This document shows positions 1 through 64,000 of a stretch of 64,000 nt of DNA, in pieces. Each line of letters starts with the position of its first letter. Within the stretch, counting starts at the first letter, position 1. The stretch is from Allopusillimonas soli (lineage in GTDB: Bacteria; Pseudomonadota; Gammaproteobacteria; Burkholderiales; Burkholderiaceae_B), in the NCBI RefSeq assembly GCF_004153445.1, contig NZ_SDQC01000002.1:496001-560000 (forward strand), written 5' to 3'. A program made the position numbers and the translations under genes. Under the pieces are notes generated by a model that was not told the origin of the DNA, searched no databases, and saw only the letters and a list, made by a program, of their open reading frames with translations.

Positions 1-1377
1 AAACTGAGTACACACCTGTCGCAGCTGGGCACTGCTCAAGGGCCGACTGCCGGCTGCGGGCATTGTCGCGCCCACATGCCTGAGACCGCGTAAAAAAGCC
101 AGTGCCGACCCGTGCTCCTGCACCATAACCGTTTCCACGATCTGGTTTTCGATGCCCGGCGTCAGGGCCTGGATGTCCTCGAGGCCAGGAAAGGCCGGTG
201 TCGAAGCCGCCAGCCCCAAACGCGCATGCGCGTCGCGCCACTCCGCAAATGTGCCCCTCAAAGGCAAGGCAAAAGCGAGATGTCCGCCGGGCGTGAGCAT
301 ACCGCCCAGGCGGCCAAGCCCGGCCCGGACGTCATCGAACCACTGTATCGCCATACTGGAGCAGATCAGGTCGTAGTCGCCTGGTTCCGCGTCAGGCTCC
401 TGGTCCTGAAACGCCTGCGGATGCTCCCCATCCAGTATCCGAAAGCGCACTGTGCCATTCAGCGCGACGCGCTGGCTCGCCGCCCGGGTCATGGGCGGCG
501 CAATATCGGTAATCGTCCAATCCGCCTTCCCGAAAACCCCGCCCAGAGCCCGGGTCAGCAGACCGGTGCCGCATCCCACTTCCAGAATGCGCGGATGTGG
601 AGGAAGACGCAGCGCCGCAATATACTGCGCCAGGCGGCCCGCCACCTCGCGCTGCAAGCGCGCATGGGCATCATAGGACCCTGCCGCGGCGGCAAAGCGG
701 CCGGAAATCGTGCGTTTCCTGTCGACCTTATCTGGCAGCCCTCGCAGAAACTCGCGGATGCGCAAGGCACACCATTGCGCATCTGACCGCGGCAGCAGAT
801 GGCCTCCATCCACATGCCAGCGCAGGAGTGCGGGCTCGAAGGCTGCACGTGTCATAGACGGCGGCACCACTTCGTCATCCTCGCTCGCCAGCGCCAGAAG
901 CGGCCGGCCCAGGCTGCCCAGATCGGCGCGCCGATCTTCATTCAATAGACGTAATAAATCCCGGCGCAGCGTATCCGCATTAGGTTTCCGCATGGCCGGG
1001 CCGGCGGCGCAACGCTGCCTGAATGTATCGACCACTTCGGCCGGATGCGTCTCCATGCGCCGTATCATCCGCTGAATAAGCCTCGGTGCGACGCCTTCCG
1101 GAAAAGACTGCGATGCACTGAAGCGAGGAAACCCATTGATGCTGATCCAGGCAACAGCTTGCTCAGGCGCCAGGCCCAGCGCGTGCATGAACCCAAAGGA
1201 ATGGCCTATGCATACCAGCGGCCCCTCCGGTAAATCAGGTTGCGGTGCATGGCCGTCAAAATAGCCCAGATCCAGCATCGCCTGGGGCCAGTCGGACAAG
1301 GCATCGCACAGCGGTTGCCAGAAAGCGGAATCAAATCCCCATCCGTGCACAAAGAGCAATGTGGGGCGCGCCATCAT
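1..1377 (-). CDS. bioH/bioC: BioH-BioC fusion: pimeloyl-ACP methyl ester esterase + malonyl-ACP O-methyltransferase (3' end outside window)
   Basis: Reading from ATG 1377 toward base 1 gives 459 codons with no stop. Residues 1-215 form an alpha/beta hydrolase: an HGWG oxyanion loop, the nucleophile elbow GHSFG (Ser60), an acid in SEDDE (Asp167) and GGH (His193). The frame continues without a break into a class I methyltransferase, with the BioC-like start SGRFAAAAGSYDAHARLQ (about 225-242) and SAM motif I LEVGCGTG (265-272). By family knowledge, BioC caps malonyl-ACP with a methyl group so that fatty-acid synthase can elongate it, and BioH removes the ester at pimeloyl-ACP, so the two activities open and close the pimelate-making stage of biotin synthesis. 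The ATG overlaps the bioF stop (ATGA), suggesting translational coupling. The BioC C-terminus is cut by the window edge. Confidence 0.88.
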   Translation of the reverse strand, partial: MMARPTLLFVHGWGFDSAFWQPLCDALSDWPQAMLDLGYFDGHAPQPDLPEGPLVCIGHSFGFMHALGLAPEQAVAWISINGFPRFSASQSFPEGVAPRLIQRMIRRMETHPAEVVDTFRQRCAAGPAMRKPNADTLRRDLLRLLNEDRRADLGSLGRPLLALASEDDEVVPPSMTRAAFEPALLRWHVDGGHLLPRSDAQWCALRIREFLRGLPDKVDRKRTISGRFAAAAGSYDAHARLQREVAGRLAQYIAALRLPPHPRILEVGCGTGLLTRALGGVFGKADWTITDIAPPMTRAASQRVALNGTVRFRILDGEHPQAFQDQEPDAEPGDYDLICSSMAIQWFDDVRAGLGRLGGMLTPGGHLAFALPLRGTFAEWRDAHARLGLAASTPAFPGLEDIQALTPGIENQIVETVMVQEHGSALAFLRGLRHVGATMPAAGSRPLSSAQLRQVCTQF

Positions 1378-2573
1378 GGGAGCGGCGCGATTTTGCACAA
1401 CAGCGCTTCGCGCAGCGCATCGACAAGAAACTGGACATCCTCTCGGCTGTGGGCTGCACTCAAGGCAATGCGCAGGCGGCAGCCTCCCTTCGGAACAGTA
1501 GGCGGCCGTATGGCAGAGACAAGCACGCCTGCCTGCGCGAGATGTGCGCTCAATGCCAAAGCGCGCTGCTCGTCACCCACGAAGACAGGCACGATCTGCG
1601 AGGCCGATGCGCTGGTTTCAAGCCCCATGTCATGGAGGGCGTCACGCAGCATTCGCCCATGGCCGGCAAGCCGGCTGCGCTCGGCATCCATCCGCGGGAT
1701 CAGATCCAGAGCGGCGTCGATAGCCCCCAGTATGGCTGGTGGCAAGGCCGTGGTGTAGATGAACCCCGAGCAGCGGCTGACAAGGTAATCGCATAACGCC
1801 CGCGATCCCGCCACATAGGCGCCGAATCCACCCAGTGCCTTGCTGAAGGTGCCCATCGCAAGATCGACTCCCCCCGGCGCCAAACCCGACAGGCCCATAC
1901 CTCGGGGGCCCATGACGCCTGTTGCATGGGCCTCATCCAGGTAAAGAAAAGCGTTGTACTTGGAAGCCAGATCAGCCAGGCGCTGCACATCGCTGCAATC
2001 GCCGTCCATACTGAATACGCTTTCAGTGACGATAAAACGTTGGGCGGATCGTCTGGCATCGGCGGCCAGCAATGCGTCGAGATGATCCAGATCGTTATGG
2101 CGAAAGCGTATCTGCTTCACGCCTGCTGCCTGGCAGCCATGATGCAGACTGGCATGGTTGAGCCTGTCAGTGTAGACCAGCGCTGAACGGCGCGGCTCGC
2201 CGCCCGCCTGCAATATGGCAGGCAGGACGGCAGCATTGGCCTGCCATCCCGAGGCAAGCAACAACGCCGACTCAACCCCTTTGGCCGCGGCCAGCTTGCG
2301 TTCGATCGACTCATGCAGGTCTGATGTGCCGCATATCAGGCGGGAAGCCTGCGCGCCCACCCCATACTGCGCGACACATTGCCGTACGCGCGAAATGAGA
2401 TCAGGATGGCGCGACAGCCCCAAATAGTCGTTGCTTGAAAAATTAAGAAGGCTGCGTCCGTCAATGCTGACACGGCCATTGTCCTGCGGCACCATAGCCC
2501 TGACGGTGCGGCGTTGATGGCGTTCCTCGGCCATCTTCAGATGCCGAATGAACAAGTGATCGAATCGATTCAT
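1374..2573 (-). CDS. bioF: 8-amino-7-oxononanoate synthase
   Basis: The 399-residue product is a fold-type I PLP enzyme that condenses pimeloyl-ACP with L-alanine, releasing CO2, to give 8-amino-7-oxononanoate (KAPA). Family landmarks are NFSSNDYLGLS (44-54), the cofactor-stacking region around SGWQAN, TESVFSMDGD (183-192), DEAHATG (213-219), the Schiff-base lysine in GTFSKALGGFG (Lys245) and AIRPPTVPKG near the C-terminus. The frame stays open far upstream, but the start at 2573 gives the normal family length; ATG 2534 is an alternative and neither has a strong ribosome-binding site. It precedes the BioH-BioC fusion on the same strand and is divergent from bioA. I saw no BirA-type palindrome in the 155 bp between the divergent starts. 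Confidence 0.95.
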   Translation of the reverse strand: MNRFDHLFIRHLKMAEERHQRRTVRAMVPQDNGRVSIDGRSLLNFSSNDYLGLSRHPDLISRVRQCVAQYGVGAQASRLICGTSDLHESIERKLAAAKGVESALLLASGWQANAAVLPAILQAGGEPRRSALVYTDRLNHASLHHGCQAAGVKQIRFRHNDLDHLDALLAADARRSAQRFIVTESVFSMDGDCSDVQRLADLASKYNAFLYLDEAHATGVMGPRGMGLSGLAPGGVDLAMGTFSKALGGFGAYVAGSRALCDYLVSRCSGFIYTTALPPAILGAIDAALDLIPRMDAERSRLAGHGRMLRDALHDMGLETSASASQIVPVFVGDEQRALALSAHLAQAGVLVSAIRPPTVPKGGCRLRIALSAAHSREDVQFLVDALREALLCKIAPLP

Positions 2574-2728
2574 GAATGGATGCAGCGGTGGTTCTGGAAG
2601 GAAGAGCGGCGGCACAAGATATGGCACTATGCGCCACGCACGCCGGCATGCGATCATAACAAGTTCGTCTTGCGCCAGTCCGGCCGCAGCGCCATTATTT
2701 TCCACCAAACATGCACAGAGTGCCACCC

Positions 2729-4006
2729 ATGAATGAACCCTCCTGGATGACTGCGGGCTACCCCCATATCTGGCTGCCTTACGCTCAAATGAAGACCGTT
2801 TCCGCACCGCCCCAGGTCGTGCGCACACGCGGCAGCCGCATCGAGCTGGCGGATGGCCGCAGCCTGATTGATGGCGTCGCCTCCTGGTGGACCGCTTGCC
2901 ATGGCTATAACCACCCCCATATCGCCGATGCAATCCGCATTCAGCTCGAACAAATGCCGCACGTCATGCTGGGCGGCCTCGTCCATGAGCAGGCCCTCAC
3001 GCTGGCGCATCGCCTGTGCAAGCTGCTGGGAGCCGGCATGGAACGCGTTTTTTTTACTGAATCCGGCTCCGTATCGGTCGAAGTGGCCGTGAAGATGGCC
3101 ATGCAATATTGGTTCAATCAAGGGGAAGTTCAGCGCAAGCAAGTTCTGGCCTTTCGCCATGGCTATCACGGCGACACCTTCGGCACCATGGCCCTCTGCG
3201 ACCCAGAAGTAGGCATGCACGCCGCGTTCCGCAGCGTACTGCCAGGTCACACCGCCCTGCCGCTGCCCATAGACGAAGACGAGACCGCCGCTCTGCGGGC
3301 GTGGCTCCAGGCCCATGGCTCGCAGTTGGCCGCCATGATTGTCGAGCCTCTCGTGCAGGGTGCGGGCGGCATGCGCATGCACGATCCGGCTGTTTTACGG
3401 ACATTGCGTCAACTCGCGGACCAGCACGGCATTCTCTTGATATTTGACGAGATATTCACCGGATTCGGCCGCACCGGCAGTATGTTCGCCTTTGAGCAGG
3501 CCGACGTGCAACCGGATATCATCACGCTCTCCAAAGCGCTGACTGGTGGCACCCTACCCCTCGCCGCCACCGTAGCAAAGCGCCATATATTTGAAGCATT
3601 CTGGTCCGACGATCCCAGTCATGCCCTAATGCACGGTCCCACTTTCATGGGCAATGCCCTGGCCTGTGCGGCAGCCAATGCCTCGCTGGATCTTTTCGAA
3701 CACGAACCACGCCTGCGCCAGGCGCAGGAAATATCAAATGCATTACGGGAAAGCCTTGCACCGTGCAGCGAACTACCGGTTGTCCGCGATGTGCGTGTAC
3801 TGGGCGCCATCGGCGCCGTCGAGCTTTCTCGCAGCGTTGATCTGGCTGCACTGCGCCGACAATTCATCGATGCCGGAACATGGATACGCCCTTTTGGCAA
3901 TGTCGTGTATCTGACGCCGTCCCTGACCATCAACGCCCAGGATCTCGCCTACCTGGCGTCCACAATTCATGACGTCCTCGCAACCCTGGATGCCCGGGAC
4001 TGCTAA
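2729..4006 (+). CDS. bioA: adenosylmethionine-8-amino-7-oxononanoate aminotransferase
   Basis: The 425-residue product is a class III aminotransferase that uses SAM as amino donor to convert KAPA to 7,8-diaminopelargonic acid. Visible marks are WLPYAQMK (15-22), the substrate-site sequence [16 protein letters not shown] (48-63), [12 protein letters not shown] (109-120, the phosphate-binding loop), [12 protein letters not shown] (239-250) and the PLP lysine in TLSKALTGG (Lys269). An upstream in-frame ATG at 2711 is possible, but 2729 matches the family N-terminus better. It is transcribed away from bioF. The dethiobiotin and biotin synthase genes (bioD, bioB) are not in the window. It ends about 50 bp before the tRNA-Pro gene. 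Confidence 0.95.
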
Positions 4007-4019
4007 GCGGTGCGCTGAT

Positions 4020-4048
4020 TTGTTAAATCCATTTGGGTAGGATATACT
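4020..4048 (+). promoter_or_regulatory. sigma-70-type promoter of tRNA-Pro
   Basis: TTGTTA (4020-4025) and TATACT (4043-4048) are separated by exactly 17 bp, and the tRNA begins 10 bp after the -10 element. Confidence 0.7.
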
Positions 4049-4056
4049 CTCGGTCT

Positions 4057-4135
<79 letters not shown>

Positions 4136-4142
4136 GCATTAT

Positions 4143-4188
4143 CAAGGGCTTACAAGTTTTCCAGCTTGTAAGCCCTTGTCTTTTTTTT
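4143..4188 (+). terminator. rho-independent terminator after tRNA-Pro
   Basis: A perfect 14-bp stem, CAAGGGCTTACAAG (4143-4156) with CTTGTAAGCCCTTG (4165-4178), has an 8-nt loop and is followed within a few bases by eight T residues (4181-4188). Confidence 0.92.
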
Positions 4189-4351
4189 AGCCTTTGGGTC
4201 CACTTTTAGGTCCACTGAAAACAATAGATCGTGAGCCGGAAACTGGCACAGAATAAGGATTGTGAGCGCCAAAAAGTCCTCCAAAGAGGACAGATTTTCG
4301 GGAAGTAATATTTATGCGGATCTTATCCATCCACCGCACCTTTAGGGCGTG

Positions 4352-4651
4352 TCACGACGCCTGAAGCGCACGCACAACCATCTCGGGTTCATTCGCCATA
4401 ATTTTCAGTAGAGCGGCTGCGGGACCAGTAGGATTGCGGTGGCCTTGTTCCCAGTTCTGAAGCGTCCGGACGCTAACGTGAATGGCCCGCGCGAACTCAG
4501 ATTGCGACAAATGCGTTTTCTCGCGGGTCGCCTTGACATCAACCGTCTCAACCTTGAACACACGCGATGGCCCCAGCTCGCCTTTGCGAATAGCAACCGC
4601 TTGCTTCAGACTGGTTTGCAAATCATCAAATAGGGTATCGCCCTTCTTCAT
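4352..4651 (-). CDS. antitoxin with XRE-type HTH (HigA/NadS-like)
   Basis: The 99-residue product ends in a helix-turn-helix, SQSEFARAIHVSVRTLQNWE (about 49-68), followed by the frequent antitoxin signature QGHRNPTGPAAALL. By family knowledge such proteins neutralise a RelE/HigB-like toxin and repress their own promoter. Its ATG shares one base with the toxin stop (TAATG at 4653-4649), so the pair is translationally coupled in toxin-first order, as in HigBA systems. It lies in the accessory segment next to tRNA-Pro. Specific orthology to a named system is not established. Confidence 0.85.
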   Translation of the reverse strand: MKKGDTLFDDLQTSLKQAVAIRKGELGPSRVFKVETVDVKATREKTHLSQSEFARAIHVSVRTLQNWEQGHRNPTGPAAALLKIMANEPEMVVRALQAS

Positions 4652-4965
4652 TATCGAAGCTCCTTTACCAGTTCGGTCAGTGCCGCTATCTCACCAAGCG
4701 TTAAGTTGTCCTTTCGGGACTTTGGATAGGCGACCAACATGTAGATTTGTTGATCTTCACTAATCCAATAGTAGATCACTCGGATTCCGCTACTCTTTCC
4801 CATGCCTTGTCGGCCATAGCGAACCTTCCGAATACCGCCTCCGCCCGGAATGAGATCTCCTCGCGCCGGATTTTCGATTAGCAGATTCTGAAGACCAGCG
4901 TATTCCTCATCTGACAACAAGGCAGTGATCAGCTTTGTGAACACCGGGGTTTCAATGAATTCCAT
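4651..4965 (-). CDS. RelE/HigB-superfamily toxin
   Basis: The 104-residue protein has the compact RelE/HigB pattern: a start of the form FxKLITALLSDEEYAGLQ, a central GGGGIRKVRYGRQGMGKSSG stretch, IRVIYYWISEDQQIYMLVAYPK and a final KDNLTLGEIAALTELVKEL. The basic residues in RKVRYGRQ and the late YPKSRKDNLT correspond to the part that contacts RNA in this fold. Such toxins usually cut mRNA on the ribosome. The assignment rests on pattern and on the adjoining XRE antitoxin; a named subfamily is not assigned. Confidence 0.85.
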   Translation of the reverse strand: MEFIETPVFTKLITALLSDEEYAGLQNLLIENPARGDLIPGGGGIRKVRYGRQGMGKSSGIRVIYYWISEDQQIYMLVAYPKSRKDNLTLGEIAALTELVKELR

Positions 4966-4973
4966 TACGACAT

Positions 4974-4992
4974 TTTATACGTCATTGACGTA
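4974..4992 (-). promoter_or_regulatory. toxin-antitoxin promoter with palindromic operator
   Basis: A perfect 15-bp palindrome, TACGTCA-T-TGACGTA (4978-4992), overlaps a -10 element TATAAA (4979-4974 on the minus strand). This position suits autorepression by the HTH antitoxin. The -10 is followed after 8 bp by the toxin ATG at 4965, so the transcript would have almost no leader. The -35 is weak. Confidence 0.6.
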
Positions 4993-5050
4993 CAAAACAA
5001 TCCTGGCATGAGAAGAATCGACGCCTATCAGGATTTAGCGAAAGCCGGAA

Positions 5051-5098
5051 ACCTGTAGCGCTACCGGTTACGCTACAGGTAACGTTTCAGGTTACGGG
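5051..5098. repeat. cluster of short inverted and direct repeats beside integrase remnant
   Basis: ACCTGTAGCG (5051-5060) is exactly inverted as CGCTACAGGT (5071-5080), and GTTACG/GTAACG units recur at 5067, 5079 and 5091. A 19-base part (5072-5090, GCTACAGGTAACGTTTCAG) reappears with one mismatch at 12423-12441. Such clusters are common next to site-specific recombinase genes, where they serve as arm-type binding sites; that role is inference here. Confidence 0.55.
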
Positions 5099-5117
5099 GT
5101 GAATTGCATTACGGTTT

Positions 5118-5303
5118 CTACAGCGAGCCGACGAAGGCTTCCATCTCCCTGTGGCGACCAACCATTTCGGTATGGGTGTAGATATTTGTAGCGCTCAGAG
5201 AAGCGTGGCCGAGGTTGTCTCAAGCGGTTATGAGTTTCACATTCTTCTGCAAAGGGTGGGTAGCGTGCGTGTGACGCATCCAGCGCATGCTTGCTTTGCG
5301 CAA
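5118..5303 (-). pseudogene. C-terminal remnant of a tyrosine recombinase/integrase
   Basis: The minus strand reads LRKASMRWMRHTHATHPLQ, then after an in-frame TGA (5222-5220) DNLGHASLSATNIYTHTE and EMEAFVGSL before a TAG at 5120-5118. This contains the end of the catalytic domain: the HxxR-type box (RHTHATH), the GHAS histidine box and the NIYTHTE tyrosine nucleophile. The TGA stands where related integrases carry an arginine codon, consistent with a CGA to TGA change. A further stop lies just upstream (about 5309) and the N-terminal part is missing, so the gene is dead. It marks the left part of the accessory segment as a former integrating element. Confidence 0.8.
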
Positions 5304-6050
5304 GGCTCAGCAGCATACGGTTCTTCTTGCATCTGGCCAGCAAGGGCGTTGTATACGTTCTTCATGATTTAATCAAGCTGCGGGGTGTCAATGAGGCCTG
5401 CGTCTGGCCCAATGCGATAGCAAGGGTATGTCATCAGGCAAGTCCTGACTAGTGGTGAAGTCGTTGCCCCGGGCATAAAGGTACGCTATGAGAAGCAAAG
5501 CACGCCGGATGGAACCGGAAGCACTCGCATTCGCTACGCGGAGCTATCTGTGCATCGATGGTAAAGTCAGTACGGAGAGTAGCTATCAGGCTTACCTGCG
5601 CCTGACTGACCGCGTTGATGATCAGGAAACTGAGCTGGATGACGGCATCATTATCTGGCAACCCTTTGAGCATTGCTCATTGTCCGCTCTGATAGAAAAA
5701 TCGGGAAGATGGCGGCTGTGTTGCTAGCTGATTTCAAGGAGGTTCTTGAAGCGGCAAAGGCTGGCATTGTTGACCAAACCCTTAACGGCCAGCTCGACAG
5801 CGATACGAATACTCTCAATATGGCTGGACTTGCAAATATCAGCGCTCACCCCTGATCGTCAAAAAGTCACTTTTTTACACACGCATCGCTGCCTATCAGT
5901 GAAGAAGACTGCAACGATTTGATTGAATCAATAAAGTCAGTCGTCGAGCGGTACAACCAAATCTTTCAACCCTCCACCTACGCGACTTGCCAGGGAATGA
6001 CTCCGTTACCGATCTGGAGTCACCCACGGCAACCTTCGGGTATACCCTTA
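5304..6050. other. degenerate accessory DNA with short unrecognised reading frames
   Basis: About 750 bp holds no gene I recognise. A plus-strand frame at 5488-5727 (79 codons, containing SYLCIDGKVSTESSYQAYL) and another at about 5709-5855 look like pieces of one reading frame separated by a frameshift. A third piece reading EEDCNDLIESIKSVVERYNQ lies near 5900-5960. None has a convincing ribosome-binding site. The most economical reading is decayed mobile-element cargo. Confidence 0.5.
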
Positions 6051-6058
6051 ATTATCCA

Positions 6059-6078
6059 ATTGTCGACAATACTATAAT
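6059..6078 (+). promoter_or_regulatory. promoter with perfect palindromic operator, probably for the GntR regulator
   Basis: ATTGTCGACAAT (6059-6070) is a perfect 12-bp palindrome directly before a consensus -10 TATAAT (6073-6078). Any -35 element is poor. FadR/VanR-type GntR repressors bind short palindromes of this kind, and such a regulator is the second gene of the operon, so autorepression is likely (inference). Confidence 0.65.
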
Positions 6079-6115
6079 CTATTCTTGATCAATATGAAAT
6101 TTGAAAGGGACAGTC

Positions 6116-7150
6116 ATGATGCAAATTCCGGTAAAGGGGCCTGCTGTCTGGGCAGGGGCCGAATTGTCAAAGACAGACGACTGGATTACTCAGTTCACGG
6201 AAGACGACATACGTGAACTGTCCGAAGCAGTCTCTACTGTTGGGGCCCAAAACTTGGACTTGTTTGACATCACGAAAGAAGATTTTCCTCTTCCGACCTT
6301 AGGGCCGCGCATAGCCAACCTCAGGAACGAGATAGAAGGTGGCCGGGGGTTCGCCTTGCTGCGTGGTCTGCCAGTCAGCCACTTCACTCTGGAAGAATCT
6401 CGCAAGATCATATGGGGCCTTGCCGTGCATCTGGGGTATCCAGAGCCTCAAGATATGTGCAAAAGCCTTATGCACAGCGTAACCAATACGGGCAAGCGCG
6501 TAGAAACCAGCGAATCAACGCGAGGTTATGAAACAGACGACGAGCTCAAATTTCATAATGACGGCGGGGATGCCTTCATGCTTCTTTGCCTCAAAACGGC
6601 CCGTGAGGGAGGCATCAGCAAGCTAATGAGCGCAGGTGCCCTGTTTAATGCCATTCTTGATAAGCGCCCCGATCTTGCCCGGATTCTTCAGGAGCCGTTC
6701 TATTTCGATGCCAGATCGCAAAATGCACTCGACAAAAAGGTCCAAGTCTTACCTGTGTTTGTCGAACACGATGGTTTGCTGAATGTTCTGTACAAACGAC
6801 GCTATATTGAACTGGCGCAGCGTTTTGACGATGTCCCCCGCCTGACCTCCCTGCAGCGCGAGGCCCTGGACATGTTCGATAGCATTTGCGCAGACCCGGC
6901 CATGCACCTAGCATTCACTATGCAGCCCGGTGATATTCAGATCGGTAACAACTACTCGTTGTTGCACTCCCGCACTCGTTACCAGGACCATGAAGATGTA
7001 AATATGCGTCGTCATCTTCTGCGCGTCTGGCTCACATTGGAAAATGGCAGACCGCTGCCGCCTATATACGCAGAGACCCGTGAGTTCGGTCCTTCGTATG
7101 CTCGCAGACAGAACAATGCATTTACTTCGACGGTGTCTGCTGCCTCATGA
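6116..7150 (+). CDS. TauD/TfdA-family Fe(II)/2-oxoglutarate-dependent dioxygenase
   Basis: The 344-residue product carries the HxD facial-triad start FHNDGGD (His147, Asp149), a distal histidine in LLHSRTRYQDHED and the 2-oxoglutarate-binding arginine in RRHLLRVWL. It would hydroxylate an organic substrate with O2, decarboxylating 2-oxoglutarate to succinate; the substrate cannot be read from sequence. The start at 6116 has AAAGGGA 5 bp upstream; an in-frame TTG lies at 6101. It overlaps the GntR gene by 4 bp (ATGA) and heads a five-gene plus-strand cluster with a solute receptor, a lactonase-like protein and a ThDP enzyme, which suggests that it starts a catabolic route. Confidence 0.85.
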   Translation: MMQIPVKGPAVWAGAELSKTDDWITQFTEDDIRELSEAVSTVGAQNLDLFDITKEDFPLPTLGPRIANLRNEIEGGRGFALLRGLPVSHFTLEESRKIIWGLAVHLGYPEPQDMCKSLMHSVTNTGKRVETSESTRGYETDDELKFHNDGGDAFMLLCLKTAREGGISKLMSAGALFNAILDKRPDLARILQEPFYFDARSQNALDKKVQVLPVFVEHDGLLNVLYKRRYIELAQRFDDVPRLTSLQREALDMFDSICADPAMHLAFTMQPGDIQIGNNYSLLHSRTRYQDHEDVNMRRHLLRVWLTLENGRPLPPIYAETREFGPSYARRQNNAFTSTVSAAS

Positions 7151-7827
7151 ACGAACCGCTGCCAAACCGCTTTTTATCTTTACCAGACCAGATCGTTGCG
7201 AAGCTGACTGACGACATCGTTACTGGAGTATATAGACCAGGTGAACGTCTAAAAGAACAAGAAATTGCGCTAAGCATTGGTATTAGCCGGGCACCTCTAC
7301 GTGAGGCGTTTCGCATTCTTGAGCGTAAAGGATTAATCGAAATCCTGCCTTGGAAAGGTGCGCGTGTCGTAGAGCCTACACGAACTGAAATTGATGAGTT
7401 GTTCGATGCCCGCGCCGACCTTTTCGGCCTGTGCGCCAGGCACGTGGCAAAGAGCGGCTCGCCAAATGATATAGCAGCGATACAGGCCGAAATCAAGAGT
7501 CTGATTGCTGCCACTGATGCAGGCTGCGACGAGAAAGCCTATAAGCGGCAAACCAACCATATTTACATGATGATGTACAACAGCATCGATAACCGGTACC
7601 TCCGGGACATCATGGACAACATACGCCAGAAAATGTTCTGGCATTACTGCTACCTGGGCACATCCACCATCGAACGCCGGCTCGACTCTAATAAATACTG
7701 GCGTGAGCTTTCCACAGCCATTGAACAGCATGATGCTCAGGCTGCCGAGCAGGCCGCGCAAAGCATAATGATCGCCTCCAAGGAATTCGCCCTTCAACTG
7801 CTCGATCACCCCTTACAAAAGCTATAA
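7147..7827 (+). CDS. GntR-family (FadR/FCD) transcriptional regulator
   Basis: The 226-residue protein has an N-terminal winged HTH of the GntR type (LTDDIVTGVYRPGERLKEQEIA, then SRAPLREAFRILERKGLIEILPWKGARV, about 19-76) and an all-helical FCD ligand-binding domain (about 85-215) with DARADLF and the histidines of NHIYMMMYNS and FWHYCY, where FCD proteins often hold a metal. It overlaps the dioxygenase stop by 4 bp. The palindrome at 6059-6070 is the obvious candidate operator. The effector is probably the pathway substrate or an intermediate (inference). Confidence 0.9.
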   Translation: MNEPLPNRFLSLPDQIVAKLTDDIVTGVYRPGERLKEQEIALSIGISRAPLREAFRILERKGLIEILPWKGARVVEPTRTEIDELFDARADLFGLCARHVAKSGSPNDIAAIQAEIKSLIAATDAGCDEKAYKRQTNHIYMMMYNSIDNRYLRDIMDNIRQKMFWHYCYLGTSTIERRLDSNKYWRELSTAIEQHDAQAAEQAAQSIMIASKEFALQLLDHPLQKL

Positions 7828-7878
7828 GAACTGCACGTACGCAGTAAGTACCATTCATAACCAGTGTGGAGACATGCT

Positions 7879-8859
7879 ATGAAATTCAATCACGCAGTAG
7901 CAACTTTGGGCGTATTCGTCCTATTTGGCGCAGCAAGCACACCAGCGATTGGGCAGAACAATTGGCCGGACAAACCAATTAATATCATTGTTCCGTATTC
8001 CGCAGGTGGCGCTACAGATATTGTTACCCGCGTCATTGCTACCGAGTTAACGAATCAATTAAAGAGCACGGTGGTAGTAGAAAATAAACCAGGGGGCAAT
8101 TCGAATATTGCCGCCGATGCAGTTGCCCGCGCTGAACCTGACGGATACACCCTACTGGCCACGGGCCCCTGGCTACTCATCAACCAATTCCTGGAAACAG
8201 GCCGCCGCTGGTCCCCCGAGCAATTTATGCCGGTTGCCCGTGTCGGCGTAACTGACAACATTCTTGTTGTACCAGCGAGTTCGCCCGCCAAAACGCTTAA
8301 GCAATATGTAGACATGGCCAAGGCTGCCGGCGACAACCATTTACAGTATGGCAGCCCTGGCTTTGGATCAACACAAAGAATGGCCGTAGAAATGTTTGCG
8401 AATGCCGCCGGCATCCAGCTGGAGGCCGTGCAATATAAGGGCGCGCCACCCATCATTCCCGATTTGCTCACCGGTCGGGTAGGCATGTCGATACTTGCCG
8501 CAAGCAATGTTACCGGGCACGTCCGGGAAGGAAAGCTGCGGGCGCTCGCAACAGCAAGCGATGAGCGCAACCCTGACACACCAGATATCCCCACCGTGAT
8601 CGAAAGTGGATACAAAAACGTCGAAGCATTGTCTTGGTTTGGATTTAACGCACCAGCCGGCACGCCACCTGAACGAATCAAGAAGCTTGCCAACGCCATG
8701 CAAAGGGCGCTGGCCAAGCCCGAAGTGCAAAAGCAGCTGAAATCGGCAGATACGCGTATTGCATTTATGGGGCCCGACGACTTCGGTACATACCTCAAGG
8801 ACGAAAAAAGGCGCTGGGGTGCTGTAGCGGAATCACTAGACTCGAAAGGTAAGCAATGA
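7879..8859 (+). CDS. Bug-family periplasmic solute-binding receptor (TTT type)
   Basis: The 326-residue product has a signal peptide ending near TPAIGQ, then the Bug signature WPDKPINIIVPYSAGGATDIVTR, the VVENKPGGNSNIAADAVARAEPDGYTLL segment and the C-terminal FGFNAPAGTPPERIKKLANAM. Bug proteins bind carboxylates or other small organic molecules for tripartite tricarboxylate transporters and sometimes act as sensors. No TctA/TctB membrane genes lie nearby, as is usual for the many solo Bug genes of Alcaligenaceae. The start at 7879 is preferred over the GTG at 7864 because it puts the signal peptide at the N-terminus. It presumably delivers the substrate of the surrounding catabolic genes. 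Confidence 0.9.
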   Translation: MKFNHAVATLGVFVLFGAASTPAIGQNNWPDKPINIIVPYSAGGATDIVTRVIATELTNQLKSTVVVENKPGGNSNIAADAVARAEPDGYTLLATGPWLLINQFLETGRRWSPEQFMPVARVGVTDNILVVPASSPAKTLKQYVDMAKAAGDNHLQYGSPGFGSTQRMAVEMFANAAGIQLEAVQYKGAPPIIPDLLTGRVGMSILAASNVTGHVREGKLRALATASDERNPDTPDIPTVIESGYKNVEALSWFGFNAPAGTPPERIKKLANAMQRALAKPEVQKQLKSADTRIAFMGPDDFGTYLKDEKRRWGAVAESLDSKGKQ

Positions 8860-8898
8860 TCTCTTTGCGCGTAGATGTTACTTATACCGGAGACGCCC

Positions 8899-9771
8899 AT
8901 GGTTGCTGTTGAGTGCGTAATCCGTAGCGAAGATACTTTGGGCGAAATGCCGATCTGGTCTGACCGCGATCAGAGGCTGTACTGGATTGATGTACGAGCA
9001 CCGGCTCTTTATGCCTACGACCCAGCTAACGGTGATGTGCAAACGCACACGATGCGAGAAAATATCGGCAGCTTTTGCGAGCGCGAAGCCGGCGGCATGC
9101 TGTTGGCCATGAAGTCAGGTCTGTACCTGTACGACACTCAATCTCGTGCCACAGAGCTTTGGTTTGATCCTGAGCCCACATTACCCAATAACCGCCTGAA
9201 CGATGGAAAATGCGATCGGCAAGGCCGTTTTTGGGTGGGCAGCATGAACGATGGAGATCGACTACCAACTGGAACCCTGTACAGCATAGAACAAAAAGGC
9301 AAGTGCCGAAGTTTTGTCAACGGCATCACAATTCCGAATTCTCTGGCCTTCAGCCCAGACGGCAGCCTGATGTATTTTGCTGATACACCGACAAAAAAAA
9401 TTATGGTGTATGACTTTGACCCAGATGACGGCGTGCCAAGCAATCCTCGGGTATTTCGTGATATGCACGATCATCCGGGCCGGCCCGATGGGTCGACTGT
9501 CGATGTTGACGGATGCCTATGGAATGCGGAAGTACACGCATCGCGGGTTGTCCGGTACACACCTAGGGGCGAAATAGACCAAATTATCGAACTACCCGTG
9601 TCTGGCGTGACATCGTGCGCTTTTGGCGGCCCACGCCTGGATACGCTATACATCACGACCGCCAGACAAGGCCTCACATCAGAACAACTGGGTAATCAAC
9701 CACTAGCCGGCGCACTATTCGCCGCGCTCACCGGTACAACTGGTGTTGCAGAGACGCTTTTACGCGGATGA
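8899..9771 (+). CDS. SMP-30/gluconolactonase-family protein
   Basis: The 290-residue beta-propeller protein has the metal-ligand pattern of the SMP-30/LRE family: Glu16 in LGEMPIW, Asn147 in ITIPNSLAF and Asp197 in GRPDGST, plus the substrate-side NDGKCDRQGRFWVGSM. These proteins hydrolyse sugar or other lactones, or related esters, with one divalent metal. The start at 8899 follows CCGGAGA; an ATG at 8875 lies in the same frame. Its place between a solute receptor and a ThDP enzyme suggests hydrolysis of a lactone intermediate, which is inference. Confidence 0.88.
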   Translation: MVAVECVIRSEDTLGEMPIWSDRDQRLYWIDVRAPALYAYDPANGDVQTHTMRENIGSFCEREAGGMLLAMKSGLYLYDTQSRATELWFDPEPTLPNNRLNDGKCDRQGRFWVGSMNDGDRLPTGTLYSIEQKGKCRSFVNGITIPNSLAFSPDGSLMYFADTPTKKIMVYDFDPDDGVPSNPRVFRDMHDHPGRPDGSTVDVDGCLWNAEVHASRVVRYTPRGEIDQIIELPVSGVTSCAFGGPRLDTLYITTARQGLTSEQLGNQPLAGALFAALTGTTGVAETLLRG

Positions 9772-9818
9772 ACTCGAACATGTATACGCAGCAATCAGGC
9801 GACAGGAGAACCACTTAG

Positions 9819-11498
9819 ATGGAAAAGCTCATTTCAGGCGGCCGGTTCATTTCAGAAACGCTCGTGGCGCACAAAGTTGACCATGTGTTTTTTATGGACG
9901 CCATACTGCGACAAGCACTGGTTGAAATGGAAGATCTGGGCATCCGGCGCATTCTTGCCCATTCCGAGAAAGGGGCAGCCTATATGGCTGACGGCTATGC
10001 GCGCATAGCAAGGCGCCCCGCAGTGTGCATGTCGCAATCTGTAGGCGCATCAAATCTGGCGGCCGGCTTACAAGATGCTTATCTTGGACAGTCATCTGTC
10101 ATTGCGCTGACCGGACGCCAGACAGCCACGATGCAATACCGAAACGCTTACCAAGAGATCCCGCATGAGCCTTTCTTCAATGCATTGACGAAGCGCAGCT
10201 CGAAGGTCGAGGCGCCGGAACAACTGTCCTTGCTGCTGCGGCAGGCCTTTCGAGACGCGACCACTGGACAGCCGGGTCCCGTACACCTGGACATCGCAGG
10301 ACATACCGGCGATATCATCGGATCGGCCAAACACAACTATGGCACAGTGAGTACACCAAATGAGTTCTCGCAGTTTCCAGCGCTGCGATCACCTGGCCAT
10401 CCAGACTTGATCACCAAGGCGGCAAAACTCATTGAGGCATCAGAACGGCCGGTCATTGTTGCCGATATCGGCGTGACCGTCTCGAATGCAGAGGCGACAG
10501 TCCTGGAGTTCGCAGAACAGCTTTCCATTCCGATTGTGTCTTCCCTCGACGCCAAGAGCACACTTACTGAAAGCCACCCCCTTAACGCGGGGATCGTAGG
10601 TACCTATTCGCGTGACTGTGCGAACCAGGTCGTTTCCGCTGCCGATTTAGTGATTTTCGCGGGTAGCAATGTAGGCGACCAGGTATCCAATAACTGGACC
10701 CTTCCCTGTGAAGGAACACAAATCATTCAAATATATTGCGATCCCGCTGAGCTAGGTCGTAACTATCAGAACACAGTTGGAATTCCTGGTGACGTCCGTC
10801 TGATCTTTGAACAGCTCACCGCAGTGATGGCGCCCACCAGCCGTACACAGTGGCTGGCACAGGTGGCGCAGTATGTGACAGCATGGAAAGATGCCGTTGC
10901 ACCGCTACGCAACAGCGATGCGGTTCCGATTCGCCCAGAGCGCCTCTGCAAGGAGCTTAGTGACTGCCTGCCAGCTGATGCAATCCTTATATCCGATACG
11001 GGCTATTCATCACAATGGAGCGGTACGCTCGTGTATATGGAGCACCAGAAGCAGCGCTACTACCGCGCCGCCGGCTCGCTGGGCTGGGGATTTCCTGCGT
11101 CGCTGGGTGCGAAATGTGCCCGTCCCGACCTACCAGTAATATGTTTTACTGGGGACGGCGGTTTCATGTATCACATGCTCGAGCTCGAAACCGCACTACG
11201 ATGGAAGTTCAACACAATTACCGTAGTAAATAACAACAGCTGCCTTGCGCAGGGAGCACGTGCCATCGATCAGGCTTACAAAGGCCGCACTGGCAACAGC
11301 GCAGAGATCCACAATTACTTGCCCACGAACTTTGCGGCCATCGCAAATGAAATGGGATGCATGGGCCTGCGTGTCGAGCATCCCGGACAGTTTCCCGACG
11401 CTTTCGCCAATGCACTTAGTGCTGACGTGCCTGTGGTCCTGGATGTCGTCACCGATCCTGATGCTCTGGCACCATTACCCTGGAGCCCATCGACGTAA
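9819..11498 (+). CDS. thiamine-diphosphate-dependent enzyme (acetolactate synthase-like)
   Basis: The 559-residue protein has the three-domain layout of the ALS/POX family: an N-terminal pyrimidine-binding domain with the catalytic glutamate in AHSEKGAAYMADGYAR (Glu50), a central domain (about 190-330) and a C-terminal ThDP/metal domain with GDGG (about 444-447) and a downstream NNN (about 470). It could be a decarboxylase, carboligase or lyase; the sequence does not tell which. Position as last gene of the cluster suggests it cleaves or decarboxylates a 2-oxo acid made by the upstream enzymes. A fragment of a related enzyme lies on the opposite strand right after it. Confidence 0.85.
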   Translation: MEKLISGGRFISETLVAHKVDHVFFMDAILRQALVEMEDLGIRRILAHSEKGAAYMADGYARIARRPAVCMSQSVGASNLAAGLQDAYLGQSSVIALTGRQTATMQYRNAYQEIPHEPFFNALTKRSSKVEAPEQLSLLLRQAFRDATTGQPGPVHLDIAGHTGDIIGSAKHNYGTVSTPNEFSQFPALRSPGHPDLITKAAKLIEASERPVIVADIGVTVSNAEATVLEFAEQLSIPIVSSLDAKSTLTESHPLNAGIVGTYSRDCANQVVSAADLVIFAGSNVGDQVSNNWTLPCEGTQIIQIYCDPAELGRNYQNTVGIPGDVRLIFEQLTAVMAPTSRTQWLAQVAQYVTAWKDAVAPLRNSDAVPIRPERLCKELSDCLPADAILISDTGYSSQWSGTLVYMEHQKQRYYRAAGSLGWGFPASLGAKCARPDLPVICFTGDGGFMYHMLELETALRWKFNTITVVNNNSCLAQGARAIDQAYKGRTGNSAEIHNYLPTNFAAIANEMGCMGLRVEHPGQFPDAFANALSADVPVVLDVVTDPDALAPLPWSPST

Positions 11499-11539
11499 AG
11501 ATGCTCCTAATCAAATCGGCCTATCTCCCTTATTGACAT

Positions 11540-11750
11540 TCATGATACGGTTATCCTCCGCAACAGCATGCGTGCTGGATTTCGCATGACGACGATATCC
11601 AGAACGGTAGGCCCGGTTTTGTTGGAGAGCCCTTGCTCAAAAGCGTCGCCCAGCTTCTCAGGATCTTCCACACCTAAACCCAGGCAGCCCATGCTATTAG
11701 CGATGTCGGCATACTTCATTTCGTGCAGTTCGGACGACGACTGATAGTCA
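11540..11750 (-). pseudogene. C-terminal fragment of a second ThDP-dependent enzyme
   Basis: The minus strand encodes ELHEMKYADIANSMGCLGLG followed by a stretch ending VLDIVVMRNPARMLL. It aligns by eye with the C-terminal part of the intact plus-strand neighbour (YLPTNFAAIANEMGCMGLRV, ending VVLDVVTDPDALAPL). It lacks the catalytic domains and has no proper start, so it is a truncated, inverted relative, not an exact duplication. It ends 42 bp from the intact gene and abuts an IS3 remnant. Confidence 0.7.
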
Positions 11751-11794
11751 CCCGCACCATATACCGAATGCTGCAAGGCTTTTACATACCCCGA

Positions 11795-12018
11795 TACCGC
11801 ACTATTGAAGACACACGGTGTCGGATCAAAGCGTTGGAGGTGGAGAACGTGCAGTCGCGCAAGCTGTTAATGGATCGTGACCTTGAAATTGATGTCATGA
11901 AAGAGATCAATGCAAAAATGTGGTGAGCGCGCAGGCTCGGCTCGAACAGGCAGGATATGCCATGTCCCGTGGCTTATCACAACTCTGGACCTGTGTGCTG
12001 ATGGATGTTTCAGCTTGA
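11795..12018 (+). mobile_element. IS3-family insertion sequence remnant (end of OrfA, start of OrfB)
   Basis: The frame 11795-11926 reads RIKALEVENVQ and then KLLMDRDLEIDVMKEINAKMW, the leucine-zipper end of an IS3-type OrfA. An overlapping GTG (11923) starts VSAQARLEQAGYAMSRGLS, the usual OrfB beginning, which stops after 31 codons at 12018. The integrase core and both terminal repeats are missing, so it is inactive. It probably took part in the rearrangement that left the inverted ThDP fragment next to it. Confidence 0.75.
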
Positions 12019-12109
12019 TCCGCCCTCATACTGATCGAACCAAAAACTTGGCAAAAGTCTGCCAAAGGTCGCATCACGGTCCAGCACTCGCACAAGACAA
12101 TTGCCCATG

Positions 12110-12141
12110 AAAAAACCCTCGACTCAAAAAGAGTTCAGGGT
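12110..12141 (-). terminator. probable rho-independent terminator, minus strand
   Basis: On the minus strand ACCCT-GA-ACTC pairs with GAGT-CG-AGGGT around a short T-rich loop and is followed by TTTTTT (12115-12110). It could end transcripts coming from the folE/flavin-reductase side. Confidence 0.6.
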
Positions 12142-12422
12142 CTTTGAAATGAACACGCCAATATAACGGTGACCCGAGCGATTGCCTCAGCATCCGTGCT
12201 AGTCTCAATTCCTTGCTGCCCATCGGCAATGCGATCGCGGAGTCGTCGATAACGCGGAATCTCGAGTCCGGCAAGCTTATGCTTTCAAGCAACGAATCGT
12301 CATCATCCGCACAGTGGCCAAGCGATAAGCTGCCACAACACCAGTCCCGATCATACGGGCCGACAGCGGATGGTGCGATCATGGCTGACAGTATTATGCA
12401 CCTGTGTCAAGCCGAGCATAAC

Positions 12423-12441
12423 GCTACGGGTAACGTTTCAG
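12423..12441 (+). repeat. second copy of the 19-base motif near the integrase remnant
   Basis: GCTACGGGTAACGTTTCAG differs from 5072-5090 by one base (A to G) and has the same orientation. The pair brackets about 7.35 kb that includes the integrase remnant, the catabolic cluster and the IS3 remnant. Confidence 0.6.
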
Positions 12442-12546
12442 ACCCTGCGGACCACGCGCGCATCGCCGCTCGTTCGGATCGCTGGTCGATGGCTGTATCA
12501 AGTGCTTCTGGATTTCAGGTGGTTGCCGGCGGCTGCAAGCACAAAC

Positions 12547-13272
12547 TCAATAACCGTAGAATTCCTCGCTACGCACATCATCCTCGTCAATGCCGGCATC
12601 GGCGAGTGTGGCGTGCATCGCCTGAACCATTGCCGGTGGGCCTGAAACATAAAAAATCGGCGACGACAATGTCTCTATCACCGACTTTACGAGATCGCCA
12701 TTCACTGGACTGGCCAAGCCATGCCACGCCTGTGATGACCGATCCATCTGCGTCATGGTGGCAACCAGGCGAAAGGCCGGGTTTTCCCGCGCCCATTGCT
12801 GCAGCTGGGCAAGGAACGCGGCGTCCTCGGGCCGACGGTTGGTGTAGATCAAGGTCAGGGCTTGCGGCATTCCCTGCTCCACCGCATTTCGGACAATACT
12901 CATAAAGGGCGTGATGCCGATGCCACCCGCGATGAATACCCCGGCACGCTCCATATTCTTGTGCAGAGTCAGCGTTCCGAAGGGGCCCTCGATTTGAACC
13001 TCGGCGCCAATGACGAGCGCACCAAGCGCTCGCTTGAAAGCACTGTCGCGCATACGTGTGGCAATGACCAGTTTATTCTCGAAAGGTGCCGTGGCAATGG
13101 AAAAGGTGTGACGGGCCTGCGATGAATCGTTGGCTACCCCCTGCTGGGGCACAATCAGATCGATGGCCTGGCCCGGCTTGAATATGAATCCGGCCGGTTT
13201 ATCGAAGTGGAACGCCACCGTGCCTTCGGCGACTTCATCACGCGCAGTCAAGCGCACTGTATATGTAGTCAC
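12547..13272 (-). CDS. FAD/NAD(P)H oxidoreductase of the ferredoxin reductase-like family
   Basis: The 241-residue protein has only the FNR core. An FAD-binding barrel carries RHTFSIATAP (about 54-63, the RxxS flavin motif) and a nucleotide-binding domain carries AGGIGITPFMS (about 114-124) and FYVSGPPAMVQAM, ending EEFYGY. It has no 2Fe-2S or heme domain, so it should pass electrons from NAD(P)H to a separate acceptor. It lies 51 bp downstream of folE on the same strand. A link to pterin metabolism is possible but unproven. Confidence 0.85.
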   Translation of the reverse strand: MTTYTVRLTARDEVAEGTVAFHFDKPAGFIFKPGQAIDLIVPQQGVANDSSQARHTFSIATAPFENKLVIATRMRDSAFKRALGALVIGAEVQIEGPFGTLTLHKNMERAGVFIAGGIGITPFMSIVRNAVEQGMPQALTLIYTNRRPEDAAFLAQLQQWARENPAFRLVATMTQMDRSSQAWHGLASPVNGDLVKSVIETLSSPIFYVSGPPAMVQAMHATLADAGIDEDDVRSEEFYGY

Positions 13273-13323
13273 GATTCTTCCTTTATCAAAATATATTGCA
13301 GAAGCGATGATTACCGAGCATGC

Positions 13324-14088
13324 TTATTGGTCCCCGACATCCAGTAGACTCAAGAATTCACGACGCAAGGCCGCATCACCCAGAAACGCGCCTCTCATCA
13401 CGGAGTTTTTCATAAGCGCCCCGTCATCCTTCACGCCCCGCCAGTGCATGCATAAATGGTTCGCTTGCATTACCACGGCCAATCCATCAGGCTTGATGCG
13501 CTGCTCCAGCTCATCGGCCAGCATGACCACGGCTTCCTCCTGTATCTGCGGCCGGCTCATGACCCAGTCACAAAGACGGGCGTATTTGGACAGCCCGATG
13601 AGATCTGAAGCAGGACTGGGCAGCAGGCCTATCCACACCTTGCCCATAATCGCGCACAAATGATGCGAGCAGGCGCTGCGCACCTTGATGGGCCCCACGA
13701 TCATCAACTCGTTCAAGCGAGCGACATTGGGAAAAGCCGTCACCGCAGGCGCCGGCTCGTAGCGGCCGCGAAACACCTCCTGAATGAACATCTTGGCCAC
13801 GCGCCTGGCCGTATCGGCGCTATTGTGATCTCGCTCCGTATCGATCACCAGCGCATCAAGCACCTCGCGCAGCCTGTCTTGCACCTCCACCTGCAGCGCC
13901 TGCAGTTCGCCGCTTTCGATGAATGCGGAGATATTGTCGTTGGCGTGATAACGATGCTTGGCGGCGATCAGCCGGGCGCGGATACGATCGGAGACCACTG
14001 CGGCCGGTCTGTCGGAATCATTGTCAACGCGGGAGGAAGGGAATGTAGCGAGCATGGGAAGTTTCAAACCTCTTTCTAGTTTGTTCAT
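13324..14088 (-). CDS. folE: GTP cyclohydrolase I
   Basis: FolE converts GTP to 7,8-dihydroneopterin triphosphate, the first step of tetrahydrofolate synthesis. The family core is plain: DTERDHNSADTARRVAKMF, the zinc/active-site sequence SACSHHLCAIMGKVWIGLLP, the segment LIGLSKYARLCDWVMSRPQIQE and the second zinc cysteine in NHLCMHWRGV. With ATG 14088 the product has 254 residues, somewhat longer than E. coli FolE because of an N-terminal extension rich in charged residues. ATG 14058 is an alternative and the ribosome-binding site does not decide. It follows two small membrane-protein genes on the same strand. Confidence 0.93.
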   Translation of the reverse strand: MNKLERGLKLPMLATFPSSRVDNDSDRPAAVVSDRIRARLIAAKHRYHANDNISAFIESGELQALQVEVQDRLREVLDALVIDTERDHNSADTARRVAKMFIQEVFRGRYEPAPAVTAFPNVARLNELMIVGPIKVRSACSHHLCAIMGKVWIGLLPSPASDLIGLSKYARLCDWVMSRPQIQEEAVVMLADELEQRIKPDGLAVVMQANHLCMHWRGVKDDGALMKNSVMRGAFLGDAALRREFLSLLDVGDQ

Positions 14089-14125
14089 GAGGGCCAACGC
14101 TTCGATGTGTGAATCGCGCTTTTCC

Positions 14126-14542
14126 CTAGCGCACGCGCCCGACACCATGCAGGTACACCAACCGGGCGCCGAACCAGCCACCTGCAACGAGCGCGGCGAA
14201 ACCACCCGCATCAAGGATCAAGGACACCGCATCGGGCGCCAAAGGGTGAGCGCCATCCAGACCCCACATTAGGCGCGCACCAAATAGCGCCAGGGCAAGG
14301 GCCATTGCGCCCATGTGCACGTAGGCATCGCGCATAGGCTCACCTTCTGGCACACGGGCAAGCTCCATCAGACCCGCCGCCATCGCCAACAGCGCCATGA
14401 CACAACCGACAGCCAGCAGGCCAGCGGACCAGCGCCAAGCAATTTTCCCAAACCACAAGCCCGCCAGATCAGTCATTGTCGCCAGCGACCAACAGGCAAT
14501 TGGAAAATGCACGAGCGCGGGGTGTAGTGGGTGGTGGCTCAT
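14126..14542 (-). CDS. DUF2231-like four-helix membrane protein
   Basis: The 138-residue protein starts HHPLHPALVHFPIACW, the hallmark of DUF2231 membrane proteins, and has four hydrophobic segments with histidines near the first and third. Proteins of this kind are suspected of heme or metal binding, but their function is unknown. Its ATG overlaps the preceding gene's stop by one base (TGATG, 14544-14540); an in-frame TTG lies one codon upstream. Confidence 0.8.
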   Translation of the reverse strand: MSHHPLHPALVHFPIACWSLATMTDLAGLWFGKIAWRWSAGLLAVGCVMALLAMAAGLMELARVPEGEPMRDAYVHMGAMALALALFGARLMWGLDGAHPLAPDAVSLILDAGGFAALVAGGWFGARLVYLHGVGRVR

Positions 14543-14880
14543 CAAAGCACCACGCTGAGCAAAGTCAGAAAGCCGACAACAGCTACTGACGCGTGCACGA
14601 CCACCACCGCCTTCGGAGGTAGTTTCTTACGCACATGAAACGAGGCCAGGAAGAAACCACCCAGCGCTGCCAGCACCAACAGCCCAAACCCGATCCCAGT
14701 CTGTGACGAGGGCCCTTCCTGGACCAGTAGAATAATCAAAAGGACAAGGCCAACAGCACCGAGCAAGGCGTGCAGCAATGAAAGAAACCAGGGCGCGAAC
14801 TGGCCACGCAGGACGCGTTTAGCCAACATCAGTCCACCCAGAGCGGTAATCGCAAAAACTATTAAAGCAGCGTTGAACAT
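14542..14880 (-). CDS. small integral membrane protein of unknown function
   Basis: The 112-residue protein has four predicted transmembrane stretches (about 4-20, 33-52, 63-80, 92-110) with short basic loops (KRVLRG, HVRKKLPPK). I do not recognise the family. It is translationally coupled to the DUF2231 gene, so the two may form one membrane complex. ATTTCTCCTGAAG after the ATG on the plus strand corresponds to a good AGGAGAAAT ribosome-binding site. Confidence 0.75.
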   Translation of the reverse strand: MFNAALIVFAITALGGLMLAKRVLRGQFAPWFLSLLHALLGAVGLVLLIILLVQEGPSSQTGIGFGLLVLAALGGFFLASFHVRKKLPPKAVVVVHASVAVVGFLTLLSVVL

Positions 14881-15144
14881 CTAATTTCTCCTGAAGCGCT
14901 ACACAAGGATTTACCCTGACTCAATCGACTCGGGATTGCCGCAAGATATCGCCAAACGTAAATCGCCCCGTCTTACTCATTGGATGCAACCGCAGCGACA
15001 TTCATTTCATATTTTTTTCCGCCGATGAGATATGGCGTACTTTTCCCGCGAACTGCTTCAGGAAATGCCTGGGCCGTGGACCCTCGTTAGCTGATGGAGT
15101 CAGTATCTATGAAGTCATAGATAGGCGGGGGTGATGGTCTTGTT

Positions 15145-15528
15145 TTGCTCGATGTGAACGACCGATATTCAACCGAAGACAAAAGGCTGCTTGACTCAAG
15201 AATGTGCGCCACATATGCCACTATCATGTCTGTCGACATCCGGCGGATCAGCGTCGCCATTCGCGAGTTGGGTCAGGTCAGCCTATGGCGTATACCTGGC
15301 CAAGGAGAGGATGCTGTACCGGCTTCGCTGTTGATTCTGGACATCCGTGCGGTCCGGCCCCCCGAACTGCGCATGCAGGTTGCGAAAGCCCTTTGCGCGC
15401 ACTGTATTGAGATACTGGGCTTGCGCGAGGACCGTCTGAATGTGGAATTCACCCAGCATTCCGGTGACGAAATGTATCATCCGGCCTTGAGTGGCTACAG
15501 TCCCAATTGGACGCCTGATGAACAATAA
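15145..15528 (+). CDS. tautomerase/MIF-like small protein
   Basis: The frame gives up to 127 residues. The C-terminal half, LRMQVAKALCAHCIEILGL followed by REDRLNVEFTQHSGDEMYH, resembles the helix-strand pattern of the tautomerase superfamily. The start is unclear: TTG 15145 and the ATGs at 15202 and 15226 are possible and none has a strong ribosome-binding site. The catalytic N-terminal proline of true tautomerases is not visible at any of these starts, so it may be a degenerate or differently working member. The hypothesis is low to moderate confidence. Confidence 0.5.
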   Translation: MLDVNDRYSTEDKRLLDSRMCATYATIMSVDIRRISVAIRELGQVSLWRIPGQGEDAVPASLLILDIRAVRPPELRMQVAKALCAHCIEILGLREDRLNVEFTQHSGDEMYHPALSGYSPNWTPDEQ

Positions 15529-16050
15529 AACGGGCGGCTACTGTACACGCAAAGCGTCACTAGCCACCTAAACCCAGGTTTAAGCCTATGGGCTGAAAGC
15601 ATAATTACCTGCCCCACCCCGTCATCGCCGGTCCGCCCGCCGCTGTCCATTCCTTATTCTTTCGTCGACCGCCTCATCCCGCCCCTTCCTGCAAGCCGCC
15701 TCGGCAAGGCGGCGCTGTTTGCTTCGCGGTTGCCGGCCCCCGCCCCCCCAGACGGATGCCGGATCATTCCCAGCGCCGCAGCCCCCTTCATGCCGGAAGC
15801 CATTACGTCTAGGGTTGTTTACCTATCAGCCAAACGATGTAGGCCTGATGCCGCATCACGCTTCCCTTAAATCACCTAAGTCGAAAACCCTCCCACGCCT
15901 AAGACGTACAGCGCATTTCTCTTCAGCCTACCTCTCTCTAACATTTTTACTAACTTTTCTGTATCCATAAATTAAATATTTTTCAAAATTTGCAGGAGCC
16001 GCTCCGGGTCGGCTTTACCCGGTTCACAACTCCCTCAGGAGGGGTAAATC
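15529..16050. other. 522-bp intergenic region upstream of secreted-protein genes
   Basis: There is no coding signal. It contains a perfect inverted repeat TAAACC-CA-GGTTTA (15569-15582), a GCCGCCT/AGGCGGC hairpin near 15696-15714, an AT-rich stretch (15930-15990) that probably holds the promoter, and a 5'-UTR hairpin CCGGGT/ACCCGG (16004-16022) before the AGGAGGGG ribosome-binding site of the next gene. Confidence 0.55.
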
Positions 16051-16599
16051 ATGAAGAAGAAACTCATAGTTGCAGCAGCGCTTTGCGCAGTGTCGTCTCT
16101 TGCGTTCGCTCATGGTGGCGGTGGCGGTGGCGGCGGCGGTTGGGGCGGTGGCGGTTGGGGCGGTGGCGGCGGAGATCCTGCGCCTACGTCGGGCTTTGCG
16201 GGGGTCATCGTCGGCAGCGTAGACTCCACATCCATGGGTGCCGCCGCGGCAGGAACCTATGTCCTGGGTACTGGCATCAGTGTGCAAAAAATCCACTCAG
16301 CCACGGCAGGCAACTCCTGGGTCAGTGGCGACATCAGTCCAGATGGCCTCAATGTCTCATCCGGCAATACGCAGTGGGCCAAGTCCGTCAGCATAGGATA
16401 TACGTCACCGGGCCAGAAACTGGTCAATGAAGAAGGCCAGTTCATGAATGGCACAGGCGGCGTTGCCCAGACTGCGACCAATGCGTGGATTGCTGGCAAT
16501 TTTGCCACTGCTGAGTTTGGCGGCTTCGGCGGCATGGGCGATATCCCGCCCATTACTGTCTACCGTCCAGTCCAACCCGTTGCTGGTGGTAGCGAATAA
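16051..16599 (+). CDS. secreted glycine-rich protein of unknown function
   Basis: The 182-residue protein starts with a clear Sec signal peptide (MKKKLIVAAALCAVSSLAFA, likely cut after residue 20). The mature end is a Gly/Trp tract with nine consecutive glycines and two GGWGGGG units (21-41). The remainder has no cysteine and contains no domain I know. The ribosome-binding site AGGAGGGG is excellent, suggesting high expression. It sits 80 bp before a second secreted protein and upstream of a LuxR-type regulator. It could be a surface or matrix component, but no function is assigned. Confidence 0.85.
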   Translation: MKKKLIVAAALCAVSSLAFAHGGGGGGGGGWGGGGWGGGGGDPAPTSGFAGVIVGSVDSTSMGAAAAGTYVLGTGISVQKIHSATAGNSWVSGDISPDGLNVSSGNTQWAKSVSIGYTSPGQKLVNEEGQFMNGTGGVAQTATNAWIAGNFATAEFGGFGGMGDIPPITVYRPVQPVAGGSE

Positions 16600-16679
16600 C
16601 AATTAATCCGCACCGCAACATCAGCCGGCTGGCGGGGGCTTACGCCTCCGCCGCCCGCAAGCCCGAAAGGAGGACTACC

Positions 16680-17276
16680 ATGAAGAAAGAGATCGTCGCC
16701 GCCATGCTGGCCCTGGCCTGGTTTGGTGTAGCGAATGCCCAGACGACGAATAACACGTCCACGTCGGGCTCCACGGCTTCGGCCAATACCAGCGCAAGCA
16801 ACGCGGGCAATGCCCAGCAAATTACATTCAACTCAGCCGCAACGCCCCGTACGCAGCGTATAGAAACCACCCCGAGCCTGGGCGGCAACAGCTTCTATGG
16901 CTCCTACAGTCCAGACAGCTGCGCGGTATCAGGCGGAGGCGGCGCAGGCTGGACGGGATTCATATTCAACCTCGCCGGCCCCATAGAACAGAAATCCTGC
17001 GTATTATTCAGAGCATTCGAACGATCGCAGCAGGCTGCGGCCACCGTGGCATCGATGGATCCGGTCACCGCCGCACGGCTCAGACAGGCATCCATAGACA
17101 TGCTGTGCCAAGTGTCCGATCAAGTGCGCGAGGCATTGAGCTATCAGGGCCTGTGCTCGAACTTTGACAATAAATACAATATTGCCCCGCCGCCGCCCAT
17201 CCTGGCCAGCGCCAATATAACTCGCACTGTGCACCAGCGCATTAATCCTGACGGCACCCTGACCACCATTCAATAA
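16680..17276 (+). CDS. secreted Ser/Thr/Asn-rich protein with four cysteines, unknown function
   Basis: The 198-residue protein has a signal peptide ending GVANA|Q (residue 20), a low-complexity Thr/Ser/Ala/Asn segment (21-60) and a C-terminal domain with four cysteines: DSCAVSGGGG, KSCVLFRAFERSQQA, MLCQVSDQ and GLCSNFDN. Two disulfides are plausible. The GGNSFYGSYSPDSC and FERSQQAAATVASMDPVTAA motifs suggest a real folded domain, but I cannot name a family. AAAGGAGG gives a strong ribosome-binding site. It is probably co-transcribed with the glycine-rich gene before it. Confidence 0.85.
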   Translation: MKKEIVAAMLALAWFGVANAQTTNNTSTSGSTASANTSASNAGNAQQITFNSAATPRTQRIETTPSLGGNSFYGSYSPDSCAVSGGGGAGWTGFIFNLAGPIEQKSCVLFRAFERSQQAAATVASMDPVTAARLRQASIDMLCQVSDQVREALSYQGLCSNFDNKYNIAPPPPILASANITRTVHQRINPDGTLTTIQ

Positions 17277-17596
17277 AATGCCATTAATTGTGCGCAAATT
17301 CGTGGAAACCCTATATTCAATCACATATTTGAAACAATTAATTGCGTAATATGCACCGACGACTTAATATTCCACAAAAGCCCAATATCGCAACTTTGTT
17401 GGTAATTGGCTTTGCAAAATAATACTAAGCCTTCGTCAGTCGCAGCGTAGTTTTAGCAGCACCAGATAGAATCGGCCGGGCCCTCACGGACGGCAGCATA
17501 GCGTAGCCCTAATTAGTCGTAAGCCCCTGTTGTATTACCCTTAAACCCGGTTTTCCAGGCTGATGGAAAACGGCGAAGGCACTGGGAAAAACTGCC
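17277..17596. other. 320-bp intergenic region upstream of the LuxR-type gene
   Basis: AT-rich and non-coding. It contains TAAACCCGGTTTT (17542-17554), an inverted repeat resembling the one at 15569-15582. No terminator with a run of T was found after the secreted-protein gene. Confidence 0.5.
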
Positions 17597-18370
17597 ATGA
17601 TAATAATTAGAGTAATAGAGCCGCATGCGCTTCTGCGCATCGGTATCCTGCAATCTCTGGCCGATATCGGAACCGAGTGCAAGGTGGAGACAGTCGAGTT
17701 TCCAGGACCTGGCTCCGGGAGCGCGCAGGAGTGTAATTTACTTCTGCTGTCCATCGATTCTGCGAGAAACATACACACCGCGATCGACAGTGTTGTGAGC
17801 GCATATAAGCCCAAAGCCCTGCTGCTTCTGTCCAGTCATGAAGAATTACTGTCGACTGCCGCCGAGCTGCCGCCGGTGGTGTCGGGTTGCATCTCAAGGC
17901 ATGTCACGCCTGAAGTGCTGCATGCGTCGGTAAAACTTGTGCTGGCAGGCGGCACCTGCTTTTCTTCTCCGTACGGGACGTCTCGGCCAACCTTGACGTT
18001 CAGCCGCGCCGCCAGCCCCGACAACCAGATGGACCGCGAGCCTTCTCATGCAGACAAATTCAATCTGGATGCGGAACATCGACTGCTGGGTCTCACACCA
18101 AGGCAGTACGAAGTGCTCGTTTTACTGGCGCGCGGCCATCCCATGAAAACCATAGGTCGGTTGCTGGATATCTCCGTAGCCACAGCCAAGGCACATACCG
18201 AGACGCTTTACCAGCGATTGGGGGTGCATAACCGCAATGCGGCGGTATATACCGCCGTGACGCGGGGTGCGACGCTCGGCTGGCCTTCTTCCAATGAAAT
18301 GGAGGAAGCGATACCGACGATGCTTGGCGCACGGGTTCGCCCGCATATGTCGGGCGCCTCGGCTCGTTGA
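17597..18370 (+). CDS. LuxR/NarL-type regulator with degenerate receiver domain
   Basis: The 257-residue protein has the layout of a NarL-type response regulator: a receiver-like domain (1-125), a linker and a LuxR HTH (164-220: GLTPRQYEVLVLLARG, MKTIGRLLDISVATAKAHTE, LYQRLGVHNRNAAVY). The phosphorylation site is not conserved: the acidic pair is Glu8-Pro9, the usual aspartate position is Ser52 in LLLLSID, and the conserved lysine appears as Arg101. It probably works without phosphotransfer, perhaps through protein contact or expression level. No histidine kinase is adjacent. By position it may regulate the two secreted-protein genes upstream. Confidence 0.85.
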   Translation: MIIIRVIEPHALLRIGILQSLADIGTECKVETVEFPGPGSGSAQECNLLLLSIDSARNIHTAIDSVVSAYKPKALLLLSSHEELLSTAAELPPVVSGCISRHVTPEVLHASVKLVLAGGTCFSSPYGTSRPTLTFSRAASPDNQMDREPSHADKFNLDAEHRLLGLTPRQYEVLVLLARGHPMKTIGRLLDISVATAKAHTETLYQRLGVHNRNAAVYTAVTRGATLGWPSSNEMEEAIPTMLGARVRPHMSGASAR

Positions 18371-18410
18371 TACTCAAGCCGGGCGCGCTTGGCCATTGGG
18401 ACTGTTGTAT

Positions 18411-18965
18411 TTAGAGCAGCCCCAGTTGCAGGCGCGCCGGCTCGCTGATCATATCCCGGCTCCAGGGCGGGTCCCAGACCAGATCGACCTTGGCTTCGTC
18501 AACACCATGGATGGACAGCAGCTTGTCACGCGCTTCATCGGCGATCATCGTGCCCATACCGCAGCCGGGTGCCGTCAGCGTCATTTCAACCTCGACGCGA
18601 AAACGCTCGGGCGCCAAAGGTATGACATTGCAGCTATATACCAGGCCAAGGTTCACGATATCGACTGGAATTTCGGGATCGTAGCACGTAGAAAGCAGGC
18701 TCCAGGCGGCATCCTTGACCGCATCCGAGGTGACCGGCCCATCGTGTACGTGAACGACCGTTTCCGTTGGCTCAAATCCCAGTGCGTCGCCGTCCGCACC
18801 CTCAACACGATATAGATTGCCCTGAACCAGCACGGTATAGGTGCCCCCAAGCTGCTGCGTAATGGTAGCCTCGCAGCCTTTCTCAATGGTGACAGGCGAT
18901 CCGTAGGGAACGGTGACTGCCGGGCAGTCACGGCTGACAATGACATCTTGACGGGTATAACTCAT
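18411..18965 (-). CDS. sufT: Fe-S cluster assembly protein SufT
   Basis: The 184-residue product has an N-terminal beta-rich part (VPYGSPVTIEKGCEATITQQ, then LGGTYTVLVQGNLYRVEG) and a C-terminal MIP18/DUF59 domain with the family signatures CYDPEIPVDIVNLGLVY, TLTAPGCGMG and VDLVWDPPWSRDMISE. SufT helps maturation of Fe-S proteins in organisms using Suf. The start at 18965 follows GAGAAGAAG. It is the last gene of the suf operon, 10 bp after sufU. The cysteine in APGCGM is the likely cluster or target contact. Confidence 0.92.
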   Translation of the reverse strand: MSYTRQDVIVSRDCPAVTVPYGSPVTIEKGCEATITQQLGGTYTVLVQGNLYRVEGADGDALGFEPTETVVHVHDGPVTSDAVKDAAWSLLSTCYDPEIPVDIVNLGLVYSCNVIPLAPERFRVEVEMTLTAPGCGMGTMIADEARDKLLSIHGVDEAKVDLVWDPPWSRDMISEPARLQLGLL

Positions 18966-18975
18966 GTGCTTCTTC

Positions 18976-19428
18976 TCACTCTGTGCGCGCAATCTCTCTG
19001 GCTTGCTGGATGGCATTGTGCAACGTGTGCCAAGCCAGCGTTGCGCACTTGACGCGTGCGGGAAATTCCCGCACACCGCTCAGTACTTCGAGCTTGCCGA
19101 AGTCGCGCGACTCGGGTTGTGACTCAGTGAGCATGGCGTGCATATCGCGGAATAGTTCCTCGACCTCTGCAATCGTCTTGCCCCTGACCGCTTCAGTCAT
19201 GAGCGAGGCCGACGCGGTGGAAATGGCACAGCCATGTCCAATGAAGCTGATCTCCTGCACAATGCCCTCTTCAACCCGCGCATAGACGGTGAGTTGGTCG
19301 CCGCACAGGGGGTTATGCCCCTGCGCCACATGGCTGGCATTCTCCATGGCATGGAAATTACGCGGGTTGCGGTTGTGATCGAATATGACTTCCTGATAAA
19401 GATCACGCAGGTCACTGTTACTGGTCAT
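18976..19428 (-). CDS. sufU: SufU-type Fe-S scaffold/sulfur transfer protein
   Basis: The 150-residue IscU-like protein has Cys42 (NPLCGD, with Asp44), Cys67 (GHGCAIS) and Cys128 (RVKCATLAW). It carries the 18-20 residue insertion between the second and third cysteines (ESQPESRDFGKLEVLSGV) that separates SufU from IscU. SufU is a zinc-bound sulfur acceptor of SufS in Gram-positives; here it replaces SufE in the operon. It overlaps the end of sufS by 11 bp. Confidence 0.93.
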   Translation of the reverse strand: MTSNSDLRDLYQEVIFDHNRNPRNFHAMENASHVAQGHNPLCGDQLTVYARVEEGIVQEISFIGHGCAISTASASLMTEAVRGKTIAEVEELFRDMHAMLTESQPESRDFGKLEVLSGVREFPARVKCATLAWHTLHNAIQQAREIARTE

Positions 19429-20677
19429 GGCCTATTCCGAATAGCTTCTGAGCCTTGCGCAACCCGGCCACCAGGGCATCCACATCTTGCGGCGTGTTGT
19501 ACAACGCGAACGAGGCACGCGCCGTGCCCGGAATGCCAAACCGCGTCATGAGCGGCATGGCACAGTGATGGCCTGCACGTATTGCGACGCCTTCGGTATC
19601 AAGTATCGTCCCCAAATCGTGCGGATGTATGCCATCCAGGACAAAAGAAAGAATGCTGGCCTTACGGGCAGCCGTACCTATGATGCGCACACCCGGCAAT
19701 GACAGGACAGCTTGCGTAGCTTGTGCCAGCAGGGCCTCTTCATGCGCAGCGATGAGATCCAATCCCACTTGCTCGACATAGCGAATGGCCGCATCCATGC
19801 CGACGACGCCCGCGATATTGGGCGTGCCAGCCTCGAAGCGCGTGGGTACATCGGCATAGGTCGTACCCTCGAAGCTGACCGTGTGTATCATGTCGCCGCC
19901 CGACTGCCAGGGCGGCATCGCAGCCAGAATATCGTGCTTCGCGTACAGGGCTCCAATTCCGGTGGGGCCGTAAAGCTTATGAGCCGAGAATACATAGAAA
20001 TCGCAATCAAGCGCCTGCACGTCCACAACCTTGTGCGCCACAGCCTGGGCCCCATCCACCAGAACCAAGGCCCCGGCATCATGCGCCAGCCGCACGATGT
20101 CGCCCACGGGGTTAATGGTGCCAAGCGCGTTGGATACATGCGCCACGCCCACAAGCCGTGTGCGAACCCCCAGCAAAGCCTTGAATGCGTCAAGATCCAG
20201 CTCACCGCTGTCGGTTACCGGTGCCACCTTGAGATGTGCGCCAAGCTGTTCGCACAGCAATTGCCAGGGTACGATGTTCGAGTGATGTTCCATCCCCGTA
20301 ATGAGTATCTCGTCGCCTGCCTTGATATTGGCGCGTCCCCAGCTCCAGACAACCAGATTGATGCTTTCGGTGGTGCCGCGTGTAAAGACGATTTCCTCCG
20401 GCCGCGATGCATTCAGCAGCCGGCGCACGCTTTCCCTGCCCTGTTCGTACAGATCGGTTGCATGCTGGGACAGCCAGTGCACGCCGCGATGGATGTTGGC
20501 GTTCGACTGTTCGTAGAATGCCTTCTCGGCCTCTATGACTGCCAGGGGCTTTTGCGTGGTGGCGCCATTGTCAAGATAGGCCAGACGCTTTCCCTGAACG
20601 GGCCGCGACAGGATGGGAAAATCGGCCGTGCGGTCCAGCAGCGCCGCGCCGGCAGGCGTACCCAAGGGTGCATTCAT
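19418..20677 (-). CDS. sufS: cysteine desulfurase SufS
   Basis: The 419-residue group II cysteine desulfurase removes sulfur from L-cysteine and passes the persulfide to SufU. Landmarks are YLDNGATTQKP (34-44), the NIHRGVHWLS region, TRGTTESINLV (99-109), MEHHSNIVPW, VDGAQAVAHK, the PLP lysine in SAHKLYGPTGIG (Lys234) and the catalytic Cys372 in RAGHHCAMP. It overlaps sufD by 4 bp (20674-20677). Confidence 0.95.
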   Translation of the reverse strand: MNAPLGTPAGAALLDRTADFPILSRPVQGKRLAYLDNGATTQKPLAVIEAEKAFYEQSNANIHRGVHWLSQHATDLYEQGRESVRRLLNASRPEEIVFTRGTTESINLVVWSWGRANIKAGDEILITGMEHHSNIVPWQLLCEQLGAHLKVAPVTDSGELDLDAFKALLGVRTRLVGVAHVSNALGTINPVGDIVRLAHDAGALVLVDGAQAVAHKVVDVQALDCDFYVFSAHKLYGPTGIGALYAKHDILAAMPPWQSGGDMIHTVSFEGTTYADVPTRFEAGTPNIAGVVGMDAAIRYVEQVGLDLIAAHEEALLAQATQAVLSLPGVRIIGTAARKASILSFVLDGIHPHDLGTILDTEGVAIRAGHHCAMPLMTRFGIPGTARASFALYNTPQDVDALVAGLRKAQKLFGIGHDQ

Positions 20678-21984
20678 GAAAAATCTCCAAGTTCGGCACC
20701 ACGAGGGGCCAAAGCCCGTATGGCCCCGATTACGCGGCGGCGCAGGGACTCGGGCTCAATGCGATTGACGGCCTGCGCGGCGAAAGCGTAGGTCAATACA
20801 TGACGGGCATGCGTCTCGTCCAGCCCGCGAGAGCGTAGATAGAACAAGCTGTCTGCATCGATCTGCCCCACCGTGGCGCCATGGGCGCATTTGACATCAT
20901 CTGCATAGATTTCCAGCTCGGGCCGCGCATCGGCCTTGGCCAAGCGAGACAGCAACAGGCTGTCGGAACGCTGCACAGCATCGGTCTTGTCGGCACCCGG
21001 CGCCACAAAAATGCGGCCACCAAATACGCCGCGCGACGTATCGTCGAGAACACCCCGATAGTATTCGCGGCTGACACATGCCGGCTCGCTGTGGCGAATG
21101 ACGGTCTGATGATCAACATGGCGGCGCCCGTTGACGTAGTAAAGGCCATTCAGAAGCAGCTCGCCGTGCATGCCACGAAAATCAGCCGAGATATCATGCC
21201 GCGCCAGTTGCGCGCCAAATGACATCGAATGGGACGTGAATACAGAGCCCTTTTGAAGCGTGACATCGGTGGCGCCCAGATGGAAGGCGCTGGTGTCTTC
21301 GTGCTGAAGCTTCAAGTGGGTGACATGCGCATCGGCCTCGAGCGCCAGGCGTGTAACCGAATTGGTATGGCTGGCGCCATCGCCCTGCCCCACGAAATGC
21401 TCCATGATCACCGCCTGGGAGCCCGCCTCCGCCTGTACGAGGTTGCGAGGAAAGCTGGCCAGCCCCCGTCCAGTAGCTATGAACACCAGATGCACGGGAT
21501 CTTCAAGCGCTACGCCGCGCGGCACATGAATGAACGCGCCATCAGCCGCCAGGGCGAGATTGAGCGCTACCGGCGTGGCACCGTCGCTTTCAGAACCCAT
21601 CAGTTCCTCAAGCCGGTCCGGCCCACTTGCCACCACATCGGACAGCGGCTGCAGCGCAACACCCGCGGGCAGCGCGCCCACGCGCGACAGTCCTGGCGCA
21701 TACGCCCCATCCACGAATACCATCCAATGCCCCTCATCGGCATCGGTATAAGGCCGCTGGAGGGGTGACGATGCTGCGGCGTCATCGGGCAAGGAAAACG
21801 TCTGTTGCGCCAGCGCGGCCAGCGAAGTATGACGCCATGCCTCCTGGCGCGCTGTGGGCCACCCTTCGTCGACAAAGCGGGCCAGAGCCTGTTTACGCAG
21901 GTTGCCCAGCCAGGCGGGACCGGAGCCTGCCAGGCTGGCCTGTCGGCGCGCCATGCCGCCTACCCAGGACTGCAGGTCGCTCAT
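20674..21984 (-). CDS. sufD: Fe-S cluster assembly protein SufD
   Basis: The 436-residue SufB/D-family protein has the C-terminal beta-helix core with FRGMHGELLLNGLYYVNG, HVDHQTVIRHSEPACVSREY, KTDAVQRSDSLLLS and the family hallmark DDVKCAHGATVGQIDADSLFYLRSRG. It forms the SufBC2D scaffold together with SufB and SufC. It is the normal length and overlaps sufC by 4 bp. Confidence 0.95.
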   Translation of the reverse strand: MSDLQSWVGGMARRQASLAGSGPAWLGNLRKQALARFVDEGWPTARQEAWRHTSLAALAQQTFSLPDDAAASSPLQRPYTDADEGHWMVFVDGAYAPGLSRVGALPAGVALQPLSDVVASGPDRLEELMGSESDGATPVALNLALAADGAFIHVPRGVALEDPVHLVFIATGRGLASFPRNLVQAEAGSQAVIMEHFVGQGDGASHTNSVTRLALEADAHVTHLKLQHEDTSAFHLGATDVTLQKGSVFTSHSMSFGAQLARHDISADFRGMHGELLLNGLYYVNGRRHVDHQTVIRHSEPACVSREYYRGVLDDTSRGVFGGRIFVAPGADKTDAVQRSDSLLLSRLAKADARPELEIYADDVKCAHGATVGQIDADSLFYLRSRGLDETHARHVLTYAFAAQAVNRIEPESLRRRVIGAIRALAPRGAELGDFS

Positions 21985-22775
21985 GCCGCAGCTCCTTTGT
22001 CTGCGCCAGACTTGATCCCAGGCTGCCTCTTGTCTGCCTGGGTGACCCAGCCGTAACCTTGTTGCTCAAGTTCAAGCGCCAGCTCACGGCCACCGGAACG
22101 AACAATTCGGCCCCCCGCCAGGACATGCACATAATCGGGCACGATATAGTCCAACAAGCGCTGGTAGTGCGTAATGACAATCATGGAGCGATCAGGCGAA
22201 CGCATACGATTCACGCCGTCGGCCACGACTTTCAGCGCATCGATATCCAGGCCCGAATCGGTTTCGTCGAGAATGGCAAGCTTGGGTTCGAGCAGTATCA
22301 TCTGCAGCACCTCGTTGCGTTTCTTCTCGCCTCCCGAAAAGCCTTCGTTCAACGAGCGATACAGAAACTCTTCACGCATGCCCACGGCTTTCATTTCAGC
22401 CTTGGCTCGCTGGATAAAGTCCATGGCGTCCAGTTCGGGCAGGCCCTGGTGGCGCCGCGCGGCATTCACGGCCGCACGAAGAAAATACGCATTGGAAACG
22501 CCGGGAATCTCAATGGGATATTGGAAGGCCAGGAACAGCCCCGAACGGGCCCGCTCTTCAATGGGCATGGCCAGCAAATCCTGCTCCAGCCACTGCACCG
22601 AGCCATCCGTGACGGTATAGTCCTGGCGCCCGGCCAACACTTGCGACAATGTGCTCTTGCCTGAGCCGTTCGGCCCCATGATGGCATGAATCTCTCCGGC
22701 CTTTACCTCCAGGCTAAGACCTTTGAGAATGGACTTTCCCTCGACCGAGGCGTGCAAATTGTTGATGCTCAGCAT
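21981..22775 (-). CDS. sufC: Fe-S assembly ATPase SufC
   Basis: The 264-residue ABC-type ATPase shows Walker A GPNGSGKST (about 34-42), Q-loop region FLAFQYPIEIPG, signature FSGGEKKRNE, Walker B LAILDETDSGLD and the switch histidine ITHYQRLL. SufC drives conformational change of the SufB-SufD scaffold and has no membrane partner. It is normal length; the C-terminus overlaps the sufD start by 4 bp, and 12 bp separate it from sufB. Confidence 0.96.
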   Translation of the reverse strand: MLSINNLHASVEGKSILKGLSLEVKAGEIHAIMGPNGSGKSTLSQVLAGRQDYTVTDGSVQWLEQDLLAMPIEERARSGLFLAFQYPIEIPGVSNAYFLRAAVNAARRHQGLPELDAMDFIQRAKAEMKAVGMREEFLYRSLNEGFSGGEKKRNEVLQMILLEPKLAILDETDSGLDIDALKVVADGVNRMRSPDRSMIVITHYQRLLDYIVPDYVHVLAGGRIVRSGGRELALELEQQGYGWVTQADKRQPGIKSGADKGAAA

Positions 22776-22787
22776 GTATGCTTCTCC

Positions 22788-24260
22788 TTAACCTACGCTG
22801 CCTTCAAGACTTACGCCGAGCAGGTTCTGGGCCTCGACTGCAAACTCCATGGGCAATTCCTTAAAAACTTCTTTGCAAAAGCCATTGACAATCATGGACA
22901 CCGCGTCCTCGGCCGACAGGCCGCGCTGCATGGCATAGAACAACTGGTCTTCGCCGATACGCGACGTGGTGGCCTCATGCTCGACACTGGCAGATGGATT
23001 CTGGACTTCCATCGTGGGGAAGGTATGCGCCGCGCAGGTCTTGCCTATGAGCAGCGAGTCGCACTGGGTATAGTTGCGTGCATTCTCGGCCTTGGGCGTG
23101 ATGCGCACCAGCCCGCGATAGGCATTGCTGCCATGGCCTGCGGATATGCCCTTTGAGATGATGGTGCTGCGCGTGTTGCGCCCCATGTGGATCATCTTGG
23201 TGCCGGTGTCCGCCTGCTGGCGGTTGTTGCTGACAGCAACGGAATAGAATTCGCCAGTGGAATCGTCGCCGCGCAGAATCACGCTGGGATACTTCCAGGT
23301 AATAGCCGAACCGGTTTCTACCTGGGTCCAGGAAATGCGAGAACGGGCGCCACGGCAGTCGCCGCGCTTGGTTACGAAGTTGTAGATGCCGCCCTTGCCA
23401 TCCTTGTCGCCAGGATACCAATTCTGCACGGTGGAGTATTTGATCTTGGCGTCGTCCAAGGCGACCAGTTCCACCACCGCGGCATGGAGCTGGTTCTCAT
23501 CGCGCATGGGCGCCGTACAGCCTTCCAGGTAACTGACGGAGGCACCCTCCTCAGCAATGATGAGCGTGCGCTCGAACTGGCCGGTATCCTGCGCGTTGAT
23601 GCGGAAATAAGTGGACAGCTCCATCGGGCAGCGCACGCCTTTGGGAATGAAAACAAAGGAGCCGTCGGAAAACACGGCCGAATTCAGTGCTGCGTAGAAG
23701 TTGTCGCCGGGGGGCACGACTGAACCCAGATACTTCTTCACCAGGTCTGGGTGCTCTTTAACGGCCTCCGAGAACGAACAGAAGATGACGCCAACCTCGG
23801 CCAATTGCTTGCGAAAGGTGGTGGCCACGGACACAGAATCGAAAACCGCATCGACCGCGACGCCGGCAAGGCGAGCCCGCTCATGCAAGGGCACGCCCAG
23901 CTTCTCGTAGGTGCGCAGCAATTCGGGGTCGACTTCGTCCAGGCTCTTGGGACCGTCCGCCTTGCTCTTGGGCGCAGAATAATAAATGATGTCCTGGAAA
24001 TCCACCGGCGGGAAGCTGACATGCGCCCACTCGGGCGGCGTCATTGTGAGCCAGTGCCTATAAGCGGAAAGGCGCCACTCGAGCATGAACTCAGGCTCGC
24101 CCTTCTTGGCTGAAAGCAGACGAATGGTATCTTCGGAAAGGCCCTTGGGGATGGTGACCGATTCGATGTCAGTGATAAACCCGGCCGAATACTCGCGGTC
24201 GAGAAACGACTCGAGCGGATCGGCCGCGGACACCACGGCGGGTTCAGTAGAGGGATTCAT
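22788..24260 (-). CDS. sufB: Fe-S cluster assembly protein SufB
   Basis: The 490-residue scaffold protein carries the SufB core: [86 protein letters not shown] and [23 protein letters not shown] 24260 is preferred over 24275: it overlaps the regulator's stop (ATGA) and has GGAG upstream. It is the second gene of the operon. Confidence 0.96.
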
Positions 24261-24772
24261 TCGGGAAGACTCCATGCTGCGGCGCGGACCGCGCCAGGCT
24301 TGGTTTTCGGCCGCGAAAGCGGCCTATGGTTGAGAGAAAATTCAATGACGGCCGGGCGTACCATGTCGGCAATGCTGATGTCTTCGAGCGTGTGACGCAC
24401 AATGGCATTGATGCGCTGCCAATTGCTGCGGATATGACAGGCGGATTCGACACTACAGGCACCCGGCAAGGCCGTGCATTCAGTAAGGCCGAACGGCTGA
24501 TCCTCAAGGGCGTCGATGACCTGTGCGATGCTGATGTTTTCGGGTGCAAGGCCCAATGCATAACCGCCGCGCGCGCCCCTGCTGCTGCGCACCAGACCGT
24601 GCTGCCCCAGCAGCTTGAGTATCTTGCTGACAGTGGGCTGGCCAAGGCCCAGCGTGCTGGCGAGGTCGGCCGCACTGTACACACGCTCGGGCTCGCCGGC
24701 CATGTGTGTAAGCACCAGGGTGCCGTAGTCGATGATTTTGCTGATGCGCAGCACGCGCCGCCTCCGGGCCAT
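24257..24772 (-). CDS. Rrf2-family SUF operon regulator
   Basis: The 171-residue winged-HTH protein of the IscR/Rrf2 family ([50 protein letters not shown]) has three cysteines, Cys99, Cys106 and Cys112 ([19 protein letters not shown]), matching the cluster-binding triad of IscR-like proteins. It probably senses Fe-S status and controls the operon it leads. It overlaps sufB by 4 bp. A perfect inverted repeat on the promoter just upstream is the likely binding site. It resembles the Suf-associated regulators more than the Isc ones, by context. Confidence 0.9.
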
Positions 24773-24782
24773 TTTCAATAGT

Positions 24783-24814
24783 CATATAGTACCATTTCAG
24801 TACTATATGTTCAA
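24783..24814 (-). promoter_or_regulatory. suf operon promoter with Rrf2-type operator
   Basis: On the minus strand TTGAAC (24814-24809) and TACTAT (24791-24786) are 17 bp apart. A perfect 10-bp inverted repeat, CATATAGTAC (24783-24792) and GTACTATATG (24800-24809), covers the -10 and spacer. The -35 overlaps the stop codon of the upstream ABC transporter gene. Confidence 0.8.
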
Positions 24815-26598
24815 CCCGTTTGCCTGCCCGCCTGTTGCATGCGCCACATGCGGGCATAGCGTCCGTCGCGCTGCAGCAACGCCTGGTGCGTGCCGCGTTC
24901 GAGTACGCGGCCCTTGCCGAGAACGATGATTTCATCGGCATTGACGATGGTCGACAGCCTGTGCGCGATGATGAGCGTGCTGCGATCACGCGCAATGCGC
25001 TCCAGCTCGTCCTGGATATCGCGCTCGGTGCGCGTGTCCAAGGCGCTGGTGGCTTCGTCGAAGACCAGTATGGGCGGGTTCTTCAGGATGGTGCGCGCGA
25101 TGGCCACACGCTGCTTCTCGCCGCCGGAAAGCTTGAGGCCGCGCTCGCCGACCTGGGTCTGGTAACCCTCGGGCAGCGCCATGATGAAATCGTGTATGCG
25201 CGCCGCTTGGGCGGCCCGCTCGATTTCGTCCTGGCTGGCCTGCGGATTGCCATAGGCAATATTGTACCGGATCGTGTCATTGAACAGCACGGTGTCCTGC
25301 GGCACGATGCCAATATGCCGCCGCAGACTTTCCTGGGTAAGATCGCGAATGTCCTGCCCATTGATCCGGATGGCGCCGCCGTCCACATCGTAAAAGCGGA
25401 ACAGCAGGCGGGACAGCGTAGACTTTCCCGCTCCCGACGCCCCGACCACCGCCACCGTGCCGCCTTCCGGAATCGTAAAGGACACCCCGAAAAGAATCTG
25501 CCGCTGGGGCGTGTAGCCGAAATCGACCTGATCGAATTCGATCTGCGCGCGCCGAGCGCCCAGGGTGCGGGCTCCCGGACGATCCGCAACTTCCTCGTGC
25601 TGGTCCATGAGCCGGAACATGCGCTCCATGTCGGCCAGCGCATGCTTGATCTCGCGGTAGACGAAACCGAGAAAGTTAAGCGGCGCATACAGTTGCGTAA
25701 GATAAGCGGAAACAAGCACCACATCACCCACAGACATGCTGCCCTCGACCACCCCGCTCGCGGACAGCCAGAGCAAGGCACTGATGCCCAGCGTGATGAT
25801 GACGCCCTGCCCCATGTTCAGAAGGTTGAGCGAAATCTGATTCTTGACGGCAGAGTTGACCCACTTTTCCAGATTGCGGTCGTAACGCTCAACCTCGTAG
25901 TCCTGGTTGCCGAAATACTTGACCGTCTCGTAGTTCAACAGTGCATCGATGGCCTTGCCATTGGCCTGGCTGTCCAGCTCGTTCATGCTACGCCGATACA
26001 CCATGCGGCGCTCGGTCACCAGCAGGGTGAACATGACATAGCTTGCGATGGTGCCCAGCGTGACCACGGCAAACCGCAGGTCATATCGCCATAGCAAAAC
26101 AGCCGCGACCATGCCGATCTCCAGCAAGGTTGGCAGGATATTGAAAACGGTGAAATTGAGAAGAAAACCTATGCCCTTGGTTCCGCGCTCAATATCCCGG
26201 CTCAGGCCGCCCGTCTGGCGGCCCATGTGAAATCGCAGCGACAGGGCAAAAAGATGATTGAAAAGGCGCGTCGCAATCCGCCGTATTGCACCCTGCGTGA
26301 CACGTGCAAACAAGGCATCGCGCAGTTCGCCGAACACGCTGGTTGCAAGGCGCGCAAAGCCATAACCCACCAGCGCCGCCACTGGCAGCGCGAGCAAGGT
26401 GGCCGGAACGCTCAGGCTGTCGACGACATCCTTGAGAAAAACGGGGAGAATGACATTGGCGACCTTGGCCGCAACCAGACAGGCCAGTGCCGCCGTCACC
26501 CGATACTTGAATTGCCAGATGTAGGGCAGCAGCGACTTGATGACATACAGGTCGTTGCGGTGCTTGGGAGCTGGTCCCGGCGTGAAGGAGCGGCGCAT
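24811..26598 (-). CDS. Atm1/HMT1-like ABC exporter (fused membrane and ATPase domains)
   Basis: The 595-residue half-transporter has six transmembrane helices (about 35-320) and an ATPase domain with Walker A GASGAGKST, signature LSGGEKQRVA, Walker B ILVFDEATSALD and switch histidine IIAHRLST. The membrane part contains RQTGGLSRDIERGTKG and NYETVKYFGNQDYE, which are typical of the Atm1/ABCB7 group that exports glutathione-linked sulfur or metal compounds. Mitochondrial Atm1 serves cytosolic Fe-S assembly, so the position directly upstream of sufR-sufB is suggestive. The start at 26598 gives the family N-terminus (MRRSFTPGPAPK), although the frame is open further upstream. Confidence 0.92.
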   Translation of the reverse strand: MRRSFTPGPAPKHRNDLYVIKSLLPYIWQFKYRVTAALACLVAAKVANVILPVFLKDVVDSLSVPATLLALPVAALVGYGFARLATSVFGELRDALFARVTQGAIRRIATRLFNHLFALSLRFHMGRQTGGLSRDIERGTKGIGFLLNFTVFNILPTLLEIGMVAAVLLWRYDLRFAVVTLGTIASYVMFTLLVTERRMVYRRSMNELDSQANGKAIDALLNYETVKYFGNQDYEVERYDRNLEKWVNSAVKNQISLNLLNMGQGVIITLGISALLWLSASGVVEGSMSVGDVVLVSAYLTQLYAPLNFLGFVYREIKHALADMERMFRLMDQHEEVADRPGARTLGARRAQIEFDQVDFGYTPQRQILFGVSFTIPEGGTVAVVGASGAGKSTLSRLLFRFYDVDGGAIRINGQDIRDLTQESLRRHIGIVPQDTVLFNDTIRYNIAYGNPQASQDEIERAAQAARIHDFIMALPEGYQTQVGERGLKLSGGEKQRVAIARTILKNPPILVFDEATSALDTRTERDIQDELERIARDRSTLIIAHRLSTIVNADEIIVLGKGRVLERGTHQALLQRDGRYARMWRMQQAGRQTG

Positions 26599-26618
26599 GG
26601 GTGATGGGCGGATTGGAT

Positions 26619-27545
26619 TCAGCCCGCTATTGTAGTGGCGTCGGGACCGTGGCGGCCCAGCTCGCTGCGTTGTGCCAGCATGAGATCGTATAAGGCCTGG
26701 GCGGCACTGGACAAGCTGCGTTCGCCGCGGCGTATCAAATAGAGCGAGCGCTTGAGCCCGCTGCCTCGCGCCAGCGGCACAACGCATATATGCGGATGCC
26801 GAAACTGGAACAGCGTCATGGACGGCACAAGGCTGATGCCCAGACCCTCTGCCACAAGGCCAGTCACTGTTGCCAGATGATCCACCTCCAGAAAGGTGCC
26901 CAGCGCCGAGAACGCTGGATGAACGGCCAGGCTCTGGCGTATGCTGCTTCCCTTGCCCAGCTGAATCATCGCACTGCCTTCCAGCTCCTGTAAATGAATC
27001 TGCCGCCGTCCCGCCAAAGGGTGATCTTTCCGGCACACCAAATGAAAGTGATCCTCGCACAGTGCGACGCTCTCCAGCCCGCTCATGTCGCGCCCGCGCG
27101 CAGCGACGGCCATGTCCACCGCACCCGTGCGCACCAGCTCAAGGCAAGGCTCGAGCAGCGCGTCGTGCAGGACCAGGGTCACGCCAGGATATTGCCCGCG
27201 AAAATGCGCAAAGACGCCCGGAATCCAGCCGGCTGCCAACGAAGGCAGCGCAGCGACCGCGGCACGGCCCTTGCGCAAGGCAACATGATCTCGGATGTCC
27301 CGCAGTGCCACGTCCATGTCCTGAAGCAAGCCACGGGCACGTGCCGCAAAGACCATGCCTTCTGGCGTAAGTTCGACCCGACGGGTGCTGCGATCGAAAA
27401 GACGCGCACCTGCCATTTCCTCCAGCGACTTGATAAGCGCGCTGAAAGCCGGCTGAGTCTGGTGGCATCGTGCAGCCGCACGGGTGAAGTGCCGTTCTTC
27501 GGCCAGGGTCACAAAGGCGCGCAGCTGGCGGGACGTCAAATTCAT
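26619..27545 (-). CDS. LysR-family transcriptional regulator
   Basis: The 308-residue protein has the LysR HTH (LTSRQLRAFVTLAEERHFTR, AARCHQTQPAFSALIKSLEE, about 3-42) and a periplasmic-binding-like effector domain (about 90-295). It is divergent from the AtuA-like operon across a 93-bp AT-rich gap. Its 3' end lies 20 bp before the ABC exporter start, so some read-through is possible. It probably controls the divergent genes with a carboxylate or CoA-type inducer (inference). Confidence 0.9.
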   Translation of the reverse strand: MNLTSRQLRAFVTLAEERHFTRAAARCHQTQPAFSALIKSLEEMAGARLFDRSTRRVELTPEGMVFAARARGLLQDMDVALRDIRDHVALRKGRAAVAALPSLAAGWIPGVFAHFRGQYPGVTLVLHDALLEPCLELVRTGAVDMAVAARGRDMSGLESVALCEDHFHLVCRKDHPLAGRRQIHLQELEGSAMIQLGKGSSIRQSLAVHPAFSALGTFLEVDHLATVTGLVAEGLGISLVPSMTLFQFRHPHICVVPLARGSGLKRSLYLIRRGERSLSSAAQALYDLMLAQRSELGRHGPDATTIAG

Positions 27546-27638
27546 ACAAAAATTACTATCAATAGATAATATATTTCTATTTTACTTATTAATACTACGT
27601 TTTTATAGTGGCTGCATCGATTTGCAAGGACGACAGGC

Positions 27639-28991
27639 ATGACGACCCCCAATCTGTCCATAGGATGCGCCAGCGGCTTCTCCGGCGACCGCACCGATGG
27701 CGTGAGGCCGGTTATCGATACACTGGTGCGTCATGGTGGACAGGCGTTGATTTACGAAACGCTGGCCGAGCGCACACTGGCGCTGGCCCAGCTTGCCAGA
27801 AATCAGGACCCGACGCGCGGCTATGAGCCGCTGCTTGATGAATTGATCCGGCCGGCGCTAGAGCCCTGTCTGCGCCACGGCATCCGTATAGTCGGCAACT
27901 TCGGCGCCGCCAACCCGCGCGGCGCGGCCAGCCGCATCCTTCAATTGGCGAGAGAGGCGGGACTGCCCGCACCGCGCGTGGCGGTGCTCTCGGGTGACCA
28001 GCTCGACAGTCCCGAGCAGTTGGCCTGTCTGCGATCTCAACTGGACGGGCAACTGGATGGGCTTGAAATCGTCAGCATCAACGCCTATCAAGGTGCGCGG
28101 GAAATCGCGCAGGCTCTGTGCGCTGGCGCGGATATAGTGGTTGCCGGCCGTGTAGCCGATCCTTCCCTGACAGTGGGCTGCGCCCTCGCCCATTTTGGCT
28201 GGGCGGAAGACGATTGGACACGGCTGGGCCGTGCCACCATCGCTGGCCATCTGCTGGAATGCGGCACGCAAGTCACAGGCGGCTATTTCGCCGTGCCCGG
28301 ATTGAAGGACGTGCCGGGTATGGACACGCTTGGGTTTCCCATCGCCACGCTGGATGCCGAAGGCACGATCTCGATAGGCAAGGCCGAGGCAACCGGTGGT
28401 CTCGTCGATACGCGAACTGTAAAGGAGCAATTGCTGTACGAGGTGCATGACCCCGCAGCCTATCTGACACCGGACGTTGTGGCGGATATCAGCAGTGTGC
28501 GCGTCACGCAGGACGGCCCAGACCGCGTAGGCGTCCACGATGTCGGCGGTCATGCACGCACGGACACCCTCAAGGTCAATATCTGCTACCAAGGCGGATG
28601 GCTGGCCGAGGCAGGCATTTCCTATGCCGGCGTACAGGCCGAAGCGCGCGCACGGCTCGCGGCCGACACCTTGCGCAAGCGGCTGGGCAATCAGATGCCC
28701 CTGCGCTTCGACATTATTGGCGCAACCAGCATCTTCGCCGATGACCATGGCGTGTTTCCCGCTGCGCTGACATGCGGCCAGGCCAAGGACGTCAGGCTGC
28801 GCGTCGCCGGTACGCATGCGGATCGCCAGGTCGCCGAACGCGTTCTGCGCGAGGTGACGGCGCTGTATACCTGCGGGCCAGCGGGAGGCGGTGGCGTGCG
28901 CACATCCATGAAAGCGAGGCTGGGAAGCATCTCGACGCTGATTCCGCGCGAGCTTGCACCAGCGTCCTGGCATTTCGAAGAGGAGGCCTGA
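27639..28991 (+). CDS. AtuA-family protein (DUF1446)
   Basis: The 450-residue protein has the AtuA/DUF1446 signatures IGCASGFSGDRTDGVRPVID, LIYETLAERTLALAQ, IVGNFGAANPRGAA, VVAGRVADPSLTVG, YFAVPGLKDVPGMDTLGFP and CGPAGGGGVR. AtuA is required for acyclic terpene (citronellol/geraniol) catabolism in Pseudomonas, but the biochemical role is unclear and related genes serve other acids. AAGGA precedes the start. It ends one base before the companion C-terminal domain protein, which in Pseudomonas AtuA is part of one longer chain. Confidence 0.87.
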   Translation: MTTPNLSIGCASGFSGDRTDGVRPVIDTLVRHGGQALIYETLAERTLALAQLARNQDPTRGYEPLLDELIRPALEPCLRHGIRIVGNFGAANPRGAASRILQLAREAGLPAPRVAVLSGDQLDSPEQLACLRSQLDGQLDGLEIVSINAYQGAREIAQALCAGADIVVAGRVADPSLTVGCALAHFGWAEDDWTRLGRATIAGHLLECGTQVTGGYFAVPGLKDVPGMDTLGFPIATLDAEGTISIGKAEATGGLVDTRTVKEQLLYEVHDPAAYLTPDVVADISSVRVTQDGPDRVGVHDVGGHARTDTLKVNICYQGGWLAEAGISYAGVQAEARARLAADTLRKRLGNQMPLRFDIIGATSIFADDHGVFPAALTCGQAKDVRLRVAGTHADRQVAERVLREVTALYTCGPAGGGGVRTSMKARLGSISTLIPRELAPASWHFEEEA

Positions 28992-28992
28992 A

Positions 28993-29364
28993 ATGCCCGG
29001 TCAACACGATTTTATTCAACTGCCGCTATACCGCCTGGCCCATAGCCGCACCGGGGATAAGGGCAATATTTCCAATATCAGCGTTATTGCATGGACGCCC
29101 GCTTGCTATCCGGTGCTGCAATCGCAATTGACTGAGACGGCCGTGAAGGAATGGTTTGCACATCGCCGGCCGACACGCGTGAGACGCTATGACATTCCCA
29201 CACTGCATGCTCTTAACTTCGTGCTGTGGGACATTCTGGATGGCGGCGTGAACAGCGCGCTGAACCTGGATACGCATGGCAAGGCGCTTTCCTTTTATCT
29301 GTTGGAGATGCCTGTCGACGTGCCGCGCGCACTGGCAGGACAGCTCCCTGATATCCCTGTGTGA
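28993..29364 (+). CDS. AtuA-like C-terminal (ferredoxin-fold) domain protein
   Basis: The 123-residue protein contains LYRLAHSRTGDKGNISNISV, LTETAVKEWFAHRRPTRVRR and ALNFVLWDILDGGVNSALNL, the features of the small domain at the end of longer AtuA proteins. AGGAGG (28981-28986) sits in the end of the AtuA gene, and the ATG is one base after its TGA, so the two should be made in equal amounts. This is a split version of a protein that is one chain elsewhere. Confidence 0.85.
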   Translation: MPGQHDFIQLPLYRLAHSRTGDKGNISNISVIAWTPACYPVLQSQLTETAVKEWFAHRRPTRVRRYDIPTLHALNFVLWDILDGGVNSALNLDTHGKALSFYLLEMPVDVPRALAGQLPDIPV

Positions 29365-29391
29365 CACTTCCCTATAAACAAGGAGACAACC

Positions 29392-30369
29392 ATGTCCATT
29401 ACCCGCAGATTCGCCGCGGCGGCCACTCTGGGCCTGCTTCTGGGCACCTCGCTTGCATCGCAGGCTCAGGCCGCAACATGGCCCGACCATCCCATCACCT
29501 TTGTGGTGCCCTTTGGCGCGGGAAGCGCCACCGACCAATTCGCGCGCGCCATCGGCCAGGGCGTGACCGAACAGACGGGTCAGCCCGTGGTGGTGGAAAA
29601 CAAGCCTGGCGCCAGCGCCATGATCGGCGCGGGCGAAGTGGCCAAGGCCGCGGCGGATGGCTACACCATTCTCTTTACAACCAATACATCGCAGGCAGCC
29701 AACCCGCATCTATACAAGAAGCTGCCCTATGATCCGGTCAGCGACTTTGCACCGATCACACTGCTGGGCACCGGCGGGCAAATCATGGTGGTCAATCCTT
29801 CCTCGCCCGCGCATACGGTGGAAGAATTCATTGCGCTGGCGCGCAAGGAACCTGGCAAACTCACCTTCGGCAGCGGCAGCTCAAGCAGCCGCGTGGCGGG
29901 AGAGCTGTTTAAACAGATGGCCGATGTCGATCTGCTTCACGTCCCCTACAAGAGCAATCCGCTGGTAATCACCGATCTGCTGGGCGGCCAGATCGACATG
30001 ATGATGGCGGACATGGCGACCGGGCTGCCGCAGGTAAAGAGCGGAAAACTTCGGGCGCTGGGCGTCACCACCGAACAGCGGTCTGCGCTCGCCCCGGATG
30101 TGCCGACCATCGCCGAAGCCGGCGTGCCAGGTTACAAGATGGGCTATTGGTTTGGTGCCTATGCACCGGCTGGCACACCCGCAGACATCGTATCGCGGTT
30201 GCACGATCTGCTGGTCAAGGCCACCACGATGGAAGCGGCGCAGCGTTTCTATTCCCAGACGGGCACCCATCCGGAAACCACCTCGCCTGAAGGCCTGGCT
30301 GAATTCCAGAAGGCGGAAACGGAGAAATGGGGCGAAATCATCAAGAAGGCAGGCATACAACCGGCTTGA
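29392..30369 (+). CDS. Bug-family periplasmic solute-binding receptor (TTT type)
   Basis: The 325-residue protein has a signal peptide ending SQAQA|A (about 28), WPDHPITFVVPFGAGSATDQ, VVENKPGASAMIGAGEVAKA, DGYTILFTTNTSQ and WFGAYAPAGTPADIVSRL. AAGGAGA precedes the ATG. It follows the AtuA pair by 27 bp and is presumably its uptake receptor. No membrane subunits are nearby. A GGGCAGG/CCTGCCC hairpin (30377-30397) right after the stop may end the transcript. Confidence 0.9.
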   Translation: MSITRRFAAAATLGLLLGTSLASQAQAATWPDHPITFVVPFGAGSATDQFARAIGQGVTEQTGQPVVVENKPGASAMIGAGEVAKAAADGYTILFTTNTSQAANPHLYKKLPYDPVSDFAPITLLGTGGQIMVVNPSSPAHTVEEFIALARKEPGKLTFGSGSSSSRVAGELFKQMADVDLLHVPYKSNPLVITDLLGGQIDMMMADMATGLPQVKSGKLRALGVTTEQRSALAPDVPTIAEAGVPGYKMGYWFGAYAPAGTPADIVSRLHDLLVKATTMEAAQRFYSQTGTHPETTSPEGLAEFQKAETEKWGEIIKKAGIQPA

Positions 30370-30437
30370 ACCACGCGGGCAGGTATCGCGCCTGCCCCTT
30401 ACGGCGCCAGCCAAATGAGATAATGGTTTTGCAATTT

Positions 30438-30465
30438 GGAACCTACGACGGCTTCTTCACCTAAT
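30438..30465 (+). promoter_or_regulatory. candidate ECF (sigma-E-like) promoter upstream of the ECF sigma gene
   Basis: GGAACC (30438-30443) and CCTAAT (30460-30465) are 16 bp apart, close to the sigma-E consensus (GGAACTT, then TCTAA). It lies about 70 bp before the sigma factor start, suggesting autoregulation. Confidence 0.55.
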
Positions 30466-30535
30466 ACAATAAGTAGTTTAATGGGGTTTCCGCCGCCCTG
30501 CGGCCACCCCACCCCAGGAAGAATCCGGAGAATCC

Positions 30536-31057
30536 ATGGCAGCTGCCCCCTTCGATTACGAAGCCAACCTGCGCGCTTGCGCGCAGGGCGACGAAAAGGC
30601 GTTTCAACGACTTTATCATCAAGAAGCGCCGCGCATGCTGGCGCTGGGCCTATCCATGCTGGAGCAGCGCGCAAGCGCAGAGGAATTGCTCCGCGATACG
30701 TTCACACTCATTTGGGAAAATGCGGAAAGCTTCGATGAAAGCGCCGGAACTGCCAGGGCGTGGATGTACAGTATCCTGCGCTACCGGGCCCTGAAACGCT
30801 TACGGCAGGCGGCTCGCAATCCCATGCTCAACACGCAAGCGACGGAGATTCTGCCAGAGGTGCCTTCTGCCAGCGCCGGGACGCTTCTGAGTGCGCTTGG
30901 CCGACTCGATGAAAGCCAGCGTGGGCCCATCATGATGGCCTTCTACAAAGGCTATACATACGAGCAGATCGGCGTGCGCCTGAAAGTCCCCGCCAGCCAG
31001 CTCAAGACCCGCGTGCAAGTGGGCCTGAGCCTGCTCAGGGAGCTGCGGCAAGCATGA
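30536..31057 (+). CDS. ECF-family RNA polymerase sigma factor
   Basis: The 173-residue protein has region 2 (FQRLYHQEAPRMLALGLSML, AEELLRDTFTLIWENAESFD, ARAWMYSILRYRALKRLRQ, about 22-95) and region 4 (LLSALGRLDESQRGPIMMAF, YKGYTYEQIGVRLKVPASQL, about 118-168). CGGAGA precedes the ATG. The stop overlaps the next start (ATGA, 31054-31057), the usual arrangement for a sigma factor and its anti-sigma factor. A sigma-E-like promoter in front suggests that it drives its own operon. The regulon is unknown. Confidence 0.92.
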   Translation: MAAAPFDYEANLRACAQGDEKAFQRLYHQEAPRMLALGLSMLEQRASAEELLRDTFTLIWENAESFDESAGTARAWMYSILRYRALKRLRQAARNPMLNTQATEILPEVPSASAGTLLSALGRLDESQRGPIMMAFYKGYTYEQIGVRLKVPASQLKTRVQVGLSLLRELRQA

Positions 31058-32604
31058 ATCGACAAGTCCTTTCAAGCCATAATATCCTCATCGCCGAATA
31101 CACGCTGGGCCTGCTGGACAGGCACGACATGGCGCGCGCCCACCAATTACTCGGTCACGACGATGCCGCCGTCGCAGCAGCACTTGAGTGGGAACAAAGC
31201 TTGCTCGAACTCACAGACCTGCTCGCGCCCGTCGATCCGTCTCCCCTACTGCTTCAGCGCATTCAAACAGCGCTCGGACACGACACCACACCCTCTGCCG
31301 CGAGCCTGTTCCGCCAGCCCTCCAGTCTCCAGTCGAGAGACCCGGCCCTGGAAGCACGACAGGATGAAGCTGGCACAGAGAAATCCCAGGCTGGGCAGAC
31401 GATGGGTGCGGCACCCCGTGCAATGCAACCGCGCCTGCCCGCTGGTGGTAAGGCTGACGGCGCGGCTTCCCATAGTGCCGCGATGCCGTCTCCAATATCG
31501 CCAGGGCAAACGCCGACGCCTTCCACTCACACCGGCACCGAAAAGCCGGCTGCGGTCAAGAGCAGCAGCGACACCGCTCCCCGGCACCAGGAAGCGCCAA
31601 CGGCAAACCCAGAAGCCGACGGCGCGGCATCTCCTGGACACGATGCGCCCGCACCTCGGATTGCATCCGTAACCCAATTGGCCTCGGCACGCGCCGCGTC
31701 GGCCGATATGGCTGCACGCAGCCACAATGTGGAACACACGATAGGCAGCCTGGAGCCGACGGTCTCGGCGCCCATCAGGCGTGAACCGTCCTCCATCCAG
31801 CCCCGGCCGACGTCGACACGGCCTGCCGAGCCAACCAGGCCCGCCCCAGGCCTGCGCCAGGCATCCCCTCCCTCTTCCCCATCGCCGCGAAAGGACGACA
31901 GCGCCACGGCAATGCGCGGCACACCCGTTTCATCACCAGTGCCGCCATCCTCATCCAGCGCATCCAGAGCCACATCGGGCGCCTCGTTCGCCCCGGCAGA
32001 TATTGGTGCGGGTGCCAGGCCGAGCACGGCAACCCCGACCTCTCCTGCCGGTGAAATGTCCTCCACCAGCCCGCTGCCGCCATCCTCGCGGAGCATGCTG
32101 GGTAGTGTCTGGCTATGGAGGGTTACCACACTGGTGTTTGCCGCAATTGCGCTGGCTTTGGCCTTGTTGCCTTCCCAGCCAGCCAAACCGCCCATCAATG
32201 TGGTCAAGGTGGCGCCAACACGGGCTGCGATTCTGCAGGCGCCTGGCCAGAGTTCCACGCCAGGCTGGATAGTCACCTTCGATCCTCAGGGCAATGTGCG
32301 CATGGCACCGCAGGTGCACAGCGATGTGCCCGCCGATTCATCCGTGCAGCTTTGGACTCACAATGAAACGCTGCCTCAGCCGCGGTCTTTGGGCCTGATA
32401 GACCCCAACGAGCCGGTTACGATCCCGGCCAATCTGATGGGCCAACCTGGGAAATCGCAATTCTTCGAAATGACACTGGAGCCTCAGGGCGGGTCGGCCA
32501 GCCCCAGTGGGCCGGTGCTGTTCATTGGCCGTGTTGTCACCTTCGGTCAGGCTGCACAGGCGGACGCGGCTGCTACGCCGCCGACAAGCCAGCCTGCCTC
32601 CTAG
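31054..32604 (+). CDS. transmembrane anti-sigma factor (RskA-like) with very long linker
   Basis: The 516-residue protein starts with a cytoplasmic anti-sigma segment (LIAEYTLGLLDRHDMARAHQ, LEWEQSLLELTDLLAPVDPS, about 10-72). A single transmembrane helix lies at about 351-371 (WLWRVTTLVFAAIALALALL) and a RskA-type periplasmic domain follows (about 380-500: WIVTFDPQGNVRMAP, SVQLWTHNETLPQPRSLGLI, PVLFIGRVVTFG). The linker between (about 80-345) is extremely rich in Pro, Ser, Thr and Ala, about 265 residues, far longer than usual. No zinc-binding HxxxCxxC motif is seen. It shares 32 bp with the convergent DUF455 gene at the 3' end. Confidence 0.88.
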   Translation: MNRQVLSSHNILIAEYTLGLLDRHDMARAHQLLGHDDAAVAAALEWEQSLLELTDLLAPVDPSPLLLQRIQTALGHDTTPSAASLFRQPSSLQSRDPALEARQDEAGTEKSQAGQTMGAAPRAMQPRLPAGGKADGAASHSAAMPSPISPGQTPTPSTHTGTEKPAAVKSSSDTAPRHQEAPTANPEADGAASPGHDAPAPRIASVTQLASARAASADMAARSHNVEHTIGSLEPTVSAPIRREPSSIQPRPTSTRPAEPTRPAPGLRQASPPSSPSPRKDDSATAMRGTPVSSPVPPSSSSASRATSGASFAPADIGAGARPSTATPTSPAGEMSSTSPLPPSSRSMLGSVWLWRVTTLVFAAIALALALLPSQPAKPPINVVKVAPTRAAILQAPGQSSTPGWIVTFDPQGNVRMAPQVHSDVPADSSVQLWTHNETLPQPRSLGLIDPNEPVTIPANLMGQPGKSQFFEMTLEPQGGSASPSGPVLFIGRVVTFGQAAQADAAATPPTSQPAS

Positions 32605-33379
32605 CATCTTCCTGCAGCGCCCGGAGCTCGTCCTCGGTAAAGCCGGCCGCCCGGCGCGCCTCGAGATTGAAGGGACCGCGCAGGCGGGGCGCCTTGTAGC
32701 GATGCGCCATTTCCTGGAACTGTGAAACCGGATCCAGCCCTCGCAGCGCACACAGGTAGCGATACCAGCGGTTGCCTATGCCCACATGGCCGATTTCGTC
32801 GGCAAGAATGACATCCAGTATGGCCGCGCCCGCCTCATCCCCCGCTCGTGCCAACTTTTCACGCACCACCGGTGAAGCATCCAAGCCGCGCGCCTCCAGC
32901 GTGCGCGGCACCAGCGCCAGGCGCGCCAGCACATCATCCCGTGTGCGCTCGGCCATTTCCCATAGGCCGTCATGCGCAGGCAGATCGCCGTAGCGCATGT
33001 CCAGTGTGCTCAGATGCTCGCACAACAACTGAAAATGGAGGCCTTCTTCACGCGCAACACGCGCCCAGTCTCGATAGAACGCATCAGGCATGCCCGGAAA
33101 GCGCCAGATAATATCGAGTGCAAGATTGATGGCATTGAATTCGATGTGCGCCAGTGAATGAATGAGCGCTGCCCGCCCCTCCCGCGATCCGGCACCGCGC
33201 TGTCTGACCCGCTGCGGAGCCACAAGCTCGGGGCGTGCGGGACGCCCAGGAATGCGCGGCGGTGCGCATAACATCACATCGGGCTGCAGCGCAATGTCAT
33301 CGGTCAGCGCACGGGCCGCGGCGGCCTTGCGCACCGGGTCGCACAGCAACAATGCGTCAAGGGCCTGGTCGCGAAGCAA
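32573..33379 (-). CDS. DUF455 ferritin-like protein
   Basis: The 268-residue protein contains the ferritin-like helices with LAHIEFNAINLALDIIWRFP, REEGLHFQLLCEHL and LADEIGHVGIGNRWYRYL, giving the Glu/His pattern of a di-iron site, and ends RGPFNLEARRAAGFTEDELR. The function of DUF455 is unknown; similarity to MiaE-type tRNA hydroxylases has been noted for the fold. The only usable start is TTG 33379, with GAGG about 10 bp upstream and a stop two codons before it. It starts 12 bp after merR and its 3' end overlaps the convergent anti-sigma gene by 32 bp. Confidence 0.87.
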   Translation of the reverse strand: MLRDQALDALLLCDPVRKAAAARALTDDIALQPDVMLCAPPRIPGRPARPELVAPQRVRQRGAGSREGRAALIHSLAHIEFNAINLALDIIWRFPGMPDAFYRDWARVAREEGLHFQLLCEHLSTLDMRYGDLPAHDGLWEMAERTRDDVLARLALVPRTLEARGLDASPVVREKLARAGDEAGAAILDVILADEIGHVGIGNRWYRYLCALRGLDPVSQFQEMAHRYKAPRLRGPFNLEARRAAGFTEDELRALQEDARRQAGLSAA

Positions 33380-33391
33380 AAGTGCCTAGCC

Positions 33392-33808
33392 TCAGAAAAG
33401 CTGCGCCTCGTCCGGCCCGCCAGCCGTATCCTTGAGCACGGCACCCAGCATGTCGCGCACCGAGGCCAGGTCGCTGCGCAGGGCTTGCAACTCCGCACCC
33501 GAAAGACGAACGGCCGCATCCTGGTCGTGTGGCACGTCATGGTTGTCGCCCAGGCGGTTGCGCGCACCGCTGATGGTGAACCCTTGCTCGTAAAGCAGGT
33601 CGCGGATGCGGCGGATCAGCAGTACCTCGTGATGCTGATAATACCGACGATTGCCTCGGCGCTTGACGGGCTTGAGTTGCGTGAATTCCTGCTCCCAGTA
33701 CCGCAGCACATGCGGCTTGACGCAGCAGAGATCGCTGACTTCGCCGATGGTGAAATACCGCTTGGCGGGGATGGGCGGTAAGGTGACTGGTTTATCGCTT
33801 GTACTCAT
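33392..33808 (-). CDS. MerR-family regulator of the ihfA-linked type
   Basis: The 138-residue protein has a MerR winged HTH (YFTIGEVSDLCCVKPHVLRY, QLKPVKRRGNRRYYQHHEVL, about 18-65) and a short C-terminal coiled coil (ELQALRSDLASVRDMLGAVL). There is no metal-binding cysteine loop. The pheT-ihfA-merR order is typical of Beta- and Gammaproteobacteria, where its targets are unknown. Confidence 0.9.
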   Translation of the reverse strand: MSTSDKPVTLPPIPAKRYFTIGEVSDLCCVKPHVLRYWEQEFTQLKPVKRRGNRRYYQHHEVLLIRRIRDLLYEQGFTISGARNRLGDNHDVPHDQDAAVRLSGAELQALRSDLASVRDMLGAVLKDTAGGPDEAQLF

Positions 33809-33893
33809 GAGCGCATTGTAAGCCGGTTAGGAGTCTGCGGATTCTCTTTCGGGATCGGGGCGCGGTAATGCCGGAGGCGTATCCCGTCGGAAC

Positions 33894-34214
33894 TTATTCA
33901 GCGTTGGCCGCTGGCCGGCCAGCGGTCTCGACCAAGGTCTTGAGTTTCTGGCTGGCATGGAAAGTCACAACCCGGCGGGCCGCGATGGGAATGATCTCGC
34001 CCGTCTTGGGATTGCGGCCCGGACGAGGCGGTTTGTCTCTAACCTGGAAATTGCCAAAGCCCGATAGCTTCACTTCGACACCGCGTGCCAGCGACTCGCG
34101 AATTTCCTCGAAGAAAGTATCAACGATATCCTTGGCCTCCCGCTTGTTGAGCCCCACGCGATCAAAAAGCAGTTCGGCAAGCTCTGCCTTGGTGAGAGTA
34201 CGGTCGGGTTTCAT
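33894..34214 (-). CDS. ihfA: integration host factor alpha subunit
   Basis: The 106-residue protein is a DNA-bending HU/IHF-family member. It has [40 protein letters not shown], the beta-arm tip [14 protein letters not shown] with its DNA-intercalating proline, and [13 protein letters not shown]. It lies 15 bp after pheT, the standard arrangement. Confidence 0.95.
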
Positions 34215-34229
34215 GATGCGATGTGCTCC

Positions 34230-36638
34230 TCATGCACGCAGGCGTACGCCATGGGCGGACACCAGTGCCTCCAACAGACTGGCCATGCAATGCTCGACCG
34301 TTGCATCATCGAGCGTTGCATCCCGCCCTTGCAGGCGGAAACGGAAAGCCATGCTTTTTTCGTTTGTCTGCGCGGTCTTGTCGCGCCATACATCGAATAG
34401 TTTAATGTCTTTGACGACCCCAAGGGTATCATCAGATTGTATGCTTTGCGTAACTGTATCCAACAAATCACGATAGCTTACTTCTGGCTTGACCCAAATG
34501 GCCAGATCGCGCAGCACCACAGGCTGACGCGACAACTCGCCCGGAGCGGGAAGCGCGCTTTCGGAGATGGCTTGCATATCCACCTCAAAAACCACCGGTG
34601 CGTGTGCCAGATCGCACAACTGCGCCCATTTCGGATGCACCTCTCCGATGCAGCCTATGGTGCGCCCATGCAACTCCAGCCGCGCGCTGCGCCCTGGATG
34701 CAAGGCGGGATGAGGCGCGGGAATGCATGTCAATGCTTCGGCGTTCTTGCCCAGCAGGCTTTCCAGATCTTTCTTGACGTCGTAAAAGTCCACCAGGCGA
34801 GCCGGCTCGGCCCACTGCTCTTCAAGTGCGGGGCCCCATGCCGCGCCTGCGAGGCGCACAGGCTGGCTTACCCCGGCCACGTTCAGCTCGCCATCGTCTA
34901 CCGCTGAATCGCGCAGAAAGACCCGGCCCAGCTCGAACACTCGCACTCTGCTCTGCTTGCGATTGGCATTGTGCACGATATTGGCAAGCAAGCCGCCGAT
35001 AAGGCTGGAGCGCATGACCGCCAACTGGCTGGCTATCGGGTTCAGCAGGCGGATAGGCTCGTCGTTGCCTGCGTAATGGCGTTCCCAGTCCTCCTCCACA
35101 AAAGCGAAGTTGATGACCTCTTGGTAGTCCAGCGCCGCCATCCGGGCCCGCAGCGCATGCGGCCCGACCTTGCTTTCCGTCTCAATCAGCATATTGGCTG
35201 GTGCCACCGGTGCAATATCGGGAATCCGCTCGAAGCCATGAATGCGCGCCACCTCTTCGATGAGATCCTCTTCGATGAAAAGATCAAACCGGTACGATGG
35301 AGGCGTCACGACAAATGTGTCGCCGTCCAGCTCGAAAGGCAGGCCCAACCGGCCAAAGACGTTCGCAACCTCATCGTGCGATAGATCGATGCCCAACACC
35401 TTGCGGCAGCGTGCCAGCCGCATGCGCACGGGCTTGCGGTCTGGCACGCCGATAACCTGGTCATCCACGGGTCCCGCCTGGCCACCGCAGATGTCGAGCA
35501 GCAGCCGGGTCATGTACTCGAGATGTTCAGGAATGGAGGAAAAGTCGACGCCGCGCTCGAATCGATGACTCGCTTCAGAACTAAACTTATAACGCCGCGC
35601 GCGGCCCATGATAGCCTCGGGAAACCAGAACGCGGCTTCCACGTAGATATCGGTGGTGCCCAGTGTGACCGCGCTGGCATCCCCCCCCATGATGCCAGCC
35701 ATGCTTTCGATCTGCCCGCCAGCGGTGATGATCCCCACGTCGGGTTCGAGCGTTACTGTCTGGCCATTCAACAAGGCCAGCTGCTCGCCCTGCCGCGCCC
35801 AACGAACCGTCAGGCCATCGGCAATGCGATTCAGATCAAACACATGCGTGGGGCGTCCCAGTTCGAGCATCACGTAGTTGGAGATATCGACCAATGCGGA
35901 AATGGATCGCTGGCCCGCGCGCTCCAGCCGCGATTTCATCCAGGCCGGCGTTGCCGCCCTGGCATTGACGCCGCGTACGATGCGGCCCGCAAATCGGCCG
36001 CATAGATCAGGGGCTTGCACCTGCACCGACAGACAATCATCCAGCGTAACAGGCACCGGGTCGAAAGACGGCTTTGCAAGCGGTGCGCCCGTCAGAGCGC
36101 TGACCTCGCGAGCCACCCCCAGGATGGATAGGCAATCAGCACGGTTGGGCGTCAGTTTGAGCGTAAACAGTGTGTCGTCCAGATCGAGCGCCTCGCGCAG
36201 ATTCTGGCCAACCACAGCGTCGTCATCCAGCACGAGCAATCCGGCGTGATCCTGCGACAAGCCAAGCTCCCGTGCCGAACACAGCATGCCGTACGACGCC
36301 TCGCCACGCATTTTTGCCTTGCCTATAGTCATGCCACCGGGCAGCTGTGCGCCTACGCGTGCCAGCGGCACCTTGATACCCTCTGCCGCGTTGGGCGCGC
36401 CGCACACAATCTGCAAAGGCTCGCCTGAACCGTCATCCACCCGGCATATGCGAAGCTTGTCTGCATTCGGATGCGGAGCGATGGCCAGAATCCGCGCTAT
36501 CACCACACCGGAAAACGGTGGCGCAGCCGGCTGGGTCTCCTCGACTTCCAGGCCCGCCATGGTAAGGCGGTGCGACAGACTCTGAGTATCGATATCTGGA
36601 TTGGCGTAGGCGCGTAGCCAGGACTCTGGGAATTGCAT
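34230..36638 (-). CDS. pheT: phenylalanyl-tRNA synthetase beta subunit
   Basis: The 802-residue protein has the full domain set: MQFPESWLRAYANPDIDTQ, a tRNA-binding (EMAP/OB) domain at about 40-150 with NADKLRICRVDDG, the B3/B4 editing domain (about 200-400, with ISNYVMLELGRPTHVFDLNR), B5, and a C-terminal anticodon-binding domain (about 710-800). It charges tRNA-Phe together with PheS, whose stop is 33 bp upstream. Confidence 0.96.
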   Translation of the reverse strand: MQFPESWLRAYANPDIDTQSLSHRLTMAGLEVEETQPAAPPFSGVVIARILAIAPHPNADKLRICRVDDGSGEPLQIVCGAPNAAEGIKVPLARVGAQLPGGMTIGKAKMRGEASYGMLCSARELGLSQDHAGLLVLDDDAVVGQNLREALDLDDTLFTLKLTPNRADCLSILGVAREVSALTGAPLAKPSFDPVPVTLDDCLSVQVQAPDLCGRFAGRIVRGVNARAATPAWMKSRLERAGQRSISALVDISNYVMLELGRPTHVFDLNRIADGLTVRWARQGEQLALLNGQTVTLEPDVGIITAGGQIESMAGIMGGDASAVTLGTTDIYVEAAFWFPEAIMGRARRYKFSSEASHRFERGVDFSSIPEHLEYMTRLLLDICGGQAGPVDDQVIGVPDRKPVRMRLARCRKVLGIDLSHDEVANVFGRLGLPFELDGDTFVVTPPSYRFDLFIEEDLIEEVARIHGFERIPDIAPVAPANMLIETESKVGPHALRARMAALDYQEVINFAFVEEDWERHYAGNDEPIRLLNPIASQLAVMRSSLIGGLLANIVHNANRKQSRVRVFELGRVFLRDSAVDDGELNVAGVSQPVRLAGAAWGPALEEQWAEPARLVDFYDVKKDLESLLGKNAEALTCIPAPHPALHPGRSARLELHGRTIGCIGEVHPKWAQLCDLAHAPVVFEVDMQAISESALPAPGELSRQPVVLRDLAIWVKPEVSYRDLLDTVTQSIQSDDTLGVVKDIKLFDVWRDKTAQTNEKSMAFRFRLQGRDATLDDATVEHCMASLLEALVSAHGVRLRA

Positions 36639-36671
36639 GATCCGCTCGTGATAATTGTGGGAGGGAGGCGT

Positions 36672-37694
36672 TCAGCGATTGAACTGGCGCAGAAAGCGCA
36701 GATCGCCTTCGAAAAACTGGCGCAGATCGTTGACGCCGTAACGCAGCATGGTCAACCGCTCGAGCCCAGACCCAAAAGCAAAGCCAATATAGCGTTCGGG
36801 ATCCAATCCGAAATTGCGCACGACTTCCGGGTGCACTTGGCCCGAGCCGGATATTTCCAGCCAACGTCCCTGGTTGGGCCCGCGCGTGAACATCATGTCG
36901 ATCTCGGCGGAAGGCTCTGTGAACGGAAAAAATGAAGGACGAAATCTGACGGAGAGCGCATCGGTTTCAAAGAAAGCGCGCAGAAAGGCGGTATAGACGC
37001 CCTTGAGATCCGCAAAGGAGATGTCTTCGGCGATCCACAACCCCTCCACCTGATGGAACATGGGCGAATGCGTGGCATCGCTGTCAACCCGGTAGGTGCG
37101 CCCGGGCGCAATGACTTTGATGGGCGGCGTGTGCATCCGGGCATAGCGCACCTGCATGGGGCTGGTGTGCGTGCGCAGCAGCAGGGGAAGGCCCTGCGCA
37201 TCCTGCATGTCGACGTAGAAAGTGTCCTGCATCGACCGCGCGGGATGGTTCTCGGGGTTGTTCAGTGCCGTGAAATTCGTCCAGTCGTTTTCGATTTCGG
37301 GGCCGTCTGCGACATCAAACCCGATGGAGCGGAAAATTGCTTCGACGCGCTGCCAGGTCTGAATGACCGGATGGATGCCGCCAAATCCCCTGCCGCGCCC
37401 AGGCAGCGTGACATCAATGGTTTCCTGCGCCAACCTTCTGTCGAGCTCGGCCTGAGCCAGCGCCGCGCGGCGCTCGTTCAGCAATACCTCGATATCGCGC
37501 TTGATCTGGTTGATGCGCGCGCCCTCTTCTTTTTTCCGGGCGGGATCGAGCTGGGCAAGGCCCTTGAGCAGCGTCGTCAGCGCGCCCTGTTTGCCTAGAA
37601 ATCGGGCCTTGGCGTTTTCAAGTGCGGCGGCATCGCCTGCCTGTGCAAAGAGTTCCCTGGCCTGGACAATCAGGTCATCAGCCGAATCAGTCAT
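36672..37694 (-). CDS. pheS: phenylalanyl-tRNA synthetase alpha subunit
   Basis: The 340-residue catalytic subunit has an N-terminal coiled coil (residues 1-85), then [20 protein letters not shown], the class II motif 2 region [56 protein letters not shown] and the motif 3 end [20 protein letters not shown]. The start at 37694 gives the family N-terminus; the upstream frame is open but meaningless. It lies 76 bp after rplT with a hairpin between. Confidence 0.96.
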
Positions 37695-37705
37695 TGTGTC
37701 GAAAG

Positions 37706-37740
37706 TCCAAAAGCAAACGGAGCCCGACAAAGGCCCCGTT
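37706..37740 (-). terminator. terminator-like hairpin between rplT and pheS
   Basis: On the minus strand AACGGGGCC (37740-37732) pairs with GGCTCCGTT (37724-37716) around a 7-nt loop, with one G-T pair, followed by TGCTTTT. It may reduce read-through into pheS. No phenylalanine-rich leader peptide was found in front of it. Confidence 0.5.
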
Positions 37741-37770
37741 CGCATGTAACAACAGAAGATGCCGGCCGAA

Positions 37771-38130
37771 TTACGAAGCCAGTGCGTTCCGGGCCTGTGC
37801 CACGACCGCGGCAAAGCCGGCCTTGTCGTTGACGGCCATGTCGGCCAGAACCTTGCGGTCCAGCTCGATGGCGGCCTTCTTGGTGCCGGCAATGAACTGG
37901 CTGTAGGTCATGCCGAGCTCACGGCAACCCGCGTTGATACGGGTTATCCACAAAGCGCGGAAAGTGCGCTTCTTGTTGCGGCGATCGCGGTAGGCGTATT
38001 GCCCGGCGCGCATGACGGCTTGTTTGGCAATGCGAAAGACGTTACCGCGACGACCGCGGTAGCCTTTGGCTGCATTGATGACTTTCTTGTGACGGGCGCG
38101 GGCGGTAACACCGCGTTTTACGCGTGGCAT
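37771..38130 (-). CDS. rplT: 50S ribosomal protein L20
   Basis: The 119-residue protein has [40 protein letters not shown] and the compact C-terminal domain with [21 protein letters not shown]20 binds 23S rRNA and in other bacteria represses its own operon through an mRNA mimic. It lies 19 bp after rpmI. Confidence 0.97.
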
Positions 38131-38149
38131 GGTAAGGTTTCTCCAGTAA

Positions 38150-38347
38150 TCAAGCGAAAGGCATCATTGCCTTGACCGAGGCGACGTCCGAATCGTGGAC
38201 GGCCGTTGAACCGCGCAGATGGCGCTTGTTCTTTGTGGTCTTTTTGGTAAGGATGTGGCGCTTGAACGCCTGGCCCCGCTTGATGGAACCGCTACCGCGA
38301 ACCTTAAAGCGCTTGGAGGCGCCTTTCTTGGTTTTCATCTTAGGCAT
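38150..38347 (-). CDS. rpmI: 50S ribosomal protein L35
   Basis: The 65-residue, very basic protein ([36 protein letters not shown]) is full length. Unlike the usual infC-rpmI-rplT order, infC is 13 kb away, so rpmI is the first gene of its operon and has its own promoter at 38480-38509. Confidence 0.97.
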
Positions 38348-38479
38348 GATGCAAAGCTCATTGATTTATGCATGACAGGTGGCCCCGGCCTCCCGGATGC
38401 GCTTGCTTGACCTTGCCATTCACTTATTGGCGTTTTCATGGAAGCCGCGAAAAGTTGCTGCCAGCCAGAAAAGCCCTTG

Positions 38480-38509
38480 ATTATAGAGTGATTTTATGGA
38501 TTTTGTCCA
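38480..38509 (-). promoter_or_regulatory. strong promoter for rpmI-rplT(-pheST)
   Basis: TGGACA (38509-38504) and a perfect TATAAT (38485-38480) are 18 bp apart on the minus strand. The start site would lie near 38474, leaving a leader of about 125 nt before rpmI, long enough for an L20-type control element, although I did not identify one. Confidence 0.75.
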
Positions 38510-38591
38510 CCTGCATCGGCATCCAGGCATTGCCAGGCCGCACCGCCTCCAGACTCGATTGGCGGGAATACACGCCATGCCGATGTAGGGC

Positions 38592-39416
38592 TTAGCGGGG
38601 CCTGTCGCCCTTGAGCGTGATCCGATACATCAAGCGCCTGAACCCATGATAGTCGTTGACGGGATTGTGCATGGTGCAGCGGTTGTCCCAAAATGCGATG
38701 GCGTGCCGCGTCCAGGAAAACCGGCACGTGAACTCCGGCCTGATCTGGTGCCTGAACAGATACGCCAGTATCGGCGCTGACTCCTCATCAGTCATGCCCT
38801 TGATGCCGGCCGTGTGGGCAATATTCACGTACAAGCTCTTGCGCCCGGTCTCGGGATGCGTACGCACGATGGGGTGTTCGGCGACGTAGTCTTCGCTCGC
38901 CCCCTGCTTGCCGTCCGTTCTGATGCGATCCTCACGCGTACGCGACACATCCGCCTTGGCCGACGTGCTGATGCCGACCAGTCCGTCCAGCATGCCTTTC
39001 ATCGTGTCGGACAGCGTTTCATAGGCGAGATACATATTGGCAAACAACGTATCGCCGCCATACGGCGGGACTTCGCGGGCCAGAAGCATGGAACCCATGG
39101 GAGGAATCTCGAGATAGGTCGTGTCGGAATGCCAGACTCCCCCGAAATTGACCTTCTCGTGCTCCAGCTTCTTAACCTCTATGATCTGAGGAAATGTATC
39201 CAGGCCCTTGACAAAGGGATACTCGATCGGCTCCCCCATGGCCCGCGCAAAATCCAGGAAGCGCTCGGGCGTAATGTCCTGGTCGCGCAGGAAAATAACC
39301 TGATGGTCAAGCAGTGCCTGACGTGCCTCGGCGGCCTGCGCCGCGCTCATTCCCCCGGACAGGTCGACGCCAGTGATTTCGGCGCCCAGGGCGCCGGCGA
39401 TTTTCCGTATCTCCAT
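38592..39416 (-). CDS. TauD/TfdA-family Fe(II)/2-oxoglutarate dioxygenase
   Basis: The 274-residue protein is close to the classic TauD/TfdA length. It has GAEITGVDLSGG near the start, the HxD iron motif in GVWHSDTTYLEIPP (His95, Asp97), the distal iron histidine in WDNRCTMHNPVNDYHGFRRL and the arginine for 2-oxoglutarate in RRLMYRITLKG. GGAGAA precedes the ATG. It is downstream of the IclR regulator on the same strand, with a TRAP transporter divergent from both, so the transported substrate is probably hydroxylated here (inference). It differs clearly from the longer dioxygenase at 6.1 kb. Confidence 0.9.
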   Translation of the reverse strand: MEIRKIAGALGAEITGVDLSGGMSAAQAAEARQALLDHQVIFLRDQDITPERFLDFARAMGEPIEYPFVKGLDTFPQIIEVKKLEHEKVNFGGVWHSDTTYLEIPPMGSMLLAREVPPYGGDTLFANMYLAYETLSDTMKGMLDGLVGISTSAKADVSRTREDRIRTDGKQGASEDYVAEHPIVRTHPETGRKSLYVNIAHTAGIKGMTDEESAPILAYLFRHQIRPEFTCRFSWTRHAIAFWDNRCTMHNPVNDYHGFRRLMYRITLKGDRPR

Positions 39417-39481
39417 CGCATTTCTCCAGACTGGCGCACGCTTCCTGCGGCATCCATGCCGACCAGGTGCCCGCTGCGCCT

Positions 39482-40213
39482 CTACAACGTGATTTTTTCC
39501 ATGCAGGCAAGCAGTTGGTCCGCAATCCGACCCGCATTCTGTTCCACCCGCTGGTTCGGTCCCGCAACAGCCACACCCAAGGCCATGGCACCCCGCACAA
39601 GCGGGGCGGCAATGGCCATGACGTCCACCACATTCTCGCCGCGCGTAATGGTATATCCGCGCTGCCTGCTGGCCTCCAGGTCTGCACGCAGACGCTCGGC
39701 ATCGACGAGCGTATGGGGCGTAGCCTGCTCAAGCGCATGGCCGGCCAGCCACGCCTCGCGCTGCTTCTCGGGCATGGACATCAGCATGACCTTGCCGATG
39801 GAACTCGAGTGCAGCGGTTTGAAGTCGCCCACCCGCGATGAATAGCGTATGGTCTGGCCGCTCTCCACAACCAGCAGGTACAGCACACGATCATCCTGCC
39901 GCGTGCCCAGGATGACTGTCTCGTTGGTTTGATCGCGCAACGCGGTGAGCGCAGGCAGGCACCGCGTGGCAACCGGATCGTTGGCGTTGATCTCCCGGGC
40001 GGCGTCCCAGAGCCAGCGTGTGGGATAGGATTCCCGCCCCGATAAAAAGTACAGAAGCCCGTACTGCTCCAACGAGCGCACGACGCTGTGGCAGGTGGAC
40101 AGAGGAATGTTCGCCAACTGCGAAATCTCCGACAGGGAAAGCGGGCGCTTGGCTGTGCGGAACGCGTCAAGTATATCGAAGGGGCGCAAGGCGGAACGAC
40201 TGAGGGTAGCCAT
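39482..40213 (-). CDS. IclR-family transcriptional regulator
   Basis: The 243-residue protein has the IclR winged HTH (SALRPFDILDAFRTAKRPLS, LSEISQLANIPLSTCHSVVR, about 6-50) and the effector domain (about 75-240) with RYSSRVGDFKPLHSSSIGKV and RQRGYTITRGENVVDVMAIA. It is divergent from the TRAP operon across a 200-bp AT-rich gap holding palindromes. It likely controls both the TRAP genes and the downstream dioxygenase. Confidence 0.92.
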   Translation of the reverse strand: MATLSRSALRPFDILDAFRTAKRPLSLSEISQLANIPLSTCHSVVRSLEQYGLLYFLSGRESYPTRWLWDAAREINANDPVATRCLPALTALRDQTNETVILGTRQDDRVLYLLVVESGQTIRYSSRVGDFKPLHSSSIGKVMLMSMPEKQREAWLAGHALEQATPHTLVDAERLRADLEASRQRGYTITRGENVVDVMAIAAPLVRGAMALGVAVAGPNQRVEQNAGRIADQLLACMEKITL

Positions 40214-40385
40214 TGAGCTTTCTCTATAAATTCATTATATGGAATTTTTAAACGTATATATTCAATATAAAGAAAGAAATGTTTGCCTGTCAAGAAAAAG
40301 CCAACCCGGCGAGAAAAGACGCAAGGGCAGGCAACACAGGATTGCCATGGCCATAATTCTCAGTTTAAAATAAATATCATAAAAA

Positions 40386-40401
40386 TTTCCATATACGGAA
40401 A
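40386..40401. promoter_or_regulatory. palindrome upstream of the TRAP operon, possible IclR site
   Basis: TTTCC-ATATAC-GGAAA (40386-40401) is a perfect 5-bp inverted repeat about 12 bp before the dctP start and overlapping its ribosome-binding region. A related sequence containing TATATGGAATTTTT lies near the iclR start (about 40236). Confidence 0.4.
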
Positions 40402-40413
40402 AAGGAGACAAAC

Positions 40414-41418
40414 ATGGCGTTGAGCAAATGCTTGCTGGTGGCTGCGGCCGTAAGTGCCGGAATGACGGCGTCAATGAATGCAGACGCCATTACGCTGAAG
40501 CTGGCGCACCAATGGCCACAGGCGGAATCCGACTACGTAATCGCAACTGCCATCAAGTTCGCCCAGGAAGTGGAAAAGAAATCCAATGGCGACATCAAGA
40601 TCCAGTTCTTCCCCGCTGAATCCCTCGTCAAGGCCAGCAATACCCACACCGCCCTCAAGAATGGCACCGTGGACCTTTCCATCTATCCGTATATCTATGC
40701 GGCGGGCGCCATTCCCGAAATGAACCTGGTCCTCATGCCGGGCATTTGGAAATCCCATGACGACGTCTTCAGATTCCGTAATACGGAGCCATGGAAAAAG
40801 ATCGAAGCCAAGGCGGAGGCATACGGCTTCAAGACCTTGTGCTGGATACAGATATCCGGCGGCGTTGCATCGACCGGAAAGCCCATCGACTCCGATGCCG
40901 ATGTGGCGGGCGAAAAGGTACGGGCGGCGGGCAAATACATGTCGTATGCGCTGCAGCAGGCCAAGGCAAGCACCGTGTCCATGCCTTCCTCGGAAAACTA
41001 CAACGCCATGCAGATGGGCCTTCTGGACGCTGTCTGGACCTCGTCCAGCTCCTTTGGTGCCTATCGTCTCTATGAAGTCAGCAAGTACTACGTGTCGCCT
41101 GAAAAATACAGCATCTACTACACCATCGATCCGATTGCGATCAGCATGAAGACCTGGAAAAAGTTGACCCCGGAGCAACAGCAGATTCTGGCCGAAGTCG
41201 GCAAAAGCCTGGAGGAAAGCGCACTTGAGGGTGCCCGCAAGGAAGACTCCCGGGTTGCCGCCCTTTTTGCCAGTCATGGCGTAAAAGTCTCTCAGATGTC
41301 TCTGGAAAGTTGGAACAAGTGGCATGCACTGTTCGAGCAGCATGCCTTTCCCAAGTTCAAGAAAGACAATCCCTCAAGCGCCGACCTGCTCGATGAAATG
41401 CTGGCGCTCTACAAATAA
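40414..41418 (+). CDS. TRAP transporter substrate-binding protein (DctP type)
   Basis: The 334-residue protein has a signal peptide ending near MNADA|I (26), TLKLAHQWPQAESDYVIATA, ALKNGTVDLSIYPYIYAAGA, the conserved ligand-arginine region EKVRAAGKYMSYALQQAKAS and a C-terminal part typical of DctP proteins. AAAGGAGA precedes the ATG. The ligand is presumably a carboxylate. It heads a three-gene TRAP operon, directly followed by dctQ (TAA then ATG with no gap). Confidence 0.92.
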   Translation: MALSKCLLVAAAVSAGMTASMNADAITLKLAHQWPQAESDYVIATAIKFAQEVEKKSNGDIKIQFFPAESLVKASNTHTALKNGTVDLSIYPYIYAAGAIPEMNLVLMPGIWKSHDDVFRFRNTEPWKKIEAKAEAYGFKTLCWIQISGGVASTGKPIDSDADVAGEKVRAAGKYMSYALQQAKASTVSMPSSENYNAMQMGLLDAVWTSSSSFGAYRLYEVSKYYVSPEKYSIYYTIDPIAISMKTWKKLTPEQQQILAEVGKSLEESALEGARKEDSRVAALFASHGVKVSQMSLESWNKWHALFEQHAFPKFKKDNPSSADLLDEMLALYK

Positions 41419-41940
41419 ATGACGCAGGCAGCGTCCAGACCCACAAAGCGCCGGCGGCCGCTTGACGCCCTGATCACCCTCTCAGGCCTGTCAGCGGGCC
41501 TGGCGACATTCCTGATAGGCCTCTTCGTTGCCTACGATGTCGTCGCGCGCACCGTGTTTCTGATGACCAACTCCTGGGTCACGGAGATTACAACCTATCT
41601 CATGGGCTACATCACCTTCGTCGGCGCCGCCTTCGCGCTCAGGGAAGGGTCGCACGTCAGCGTGGACCTGCTGGTCTGCCGGGCACCGCCTCGCGCAAGA
41701 CGCGTCATGATGTGGCTGGCCGACGCCATCATGGTGCTTGTGGTGGCGACACTGGCTTGGCTGAGCTTCGGGTTTTTCATGGAAGCCTGGGACAGCCAGG
41801 AAATGTCCGATACCCTGCTGTCCGTTCGATTATGGAAACCCTACCTGGTATTTTTCATCGGCATGGCCTGGCTGCTCCTGGTGTTGATTCTCCAGATTGG
41901 CGAACGCAGGCTGACCAACAAGCAGGGCTCGCATGATTGA
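41419..41940 (+). CDS. TRAP transporter small permease (DctQ type)
   Basis: The 173-residue protein has four transmembrane helices (about 20-45, 55-80, 95-118, 133-157) with WVTEITTYLMGYITFVGAAF and LREGSHVSVDLLV, the DctQ hallmark. It bridges the large permease in the inner membrane. Its start touches the dctP stop and its end overlaps dctM by 8 bp. Confidence 0.92.
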   Translation: MTQAASRPTKRRRPLDALITLSGLSAGLATFLIGLFVAYDVVARTVFLMTNSWVTEITTYLMGYITFVGAAFALREGSHVSVDLLVCRAPPRARRVMMWLADAIMVLVVATLAWLSFGFFMEAWDSQEMSDTLLSVRLWKPYLVFFIGMAWLLLVLILQIGERRLTNKQGSHD

Positions 41941-43243
41941 ACTGTGGATCGGACTGGCAATGTTTGGCGCGCTGCTGGCCGCACTGCTGATTGGCATTCC
42001 GGTCGCCTTTTCTCTCATGGCGGTTGGCATTGGCGCCATTACCATTCTGGGCGGCGGCGTGGACGCTCTGGGCCTGGTTGCGCCTACGCTATGGTCGTCT
42101 GTGACAAGCTTCACGCTGACGGCAGTGCCGCTTTTCATCCTGATGGGTGCCATTATTTCCGCGTCAGGCATGGGCGCGCGCCTGTATGGCGCACTAGCCA
42201 CCTTGATGCATGGCGTGCCAGGAGGGCTGTCGGTCGCCACGACGCTGGCCTGCACCATCATGGCCGCGGTGTCAGGGTCCAGCGTCGCTACAGCAGGCGC
42301 TATTGGCCGCTTTTCGGTGCTTGAAATGCGCCGTTTTGGCTATCGCGATGAAGTCGCCTGCGGCGCGGTGGCAGCGGGCGGCACGCTGGGTATCCTGATC
42401 CCTCCCAGCATTCCGCTGATCGTCTACGGCATTATTGCCCAAGAGTCCATAGGTGCGTTGTTCATCGCCGGCATCATCCCAGGCATCATCATGGCCCTCA
42501 GCTTCATTGGCTACCAGGTATGGATCGCACGTAGCGAACAGGCGCGCGCGCCCGCCCGCGACAGCGAGCGCGTATCAACCAGGGAACGGTTGATGGCGCT
42601 CAAACACATAGTGCCGGTCGCCATCCTGATCTGGGTCATCCTGGGCACAATCTACCAGGGCATCGCCACACCCACCGAAGCTGCGGCCCTCGGCGTCCTG
42701 GCCAGTCTTGTGCTGTCAGGCGCCATATACCGCGAATTGACACGCGAGAAGCTTGTCCTGATCCTTAGGGAGACGGCCAAGGGCAGCGTGATGGTTCTCA
42801 TGATCATTGCCGGCGCCATGTTGTTTGGCTATGCCATGACAACCAGCAGCGTGGCGCCCACCATATCCCGCGTCGTTGCTGAATTGGACGTCCCCGCCTG
42901 GGCAGCATTCATCACCATCAATCTGCTGCTGATCTTCCTGGGCTGTTTCATGGAAACCCTGTCGATCATCGTTATCACCGCCCCCATCCTGATTCCCATT
43001 ATCGTCGCCATGGGCTGGGATCCCATCTGGTTCGGCATCATCATGGTCATCAATATGGAAATGGCGCTTATCACGCCGCCGGTCGGGTTGAACTTGTTCG
43101 TGGTCCAGGGCGTGGTTGAAGACGTTCCGCTTACGCGCATCATTGCCGGCACGCTGCCCTATGTCATCATCATGGCAGCCGTGCTGCTGCTCGTGGGCGT
43201 GTTTCCCGACCTGGCCACCTATCTGCCCCAGCATATCAGATAG
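41933..43243 (+). CDS. TRAP transporter large permease (DctM type)
   Basis: The 436-residue membrane protein has about 12-14 helices and the DctM signatures GIPVAFSLMAVGIGAITILG, GSSVATAGAIGRFSVLEM, AAGGTLGILIPPSIPLIVYG, ATPTEAAALGVLASLV, LFLGCFMETLSIIVITAPIL-like segments and ITPPVGLNLFVVQG. It catalyses Na+-driven solute import with the other two subunits. The operon ends 10 bp before the convergent comM stop. Confidence 0.93.
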   Translation: MIELWIGLAMFGALLAALLIGIPVAFSLMAVGIGAITILGGGVDALGLVAPTLWSSVTSFTLTAVPLFILMGAIISASGMGARLYGALATLMHGVPGGLSVATTLACTIMAAVSGSSVATAGAIGRFSVLEMRRFGYRDEVACGAVAAGGTLGILIPPSIPLIVYGIIAQESIGALFIAGIIPGIIMALSFIGYQVWIARSEQARAPARDSERVSTRERLMALKHIVPVAILIWVILGTIYQGIATPTEAAALGVLASLVLSGAIYRELTREKLVLILRETAKGSVMVLMIIAGAMLFGYAMTTSSVAPTISRVVAELDVPAWAAFITINLLLIFLGCFMETLSIIVITAPILIPIIVAMGWDPIWFGIIMVINMEMALITPPVGLNLFVVQGVVEDVPLTRIIAGTLPYVIIMAAVLLLVGVFPDLATYLPQHIR

Positions 43244-43253
43244 CAATCGGACG

Positions 43254-44840
43254 CTATTCTCCCCAGGGGCTGCGCAGGGCTATGGCCTCGGCGAGATGCT
43301 GCGCCTCGATGTCTTCGGTCTCGGCAAGATCGGCCAACGTCCGGGCGACACGCATTACACGATGGACCGTGCGCGACGACCACTGCCAGCGCGACTGGCC
43401 TTGCCTGAGCAAATCGCGGGCCGGCACGGTGAGGCGGCAGCAGGCGTCGATACGCGCAGCAGGCAGCGCGGCATTCACGACTTCCTGTCGTGCAAGCTGC
43501 ACGGCCCGGCAGCGCAATACTCTTTCGCGCACTATGGACGAAGATTCTCCTGGTTCGGCATCCACCCAATCCGCATCCGGCGCGGGCAAGGCGATCTGCA
43601 AGTCGATGCGATCAAGCAAAGGCCCCGAAATACGGTGGCGATAGCGGCGCACCGCCTCGGCGGAGCATGTGCATGGCTTGCGCGGATGCCCCTGCCATCC
43701 GCAGGGGCAGGGATTCATGGCTGCCACCAGTTGAAACGCAGCGGGAAAAGTGGCAGTACGCAGGGCGCGGGAGATAGTCACCTGGCCGGTTTCCAGTGGT
43801 TCCCGCAAGGCCTCCAGCGCAACCCGATCAAACTCGGGCAGTTCGTCCAGGAAGAGCACGCCGTGGTGCGCCAAACTTATTTCACCTGGGCGCGGGTGGC
43901 TGCCGCCGCCAACAAGCGAGGCCACTGAAGCGCTGTGGTGCGGTGCGCGGAACGGAGGCTGGTCGGACAGCGCCAGGGCATCCCCATGGTGGCGCAACCC
44001 TGCCAATGCGCCCGCCTCGAGCATCTGCCCGGAGGACAGCGGCGGCAGCAAGCCCGGCAGCCGCTGCGCAAGCATGCTTTTTCCAACGCCCGGCGGGCCC
44101 GACATCAGTAAATTGTGCCCGCCTGCCGCAGCGACCTCCAGCGCCCGACGAGCCAGTATCTGGCCCCGCACGTCCGACAGGCACACTGCCCCGCGCCCCG
44201 CGGCCACATCGCCTGCGCGTTCGCCCTGCCCGCTGGGCGTGTCATGTCCGTCAAGCCCCGCCTTCGCCCAGGCCGGAAAAGATCGCGGCTTGGCAACAGG
44301 CAAGGGCTGCCCCCCGCCGAAGTGCACCACCAGTTCGGCCAGCGTACTGGCCGCCAGAACAGTGACACCGGGCACGTGCGCAGCCGTGCAAGCACTGGCA
44401 GTGGGGAGCACCAGGCGCGCATCGCGGCTCTCGCGGGCCACGGCTAGTGCAATGGCCAGGGGCGCCATAACAGGCATGATCGCGCCCGTAAGGGATAGCT
44501 CGCCAGCGAACACATAGTGCCGGAGATCCGGCTCGCATCCTGGCCCTGATGGCACCTGTCCGGATGCCAGCAGTATTCCCAACGCAATGGGCAGATCGAA
44601 CCGTCCGGACTCTTTGGGCAAGTCGGCCGGCGCCAGGTTGACGGTTATTCTCCCCGCGGGAAACGCGAGCCCGCTGCTGACGATGGCTGCACGCACACGT
44701 TCACGGCTTTCACGCACACCGATATCGGCCAGACCTACGATATGAAATGCCGGCAGACCGGGCCCCACATGCACCTCAACCCTGACAGGAAACCCTTCCA
44801 GGCCACACAGCGCGCGGCTGGAGAGCACAGCAAGCGACAT
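43254..44840 (-). CDS. comM: YifB/ComM family AAA+ ATPase
   Basis: The 528-residue protein has the N-terminal Lon-like domain (VEVHVGPGLPAFHIVGLADI, RESRERVRAAIVSSGL) and a Mg-chelatase-type AAA+ module with Walker A GPPGVGKSM, FRAPHHSASVASLVGGG, Walker B GVLFLDELPEFD and the zinc-like MNPCPCGWQGHPRKPCTCS. ComM is a branch-migration helicase that widens integrated DNA during natural transformation. ATG 44840 is preferred over 44849 because AAGGA is 8 bp upstream. It is convergent with the TRAP operon and downstream of ubiK. Confidence 0.92.
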   Translation of the reverse strand: MSLAVLSSRALCGLEGFPVRVEVHVGPGLPAFHIVGLADIGVRESRERVRAAIVSSGLAFPAGRITVNLAPADLPKESGRFDLPIALGILLASGQVPSGPGCEPDLRHYVFAGELSLTGAIMPVMAPLAIALAVARESRDARLVLPTASACTAAHVPGVTVLAASTLAELVVHFGGGQPLPVAKPRSFPAWAKAGLDGHDTPSGQGERAGDVAAGRGAVCLSDVRGQILARRALEVAAAGGHNLLMSGPPGVGKSMLAQRLPGLLPPLSSGQMLEAGALAGLRHHGDALALSDQPPFRAPHHSASVASLVGGGSHPRPGEISLAHHGVLFLDELPEFDRVALEALREPLETGQVTISRALRTATFPAAFQLVAAMNPCPCGWQGHPRKPCTCSAEAVRRYRHRISGPLLDRIDLQIALPAPDADWVDAEPGESSSIVRERVLRCRAVQLARQEVVNAALPAARIDACCRLTVPARDLLRQGQSRWQWSSRTVHRVMRVARTLADLAETEDIEAQHLAEAIALRSPWGE

Positions 44841-45036
44841 GAACTGCATCCTTTAAATAGACGGGATGCAAGTATGACAAGGTAATGCGCGCAAGCCCAC
44901 GAAAGACGGGATGATTCCGCCCACACATCCAGCTGCGCCAATACGCGTTCGCCAAGACGCCGCCGACGCGCCTTGCCGTGCATTCAAATCGGTTGGGTGC
45001 ACACCCGAAGCACGGCGGCCATCGTCAAGGCCTGCA

Positions 45037-45306
45037 TCAACTGTGCGGCGTACCTTGCTGCAGCGGCGTGTCGGGACGCCCCTCCAGCGCTTGTACGCGT
45101 GATTCCAGCACCGTGATGCGCGCGAGGGCGCGCTCGAGCAGTTGGGCCTGTACATCGAACTCTTCGCGTGTGATGAGATCCATGCGCGCAAAAGTCTGCG
45201 ACATCATTGCCTTTACATTGCGCTCTATGTCGGCGGCCGGGCTCTTTGCGATTAGCTCGGACATATTCTTCTGAAAATCTTCCATCCAGTCGTTGCGTAT
45301 GGCCAT
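45037..45306 (-). CDS. ubiK: ubiquinone biosynthesis accessory factor UbiK (BMFP)
   Basis: The 89-residue protein has an amphipathic start (NDWMEDFQKNMSELIAKSPA), NVKAMMSQTFARMDLITREE and a coiled coil VQAQLLERALARITVLESRV, as in the BMFP/DUF526 family. UbiK partners UbiJ in aerobic coenzyme Q synthesis. GGGGG precedes the start. A 196-bp gap follows before comM. Confidence 0.9.
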   Translation of the reverse strand: MAIRNDWMEDFQKNMSELIAKSPAADIERNVKAMMSQTFARMDLITREEFDVQAQLLERALARITVLESRVQALEGRPDTPLQQGTPHS

Positions 45307-45387
45307 GGCCAGCCCCCTTTTCAAAGACACGTTATGCGCCGCGCGCTCCCGCCTCTAGTGTATAGAAAATCCTCAACATCCGAGGCC

Positions 45388-45416
45388 AAAAAAGAACGGG
45401 CCGTAATGGCCCGTTC
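45388..45416 (-). terminator. terminator after small lipoprotein gene
   Basis: On the minus strand a perfect 9-bp stem, GAACGGGCC (45416-45408) with GGCCCGTTC (45402-45394), is followed by TTTTTT (45393-45388). Confidence 0.9.
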
Positions 45417-45444
45417 GTGGAGGCGCTTGGACACGCCACGAAAA

Positions 45445-45705
45445 TCATCCCTGATTTTCGGGCGGCGGCGTATCAGTACTGGGGCTGCCATCTCCCAGAT
45501 TATCCTGAATAGTCTTGTCGGCCTTGTCGGCCCCTTCGCGGACGGCCTCTCCGGCGTTGTGGGCGGCATTGCCCATTTTGTCGGATATGGATTGATCTGC
45601 GCTGGCCGAGCCCGTGTCGGACGTATCGTCGCTTGAACACGCGCCCAGCAGGCCCAGCGAGGCCACCATGGCGGCAATAGTGAGATATTTATGCGTTTTG
45701 GTCAT
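45445..45705 (-). CDS. small lipoprotein, unknown function
   Basis: The 86-residue protein has a lipoprotein signal (MTKTHKYLTIAAMVASLGLL, lipobox LLGAC, lipidated Cys23) and a short, acidic, Ala/Ser-rich mature part with SDKMGNAAHNAGEAVREGAD, similar to stress-type small lipoproteins. It closely matches the N-terminus of the next lipoprotein upstream (IAAMVASLGLLGACS versus IAMIASMSLLGACS), so the two are probably duplicates. It is followed by a strong terminator. Confidence 0.85.
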   Translation of the reverse strand: MTKTHKYLTIAAMVASLGLLGACSSDDTSDTGSASADQSISDKMGNAAHNAGEAVREGADKADKTIQDNLGDGSPSTDTPPPENQG

Positions 45706-45765
45706 GCTAGTCCTTCGTTTGAGTCGCCAGAAACTGTGCGAATGGGGCTTGCGATACGCGGAATC

Positions 45766-45972
45766 CTAGCCCCCCGATGATGAGCCACCCATCGAACCGC
45801 CGCCGGCATCAGGTGTGCCGCCCGGCGCCGCTGGCGCGGCCGGTGCCGCAGGTGCAGCCGGCGCTGCCGTGCTGTCACCCGAAGCGCTGTTGTCTTCCTT
45901 CGAGCATGCGCCGAGCAGACTCATGGAAGCGATCATGGCAATGATGGCGAGATGAGTACGAGTCTTGATCAT
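45766..45972 (-). CDS. small lipoprotein with PAA repeats, unknown function
   Basis: The 68-residue protein has a lipobox LLGACSKED (Cys23) and a mature part made almost entirely of PAA repeats and a Gly/Ser tail. There is no folded domain, so it is probably a spacer or surface-exposed peptide. It lies 60 bp upstream of a related lipoprotein on the same strand. Confidence 0.8.
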   Translation of the reverse strand: MIKTRTHLAIIAMIASMSLLGACSKEDNSASGDSTAAPAAPAAPAAPAAPGGTPDAGGGSMGGSSSGG

Positions 45973-46756
<784 letters not shown>

Positions 46757-46830
46757 ACTCCCCTGCCCTTTTCTTTGCATCAACCTTTCCTCTATGGCCG
46801 CGCTCAGCGGCCCACCTCAGGAGCATCACA

Positions 46831-48060
46831 ATGGATAAAGCCGATCTGGCCTGGGTAAGCATCTCGACGGTGCTGGTCCTGTTCATGGTCATGCCGGGCC
46901 TGGCCCTCTTCTACGGCGGCCTGGTGCGCGCAAAAAATGTCTTGTCTGTGCTTGTGCAAGTCACGGCGGTATTCGCCCTTGCGCTGGTCGCCTGGTTCGC
47001 CTATGGCTACAGCTTCGCTTTCACCGAGGGCGGCGCCATATTGGGCGGCATGTCTCGCGTGTTTTTCTCCGGCATGCAGGACCTGACTACGGGCGTCTAC
47101 CAGATGGCGGGCACCATTCCAGAGCTGTCGTTTGCCACATTCCAGGCTACGTTCGCCGGCATCACCTGCGCACTCATCCTGGGAGGCTTCGCCGAACGCG
47201 TCCGCTTCAGCGCCGTGTTGGTCTTTACACTTATCTGGATGACCCTAGCTTATGTGCCCATCGCCCATATGGTCTGGGGTCCCGGCGGCTTCCTGCTCGA
47301 ACGCGGCGCCCTGGACTTTGCCGGGGGCACTGTCGTGCACATCAACTCGGGCGTGGCCGCGCTGATCTGCGCCTATTATGTGGGCAGGCGCATGGGCTAC
47401 GGCCGCGAAGCCATGCAGCCGCATAATCTGCCCATGGCAATGATAGGGGCCTCCCTCCTCTGGGTCGGCTGGTTTGGCTTCAATGCCGGCTCTGCCTTGT
47501 CGGCCAACGAAACCGCCGCGCTTGCCTTTTTCAACACAGTCATCGCGACTGCGGCCGGCATTCTGGCCTGGGCGGCGGTGGAGTGGAAACTCAAGGGGAA
47601 GCCTTCCCTGCTGGGCGCCATATCGGGTGCGGTAGCCGGCCTGGTCGGCGTCACGCCCGCGGCGGGCCTGGTCGGGCCGGGCGGTGCCCTCGTCATTGGC
47701 CTGGTCTGCGGCGCGGTGTGCGTCTGGGGCGTCAATGGCCTGAAACGAATGCTGGGTGCGGATGACGCTCTGGACGTGTTCGGCATCCACGGGGTGGGCG
47801 GCATCGTGGGCGCCTTGCTCACCGGGGTCTTCAATGCACAGCCGTTGGGCGGTCCGGGGCTGGAAACACTTGGCGCAATTCCGCATCAAGTATGGCTGCA
47901 GCTTGAGGGTGTGATAATCACGGTGCTGTGGTCGGGCCTTGTCGCGCTGTTCGCATGCTTCGTCGCCGACAAGCTGACCGGCGGCATGCGCGTGCCCAAT
48001 GATCAGGAACGCGAGGGCCTGGATATCAATGCCCATGGCGAAACAGCCTATCACTTCTAG
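46831..48060 (+). CDS. amtB: ammonium transporter AmtB
   Basis: The 409-residue protein has eleven transmembrane helices and the family marks MPGLALFYGGLVRAKNVLSV, LDFAGGTVVHINSGVAALIC with Asp162 and the pore histidine His170, WFGFNAGSA and DVFGIHGVGGIVGALLTGVF with the second pore histidine. No cleavable signal peptide is evident before the first helix, unlike E. coli AmtB. GAGCATC lies before the ATG. GlnK, encoded upstream, blocks the channel on the cytoplasmic side. Confidence 0.96.
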   Translation: MDKADLAWVSISTVLVLFMVMPGLALFYGGLVRAKNVLSVLVQVTAVFALALVAWFAYGYSFAFTEGGAILGGMSRVFFSGMQDLTTGVYQMAGTIPELSFATFQATFAGITCALILGGFAERVRFSAVLVFTLIWMTLAYVPIAHMVWGPGGFLLERGALDFAGGTVVHINSGVAALICAYYVGRRMGYGREAMQPHNLPMAMIGASLLWVGWFGFNAGSALSANETAALAFFNTVIATAAGILAWAAVEWKLKGKPSLLGAISGAVAGLVGVTPAAGLVGPGGALVIGLVCGAVCVWGVNGLKRMLGADDALDVFGIHGVGGIVGALLTGVFNAQPLGGPGLETLGAIPHQVWLQLEGVIITVLWSGLVALFACFVADKLTGGMRVPNDQEREGLDINAHGETAYHF

Positions 48061-48087
48061 CAACGCAAGAGGCCGCGAGTGCCTGCA

Positions 48088-48117
48088 GATGCCGCCATCG
48101 TCACCACTGGCGGCATC
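48088..48117. terminator. hairpin between convergent amtB and ptsI
   Basis: GATGCCGCC (48088-48096) and GGCGGCATC (48109-48117) form a perfect 9-bp stem with a 12-nt loop. There is no run of T on either side, so its efficiency as a terminator is uncertain. Confidence 0.5.
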
Positions 48118-48120
48118 CGT

Positions 48121-49878
48121 TCAACCCGACAGTGCGGACAGATCTATCCGCTCGGCGCGGTTCAGGGCTGATGCTACCTTGACTCTCAGTGCATTGGAGT
48201 GCGCTTGGCGCACTTCCTTCTTGACGTCCAGTAATTGTTGCGGGTGCATGGAAAATTCTGTGAGGCCGAGGCCCAGCAGCATGCGCGTCACGCGCGCATC
48301 ACCGGCAAGCTCGCCGCAGACGGCAACCGGCTTGCCCGCCCGCTCGCCGGCGTTGATCGTGTGCGCGATGAGCCGAAGAACCGCTGGATGCATGGGGTCG
48401 TACAGCGTGGCAACGTCGGCATCGCCGCGATCCACGGCAAGCGTGTATTGAATCAGATCATTGGTGCCTATGGACAGAAAATCAAGAGACTCGACAAACG
48501 GTTCGATGGCAATGGCAATGGCGGGAATCTCCACCATGGCGCCCAACAGAAAATTTCGCGCATAAGGTGTTCCGCGAGCGTCGAGTTCGCTGCATGCCGA
48601 ATCGATGGCGCGCCGCGCGGCGTGCACCTCGTGCATGTGTGAAATCATCGGTATCAGGATGCGCACCGGCCCGAAGACCGCGGCGCGCAGCAAGGCACGC
48701 AATTGCGTGGCGAAAACTTCGGGGTTGGCTAGGCAATAACGTATGGCTCGCAGTCCCAGTGCCGGATTTGTCGCCACGGTGATGTCGCCGTCAAGGTTCT
48801 TGTCCGAGCCAATGTCCAGCGTGCGTATGGTGACAGGCTTTCCCTGCATGGTCTTGACCACCGACGCATAAGCTTCATATTGCTCGTCCTCGCTGGGCAG
48901 GTCCGCCCGCCCCATGAAAAGAAATTCGCTGCGGAATAACCCTATGCCGTCCGCCCCCGCCGCCATGGCGGCGTGGGCTTCTTCAGGCAGCTCGATATTG
49001 GCCTCGAGCTTGATGACGATGCCGTCAAGCGTGACAGCCGGCGCATCGCGCAACAGCGCCAGTTCGGCGCGCTCGCGTGCAAATTCGGCCTGTCGCAGCC
49101 GATACTCGGCCAGCACCCGCTCCGAAGGATTGATCAACACCGCGCCGGTGAAACCGTCCACCACAAGCACATCGCCATCCCTGACAAGCCCGCGAAAGTG
49201 CCCCAAACCTACAATGGCTGGCACATTCATGCTGCGCGCCACGATGGCCGTGTGCGAAGTGGGCCCACCCAGATCGGTCAGAAAAGCCGCAAAACGCGCA
49301 CCACGCAAACGCAGCATGTCAGCCGGAGAGATATCCCTGGCCACCACGATAAGCGGCTCGTCATCCGGACCTGCGTCCAGATGAGACAGCAGCGCACTGG
49401 ACCCGGACATGACCCGCAGAACGCGCTCTATGACCTGCCGGATATCTGAGCCGCGCTCGCGCAGATACTCGTCGTCCATCAGCGAGAACTGCTCGGCCAG
49501 GTATTGCCCCTGACTGGTCAATGCCCATTCGGCGTTGTAATGACGCTCAATGATGAGATCGCAAGTCTGTTGCAGCAGCGTCGGATCGCCCAGCAGCATG
49601 CTGTGCACGGTAAGCAAAGGCCCCAGCTCGCGCGGCGCGTCATCGGGCAGCGTGGACACGATGTCGTCAAGTTCGCTGCGCGCAGCCTGGAGCGCCTGCT
49701 TGAGACGCGCGCACTCGGAAGCCACATCCTGCTCTGTAATGCGATAATGAGGCACCTCCAGCGTGGCGGCACCCATGACGGCAGCTCGCCCGATTGCATA
49801 GCCTCGAACTACGCCCTGCCCCTGCGCGCACAGCATGGCACCGTTGCCTGCATCGACTAGGGAAGGTTGCTGCGTCAT
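48121..49878 (-). CDS. ptsI: phosphoenolpyruvate-protein phosphotransferase (PTS enzyme I)
   Basis: The 585-residue enzyme takes phosphate from PEP and passes it to HPr. It shows the phospho-histidine His209 in DLGGPTSHTAIVAR, the PEP-binding motifs GIGLFRSEFLFMGR, VTIRTLDIGSDK and the C-terminal FLSIGTNDLIQYTLAVDRGD and VCGELAGD. It lies 30 bp after ptsH. No sugar-specific membrane EIIC gene is in the window, so the system is probably regulatory or partial, as in many Betaproteobacteria. Confidence 0.95.
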   Translation of the reverse strand: MTQQPSLVDAGNGAMLCAQGQGVVRGYAIGRAAVMGAATLEVPHYRITEQDVASECARLKQALQAARSELDDIVSTLPDDAPRELGPLLTVHSMLLGDPTLLQQTCDLIIERHYNAEWALTSQGQYLAEQFSLMDDEYLRERGSDIRQVIERVLRVMSGSSALLSHLDAGPDDEPLIVVARDISPADMLRLRGARFAAFLTDLGGPTSHTAIVARSMNVPAIVGLGHFRGLVRDGDVLVVDGFTGAVLINPSERVLAEYRLRQAEFARERAELALLRDAPAVTLDGIVIKLEANIELPEEAHAAMAAGADGIGLFRSEFLFMGRADLPSEDEQYEAYASVVKTMQGKPVTIRTLDIGSDKNLDGDITVATNPALGLRAIRYCLANPEVFATQLRALLRAAVFGPVRILIPMISHMHEVHAARRAIDSACSELDARGTPYARNFLLGAMVEIPAIAIAIEPFVESLDFLSIGTNDLIQYTLAVDRGDADVATLYDPMHPAVLRLIAHTINAGERAGKPVAVCGELAGDARVTRMLLGLGLTEFSMHPQQLLDVKKEVRQAHSNALRVKVASALNRAERIDLSALSG

Positions 49879-49908
49879 GATGGGATCTGAATGATTGCCG
49901 TCGCCAGC

Positions 49909-50178
49909 CTATTCCTGTTCGCCGAACTTGCCGTCGAACAGGGCGCGGATGTCCCGCAGGGCCGGTTCCGCGTCGGCGCCTGTGGCGTCGACCTTGACGG
50001 TGACGCCCATACCCGCCGCCAACATCATGACCCCCATGATGCTCTTGGCATTGACGCGTTGCGCACCACGGGAAATGAATATTTCACTGCTGAACTTGCT
50101 GGCAAGCTGCGTGAGCTTGGCCGCTGCGCGGGCATGCAGGCCGAGCTTGTTGCTGATCACGATATCAATAGATGGCAT
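49909..50178 (-). CDS. ptsH: PTS phosphocarrier protein HPr
   Basis: The 89-residue protein has the active His15 (KLGLHARAAAKLTQLA) and a Ser46 region (NAKSIMGVMMLAAGMG), the site of HPr kinase where that enzyme exists. It links enzyme I to the EIIA encoded 31 bp upstream. Confidence 0.95.
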   Translation of the reverse strand: MPSIDIVISNKLGLHARAAAKLTQLASKFSSEIFISRGAQRVNAKSIMGVMMLAAGMGVTVKVDATGADAEPALRDIRALFDGKFGEQE

Positions 50179-50209
50179 AGATTCTTGTTGTGTGAAATGT
50201 CCCAGACAG

Positions 50210-50608
50210 TCAGTTGCTCTGGTCGGCGTTGACGATACCCCGTAGCGCGCCTTCGCGTACGGCTTCGCTAAGTTTATCCGGATTTTCCTGCTGTTCGGTC
50301 AAGGCCTTCAATACCATGCACAGATTGGTGCCAGTGATGAGGTGCGCATCGATACCCTCGCTGGCTGCCAGCCTTATCGCGCGCTTGGCGATGTTGAACG
50401 GCGTGGCGCCGTAAATATCGCATAGCACCAGCGTCGCGTCACCTTGATGCTGCAGCATGCGGGCCAGGCGCGTCACCTCCGCTTCCGGATCGGCGTCGGG
50501 CGCGACATCGAACACCGAAAGGCCGGGCTCACGGCCCAGCACATGGCCGGCGCAGTCGGCGAAAGCCGCTCCAAGCGGCGCATGCATGACCAGAAGTATG
50601 CGGGCCAT
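50210..50608 (-). CDS. PTS EIIA component, mannose/sorbose (EIIA-Man) type
   Basis: The 132-residue protein starts MARILLVMHAPLG with the phosphoacceptor His9 and contains VLCDIYGATPFNIAKRAIRL and LITGTNLCMVLKALTEQ, as in EIIA-Man. No IIB/IIC/IID genes are present here, so it probably serves regulation. It begins one base after the gshB stop (TGATATG) and is followed by ptsH. Confidence 0.92.
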   Translation of the reverse strand: MARILLVMHAPLGAAFADCAGHVLGREPGLSVFDVAPDADPEAEVTRLARMLQHQGDATLVLCDIYGATPFNIAKRAIRLAASEGIDAHLITGTNLCMVLKALTEQQENPDKLSEAVREGALRGIVNADQSN

Positions 50609-50609
50609 A

Positions 50610-51569
50610 TCAGTGCTTCCCCGCTTCCTCAATCGCGATGGCAAAGCATTCGCCCACATCGAAGCCAGTCTGTTCGGTAATCTCGACAAAACAGGTCGGG
50701 CTGGTCACATTGACCTCGGTAAGATAATCGCCAATGACGTCCAGGCCCACCAGCAGCAGCCCACGCTGCTTCAATATGGGGCCCAACGCTTGCGCTATGG
50801 CCTTGTCACGCTGTGTCAGAGGCTGCGCCACGCCGCGTCCGCCAGCGGCCAGATTGCCGCGCGTTTCTCCTGCCTGGGGAATGCGGGCTAGCGCATAAGG
50901 TACGGCTTGCCCGTCAATGATGAGTATGCGCTTGTCGCCATTGACGATCTCCGGAATATAGCGCTGGGCCATAATAGTGCGCCGACCATTGTCGGTGAGC
51001 GTTTCAAGGACGGCTCCCAGGTTGGCATCGGCGGCCTGGAGCCGAAACACGCCTGTGCCGCCCATGCCATCCAGCGGCTTGACGATCACATCCGCGTGAT
51101 GGGCATGAAATGCGCGCAGCCTAGCCATATCCCGCGTCACAAGCGTGGGCGAAGTGAACTGCGAGAATTCCGTGATGGCCAGCTTCTCGGGATGATTGCG
51201 GATGGCGGCGCCCGCGTTATACACCTTGGCACCCTGGGCCTGCGCATACTCCAGCAGGTGTGTGGAATACACGTATTCCATGTCGAACGGCGGATCCTTG
51301 CGCATGACCACCGCATCGAAATCGGCCAGGCCATACTCAGCCAACGCAACCCGCTGGCGCCACCACGAGTGGCCGTGCAAATCAGCGTCTTCAACCAACG
51401 ATATACCCGTGGCAACCGTCTTTACAACGCCTTCGTCTATATACAGGTCTCCCTGGTGCGCCACACTGAGCACATGGCCTCTCGACACGAGGGATCGCAT
51501 CATGGCAACTGATGAATCCTTGTAGGCTTTCAGCGACAGCAAGGGGTCGATGATGAACAGAATGTGCAT
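50610..51569 (-). CDS. gshB: glutathione synthetase
   Basis: The 319-residue ATP-grasp ligase joins gamma-glutamylcysteine and glycine. Signatures are MHILFIIDPLLSLKAYKDSS, VVMRKDPPFDMEYVYSTHLL, NHPEKLAITEFSQF, VIVKPLDGMGGTGVFRL and the C-terminal GLDVIGDYLTEVNVTSPTCF. GCAGGTG lies before the ATG. The gshB-IIA-ptsH-ptsI order is conserved in related genomes. Confidence 0.96.
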   Translation of the reverse strand: MHILFIIDPLLSLKAYKDSSVAMMRSLVSRGHVLSVAHQGDLYIDEGVVKTVATGISLVEDADLHGHSWWRQRVALAEYGLADFDAVVMRKDPPFDMEYVYSTHLLEYAQAQGAKVYNAGAAIRNHPEKLAITEFSQFTSPTLVTRDMARLRAFHAHHADVIVKPLDGMGGTGVFRLQAADANLGAVLETLTDNGRRTIMAQRYIPEIVNGDKRILIIDGQAVPYALARIPQAGETRGNLAAGGRGVAQPLTQRDKAIAQALGPILKQRGLLLVGLDVIGDYLTEVNVTSPTCFVEITEQTGFDVGECFAIAIEEAGKH

Positions 51570-51646
51570 GGTACACCTGCATGCGCCATGGCGAGACCCA
51601 GGGCCTCGTCATGGCTGGCTTGAGGAAACTGCTGGAAACGATGGAA

Positions 51647-52195
51647 TCAGGATGCCGGTTCGCCCTTGCCCGCGGGTGCCTTTTTGCGGGGCGCCAGGAC
51701 CATCACCATCTGGCGGCCTTCGAGCTTGGGCATGGCTTCCACCTGCACGAGTTCGTTCAGGTCGTCCCGCACGCGCTCAAGTACACGCATGCCCAACTCC
51801 TGATGGGCCATTTCACGGCCACGAAACCGCAAAGTAACCTTGGCCTTGTCGCCTTCTTCGATGAAGCGACGCAGATTGCGCAGCTTGACCTGGTAATCGC
51901 CTTCATCAGTACCCGGACGGAACTTCACTTCCTTGACCTGGATGACTTTCTGCTTGGCGCGCGCTTCCTGCTGGCGCTTCTGCTCCTGATACTTGAACTT
52001 GCCGTAATCCATCATGCGGCAGACCGGCGGGGATGCGTTGGGCGCGATCTCGACCAGATCCACGTCATTTTGCTCGGCCAGGTGCAAAGCCTCGGGCGTT
52101 TTGTATACCCCGAGCTGCTCGCCCTCCGTGCCTATGAGGCGAACCTCGGGTACACGGATTTCACCATTGATGCGATGTGACTTTTCGGTTGCGAT
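51647..52195 (-). CDS. infC: translation initiation factor IF-3 (ATC start)
   Basis: With the non-standard ATC at 52195 the protein has 182 residues and begins with the family sequence [25 protein letters not shown] lies 8 bp upstream and no ATG or GTG suits this N-terminus. Later come [31 protein letters not shown] and [17 protein letters not shown] rare start codon allows IF-3 to repress its own synthesis, as in E. coli (ATT). It follows thrS by 26 bp, but rpmI does not follow it here. Confidence 0.93.
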
Positions 52196-52221
52196 GTCTA
52201 AGACTCCTATTGATGATTTAG

Positions 52222-54168
52222 TCAGGCCTGACCAGCTTTTCCGCTGTCTTGCCGCGTTTCGATTTCATGCCGCAAGCGTGCCGAGAACTGTTCCAGCGTC
52301 ATGACGCCCAGATCCAGGCCCCCGCGGCCACGCACTGCCACCGTGCCGGCTTCCCGCTCTTTTTCGCCCACAACCAGTATGTAAGGCAGTTTCTGCATGC
52401 TGTGTTCACGAATTTTACGGGTGATTTTTTCGCCACGCAAATCGGATTCCACTCTAAACCCTTGTTTTTTCAGGCTTCCAGCGAGCTGATCGGCATATTG
52501 ACCCGATGATTCGGATATGCAGCACACCACCGCATGAACCGGTGCGAGCCATGCCGGCATGGCGCCGGCATGATTTTCTATGAGCATGCCGATAAAACGC
52601 TCCAGCGAACCGAGAATGGCCCGATGCAGCATGACGGGCGTCCGGCGCTGATCGGACGCATCGACATACTCTGCGCCAAGACGCTGCGGCATGGAAAAAT
52701 CAACCTGTATCGTGCCGCATTGCCAATGGCGCCCGATGGCATCCTTCAGCGTATATTCGATCTTGGGGCCGTAGAAGGCGCCTTCGCCGGGGGATATTTC
52801 GTATATGCAGCCGGTGTGATCCAGGCTCTCCATGAGCGCCTGCTCTGCCTTATCCCACACCTCGTCCGACCCGATGCGCTTTTCAGGTCGCGTTGCCACC
52901 TTGTAGAGGATTTCCGTGAAGCCAAAATCGGCGTAGACCTTCTGGAGCAAGGCCGTGAAGGCGGCGCACTCGTCCTGCAACTGGTCTTCGGTACAGAAAA
53001 TATGCCCGTCGTCCTGAGTGAAGCCTCGCACCCGCATCATGCCATGCAGCGAACCAGACGGCTCATTGCGGTGGCATTGGCCAAACTCGCCATACCGCAC
53101 CGGCAGTTCGCGATACGAATGCAGATTGCTGTTGAAAATCTGCACGTGGCCGGGACAATTCATGGGCTTGAGTCCATAGACACGGTTTTCGGACTCGGTC
53201 GTGAACATGTTTTCGGCGTAGTTGTCCCAGTGCCCGGTTTTTTTCCATAACGACAGATCGAGGATCTGGGGCGCCTTGACTTCCTGGTAGCCATTGTCCT
53301 GATAGACCCGGCGCATGTATTGCTCGACCTGCTGCCACAAAGTCCAGCCCTTGGGATGCCAGAAAATCAGCCCCGGCGCCTCGTCCTGGAAATGAAAGAG
53401 ATCAAGCTCGCGTCCAAGCTTGCGATGGTCGCGCTTTTCCGCCTCTTCGAGCATATGCAGATAGGCCGCCTGCTCTTCCTTGGTAGCCCAGGCCGTGCCA
53501 TAAATGCGCTGCAGCATCTCATTGTTGCTGTCCCCACGCCAGTAGGCGCCAGCCACCTTCATCAATTTGAAGACTTTGAGCTTGCCGGTCGACGGGACGT
53601 GAGGGCCTCGGCATAGGTCGATGAAGTCGCCTTCGCGATACAAACTGATGGTTTCGTTGGAAGGGATGGACGCAATGATTTCGGCCTTGTAGTCCTCCCC
53701 TATGCTCTTGAAGAAGGCGACGGCATCGTCGCGCAGCCATTCCTCGCGCACCACGGTTTCATCTTTCTTTGCAAGCTCAGCCATTTTTTTCTCGATGGCC
53801 TCGAGATCCTCAGGCGTGAAAGGACGCTTGTAGGAAAAATCGTAGTAAAAACCGTTGTCGATGACCGGCCCGATGGTGACCTGAGCATCTGGAAACAGCG
53901 ATTTGACCGCGTAAGCCAACAAATGTGCCGTGGAGTGGCGGATGAGATCCAGGCCATCGGCATCCTTGGCTGTCACAATGGCCAGCTTGGCATCGCGATC
54001 TATGATATGACTGGTATCTACCAGCCGAGGCTCGGCGCCATCCACGGTAACCCGGCCAGCCAGTGCTGCGCGTCCAAGGCCTGTGCCTATGGAGTGCGCC
54101 ACGTCACTGACCGAAACGGGACCGGGATACTCGCGCTGTGAGCCGTCGGGCAAGGTAATTTGAACCAT
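52222..54168 (-). CDS. thrS: threonyl-tRNA synthetase
   Basis: The 648-residue class II synthetase has the TGS domain (residues 1-62), the editing domain with the HxxxH motif ([13 protein letters not shown]) and [10 protein letters not shown] (about 65-225), the catalytic core ([20 protein letters not shown] before it, then [49 protein letters not shown]) and the anticodon-binding domain (about 545-640). AGGA lies 7 bp before the ATG. A threonine-rich leader peptide and a terminator precede the gene, indicating attenuation control. Confidence 0.97.
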
Positions 54169-54180
54169 CTAAAAGTCCTG

Positions 54181-54209
54181 AAAAAGCAAAAACGCGGCCT
54201 TGGCCGCGT
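54181..54209 (-). terminator. attenuator terminator in the thrS leader
   Basis: On the minus strand ACGCGGCC (54209-54202) pairs with GGCCGCGT (54199-54192), followed by TTTTTGCTTTTT (54192-54181), ending 12 bp before thrS. Its 5' arm is also complementary to GCCGCGT at 54255-54249, an alternative antiterminator pairing. Strand 1 (TACGCG, 54291-54286, inside the leader ORF) can in turn pair with CGCGTA at 54253-54248. Confidence 0.85.
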
Positions 54210-54260
54210 CATCGGTGTATTGGTTTGCAGAATGCATGACAAAACAGTACGCGGCGGCAA

Positions 54261-54305
54261 TCATGTATGCCGGGTCGTAGTAGTTCGCGTAGTGTTTGTG
54301 TTCAT
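54261..54305 (-). CDS. threonine-rich leader peptide of thrS
   Basis: ATG 54305 opens a 14-codon ORF, MNTNTTRTTTTRHT, ending TGA 54263-54261. Eight of its 14 residues are threonine, including four in a row, using ACA, ACT, ACG and ACC. It lies 93 bp before thrS, followed by segments that can form mutually exclusive hairpins. In ribosome-mediated attenuation, shortage of Thr-tRNA would stall the ribosome here, free segment 2 to pair with the 5' arm of the terminator, and let polymerase continue into thrS. The ribosome-binding site is weak or absent, which is the main doubt. Confidence 0.8.
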   Translation of the reverse strand: MNTNTTRTTTTRHT

Positions 54306-54429
54306 GTATCAAAAAGCAAGGTTTTTTCTATCAGTAGTGTAACATCCGCGCACGCGCTGCGCCCTCATAATCGTGCGGACGCAGCACTGAGTGCGGCAGG
54401 ATGTTGCAAAAATGCCAGCGAGCGGCGCA

Positions 54430-55425
54430 TTAATTCTTCAGCGACAGCCCTGTTTCCTTGACGAAGGTATCCCACCGCTGAAATTGCTCGCGCGCATAAC
54501 GGTCGGCGCTAGCGCCATCCTCGGCCACCACCTCGAAGCCCAGGTCCATCAGTTTGGCTTCGACTTCCTTGTCCGATAGCGCCTTCTGGAAGGCTTGCGT
54601 CAGCGTCTTGGCTGTGTCTTCGGGCGTTCCCGCAGGCGCGAAAATGCCTATCCATGAATAGGCCTCATAGCCGGGAAACCCCGACTCCTCCACAGTCGGC
54701 GTGTCTGGCAGGTCGGCAAGGCGCTTCGTACCGGTGACAGCAAGCGGCTTGACCGCCCCTGAAGCGATATGGGCCTTCAGCGCAGCGTAGCTGAGCGTCG
54801 TGAAGTTGACGACATTGCTGAGCACCGCCTGCACAGCCGGCCCACCGCCACCGAAAGGCACGTGCAAAATATCCACCTTGGCGCGGCGTTTCAGATCCTC
54901 GATGCCAAGATGGTTCAGCGATCCTGCACCCGTGGATGCATAGCTGAATTTGCCGGGCTGCTCCCGGGCAGCCTGCAGGAAGGCCTTCAAATTATTGCCC
55001 GGCGTGGCAGGCGATGCGGCAATCACCAGAGGGAAGCGCAACGCAAAGGCAATGCCGCGGAAATCCTTGAACGTGTCGTAGGGCAAGTCAGGCCGGACTA
55101 TGGGGTTGATGGCGTGCGAATCGAAACTGACCAGCAGCGTATTGCCATCCGGCTTGGAACGCGCCACATACTGTGAAGCGATCTGGGTTGCCGCCCCCGG
55201 CTTGTTTTCCACAATGACAGTACGGCCAAGCAACTCGGACAGCTTGGGCTGTATGATGCGCGAGGCGATGTCCGTGCTGCCGCCAGGCGGAAACGGTACC
55301 ACCAATTTCACCGGGGCGTCATTGGCATGCACGGGGCCCGACAGCCCGGAGGCGAGCAGGCAAGCTGCGCCCAGTTTTAAGATAGCCTCCCTGCGGAACC
55401 GGGAATGTTGAAGATATCCGATCAT
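54430..55425 (-). CDS. Bug-family periplasmic solute-binding receptor (TTT type)
   Basis: The 331-residue protein has a long signal region (RREAILKLGAACLLASGLSG, ending about residue 35), then VKLVVPFPPGGSTDIASRII, VIVENKPGAATQIASQYVAR and SWIGIFAPAGTPEDTAKTL. It stands alone, between thrS and the VOC gene, without transporter membrane genes. The Arg pair in RREAILKLG before the hydrophobic core could indicate Tat export. Ligand unknown. Confidence 0.88.
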   Translation of the reverse strand: MIGYLQHSRFRREAILKLGAACLLASGLSGPVHANDAPVKLVVPFPPGGSTDIASRIIQPKLSELLGRTVIVENKPGAATQIASQYVARSKPDGNTLLVSFDSHAINPIVRPDLPYDTFKDFRGIAFALRFPLVIAASPATPGNNLKAFLQAAREQPGKFSYASTGAGSLNHLGIEDLKRRAKVDILHVPFGGGGPAVQAVLSNVVNFTTLSYAALKAHIASGAVKPLAVTGTKRLADLPDTPTVEESGFPGYEAYSWIGIFAPAGTPEDTAKTLTQAFQKALSDKEVEAKLMDLGFEVVAEDGASADRYAREQFQRWDTFVKETGLSLKN

Positions 55426-55524
55426 GTTGTATCCTTTGTGCTTGCACGCACCTTATTTGAATAAAGAAAAATGCACCGGTGCATGACGATTGCCATCACG
55501 CGCCCGACAAGACAAGTCGCGCCT

Positions 55525-56238
55525 TCAGGGCACGTTGGTATTGAAGCGCCAGCGTCTGCCCCGACCATCTGTCAGGACAGCCCCATCTATTCTGGCATCT
55601 TGCAGGGAAGCATCCGGCAGGATATCGATATCAAGATTGGCAAGCGGGACGCGATAGGTGCCATCCTTCATGTTCCTCGCGTCCGCGTGTGTCAAGGAGC
55701 CCAAGGTGCGGGCCACGGTTTCCGGATGCCGCGCCCGTATCTCTATGGCATCAAGCCTCGTGGCGCCATTGGCATGCCGCATGAGATGATCCTGCCAGAC
55801 ATAATCCGGTGTCATATGCTGGCAAAAATATACCCTGAACCCGGCAATCGGCTGCACGGCGAAACGGACCGTCTCAAAACTGGCCAGACAGTTTTTCCCA
55901 TCGATCACGCAGGGCCGCTCAAGATGCTGTACGGGATTTACATCGAATTGCCGGCGCTTCAAGTGCTCGTACGTTTGCAGCGCATCGCACGTGCGAAACA
56001 CCAGCGCATCCAGCCCTAGCGGAGACTGCGCGATTTCCTTGCGGGCAGGCGGCTGCCCTCCCGGCCATCCCAGCAGCTCGATATAGCTGCCATGCAACGT
56101 GATGAGACGATTGATGGAGCCCAGATTGTGCACTGCCAGGTCGGTCAGGCAATATCCGTCTTCTTCGAACGATGGCGCAAGACTCATCAGCCGATCGCGC
56201 AACATCAGAACGAGATGATCGAACGCAAGTGCTTCCAT
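55525..56238 (-). CDS. VOC/glyoxalase-like domain protein
   Basis: With ATG 56238 the product has 237 residues and begins MEALAFDHLVLMLRDRLMSL, the first strand of a glyoxalase-type (VOC) fold. GSINRLITLHGSYIELLGW and RVYFCQHMTPDYVWQDHLMR are further VOC landmarks. ATG 56256 is in frame and equally possible. The enzymatic role is unknown; proteins of the Glyoxalase_3 type are often annotated only as VOC family. It is divergent from the tRNA-Val gene. Confidence 0.75.
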   Translation of the reverse strand: MEALAFDHLVLMLRDRLMSLAPSFEEDGYCLTDLAVHNLGSINRLITLHGSYIELLGWPGGQPPARKEIAQSPLGLDALVFRTCDALQTYEHLKRRQFDVNPVQHLERPCVIDGKNCLASFETVRFAVQPIAGFRVYFCQHMTPDYVWQDHLMRHANGATRLDAIEIRARHPETVARTLGSLTHADARNMKDGTYRVPLANLDIDILPDASLQDARIDGAVLTDGRGRRWRFNTNVP

Positions 56239-56384
56239 GCAGCAGGTGATCCCCATATTATTGTCCGCGAGCTTTTGAATATACTCCGAAATCTCGCCCC
56301 GCCACGCCGGCGATATGCCAGCCCACTTATTTCGCCTCGAAAATCGATGCGGATCGCGCCCGCCCAGGCGCCAGTCCCGCAATT

Positions 56385-56413
56385 TGACAGTGATCAAAAA
56401 CCTGGGCTAGAAT
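56385..56413 (+). promoter_or_regulatory. near-consensus promoter of tRNA-Val
   Basis: A perfect TTGACA (56385-56390) and TAGAAT (56408-56413) are separated by 17 bp, 11 bp before the tRNA. Confidence 0.88.
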
Positions 56414-56424
56414 GCTGTTCCTTC

Positions 56425-56501
56425 AGGCGGTTAGCTCAGTTGGTTAGAGCGCTACGTTGACATCGTAGAGGTCGCTGGTTCGAATCCAGTACTGCCTACC
56501 A
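56425..56501 (+). tRNA. tRNA-Val(GAC)
   Basis: This is a 77-nt tRNA with encoded CCA. The acceptor arms AGGCGGT (56425-56431) and ACTGCCT (56491-56497) pair with one wobble. The anticodon stem CTACG/CGTAG holds the loop TTGACAT, anticodon GAC (reads GTC). The T-loop is GTTCGAATC. Confidence 0.96.
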
Positions 56502-56548
56502 ATCACACCGTTTTCCGACGCCCGCTCACAGGCGTTGCGAGCGCTTCG

Positions 56549-56582
56549 AAACCCGCACAGGCCAGATCCTTGCGGGTTTTTT
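56549..56582 (+). terminator. terminator after tRNA-Val
   Basis: AAACCCGCA (56549-56557) pairs with TGCGGGTTT (56571-56579), followed by a T run that continues to 56582. It lies just before the convergent trpF stop. Confidence 0.88.
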
Positions 56583-56588
56583 GTTGCC

Positions 56589-57281
56589 TCAGTTATTGTT
56601 ATCGCCTTTCGACGCCTGCTCATCAGCCTTGCCAACTGCCTCCAGGAAGGCGGCAATGCGATCGGCCGACTTTATACCCGGGCTATCTTCCACGCCACTG
56701 CTGACATCCACAGCATAGGGTCGCACGGCGCGTATGGATGCGCCCACGGTTTGGGGCCTGAGCCCGCCGGACAGGATAATGGGGCGACCATTCGCGGTGC
56801 GCTGCACGCCGCCAAGCAAATCGACATCGAATGCCAGGCCACTGCCACCATAGCCTGCGCTATAGCTGTCGAACAGCCATCCGCAAGCCAAGTCGTAGCG
56901 ATGACACTCAGCCAGCAGGCCCTCAGGCGTATCCATGCCTGGTGCTCCCACACGAAATGCGCGGATATAGGGATGGTCAAACTGCTCGCAATCGCGAGGC
57001 TGTTCATCCCCGTGAAACTGCAGCACGTCGGGCCGAACCTGGTCGAGCACAGCCCGGATATCGCCTGGCTCTGCATTGACAAACAAGGCGGCGACGGTCA
57101 CGAAAGCGGGAACACGCTGCCTCAGTGTCCGAGCGCTTGCCACATCGAGCATACGCTGGCTGGCGGGATAGAACACAAACCCGACAGCGTCTGCGCCCGC
57201 TCGAACGGCGGCGTCAATATCCTGCGGGCGGGTCAGCCCACAGACCTTCACCCGTGTGCGCCATAAATTGGTCTGAACCAC
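56589..57281 (-). CDS. trpF: phosphoribosylanthranilate isomerase
   Basis: The 230-residue TIM-barrel enzyme makes CdRP in tryptophan synthesis. Signatures are RVKVCGLTRPQDIDAAVRAG with the catalytic cysteine (Cys14), ADAVGFVFYPASQRML, VLQFHGDEQPRDCEQF, the phosphate-binding ILSGGLRPQTVGASI and VDVSSGVEDSPGIKSADRI with the catalytic aspartate. The only start is GTG 57281. It lies 8 bp after the TRAP permease stop. The usual neighbour trpB does not follow: a terminator and tRNA-Val do. Confidence 0.93.
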   Translation of the reverse strand: MVQTNLWRTRVKVCGLTRPQDIDAAVRAGADAVGFVFYPASQRMLDVASARTLRQRVPAFVTVAALFVNAEPGDIRAVLDQVRPDVLQFHGDEQPRDCEQFDHPYIRAFRVGAPGMDTPEGLLAECHRYDLACGWLFDSYSAGYGGSGLAFDVDLLGGVQRTANGRPIILSGGLRPQTVGASIRAVRPYAVDVSSGVEDSPGIKSADRIAAFLEAVGKADEQASKGDNNN

Positions 57282-57289
57282 GCCTCGCC

Positions 57290-58957
57290 CTATTGGAAAG
57301 CAGCGCCAGGGTTCGCCGCGCCATAGGAATCGGACCCATAGACATTGCCCGTGCCGAAATCGACCGTGGATGGGTCGATCTGGACTTCGTCGCTTTTGTA
57401 GTGCGTAACGATGCCGGGAAAAATCATGACTGTGGCAACCATGAGGAGCTGGATAATAATGAAAGGGATGGAACCCCAGTATATCTGCCCTGTGGTGACC
57501 TTGGGAATGAGCTTGCCGGTCACACGGTCGTGGTAGTCCTCTTTGGCCGCGACCGAGCGCAGATAAAACAGCGCGAAACCGAATGGCGGGTGCATAAAGG
57601 AGGTCTGCATGTTAACCGCCAGCAGTACACCGAACCAGATTAAATCTATGCCCATCTTGTCCGCAACCGGTCCCAGAAGCGGAATGATGATGAAGGCCAG
57701 TTCGAAGAAATCAAGGAAGAATGCCAGGAAAAAGGTCAAGACGCTGACGACGATCAGAAACCCCCACTGCCCGCCGGGCAGGCCTATGAGCAGATGCTCC
57801 ACCCAGAGATCGCCATTGACACCACGAAAACTCAGGCTGAATACCGTGGAACCGACCAGAATGAATACCACGAAGCATGACAGCTTGGTTGTGGTTTCCA
57901 TGGCCTGCTTGAGCAGAGAGAATGAAAGCCGGCGGCGCATCAGGGCCATGCCCAAGGCACCTACGGCGCCCATTGCGCCTCCTTCCGTGGGTGTGGCCAC
58001 GCCGATGAAGATCGTGCCCAGCACCAGGAAAATCAGGAATAGCGGTGGGATCATCACGAACACGACCCGTTCGGCAATGGGTGAAAGCAGCTTCAGCCGC
58101 AGACCCCGATTTACCAGTGCAATCGCCAGCGCAGTCAGCCCCCAGGCCACGAGACTAATGACGACACGCTCATCGATGGGCACTTGATCATGCTCGCTGA
58201 AGTAATGGTGCGTGGCAAAGTAAGCCGCCGTTGCGGCAATCAGCGTGAGCACAAGCAACGACTTCAGCCCGCGCGTGCCATCCGGCCTGTCGTAGATGCG
58301 CGCCTCGGGCGGCAGGGCCGGTGCGCTGTTGGGTCGCAGCCAGGCAGAAAACACCACATACGCAATGTACGCACCAGCCAGAATCAGCCCCGGCACCATG
58401 GCGCCGCGGTACATATCACCGATCGAGCGGCCCAACTGATCCGCCAGAATGATGAGCACCAGTGAGGGTGGGATGATCTGCGACAGCGTTCCCGATGCCG
58501 CAATGACCCCGGTGGCCAGCGGCCTGTCATAGCCATAGCGCAGCATGATGGGCAGGGAAATCAAGCCCATGGAGATGACCGACGCGGACACGACACCTGT
58601 GGTGGCGGCGAGCATGGCCCCCACCACAACCACGGCTATGGCCAGTCCGCCGCGGATCGGGCCGAACAACTGCCCCACTGTTTCGAGCAGATCCTCGGCC
58701 ATGCCCGATCGTTCGAGGATAAGCCCCATCAGAGTAAAGAAAGGCACCGCCAACAGCGTGTCATTGGACACGATGCCGAACACGCGCTGGGGAAGTGCCT
58801 GGAACAGCGCCGGCTGCATCAAGCCCAGGTCTATGGCCACCAAGCCATAGAGGATACCGTTTGCGGCAAGGGAAAAGGCGACCGGAAAACCCAGAAGAAG
58901 AAAGATGATCAAGTTGAAGAACATGATCGGTGCGAGATTGTCGACAATAAACTCCAT
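57290..58957 (-). CDS. TRAP transporter large permease (DctM type, long form)
   Basis: The 555-residue protein is longer than the standard DctM (about 430), with an added segment around residues 225-290 (RPNSAPALPPEARIYDRPDG, HHYFSEHDQVPIDERVVISL) that includes extra membrane helices. It keeps GFPVAFSLAANGILYGLVAI, ATTGVVSASVISMGLISLP, ASGTLSQIIPPSLVLIILAD, ATPTEGGAMGAVGALG and HPPFGFALFYLRSV. It starts one base after the dctQ stop. No substrate-binding DctP gene is adjacent. It separates truA from trpF, which are neighbours in related genomes. Confidence 0.9.
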   Translation of the reverse strand: MEFIVDNLAPIMFFNLIIFLLLGFPVAFSLAANGILYGLVAIDLGLMQPALFQALPQRVFGIVSNDTLLAVPFFTLMGLILERSGMAEDLLETVGQLFGPIRGGLAIAVVVVGAMLAATTGVVSASVISMGLISLPIMLRYGYDRPLATGVIAASGTLSQIIPPSLVLIILADQLGRSIGDMYRGAMVPGLILAGAYIAYVVFSAWLRPNSAPALPPEARIYDRPDGTRGLKSLLVLTLIAATAAYFATHHYFSEHDQVPIDERVVISLVAWGLTALAIALVNRGLRLKLLSPIAERVVFVMIPPLFLIFLVLGTIFIGVATPTEGGAMGAVGALGMALMRRRLSFSLLKQAMETTTKLSCFVVFILVGSTVFSLSFRGVNGDLWVEHLLIGLPGGQWGFLIVVSVLTFFLAFFLDFFELAFIIIPLLGPVADKMGIDLIWFGVLLAVNMQTSFMHPPFGFALFYLRSVAAKEDYHDRVTGKLIPKVTTGQIYWGSIPFIIIQLLMVATVMIFPGIVTHYKSDEVQIDPSTVDFGTGNVYGSDSYGAANPGAAFQ

Positions 58958-58958
58958 G

Positions 58959-59597
58959 TCAGCGCACCTCGTCCTGTTGGCCAGGACTCACGATGCCTTG
59001 CGGCGCCTTGCCATCCAGTTCCGCCTGATGCAGGATTTCTTCAGCAAGCTCTTCCTCGGCGGACTTGCCCTCCGGGCGCGCCATCGGGTCTGGACACAAC
59101 CCCCGCAAATAGCCTATGCACTTGATCAGATGGGAAATGCCCGCCAGAATCAGCAGGAAAAAGCCCACGGGTATCAGGAGTTTGACAGGCCAACGTATCA
59201 GGCCGCCTGTATTCGATGAATGCTCGTTCAGTATGAAAGACTGATAGAAAAACGGAATGGACAGCCAGAAAATAAGGCAGCAAGCTGGCAACAGGAAGAA
59301 AATGACGCCGAATATCTCGATCTTGATTTGCGTGCGCCTGGGCAGCCTCTGGGCCAGCACGTCAACGCGCACATGCTCGTTACGCAGAAAGGTATAGCCG
59401 GCCGCGAGCAGGAAAATGGCGCCGAACAGATACCATTGGAGTTCGAGCCATGCATTGGAACTCACGCTGAATATCTTGCGTATGACTGCGTTGGTGGCGC
59501 TGACGAGCACCACAATAAGTGTCAGCCAGATGACTGTTTGGCCTACCTTCGTATTGATGTAGTCGAACAGCCTCGACAAAGCGAAAAAGAATTTCAT
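58959..59597 (-). CDS. TRAP transporter small permease (DctQ type)
   Basis: The 212-residue protein has four helices (about 18-40, 48-70, 93-118, 140-165) with NAWLELQWYLFGAIFLLAAG and FLRNEHVRVDVLAQRL, the DctQ pattern, plus an acidic C-terminal tail (EGKSAEEELAEEILHQAELD). The start at 59597 gives the natural N-terminus. It pairs with the long DctM downstream. Confidence 0.88.
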   Translation of the reverse strand: MKFFFALSRLFDYINTKVGQTVIWLTLIVVLVSATNAVIRKIFSVSSNAWLELQWYLFGAIFLLAAGYTFLRNEHVRVDVLAQRLPRRTQIKIEIFGVIFFLLPACCLIFWLSIPFFYQSFILNEHSSNTGGLIRWPVKLLIPVGFFLLILAGISHLIKCIGYLRGLCPDPMARPEGKSAEEELAEEILHQAELDGKAPQGIVSPGQQDEVR

Positions 59598-59763
59598 TGA
59601 CCCTACCCGGGAAGACAGCAGAAACCTGCGGCGGATGACGCGCGCTGGCCGGCCTTTGCATGACACTTCCGGCTGGATTGGCTGAATGTATCGATACAAA
59701 ACTGTGGAATTCTATACGATTCAACCTTGAGGCGCCGTCAGTATCTGCCCCAAGTTGCGCGAA

Positions 59764-60567
59764 TCACAAAGCAAGCCCCGTATGGCTGGCCAGCATGCTG
59801 GCTGTGTCCATTATGGGCAAGCCAAACTGCGGCGGATACCGTACGTGCGTCAAATACAGCCCATCCGGCGAGAAAGTGGGGGCCGCCATTTTCCGATCAC
59901 GGACGGCAAGCAGTTCGTCAGCCCAGCCCGGAGGCTTGCGCCCCTGGCCGACATACAGCAGCACGCCCATGAGATTCCTCACCATGTGATGCAGAAAGGC
60001 GTTTGCCCTGAAAGTAAACAGGAAATAATCGCCGCGACGAACAATATCAAGCGCCTGCAGGGTGCGGACCGGACTGGCTGCCTGGCATTCGGAAGAACGG
60101 AAGCTGCTGAAGTCATGCTCGCCCACGAGACGGGCGGCCGCATCGCGCATCAAACCGAGATCGAGAGCATGATATACCCAGCCGACCTTGCCATGGGTGA
60201 GCGGCGAGCGCACGCGATGATTGCGCACTACATAGACATATGTGCGTGCTGTCGCGCCGAATCTAGCGTGAAAACTCTCTGGCACCGGCTTGGCCCATTG
60301 AACGGCTATGCTGTCGGGCAAAAGCGCATTGAGGCCGCGAACCCATGATTCGTCGCGCCGTACGGCGTCGGTATCAAGATGAACGACCTGTGCAAGCGCG
60401 TGCACGCGTGTGTCTGTACGGCCAGCGCAGACAGTGGCGGCAGGCCTGGCAAGGAACCGGGCAAGCGAGCCCTCCAGCACATCCTGGACGGTCTGACCTC
60501 CCGCCTGAGTTTGCCAGCCTCGCCATGGCGTACCGTCATAAGCTAGGCCGAGGGCAACCCGCGCCAT
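59764..60567 (-). CDS. truA: tRNA pseudouridine(38-40) synthase
   Basis: The 267-residue enzyme has [16 protein letters not shown], the catalytic Asp52 in [20 protein letters not shown] and [20 protein letters not shown]. TruA modifies positions 38-40 of several tRNAs. ATG 60567 lies 6 bp after the fimV stop, so the two are coupled. The fimV-truA order is conserved in Burkholderiales. Confidence 0.95.
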
Positions 60568-60573
60568 GTGCAA

Positions 60574-62655
60574 CTAGTGCTTGGGGGAACGGTCGCTCTC
60601 GGGCGGCGAGGACTCGCTCAGATCGAGGTTGATCTGATCAAGCTTCTCTTGCACCATGGCTTCCGTTATGACGCCGTCGCGACCATCACCACGCGCGGCA
60701 TTCGCTCGACGCAGCAGCCACGCCACGATCAGCACGATCAATGCCAGTATGCCGGTAAGTGTGCCCAATAAATGTTCCTGTAGCCACGACACCTTGGTAT
60801 CCGCCCCGTTCGAATGAGAAGAATTCGATTCCGCGCCCGCCTGTCCGCCGGCACCCTGCCTGCCAGGTGCTCCGCCAGGCCCCACCTGGCCGTCTTGCTG
60901 CTTCCGCGTTGCTTGATTTTCCGTGCCGGACGAGGTGCTCTCCTGGGTCTTGTCGCCAGCGTCCCGCGAGGAGGACTGCGCATCGCCCTCCTTGCCTGCC
61001 GGAGACGCGGAGGAAGAGCCGGCCTGCGAAGCGCTCTCTGCCTGAGCAGGCGGCGCTTCCGCGGTACCGCCCGAGCCTTGGCCAGCAGATGTTTGAGCAA
61101 CCGTGTTGTCTGAGCCCGCCGTGCCATTCGCCGCTTTGTCGGCAGGCAGCGCATTGCCGCTCGCTGCGGCTGCGTCTGCCGCCGCGGCGTCAGTTCCGTT
61201 CAAGCTTGCGCCCCCGCCGTTTGCGGCGTTTGCGCCTGTAGTTGCGCCGGAGCCGTTGCCCTGTGCCGCACTCCCTCCAATTGCTGCGCCGCCGTTCGTG
61301 GCGCCATCGTTCATGGCGCCATCGTTCGGGGTGCCGCTGTTCGGGGTGCTGCCGTTCGGGGTGCCGCCGTTCGGGGTGCCGCCGTTCGGGGTGCCGCCGT
61401 TCGGGGTGCCGCTGTGCAGGGTGTCATCATATGTGCGGGCGTCATCGGCAGCGCCTTGCCGTCCGGCACCAGACTCGACTTTCTTCGCTGCGCGCGCATC
61501 GCCCGTGGTGGAGGCTGCCCCGGTACCGTCAACTGCGGCAGAGGCCTCGGCCCCGCCGGAAGCCGCCGCGTTGGCACCCTTGCCTGCCTGGCCCTCATCC
61601 GTGTCGCCAGCACCGCCGGTGAAGGCATCGGCCAAGGTATTGCCCAGGCTTTTCGCGCCTTCTGCGACCAGGCTGCTGGCGGCGCCTCCCTGCGCCTGCA
61701 ACGCCTGATCAAGGTGACGTACATTTTCCTCAAGCTGGGAAACCCGATCCACGGATTCCTGAATATTCTTGTGTGTAGCGGCGTCATTGTCCTCGCTGCC
61801 TGCCGCTCCGGATAGCTCCAGCCTGTCTTGTGCTGCCGGCTCGCCGCGCGCCGCGGGCTTGTCCGCACCTTCCGAGACGGCTCCGGATGTAGCATCGCGT
61901 TCAACGACAGTTGTGGCGCCTGCCGCCTTCTGTCGATATAGCGCAAAGGCTCGCGCCTGCTCCATGAATATCCGTCTGGCTTCGCGATCGGAAATGGCGG
62001 TAAGACTGGCATAGGACGGCATAACAAGCGTAGCGCCCGCCTTGACCAGGTTCAGATTGTCATGAATGAAGGACTTGGGGTTGGCCCGCTGCAAGGCAAT
62101 CATGAGCTGATAGGCAGTAACCCCCTGAACCGCATTGTGCTCGGCAATGCCGACCATTGTGTCGCCTTGCTCGACCCGTATGCGCCTGCCCGCTTCGTAC
62201 TGCGCAGCAGGGTTGGTCGCGGCCGGCATGCCAAGGGTCAGCAGGCTGACCTGATAGCGCTGGCGCCCGGCAGGCGTGGTCACATCGAGCAGCAAATCGG
62301 CGACAGGCTTGTCGAAGGTCTGCGACGAGCTCAGATGGACAACCTTGGTGCCCGGTGTATAGCCATCGGCAATGCGCAGCTGGATGCTGCCCAGGGAAAC
62401 CGGGGGCTCCAAACCCGCGCGCTTCCACTCGTCCAACGGAGCAAGCTGGACCGTCAGGTGCCGCGATGCGTCCTGGCTCAGTTGGTTAATCTGGACATCT
62501 GCCCGCAAGGGTTGCCCCAATCGTGACACCAGACGCGAATGGCCCAACTGCGCCGCCTGTACACCCGAGCATGCCAGTGCCAGCGCAAGTGCGCCCAGCC
62601 ATGGCCTGGCCTGTGTAACCATGAATGCGGGCGACAACGCTGATCGAGGACGCAT
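60574..62655 (-). CDS. fimV: FimV-like cell-pole/peptidoglycan-binding protein
   Basis: The 693-residue protein has a signal peptide (ending GVQAA, about 31), the conserved FimV N-terminal domain (about 32-140: LVSRLGQPLRADVQINQLSQ, VQLAPLDEWKRAGLEPP), a LysM-like segment (RRIRVEQGDTMVGIAEHNAV), a short coiled coil (QESVDRVSQLEENVRHLDQA), a very long Gly/Ala/Ser/Asn-rich region (about 350-620) containing TPNGG repeats, one transmembrane helix (about 636-655) and a short cytoplasmic tail. It lacks the large TPR-bearing cytoplasmic domain of Pseudomonas FimV. AAGGA precedes ATG 62655. Role: polar organisation and type IV pilus or twitching functions, by family. Confidence 0.88.
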   Translation of the reverse strand: MRPRSALSPAFMVTQARPWLGALALALACSGVQAAQLGHSRLVSRLGQPLRADVQINQLSQDASRHLTVQLAPLDEWKRAGLEPPVSLGSIQLRIADGYTPGTKVVHLSSSQTFDKPVADLLLDVTTPAGRQRYQVSLLTLGMPAATNPAAQYEAGRRIRVEQGDTMVGIAEHNAVQGVTAYQLMIALQRANPKSFIHDNLNLVKAGATLVMPSYASLTAISDREARRIFMEQARAFALYRQKAAGATTVVERDATSGAVSEGADKPAARGEPAAQDRLELSGAAGSEDNDAATHKNIQESVDRVSQLEENVRHLDQALQAQGGAASSLVAEGAKSLGNTLADAFTGGAGDTDEGQAGKGANAAASGGAEASAAVDGTGAASTTGDARAAKKVESGAGRQGAADDARTYDDTLHSGTPNGGTPNGGTPNGGTPNGSTPNSGTPNDGAMNDGATNGGAAIGGSAAQGNGSGATTGANAANGGGASLNGTDAAAADAAAASGNALPADKAANGTAGSDNTVAQTSAGQGSGGTAEAPPAQAESASQAGSSSASPAGKEGDAQSSSRDAGDKTQESTSSGTENQATRKQQDGQVGPGGAPGRQGAGGQAGAESNSSHSNGADTKVSWLQEHLLGTLTGILALIVLIVAWLLRRANAARGDGRDGVITEAMVQEKLDQINLDLSESSPPESDRSPKH
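61321..61417. repeat. 15-bp tandem repeat inside fimV (TPNGG units)
   Basis: About six to seven copies of GGTGCCGCCGTTCGG, with single-base variants at both ends, encode the five-residue unit TPNGG on the minus strand. The centre copies are identical, so copy number may vary between strains without shifting the frame. Confidence 0.9.
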
Positions 62656-62665
62656 ATTTTCCTTT

Positions 62666-63796
62666 TTAGAGTTCACCCAGGGAGATGCGCAGCATACGGC
62701 GCAGCGGCTCGGCCGCGCCCCAAAGAAGCTGATCGCCGACGGTAAAGGCACTCAGATACTCCGGACCCATGGACATCTTGCGCAAGCGTCCGACGGGAAT
62801 ATCCAGCGTACCGGTTACAGCCACGGGCGTGAGCGCCTGCATGGTCGCGTCGCGTTCGTTCGGAATGACCTTGGCCCACTTCGAGCCCTGGGCAATGATG
62901 TCGTCGATTTCATCAAGCGGAATGTCGCGCTTGAGCTTGATGGTCAATGCCTGACTATGGCAACGCATGGCGCCGATACGGACACACAGCCCGTCGATGG
63001 GCGTGGGTTCGGTACCGAATGCGGCGCCACGCCCCAGTATCTTGTTGGTTTCAGCCTCGGCCTTCCACTCTTCGCGCGACACGCCGTTGCCCAGATCCTT
63101 GTCTATCCAGGGAATCAGGCTGCCTCCAAGCGGCACGCCGAAATGCTCGGCAGGCAGGGACGGATCCTGCTGGGCGGCAAGCACCCCACGGTCGATCTCA
63201 AGAATGGCGGATGCCGGGTCGTCAAGCAGCCCCTTTACCGCCGAATTGAGCAGGCCGAACTGGGTAAGCAGTTCCCGCATGTGCTGAGCGCCGCCGCCAG
63301 AAGCGGCCTGGTAGGTCATGCTGGTCATCCATTGGATGAGATCCTGGTTGAACAACCCCGCAAGCCCCATGAGCATGCAACTTACCGTGCAATTGCCGCC
63401 TATGAAGTTTTTCACGCCTCGCTTCAAGGCGGCGTCGATGACAGGGCGATTGACCGGATCAAGCACGATGATGGCGTCGTCTGCCATCCGCAATGTGCTA
63501 GCCGCATCGATCCAGATGCCCTCCCAGCCAGCCGCGCGCAATTTCGCATGAACGGCGGATGTATAGTCGCCGCCTTGCGCGGTGACGATGATGGGCAGCT
63601 TAGCAAGCGCCTGGATATCGTAAGCGTCCTGGAGCGGGCCCGCTCCATCTGCCCAGCCGGGCGCTTTGCCGCCCGCATTGCTGGTGGAGAAAAATACGGG
63701 CTCGAAAAGGGAAAAATCGTTTTCGTCGCGCATGCGCTGCATGAGAACCGATCCCACCATGCCGCGCCACCCGACCAAACCTACTGCTTGGGTCAT
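62666..63796 (-). CDS. asd: aspartate-semialdehyde dehydrogenase
   Basis: The 376-residue enzyme reduces aspartyl phosphate to the semialdehyde for Lys, Thr, Met and diaminopimelate synthesis. It has [18 protein letters not shown] (NADP site), the catalytic Cys136 in [19 protein letters not shown] and the active-site histidine in [20 protein letters not shown]. It lies 10 bp before fimV on the same strand. Confidence 0.96.
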
Positions 63797-63846
63797 GGAA
63801 ATGTCACTTAAATAATATGGTCCGAATCCATTATTCTAATGGAATG

Positions 63847-63881
63847 GGCCCGCATACTGAAACAATGCCAGCATGCGGGCC
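63847..63881. terminator. hairpin between leuB and asd
   Basis: GGCCCGCAT (63847-63855) and ATGCGGGCC (63873-63881) form a perfect 9-bp stem with a 17-nt loop. There is no run of T, so it may be a weak terminator or a processing site. Confidence 0.4.
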
Positions 63882-63929
63882 TGCGCGCGGTACATCTGCG
63901 CAACACGGGGCGGCGATCGCGCCCCCGAA

Positions 63930-64000
63930 TCAAAGTGCCTTGAGTACCGCGTCACCCATGTCAGAGGTGGACACCTTCGTGGTGCCGGGCTCATGGATGT
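63930..64000 (-). CDS. leuB: 3-isopropylmalate dehydrogenase, C-terminal end (5' part outside window)
   Basis: The last 23 residues (HEPGTTKVSTSDMGDAVLKA followed by a final Leu) and TGA 63932-63930 match the end of the isopropylmalate/isocitrate dehydrogenase family. The leuB-asd-fimV-truA order is typical of Burkholderiales, which supports LeuB. Confidence 0.7.
   Translation of the reverse strand, partial: IHEPGTTKVSTSDMGDAVLKAL

Follow-up and report, generated by a model that had tools for sequence, protein, structure and literature searches.

What controls the threonyl-tRNA synthetase gene at this locus? The gene, which we take from its sequence to be thrS, is an ORF of 648 aa at 52222..54168 on the minus strand of the window (the whole 64,000-nt stretch of DNA analysed here), and it has relatives in the family genomes. 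thrS is a textbook case of synthetase autoregulation: E. coli ThrRS binds a tRNA-like mRNA and blocks initiation, a translational control. Firmicutes have a T-box before thrS, which works by antitermination and binds uncharged tRNA directly, without a leader peptide. The earlier note proposed a ribosome-stalling attenuator, unlike either of these. Anatomy, conservation, geometry and computed alternative folds support that proposal. We read the region as a classical ribosome-mediated transcription attenuator by which thrS, and probably infC, would respond to the charging of Thr-tRNA, and give this reading a probability of roughly 0.87.

The 14-codon, eight-threonine ORF claimed upstream of thrS was borne out to the base on direct reading. 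This thrL-like leader peptide ORF, MNTNTTRTTTTRHT, lies at 54261..54305 on the minus strand (ATG 54305-54303, TGA 54263-54261), has 8 Thr in 14 codons, and was recognised by its translation, its Thr density and its counterparts in relatives. Short ORF readings were compared over the whole window (8–40 aa, any ATG, GTG or TTG, both strands, nested readings counted separately). Among 2,600 of them the leader came top, with 7 Thr within 10 consecutive residues; the next-best reading frame in the window had 6. The Thr-rich leader ORF is not due to chance.

The other parts of the putative switch follow on the same (minus) strand. Segment 1 (TACGCG, 54286..54291) lies within the leader; the complementarity of these letters to CGCGTA at 54253-54248, as the note had it, is right in position and in pairing. 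Segment 2, the antiterminator strand (GCCGCGTA, 54248..54255), begins 5 nt past the leader stop codon, and its GCCGCGT (54255-54249) is correctly placed and able to pair with the 5′ arm of the terminator. That arm is segment 3 (ACGCGGC, 54203..54209), the alternative partner of segment 2. The 2:3 duplex has a computed energy of −14.7 kcal/mol, and its pairing was matched or exceeded in 3 of 100 spacer shuffles. The GC-rich terminator and T run expected ahead of thrS were found as well: 37 nt separate segment 2 from a predicted intrinsic terminator stem-loop (3:4; GACGCGGCCAAGGCCGCGTT, 54191..54210; 8 pairs, loop of 4 nt, −14.6 kcal/mol), behind which stands the U-tract TTTGCTTTTT (54181..54190), read with a GC interruption and matched by a T-run in relatives. 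From the stem to the thrS ATG (54168) is 22 nt. The RNA from 54305 to 54181 folds at −38.3 kcal/mol (z −4.5 against dinucleotide shuffles). Taken alone, the terminator is not above regional chance (1 found, 0.7 expected in shuffles); it becomes significant because it is found repeatedly before thrS in relatives.

We found thrS in 194 of 200 family genomes and 196 of 200 order genomes, and 80 named relatives were also taken. Upstream regions of 216 Burkholderiales thrS genes were examined, identical or near-identical rows included; rows that were not thrS (L006-L010) or that repeated a genome (L156-L158) were left out. An automated rule called a leader plus terminator at 135 of the 216 loci, eight of which were judged spurious by eye (L019, L068, L079, L081, L099, L123, L212 and L154, the last a repeat of L019). 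This left 127 leaders, 123 of them distinct. Because the 216 hold repeated genomes, the 78 non-redundant leaders (<80% similar) are the safer number. By the automated rule, leader and terminator occur in 18 of the 42 families of the order sample, or in 19 families with the window's own, which was first counted as lacking a leader because the leader-bearing L156-L158 had been dropped as repeats. The rule called no leader in 23 of the 42 families, most of them represented by one genome, and the leader is also missing in some close relatives. Alignments and individual loci show a Thr-rich ORF with a terminator before thrS in relatives across the order, contrary to the lack of conservation that the note named as a refutation.

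Threonine density was compared with that of reverse complements. Leaders that pack 4 Thr or more into 6 residues were present at 70 of the 216 Burkholderiales loci and in 1 of 216 reverse complements; there were none among 40 other Gammaproteobacteria (hand-chosen from 182 genomes with a match) or among 20 genomes outside the class (hand-chosen from 88 matching genomes in the phylum search). With at least 3 Thr in 6, the counts were 122 of 216 forward and 48 of 216 in reverse complement, and among the 40 other Gammaproteobacteria 2 forward against 9 reverse. The looser rule admits too much, so we relied on the stricter one together with co-variation. Just one or two Thr are present in 16 of the 127 leaders.

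Leaders in the window's genus read M.TNTTRTTTRH. or M.WLTNIIRTTTRHP, those in the family's other genera carry TTRTTT or ARTTT variants, and those in the rest of the order often read MTPRTTT... or M.FRT(C/R)T.... A nucleotide core, C[GTC][AG]ACT, is present in 67 of the 78 non-redundant leaders, a frequency biased because the core was one of two routes into the leader set. The codon after the core specifies Thr in 44 of the 67 (ACG 23, ACC 10, ACT 6, ACA 5), and the second codon after it does so in 38. Threonine is retained although the codon for it varies, which argues for selection on the residue itself, and this synonymous variation suggests that the leader is translated. In 66 leaders, the best duplex between leader and segment 2 pairs core letter 1 in 88% of cases and core letter 2 in 85%; to judge from this pairing, core letters seem to double as part of segment 1.

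Pairing among the segments was monitored at two depths. Across 27 aligned close relatives, standard pairs filled 97.9% of the 2:3 cells, 88.3% of the 1:2 cells and 100% of the 3:4 cells; the terminator stem was paired in all 27, and the T-run behind it was conserved too. No covariation was seen in 2:3 within this alignment, and in 1:2 and 3:4 together only one pair was altered on both sides. Close alignment by itself gives little covariation because the pairs hardly vary. The 78 non-redundant leaders were compared with segments exchanged between species (own against swapped, double-centred, 10,000 permutations). In this swap test, which removes species relatedness only partly, the own pairing was reached in 0 of 10,000 permutations for both 2:3 and 1:2, and in 923 of 10,000 for the 1:3 control. 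For the 23 most divergent leaders (<62% similar), 2:3 gave 40 of 10,000, and 1:2 was not significant (2,560 of 10,000). With L154 included the result agrees: 2:3 and 1:2 stayed at 0 and 1:3 stood at 984 per 10,000, and the divergent set, then 24, gave 77 for 2:3, 1,961 for 1:2 and 4,822 for 1:3. A set of 85 leaders with the spurious ones gave 0, 0 and 442 in 10,000 permutations. An initial pairing test on 95 loci, in which the search for segment 2 began only at the leader's final 6 nt, placed 2:3 within the top 5 ranks at 41 loci (median rank 8 of 100) and 1:2 at 15 (median 27). The wider segment 2 was adopted because that test missed overlap with the last leader codons in Achromobacter and Bordetella. 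The pairing segments thus co-vary in the own-versus-swapped comparison, with the exception of 1:2 in the 23 most divergent leaders.

Could the stem-loop simply end transcription of the upstream gene constitutively, or mark a processing site, with the Thr-rich ORF an accident? A hairpin does stand before thrS without a leader in L011, L018, L019 and L138-L141, and a tRNA-Val gene lies just upstream in many relatives. But Thr density and conservation are far over the controls, the segments co-vary, and the upstream gene is not conserved, so that this explanation is quite improbable. Ownership of the terminator by the upstream gene was rejected on the last ground: that gene of the window was found before thrS at its own locus only, plus a weak partial match in L022, among 139 loci longer than 3.5 kb (with upstream flanks mostly of 1.5–2 kb, some shortened by contig ends). 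In many relatives (L159-L224, L225-L264) the tRNA-Val gene (GAC, by its letters) immediately precedes thrS or its leader; the window's own tRNA-Val (gac) reads from the opposite strand, at 56425-56501.

An extended −10 promoter-like element, TGTTACACT, lies at 54336..54344 (minus strand) and was noticed through recurrence of TGTTAMACT in family loci, where this pattern occurs in 31 of 82 against 0.35 expected from mononucleotide shuffles. Of 25 loci with both this pattern and a leader, 24 have it 29–45 nt ahead of the leader's start codon; the remaining locus has a spurious leader. A consensus scan of the thrS strand found no sigma-70-like site. We predict that thrS transcription starts about 7 nt past the extended −10, near 54328, ahead of the leader ORF rather than downstream of 54305, where the note placed its second refutation. 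Hairpins near the thrS start were also seen at loci with no recognised leader (L011, L018, L019, L106, L108, L138-L141). They are imperfect in L106 and L108, and at most leaderless loci come soon after a promoter-like element.

The window's leader ATG has no Shine-Dalgarno sequence before it (duplex energy +0.6, compared with −4.0 for thrS). Nor was there clear enrichment in the leaders of relatives: the family median was −2.2 against −1.4 in shuffled sequence, and other Burkholderiales leaders had a median of −4.0 against −5.6, medians that still take in the spurious leader L154. The absent Shine-Dalgarno at the leader is the main weakness of the attenuator reading.

Folds were computed with a ribosome footprint whose edge was assumed to lie 12 nt past the first base of the A-site codon. 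With codons 3–14 in the A site, 2:3 formed once segment 3 had been transcribed. A ribosome at the stop codon left segment 3 open, without 2:3; given the assumed edge, the position of the stop codon suits coverage of segment 2 by a terminating ribosome. Without a ribosome 1:2 formed and 2:3 was excluded. At equilibrium 3:4 was favoured at all ribosome positions tested, so the switch needs a kinetic argument and would have to act during transcription.

From the sequence we infer leader translation, stalling, termination and a starvation response, in the following order. RNA polymerase would start near 54328 and transcribe the leader ORF. When Thr-tRNA is scarce, a ribosome translating the eight Thr codons would stall at one of them and cover segment 1, leaving segment 2 (54255-54248) free to pair with segment 3 (54209-54203) as it emerges; the 2:3 duplex would block the terminator 3:4, and thrS would be transcribed. 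When Thr-tRNA is plentiful, the ribosome would run on to the TGA at 54263-54261 and its footprint would then lie over segment 2; segment 3 would be free, and 3:4 would presumably end transcription before thrS. If no ribosome were present, 1:2 should form and prevent 2:3, again giving termination.

The same leader ORF and hairpin might act on thrS translation, or on access of Rho, with stalling refolding the RNA near the ribosome binding site. The window gives this some footing, in that the hairpin ends 22 nt from the thrS start and its U-tract is broken by GC, and E. coli thrS is under translational control. Yet the CAGGAC site before thrS is outside the hairpin, and the 27 aligned relatives keep a T-run behind the stem. 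Over the 127 leaders (found by a search rule that includes a T-rich tail), the gap from hairpin to thrS has a median of 25 nt and reaches 195 nt, and at some loci the distance from hairpin to thrS is too great for direct occlusion. We consider control of translation or Rho access improbable relative to the transcription attenuator.

A covariance model of the element, searched against its own genome, matched best at thrS (8.3e-21), with no other match under E=0.3. The next, at E 0.38, was the same hairpin on the other strand, and no convincing further copies were seen in that genome. Among 101 family genomes, 59 had a match at E<=0.01; in at least two of them (G055, G062) the sole match was away from thrS. 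One extra match in relatives (L302) is another thrS leader, another (L300) lies behind a different gene, and four (L297, L298, L299, L301) consist chiefly of the hairpin in the model alignment. Rfam searches of the window at the gathering score gave two tRNAs only, with neither T-box nor Thr_leader, the Rfam family of the thrABC type; neither was among the matches at E<=10 either. Near the leader there were two weak matches (E 4 and 7.3), and 20 of the loci compared yielded 15 tRNAs and one borderline antisense family.

The E. coli type of control was sought in the same upstream regions. An anticodon-like stem-loop just ahead of thrS, no more than about 110 nt from its start and with CGT or GGT in the loop, was found in 21 of the 40 other Gammaproteobacteria (L225-L264), a count that is descriptive only because the pattern was drawn from the same 40 sequences. 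The pattern is of the GGCC-YYTCGTA..GGTC type; its loop letters correspond to a Thr anticodon, CGU or GGU, and we take it to resemble the E. coli thrS operator. Scanning 13 of the 21 motif loci with cmscan returned tRNAs only, plus a borderline HPnc0260 antisense to thrS in L241. In the 216 Burkholderiales thrS upstream regions the motif was found 0 times, so that the note's separation of this control from that of E. coli thrS holds in sequence. These counts also bear on autogenous control in which ThrRS binds the leader RNA and the hairpin mimics tRNA. Binding of this kind is known for E. coli thrS, and the motif in the other Gammaproteobacteria sampled would fit it, but none of the 216 Burkholderiales regions has the motif and the window's hairpin loop, CAAG, lacks a Thr anticodon. 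ThrRS binding is highly improbable here.

The distribution allows a tentative evolutionary account. In the Burkholderiales the anticodon-mimicking translational operator of other Gammaproteobacteria may have given way, probably a single time, to an attenuator whose leader carries Thr codons and whose core, CGA-ACT, hardly varies. This core could both make the ribosome pause (CGA, a slow codon, stands beside Thr) and contribute to segment 1; several lineages would later have dropped the leader and kept the hairpin. We place this at slightly less than even odds. If true, stalled ribosomes took over this control from free enzyme and tRNA, and thrS is a case in nature of an essential gene exchanging its regulator. 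The leader attenuator, spread through much of a large order, and the operator-like motif on thrS would be two solutions to one regulatory problem, and the change from RNA-binding autorepression to ribosome-sensed attenuation becomes testable. It is further predicted that many sequenced genomes have a small ORF ahead of thrS and make a short, terminated RNA there.

The gene after thrS is presumably infC (IF3; 51647..52195, minus strand, sequence evidence), and its co-regulation with thrS is expected. By inspection its apparent start codon is AUC (window 52193-52195, minus). Rare start codons such as AUC are linked to IF3 self-regulation in E. coli. The usual cluster order is thrS-infC-rpmI-rplT-pheS-pheT. 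This cluster is split in the window, with parts at 34230-38130 and 51647-54168; some 13.5 kb separate infC from rplT and the genes resembling pheS and pheT. After infC come genes that we take from their translations to be gshB-like, PTS-like, ammonium transporter-like, comM-like and TRAP-like.

Among known systems, the E. coli thr operon attenuator (thrL-thrABC) has a Thr-rich leader and a terminator/antiterminator switch and senses the charging of Thr-tRNA. The window shares the Thr-rich leader peptide and the putative switch; the E. coli attenuator controls biosynthesis and also senses Ile, whereas the window's precedes a synthetase gene. The E. coli thrS translational operator is likewise a feedback on the same gene, but its anticodon-like motif is absent from the window. 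Like the Firmicutes T-box, the element would sense Thr-tRNA by transcription antitermination, but through a leader peptide and with no T-box match. A survey of proteobacterial attenuators was reportedly made by Vitreschak et al. in 2004. We found no description of a leader attenuator before a proteobacterial thrS in a search of mostly open literature, where an earlier prediction is possible.

Further parallels occur on other synthetase genes. Classical attenuators are described on pheST in gamma-proteobacteria and on trpS and leuS in Streptomyces (PMC1262725); the kind of control is the same, and amino acid, gene and clade differ. The uORFC-8-2 motif before cysS in Rhodobacterales, a short ORF with tandem cognate codons and proposed ribosome-mediated attenuation (PMC8632094), likewise puts a short ORF before a synthetase gene, there for Cys and cysS in alpha-proteobacteria. 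PMC2965389 treats a hisS leader peptide in bacilli and mentions E. coli ThrRS, and thrS does not occur in the accessible parts of PMC4833913 and PMC4176332. For Streptomyces lividans TK24, a threonine leader peptide, thrL, has been proposed before thrS; it has two Thr in 18 residues, is leaderless and has no clear terminator according to its authors (PMC8079986). Both are proposed Thr leaders before thrS, and the window's has 8 Thr in 14 codons and a predicted terminator. Attenuation by this mechanism is already known; new, as far as we searched, are the gene and clade concerned and the apparent replacement of the thrS operator.
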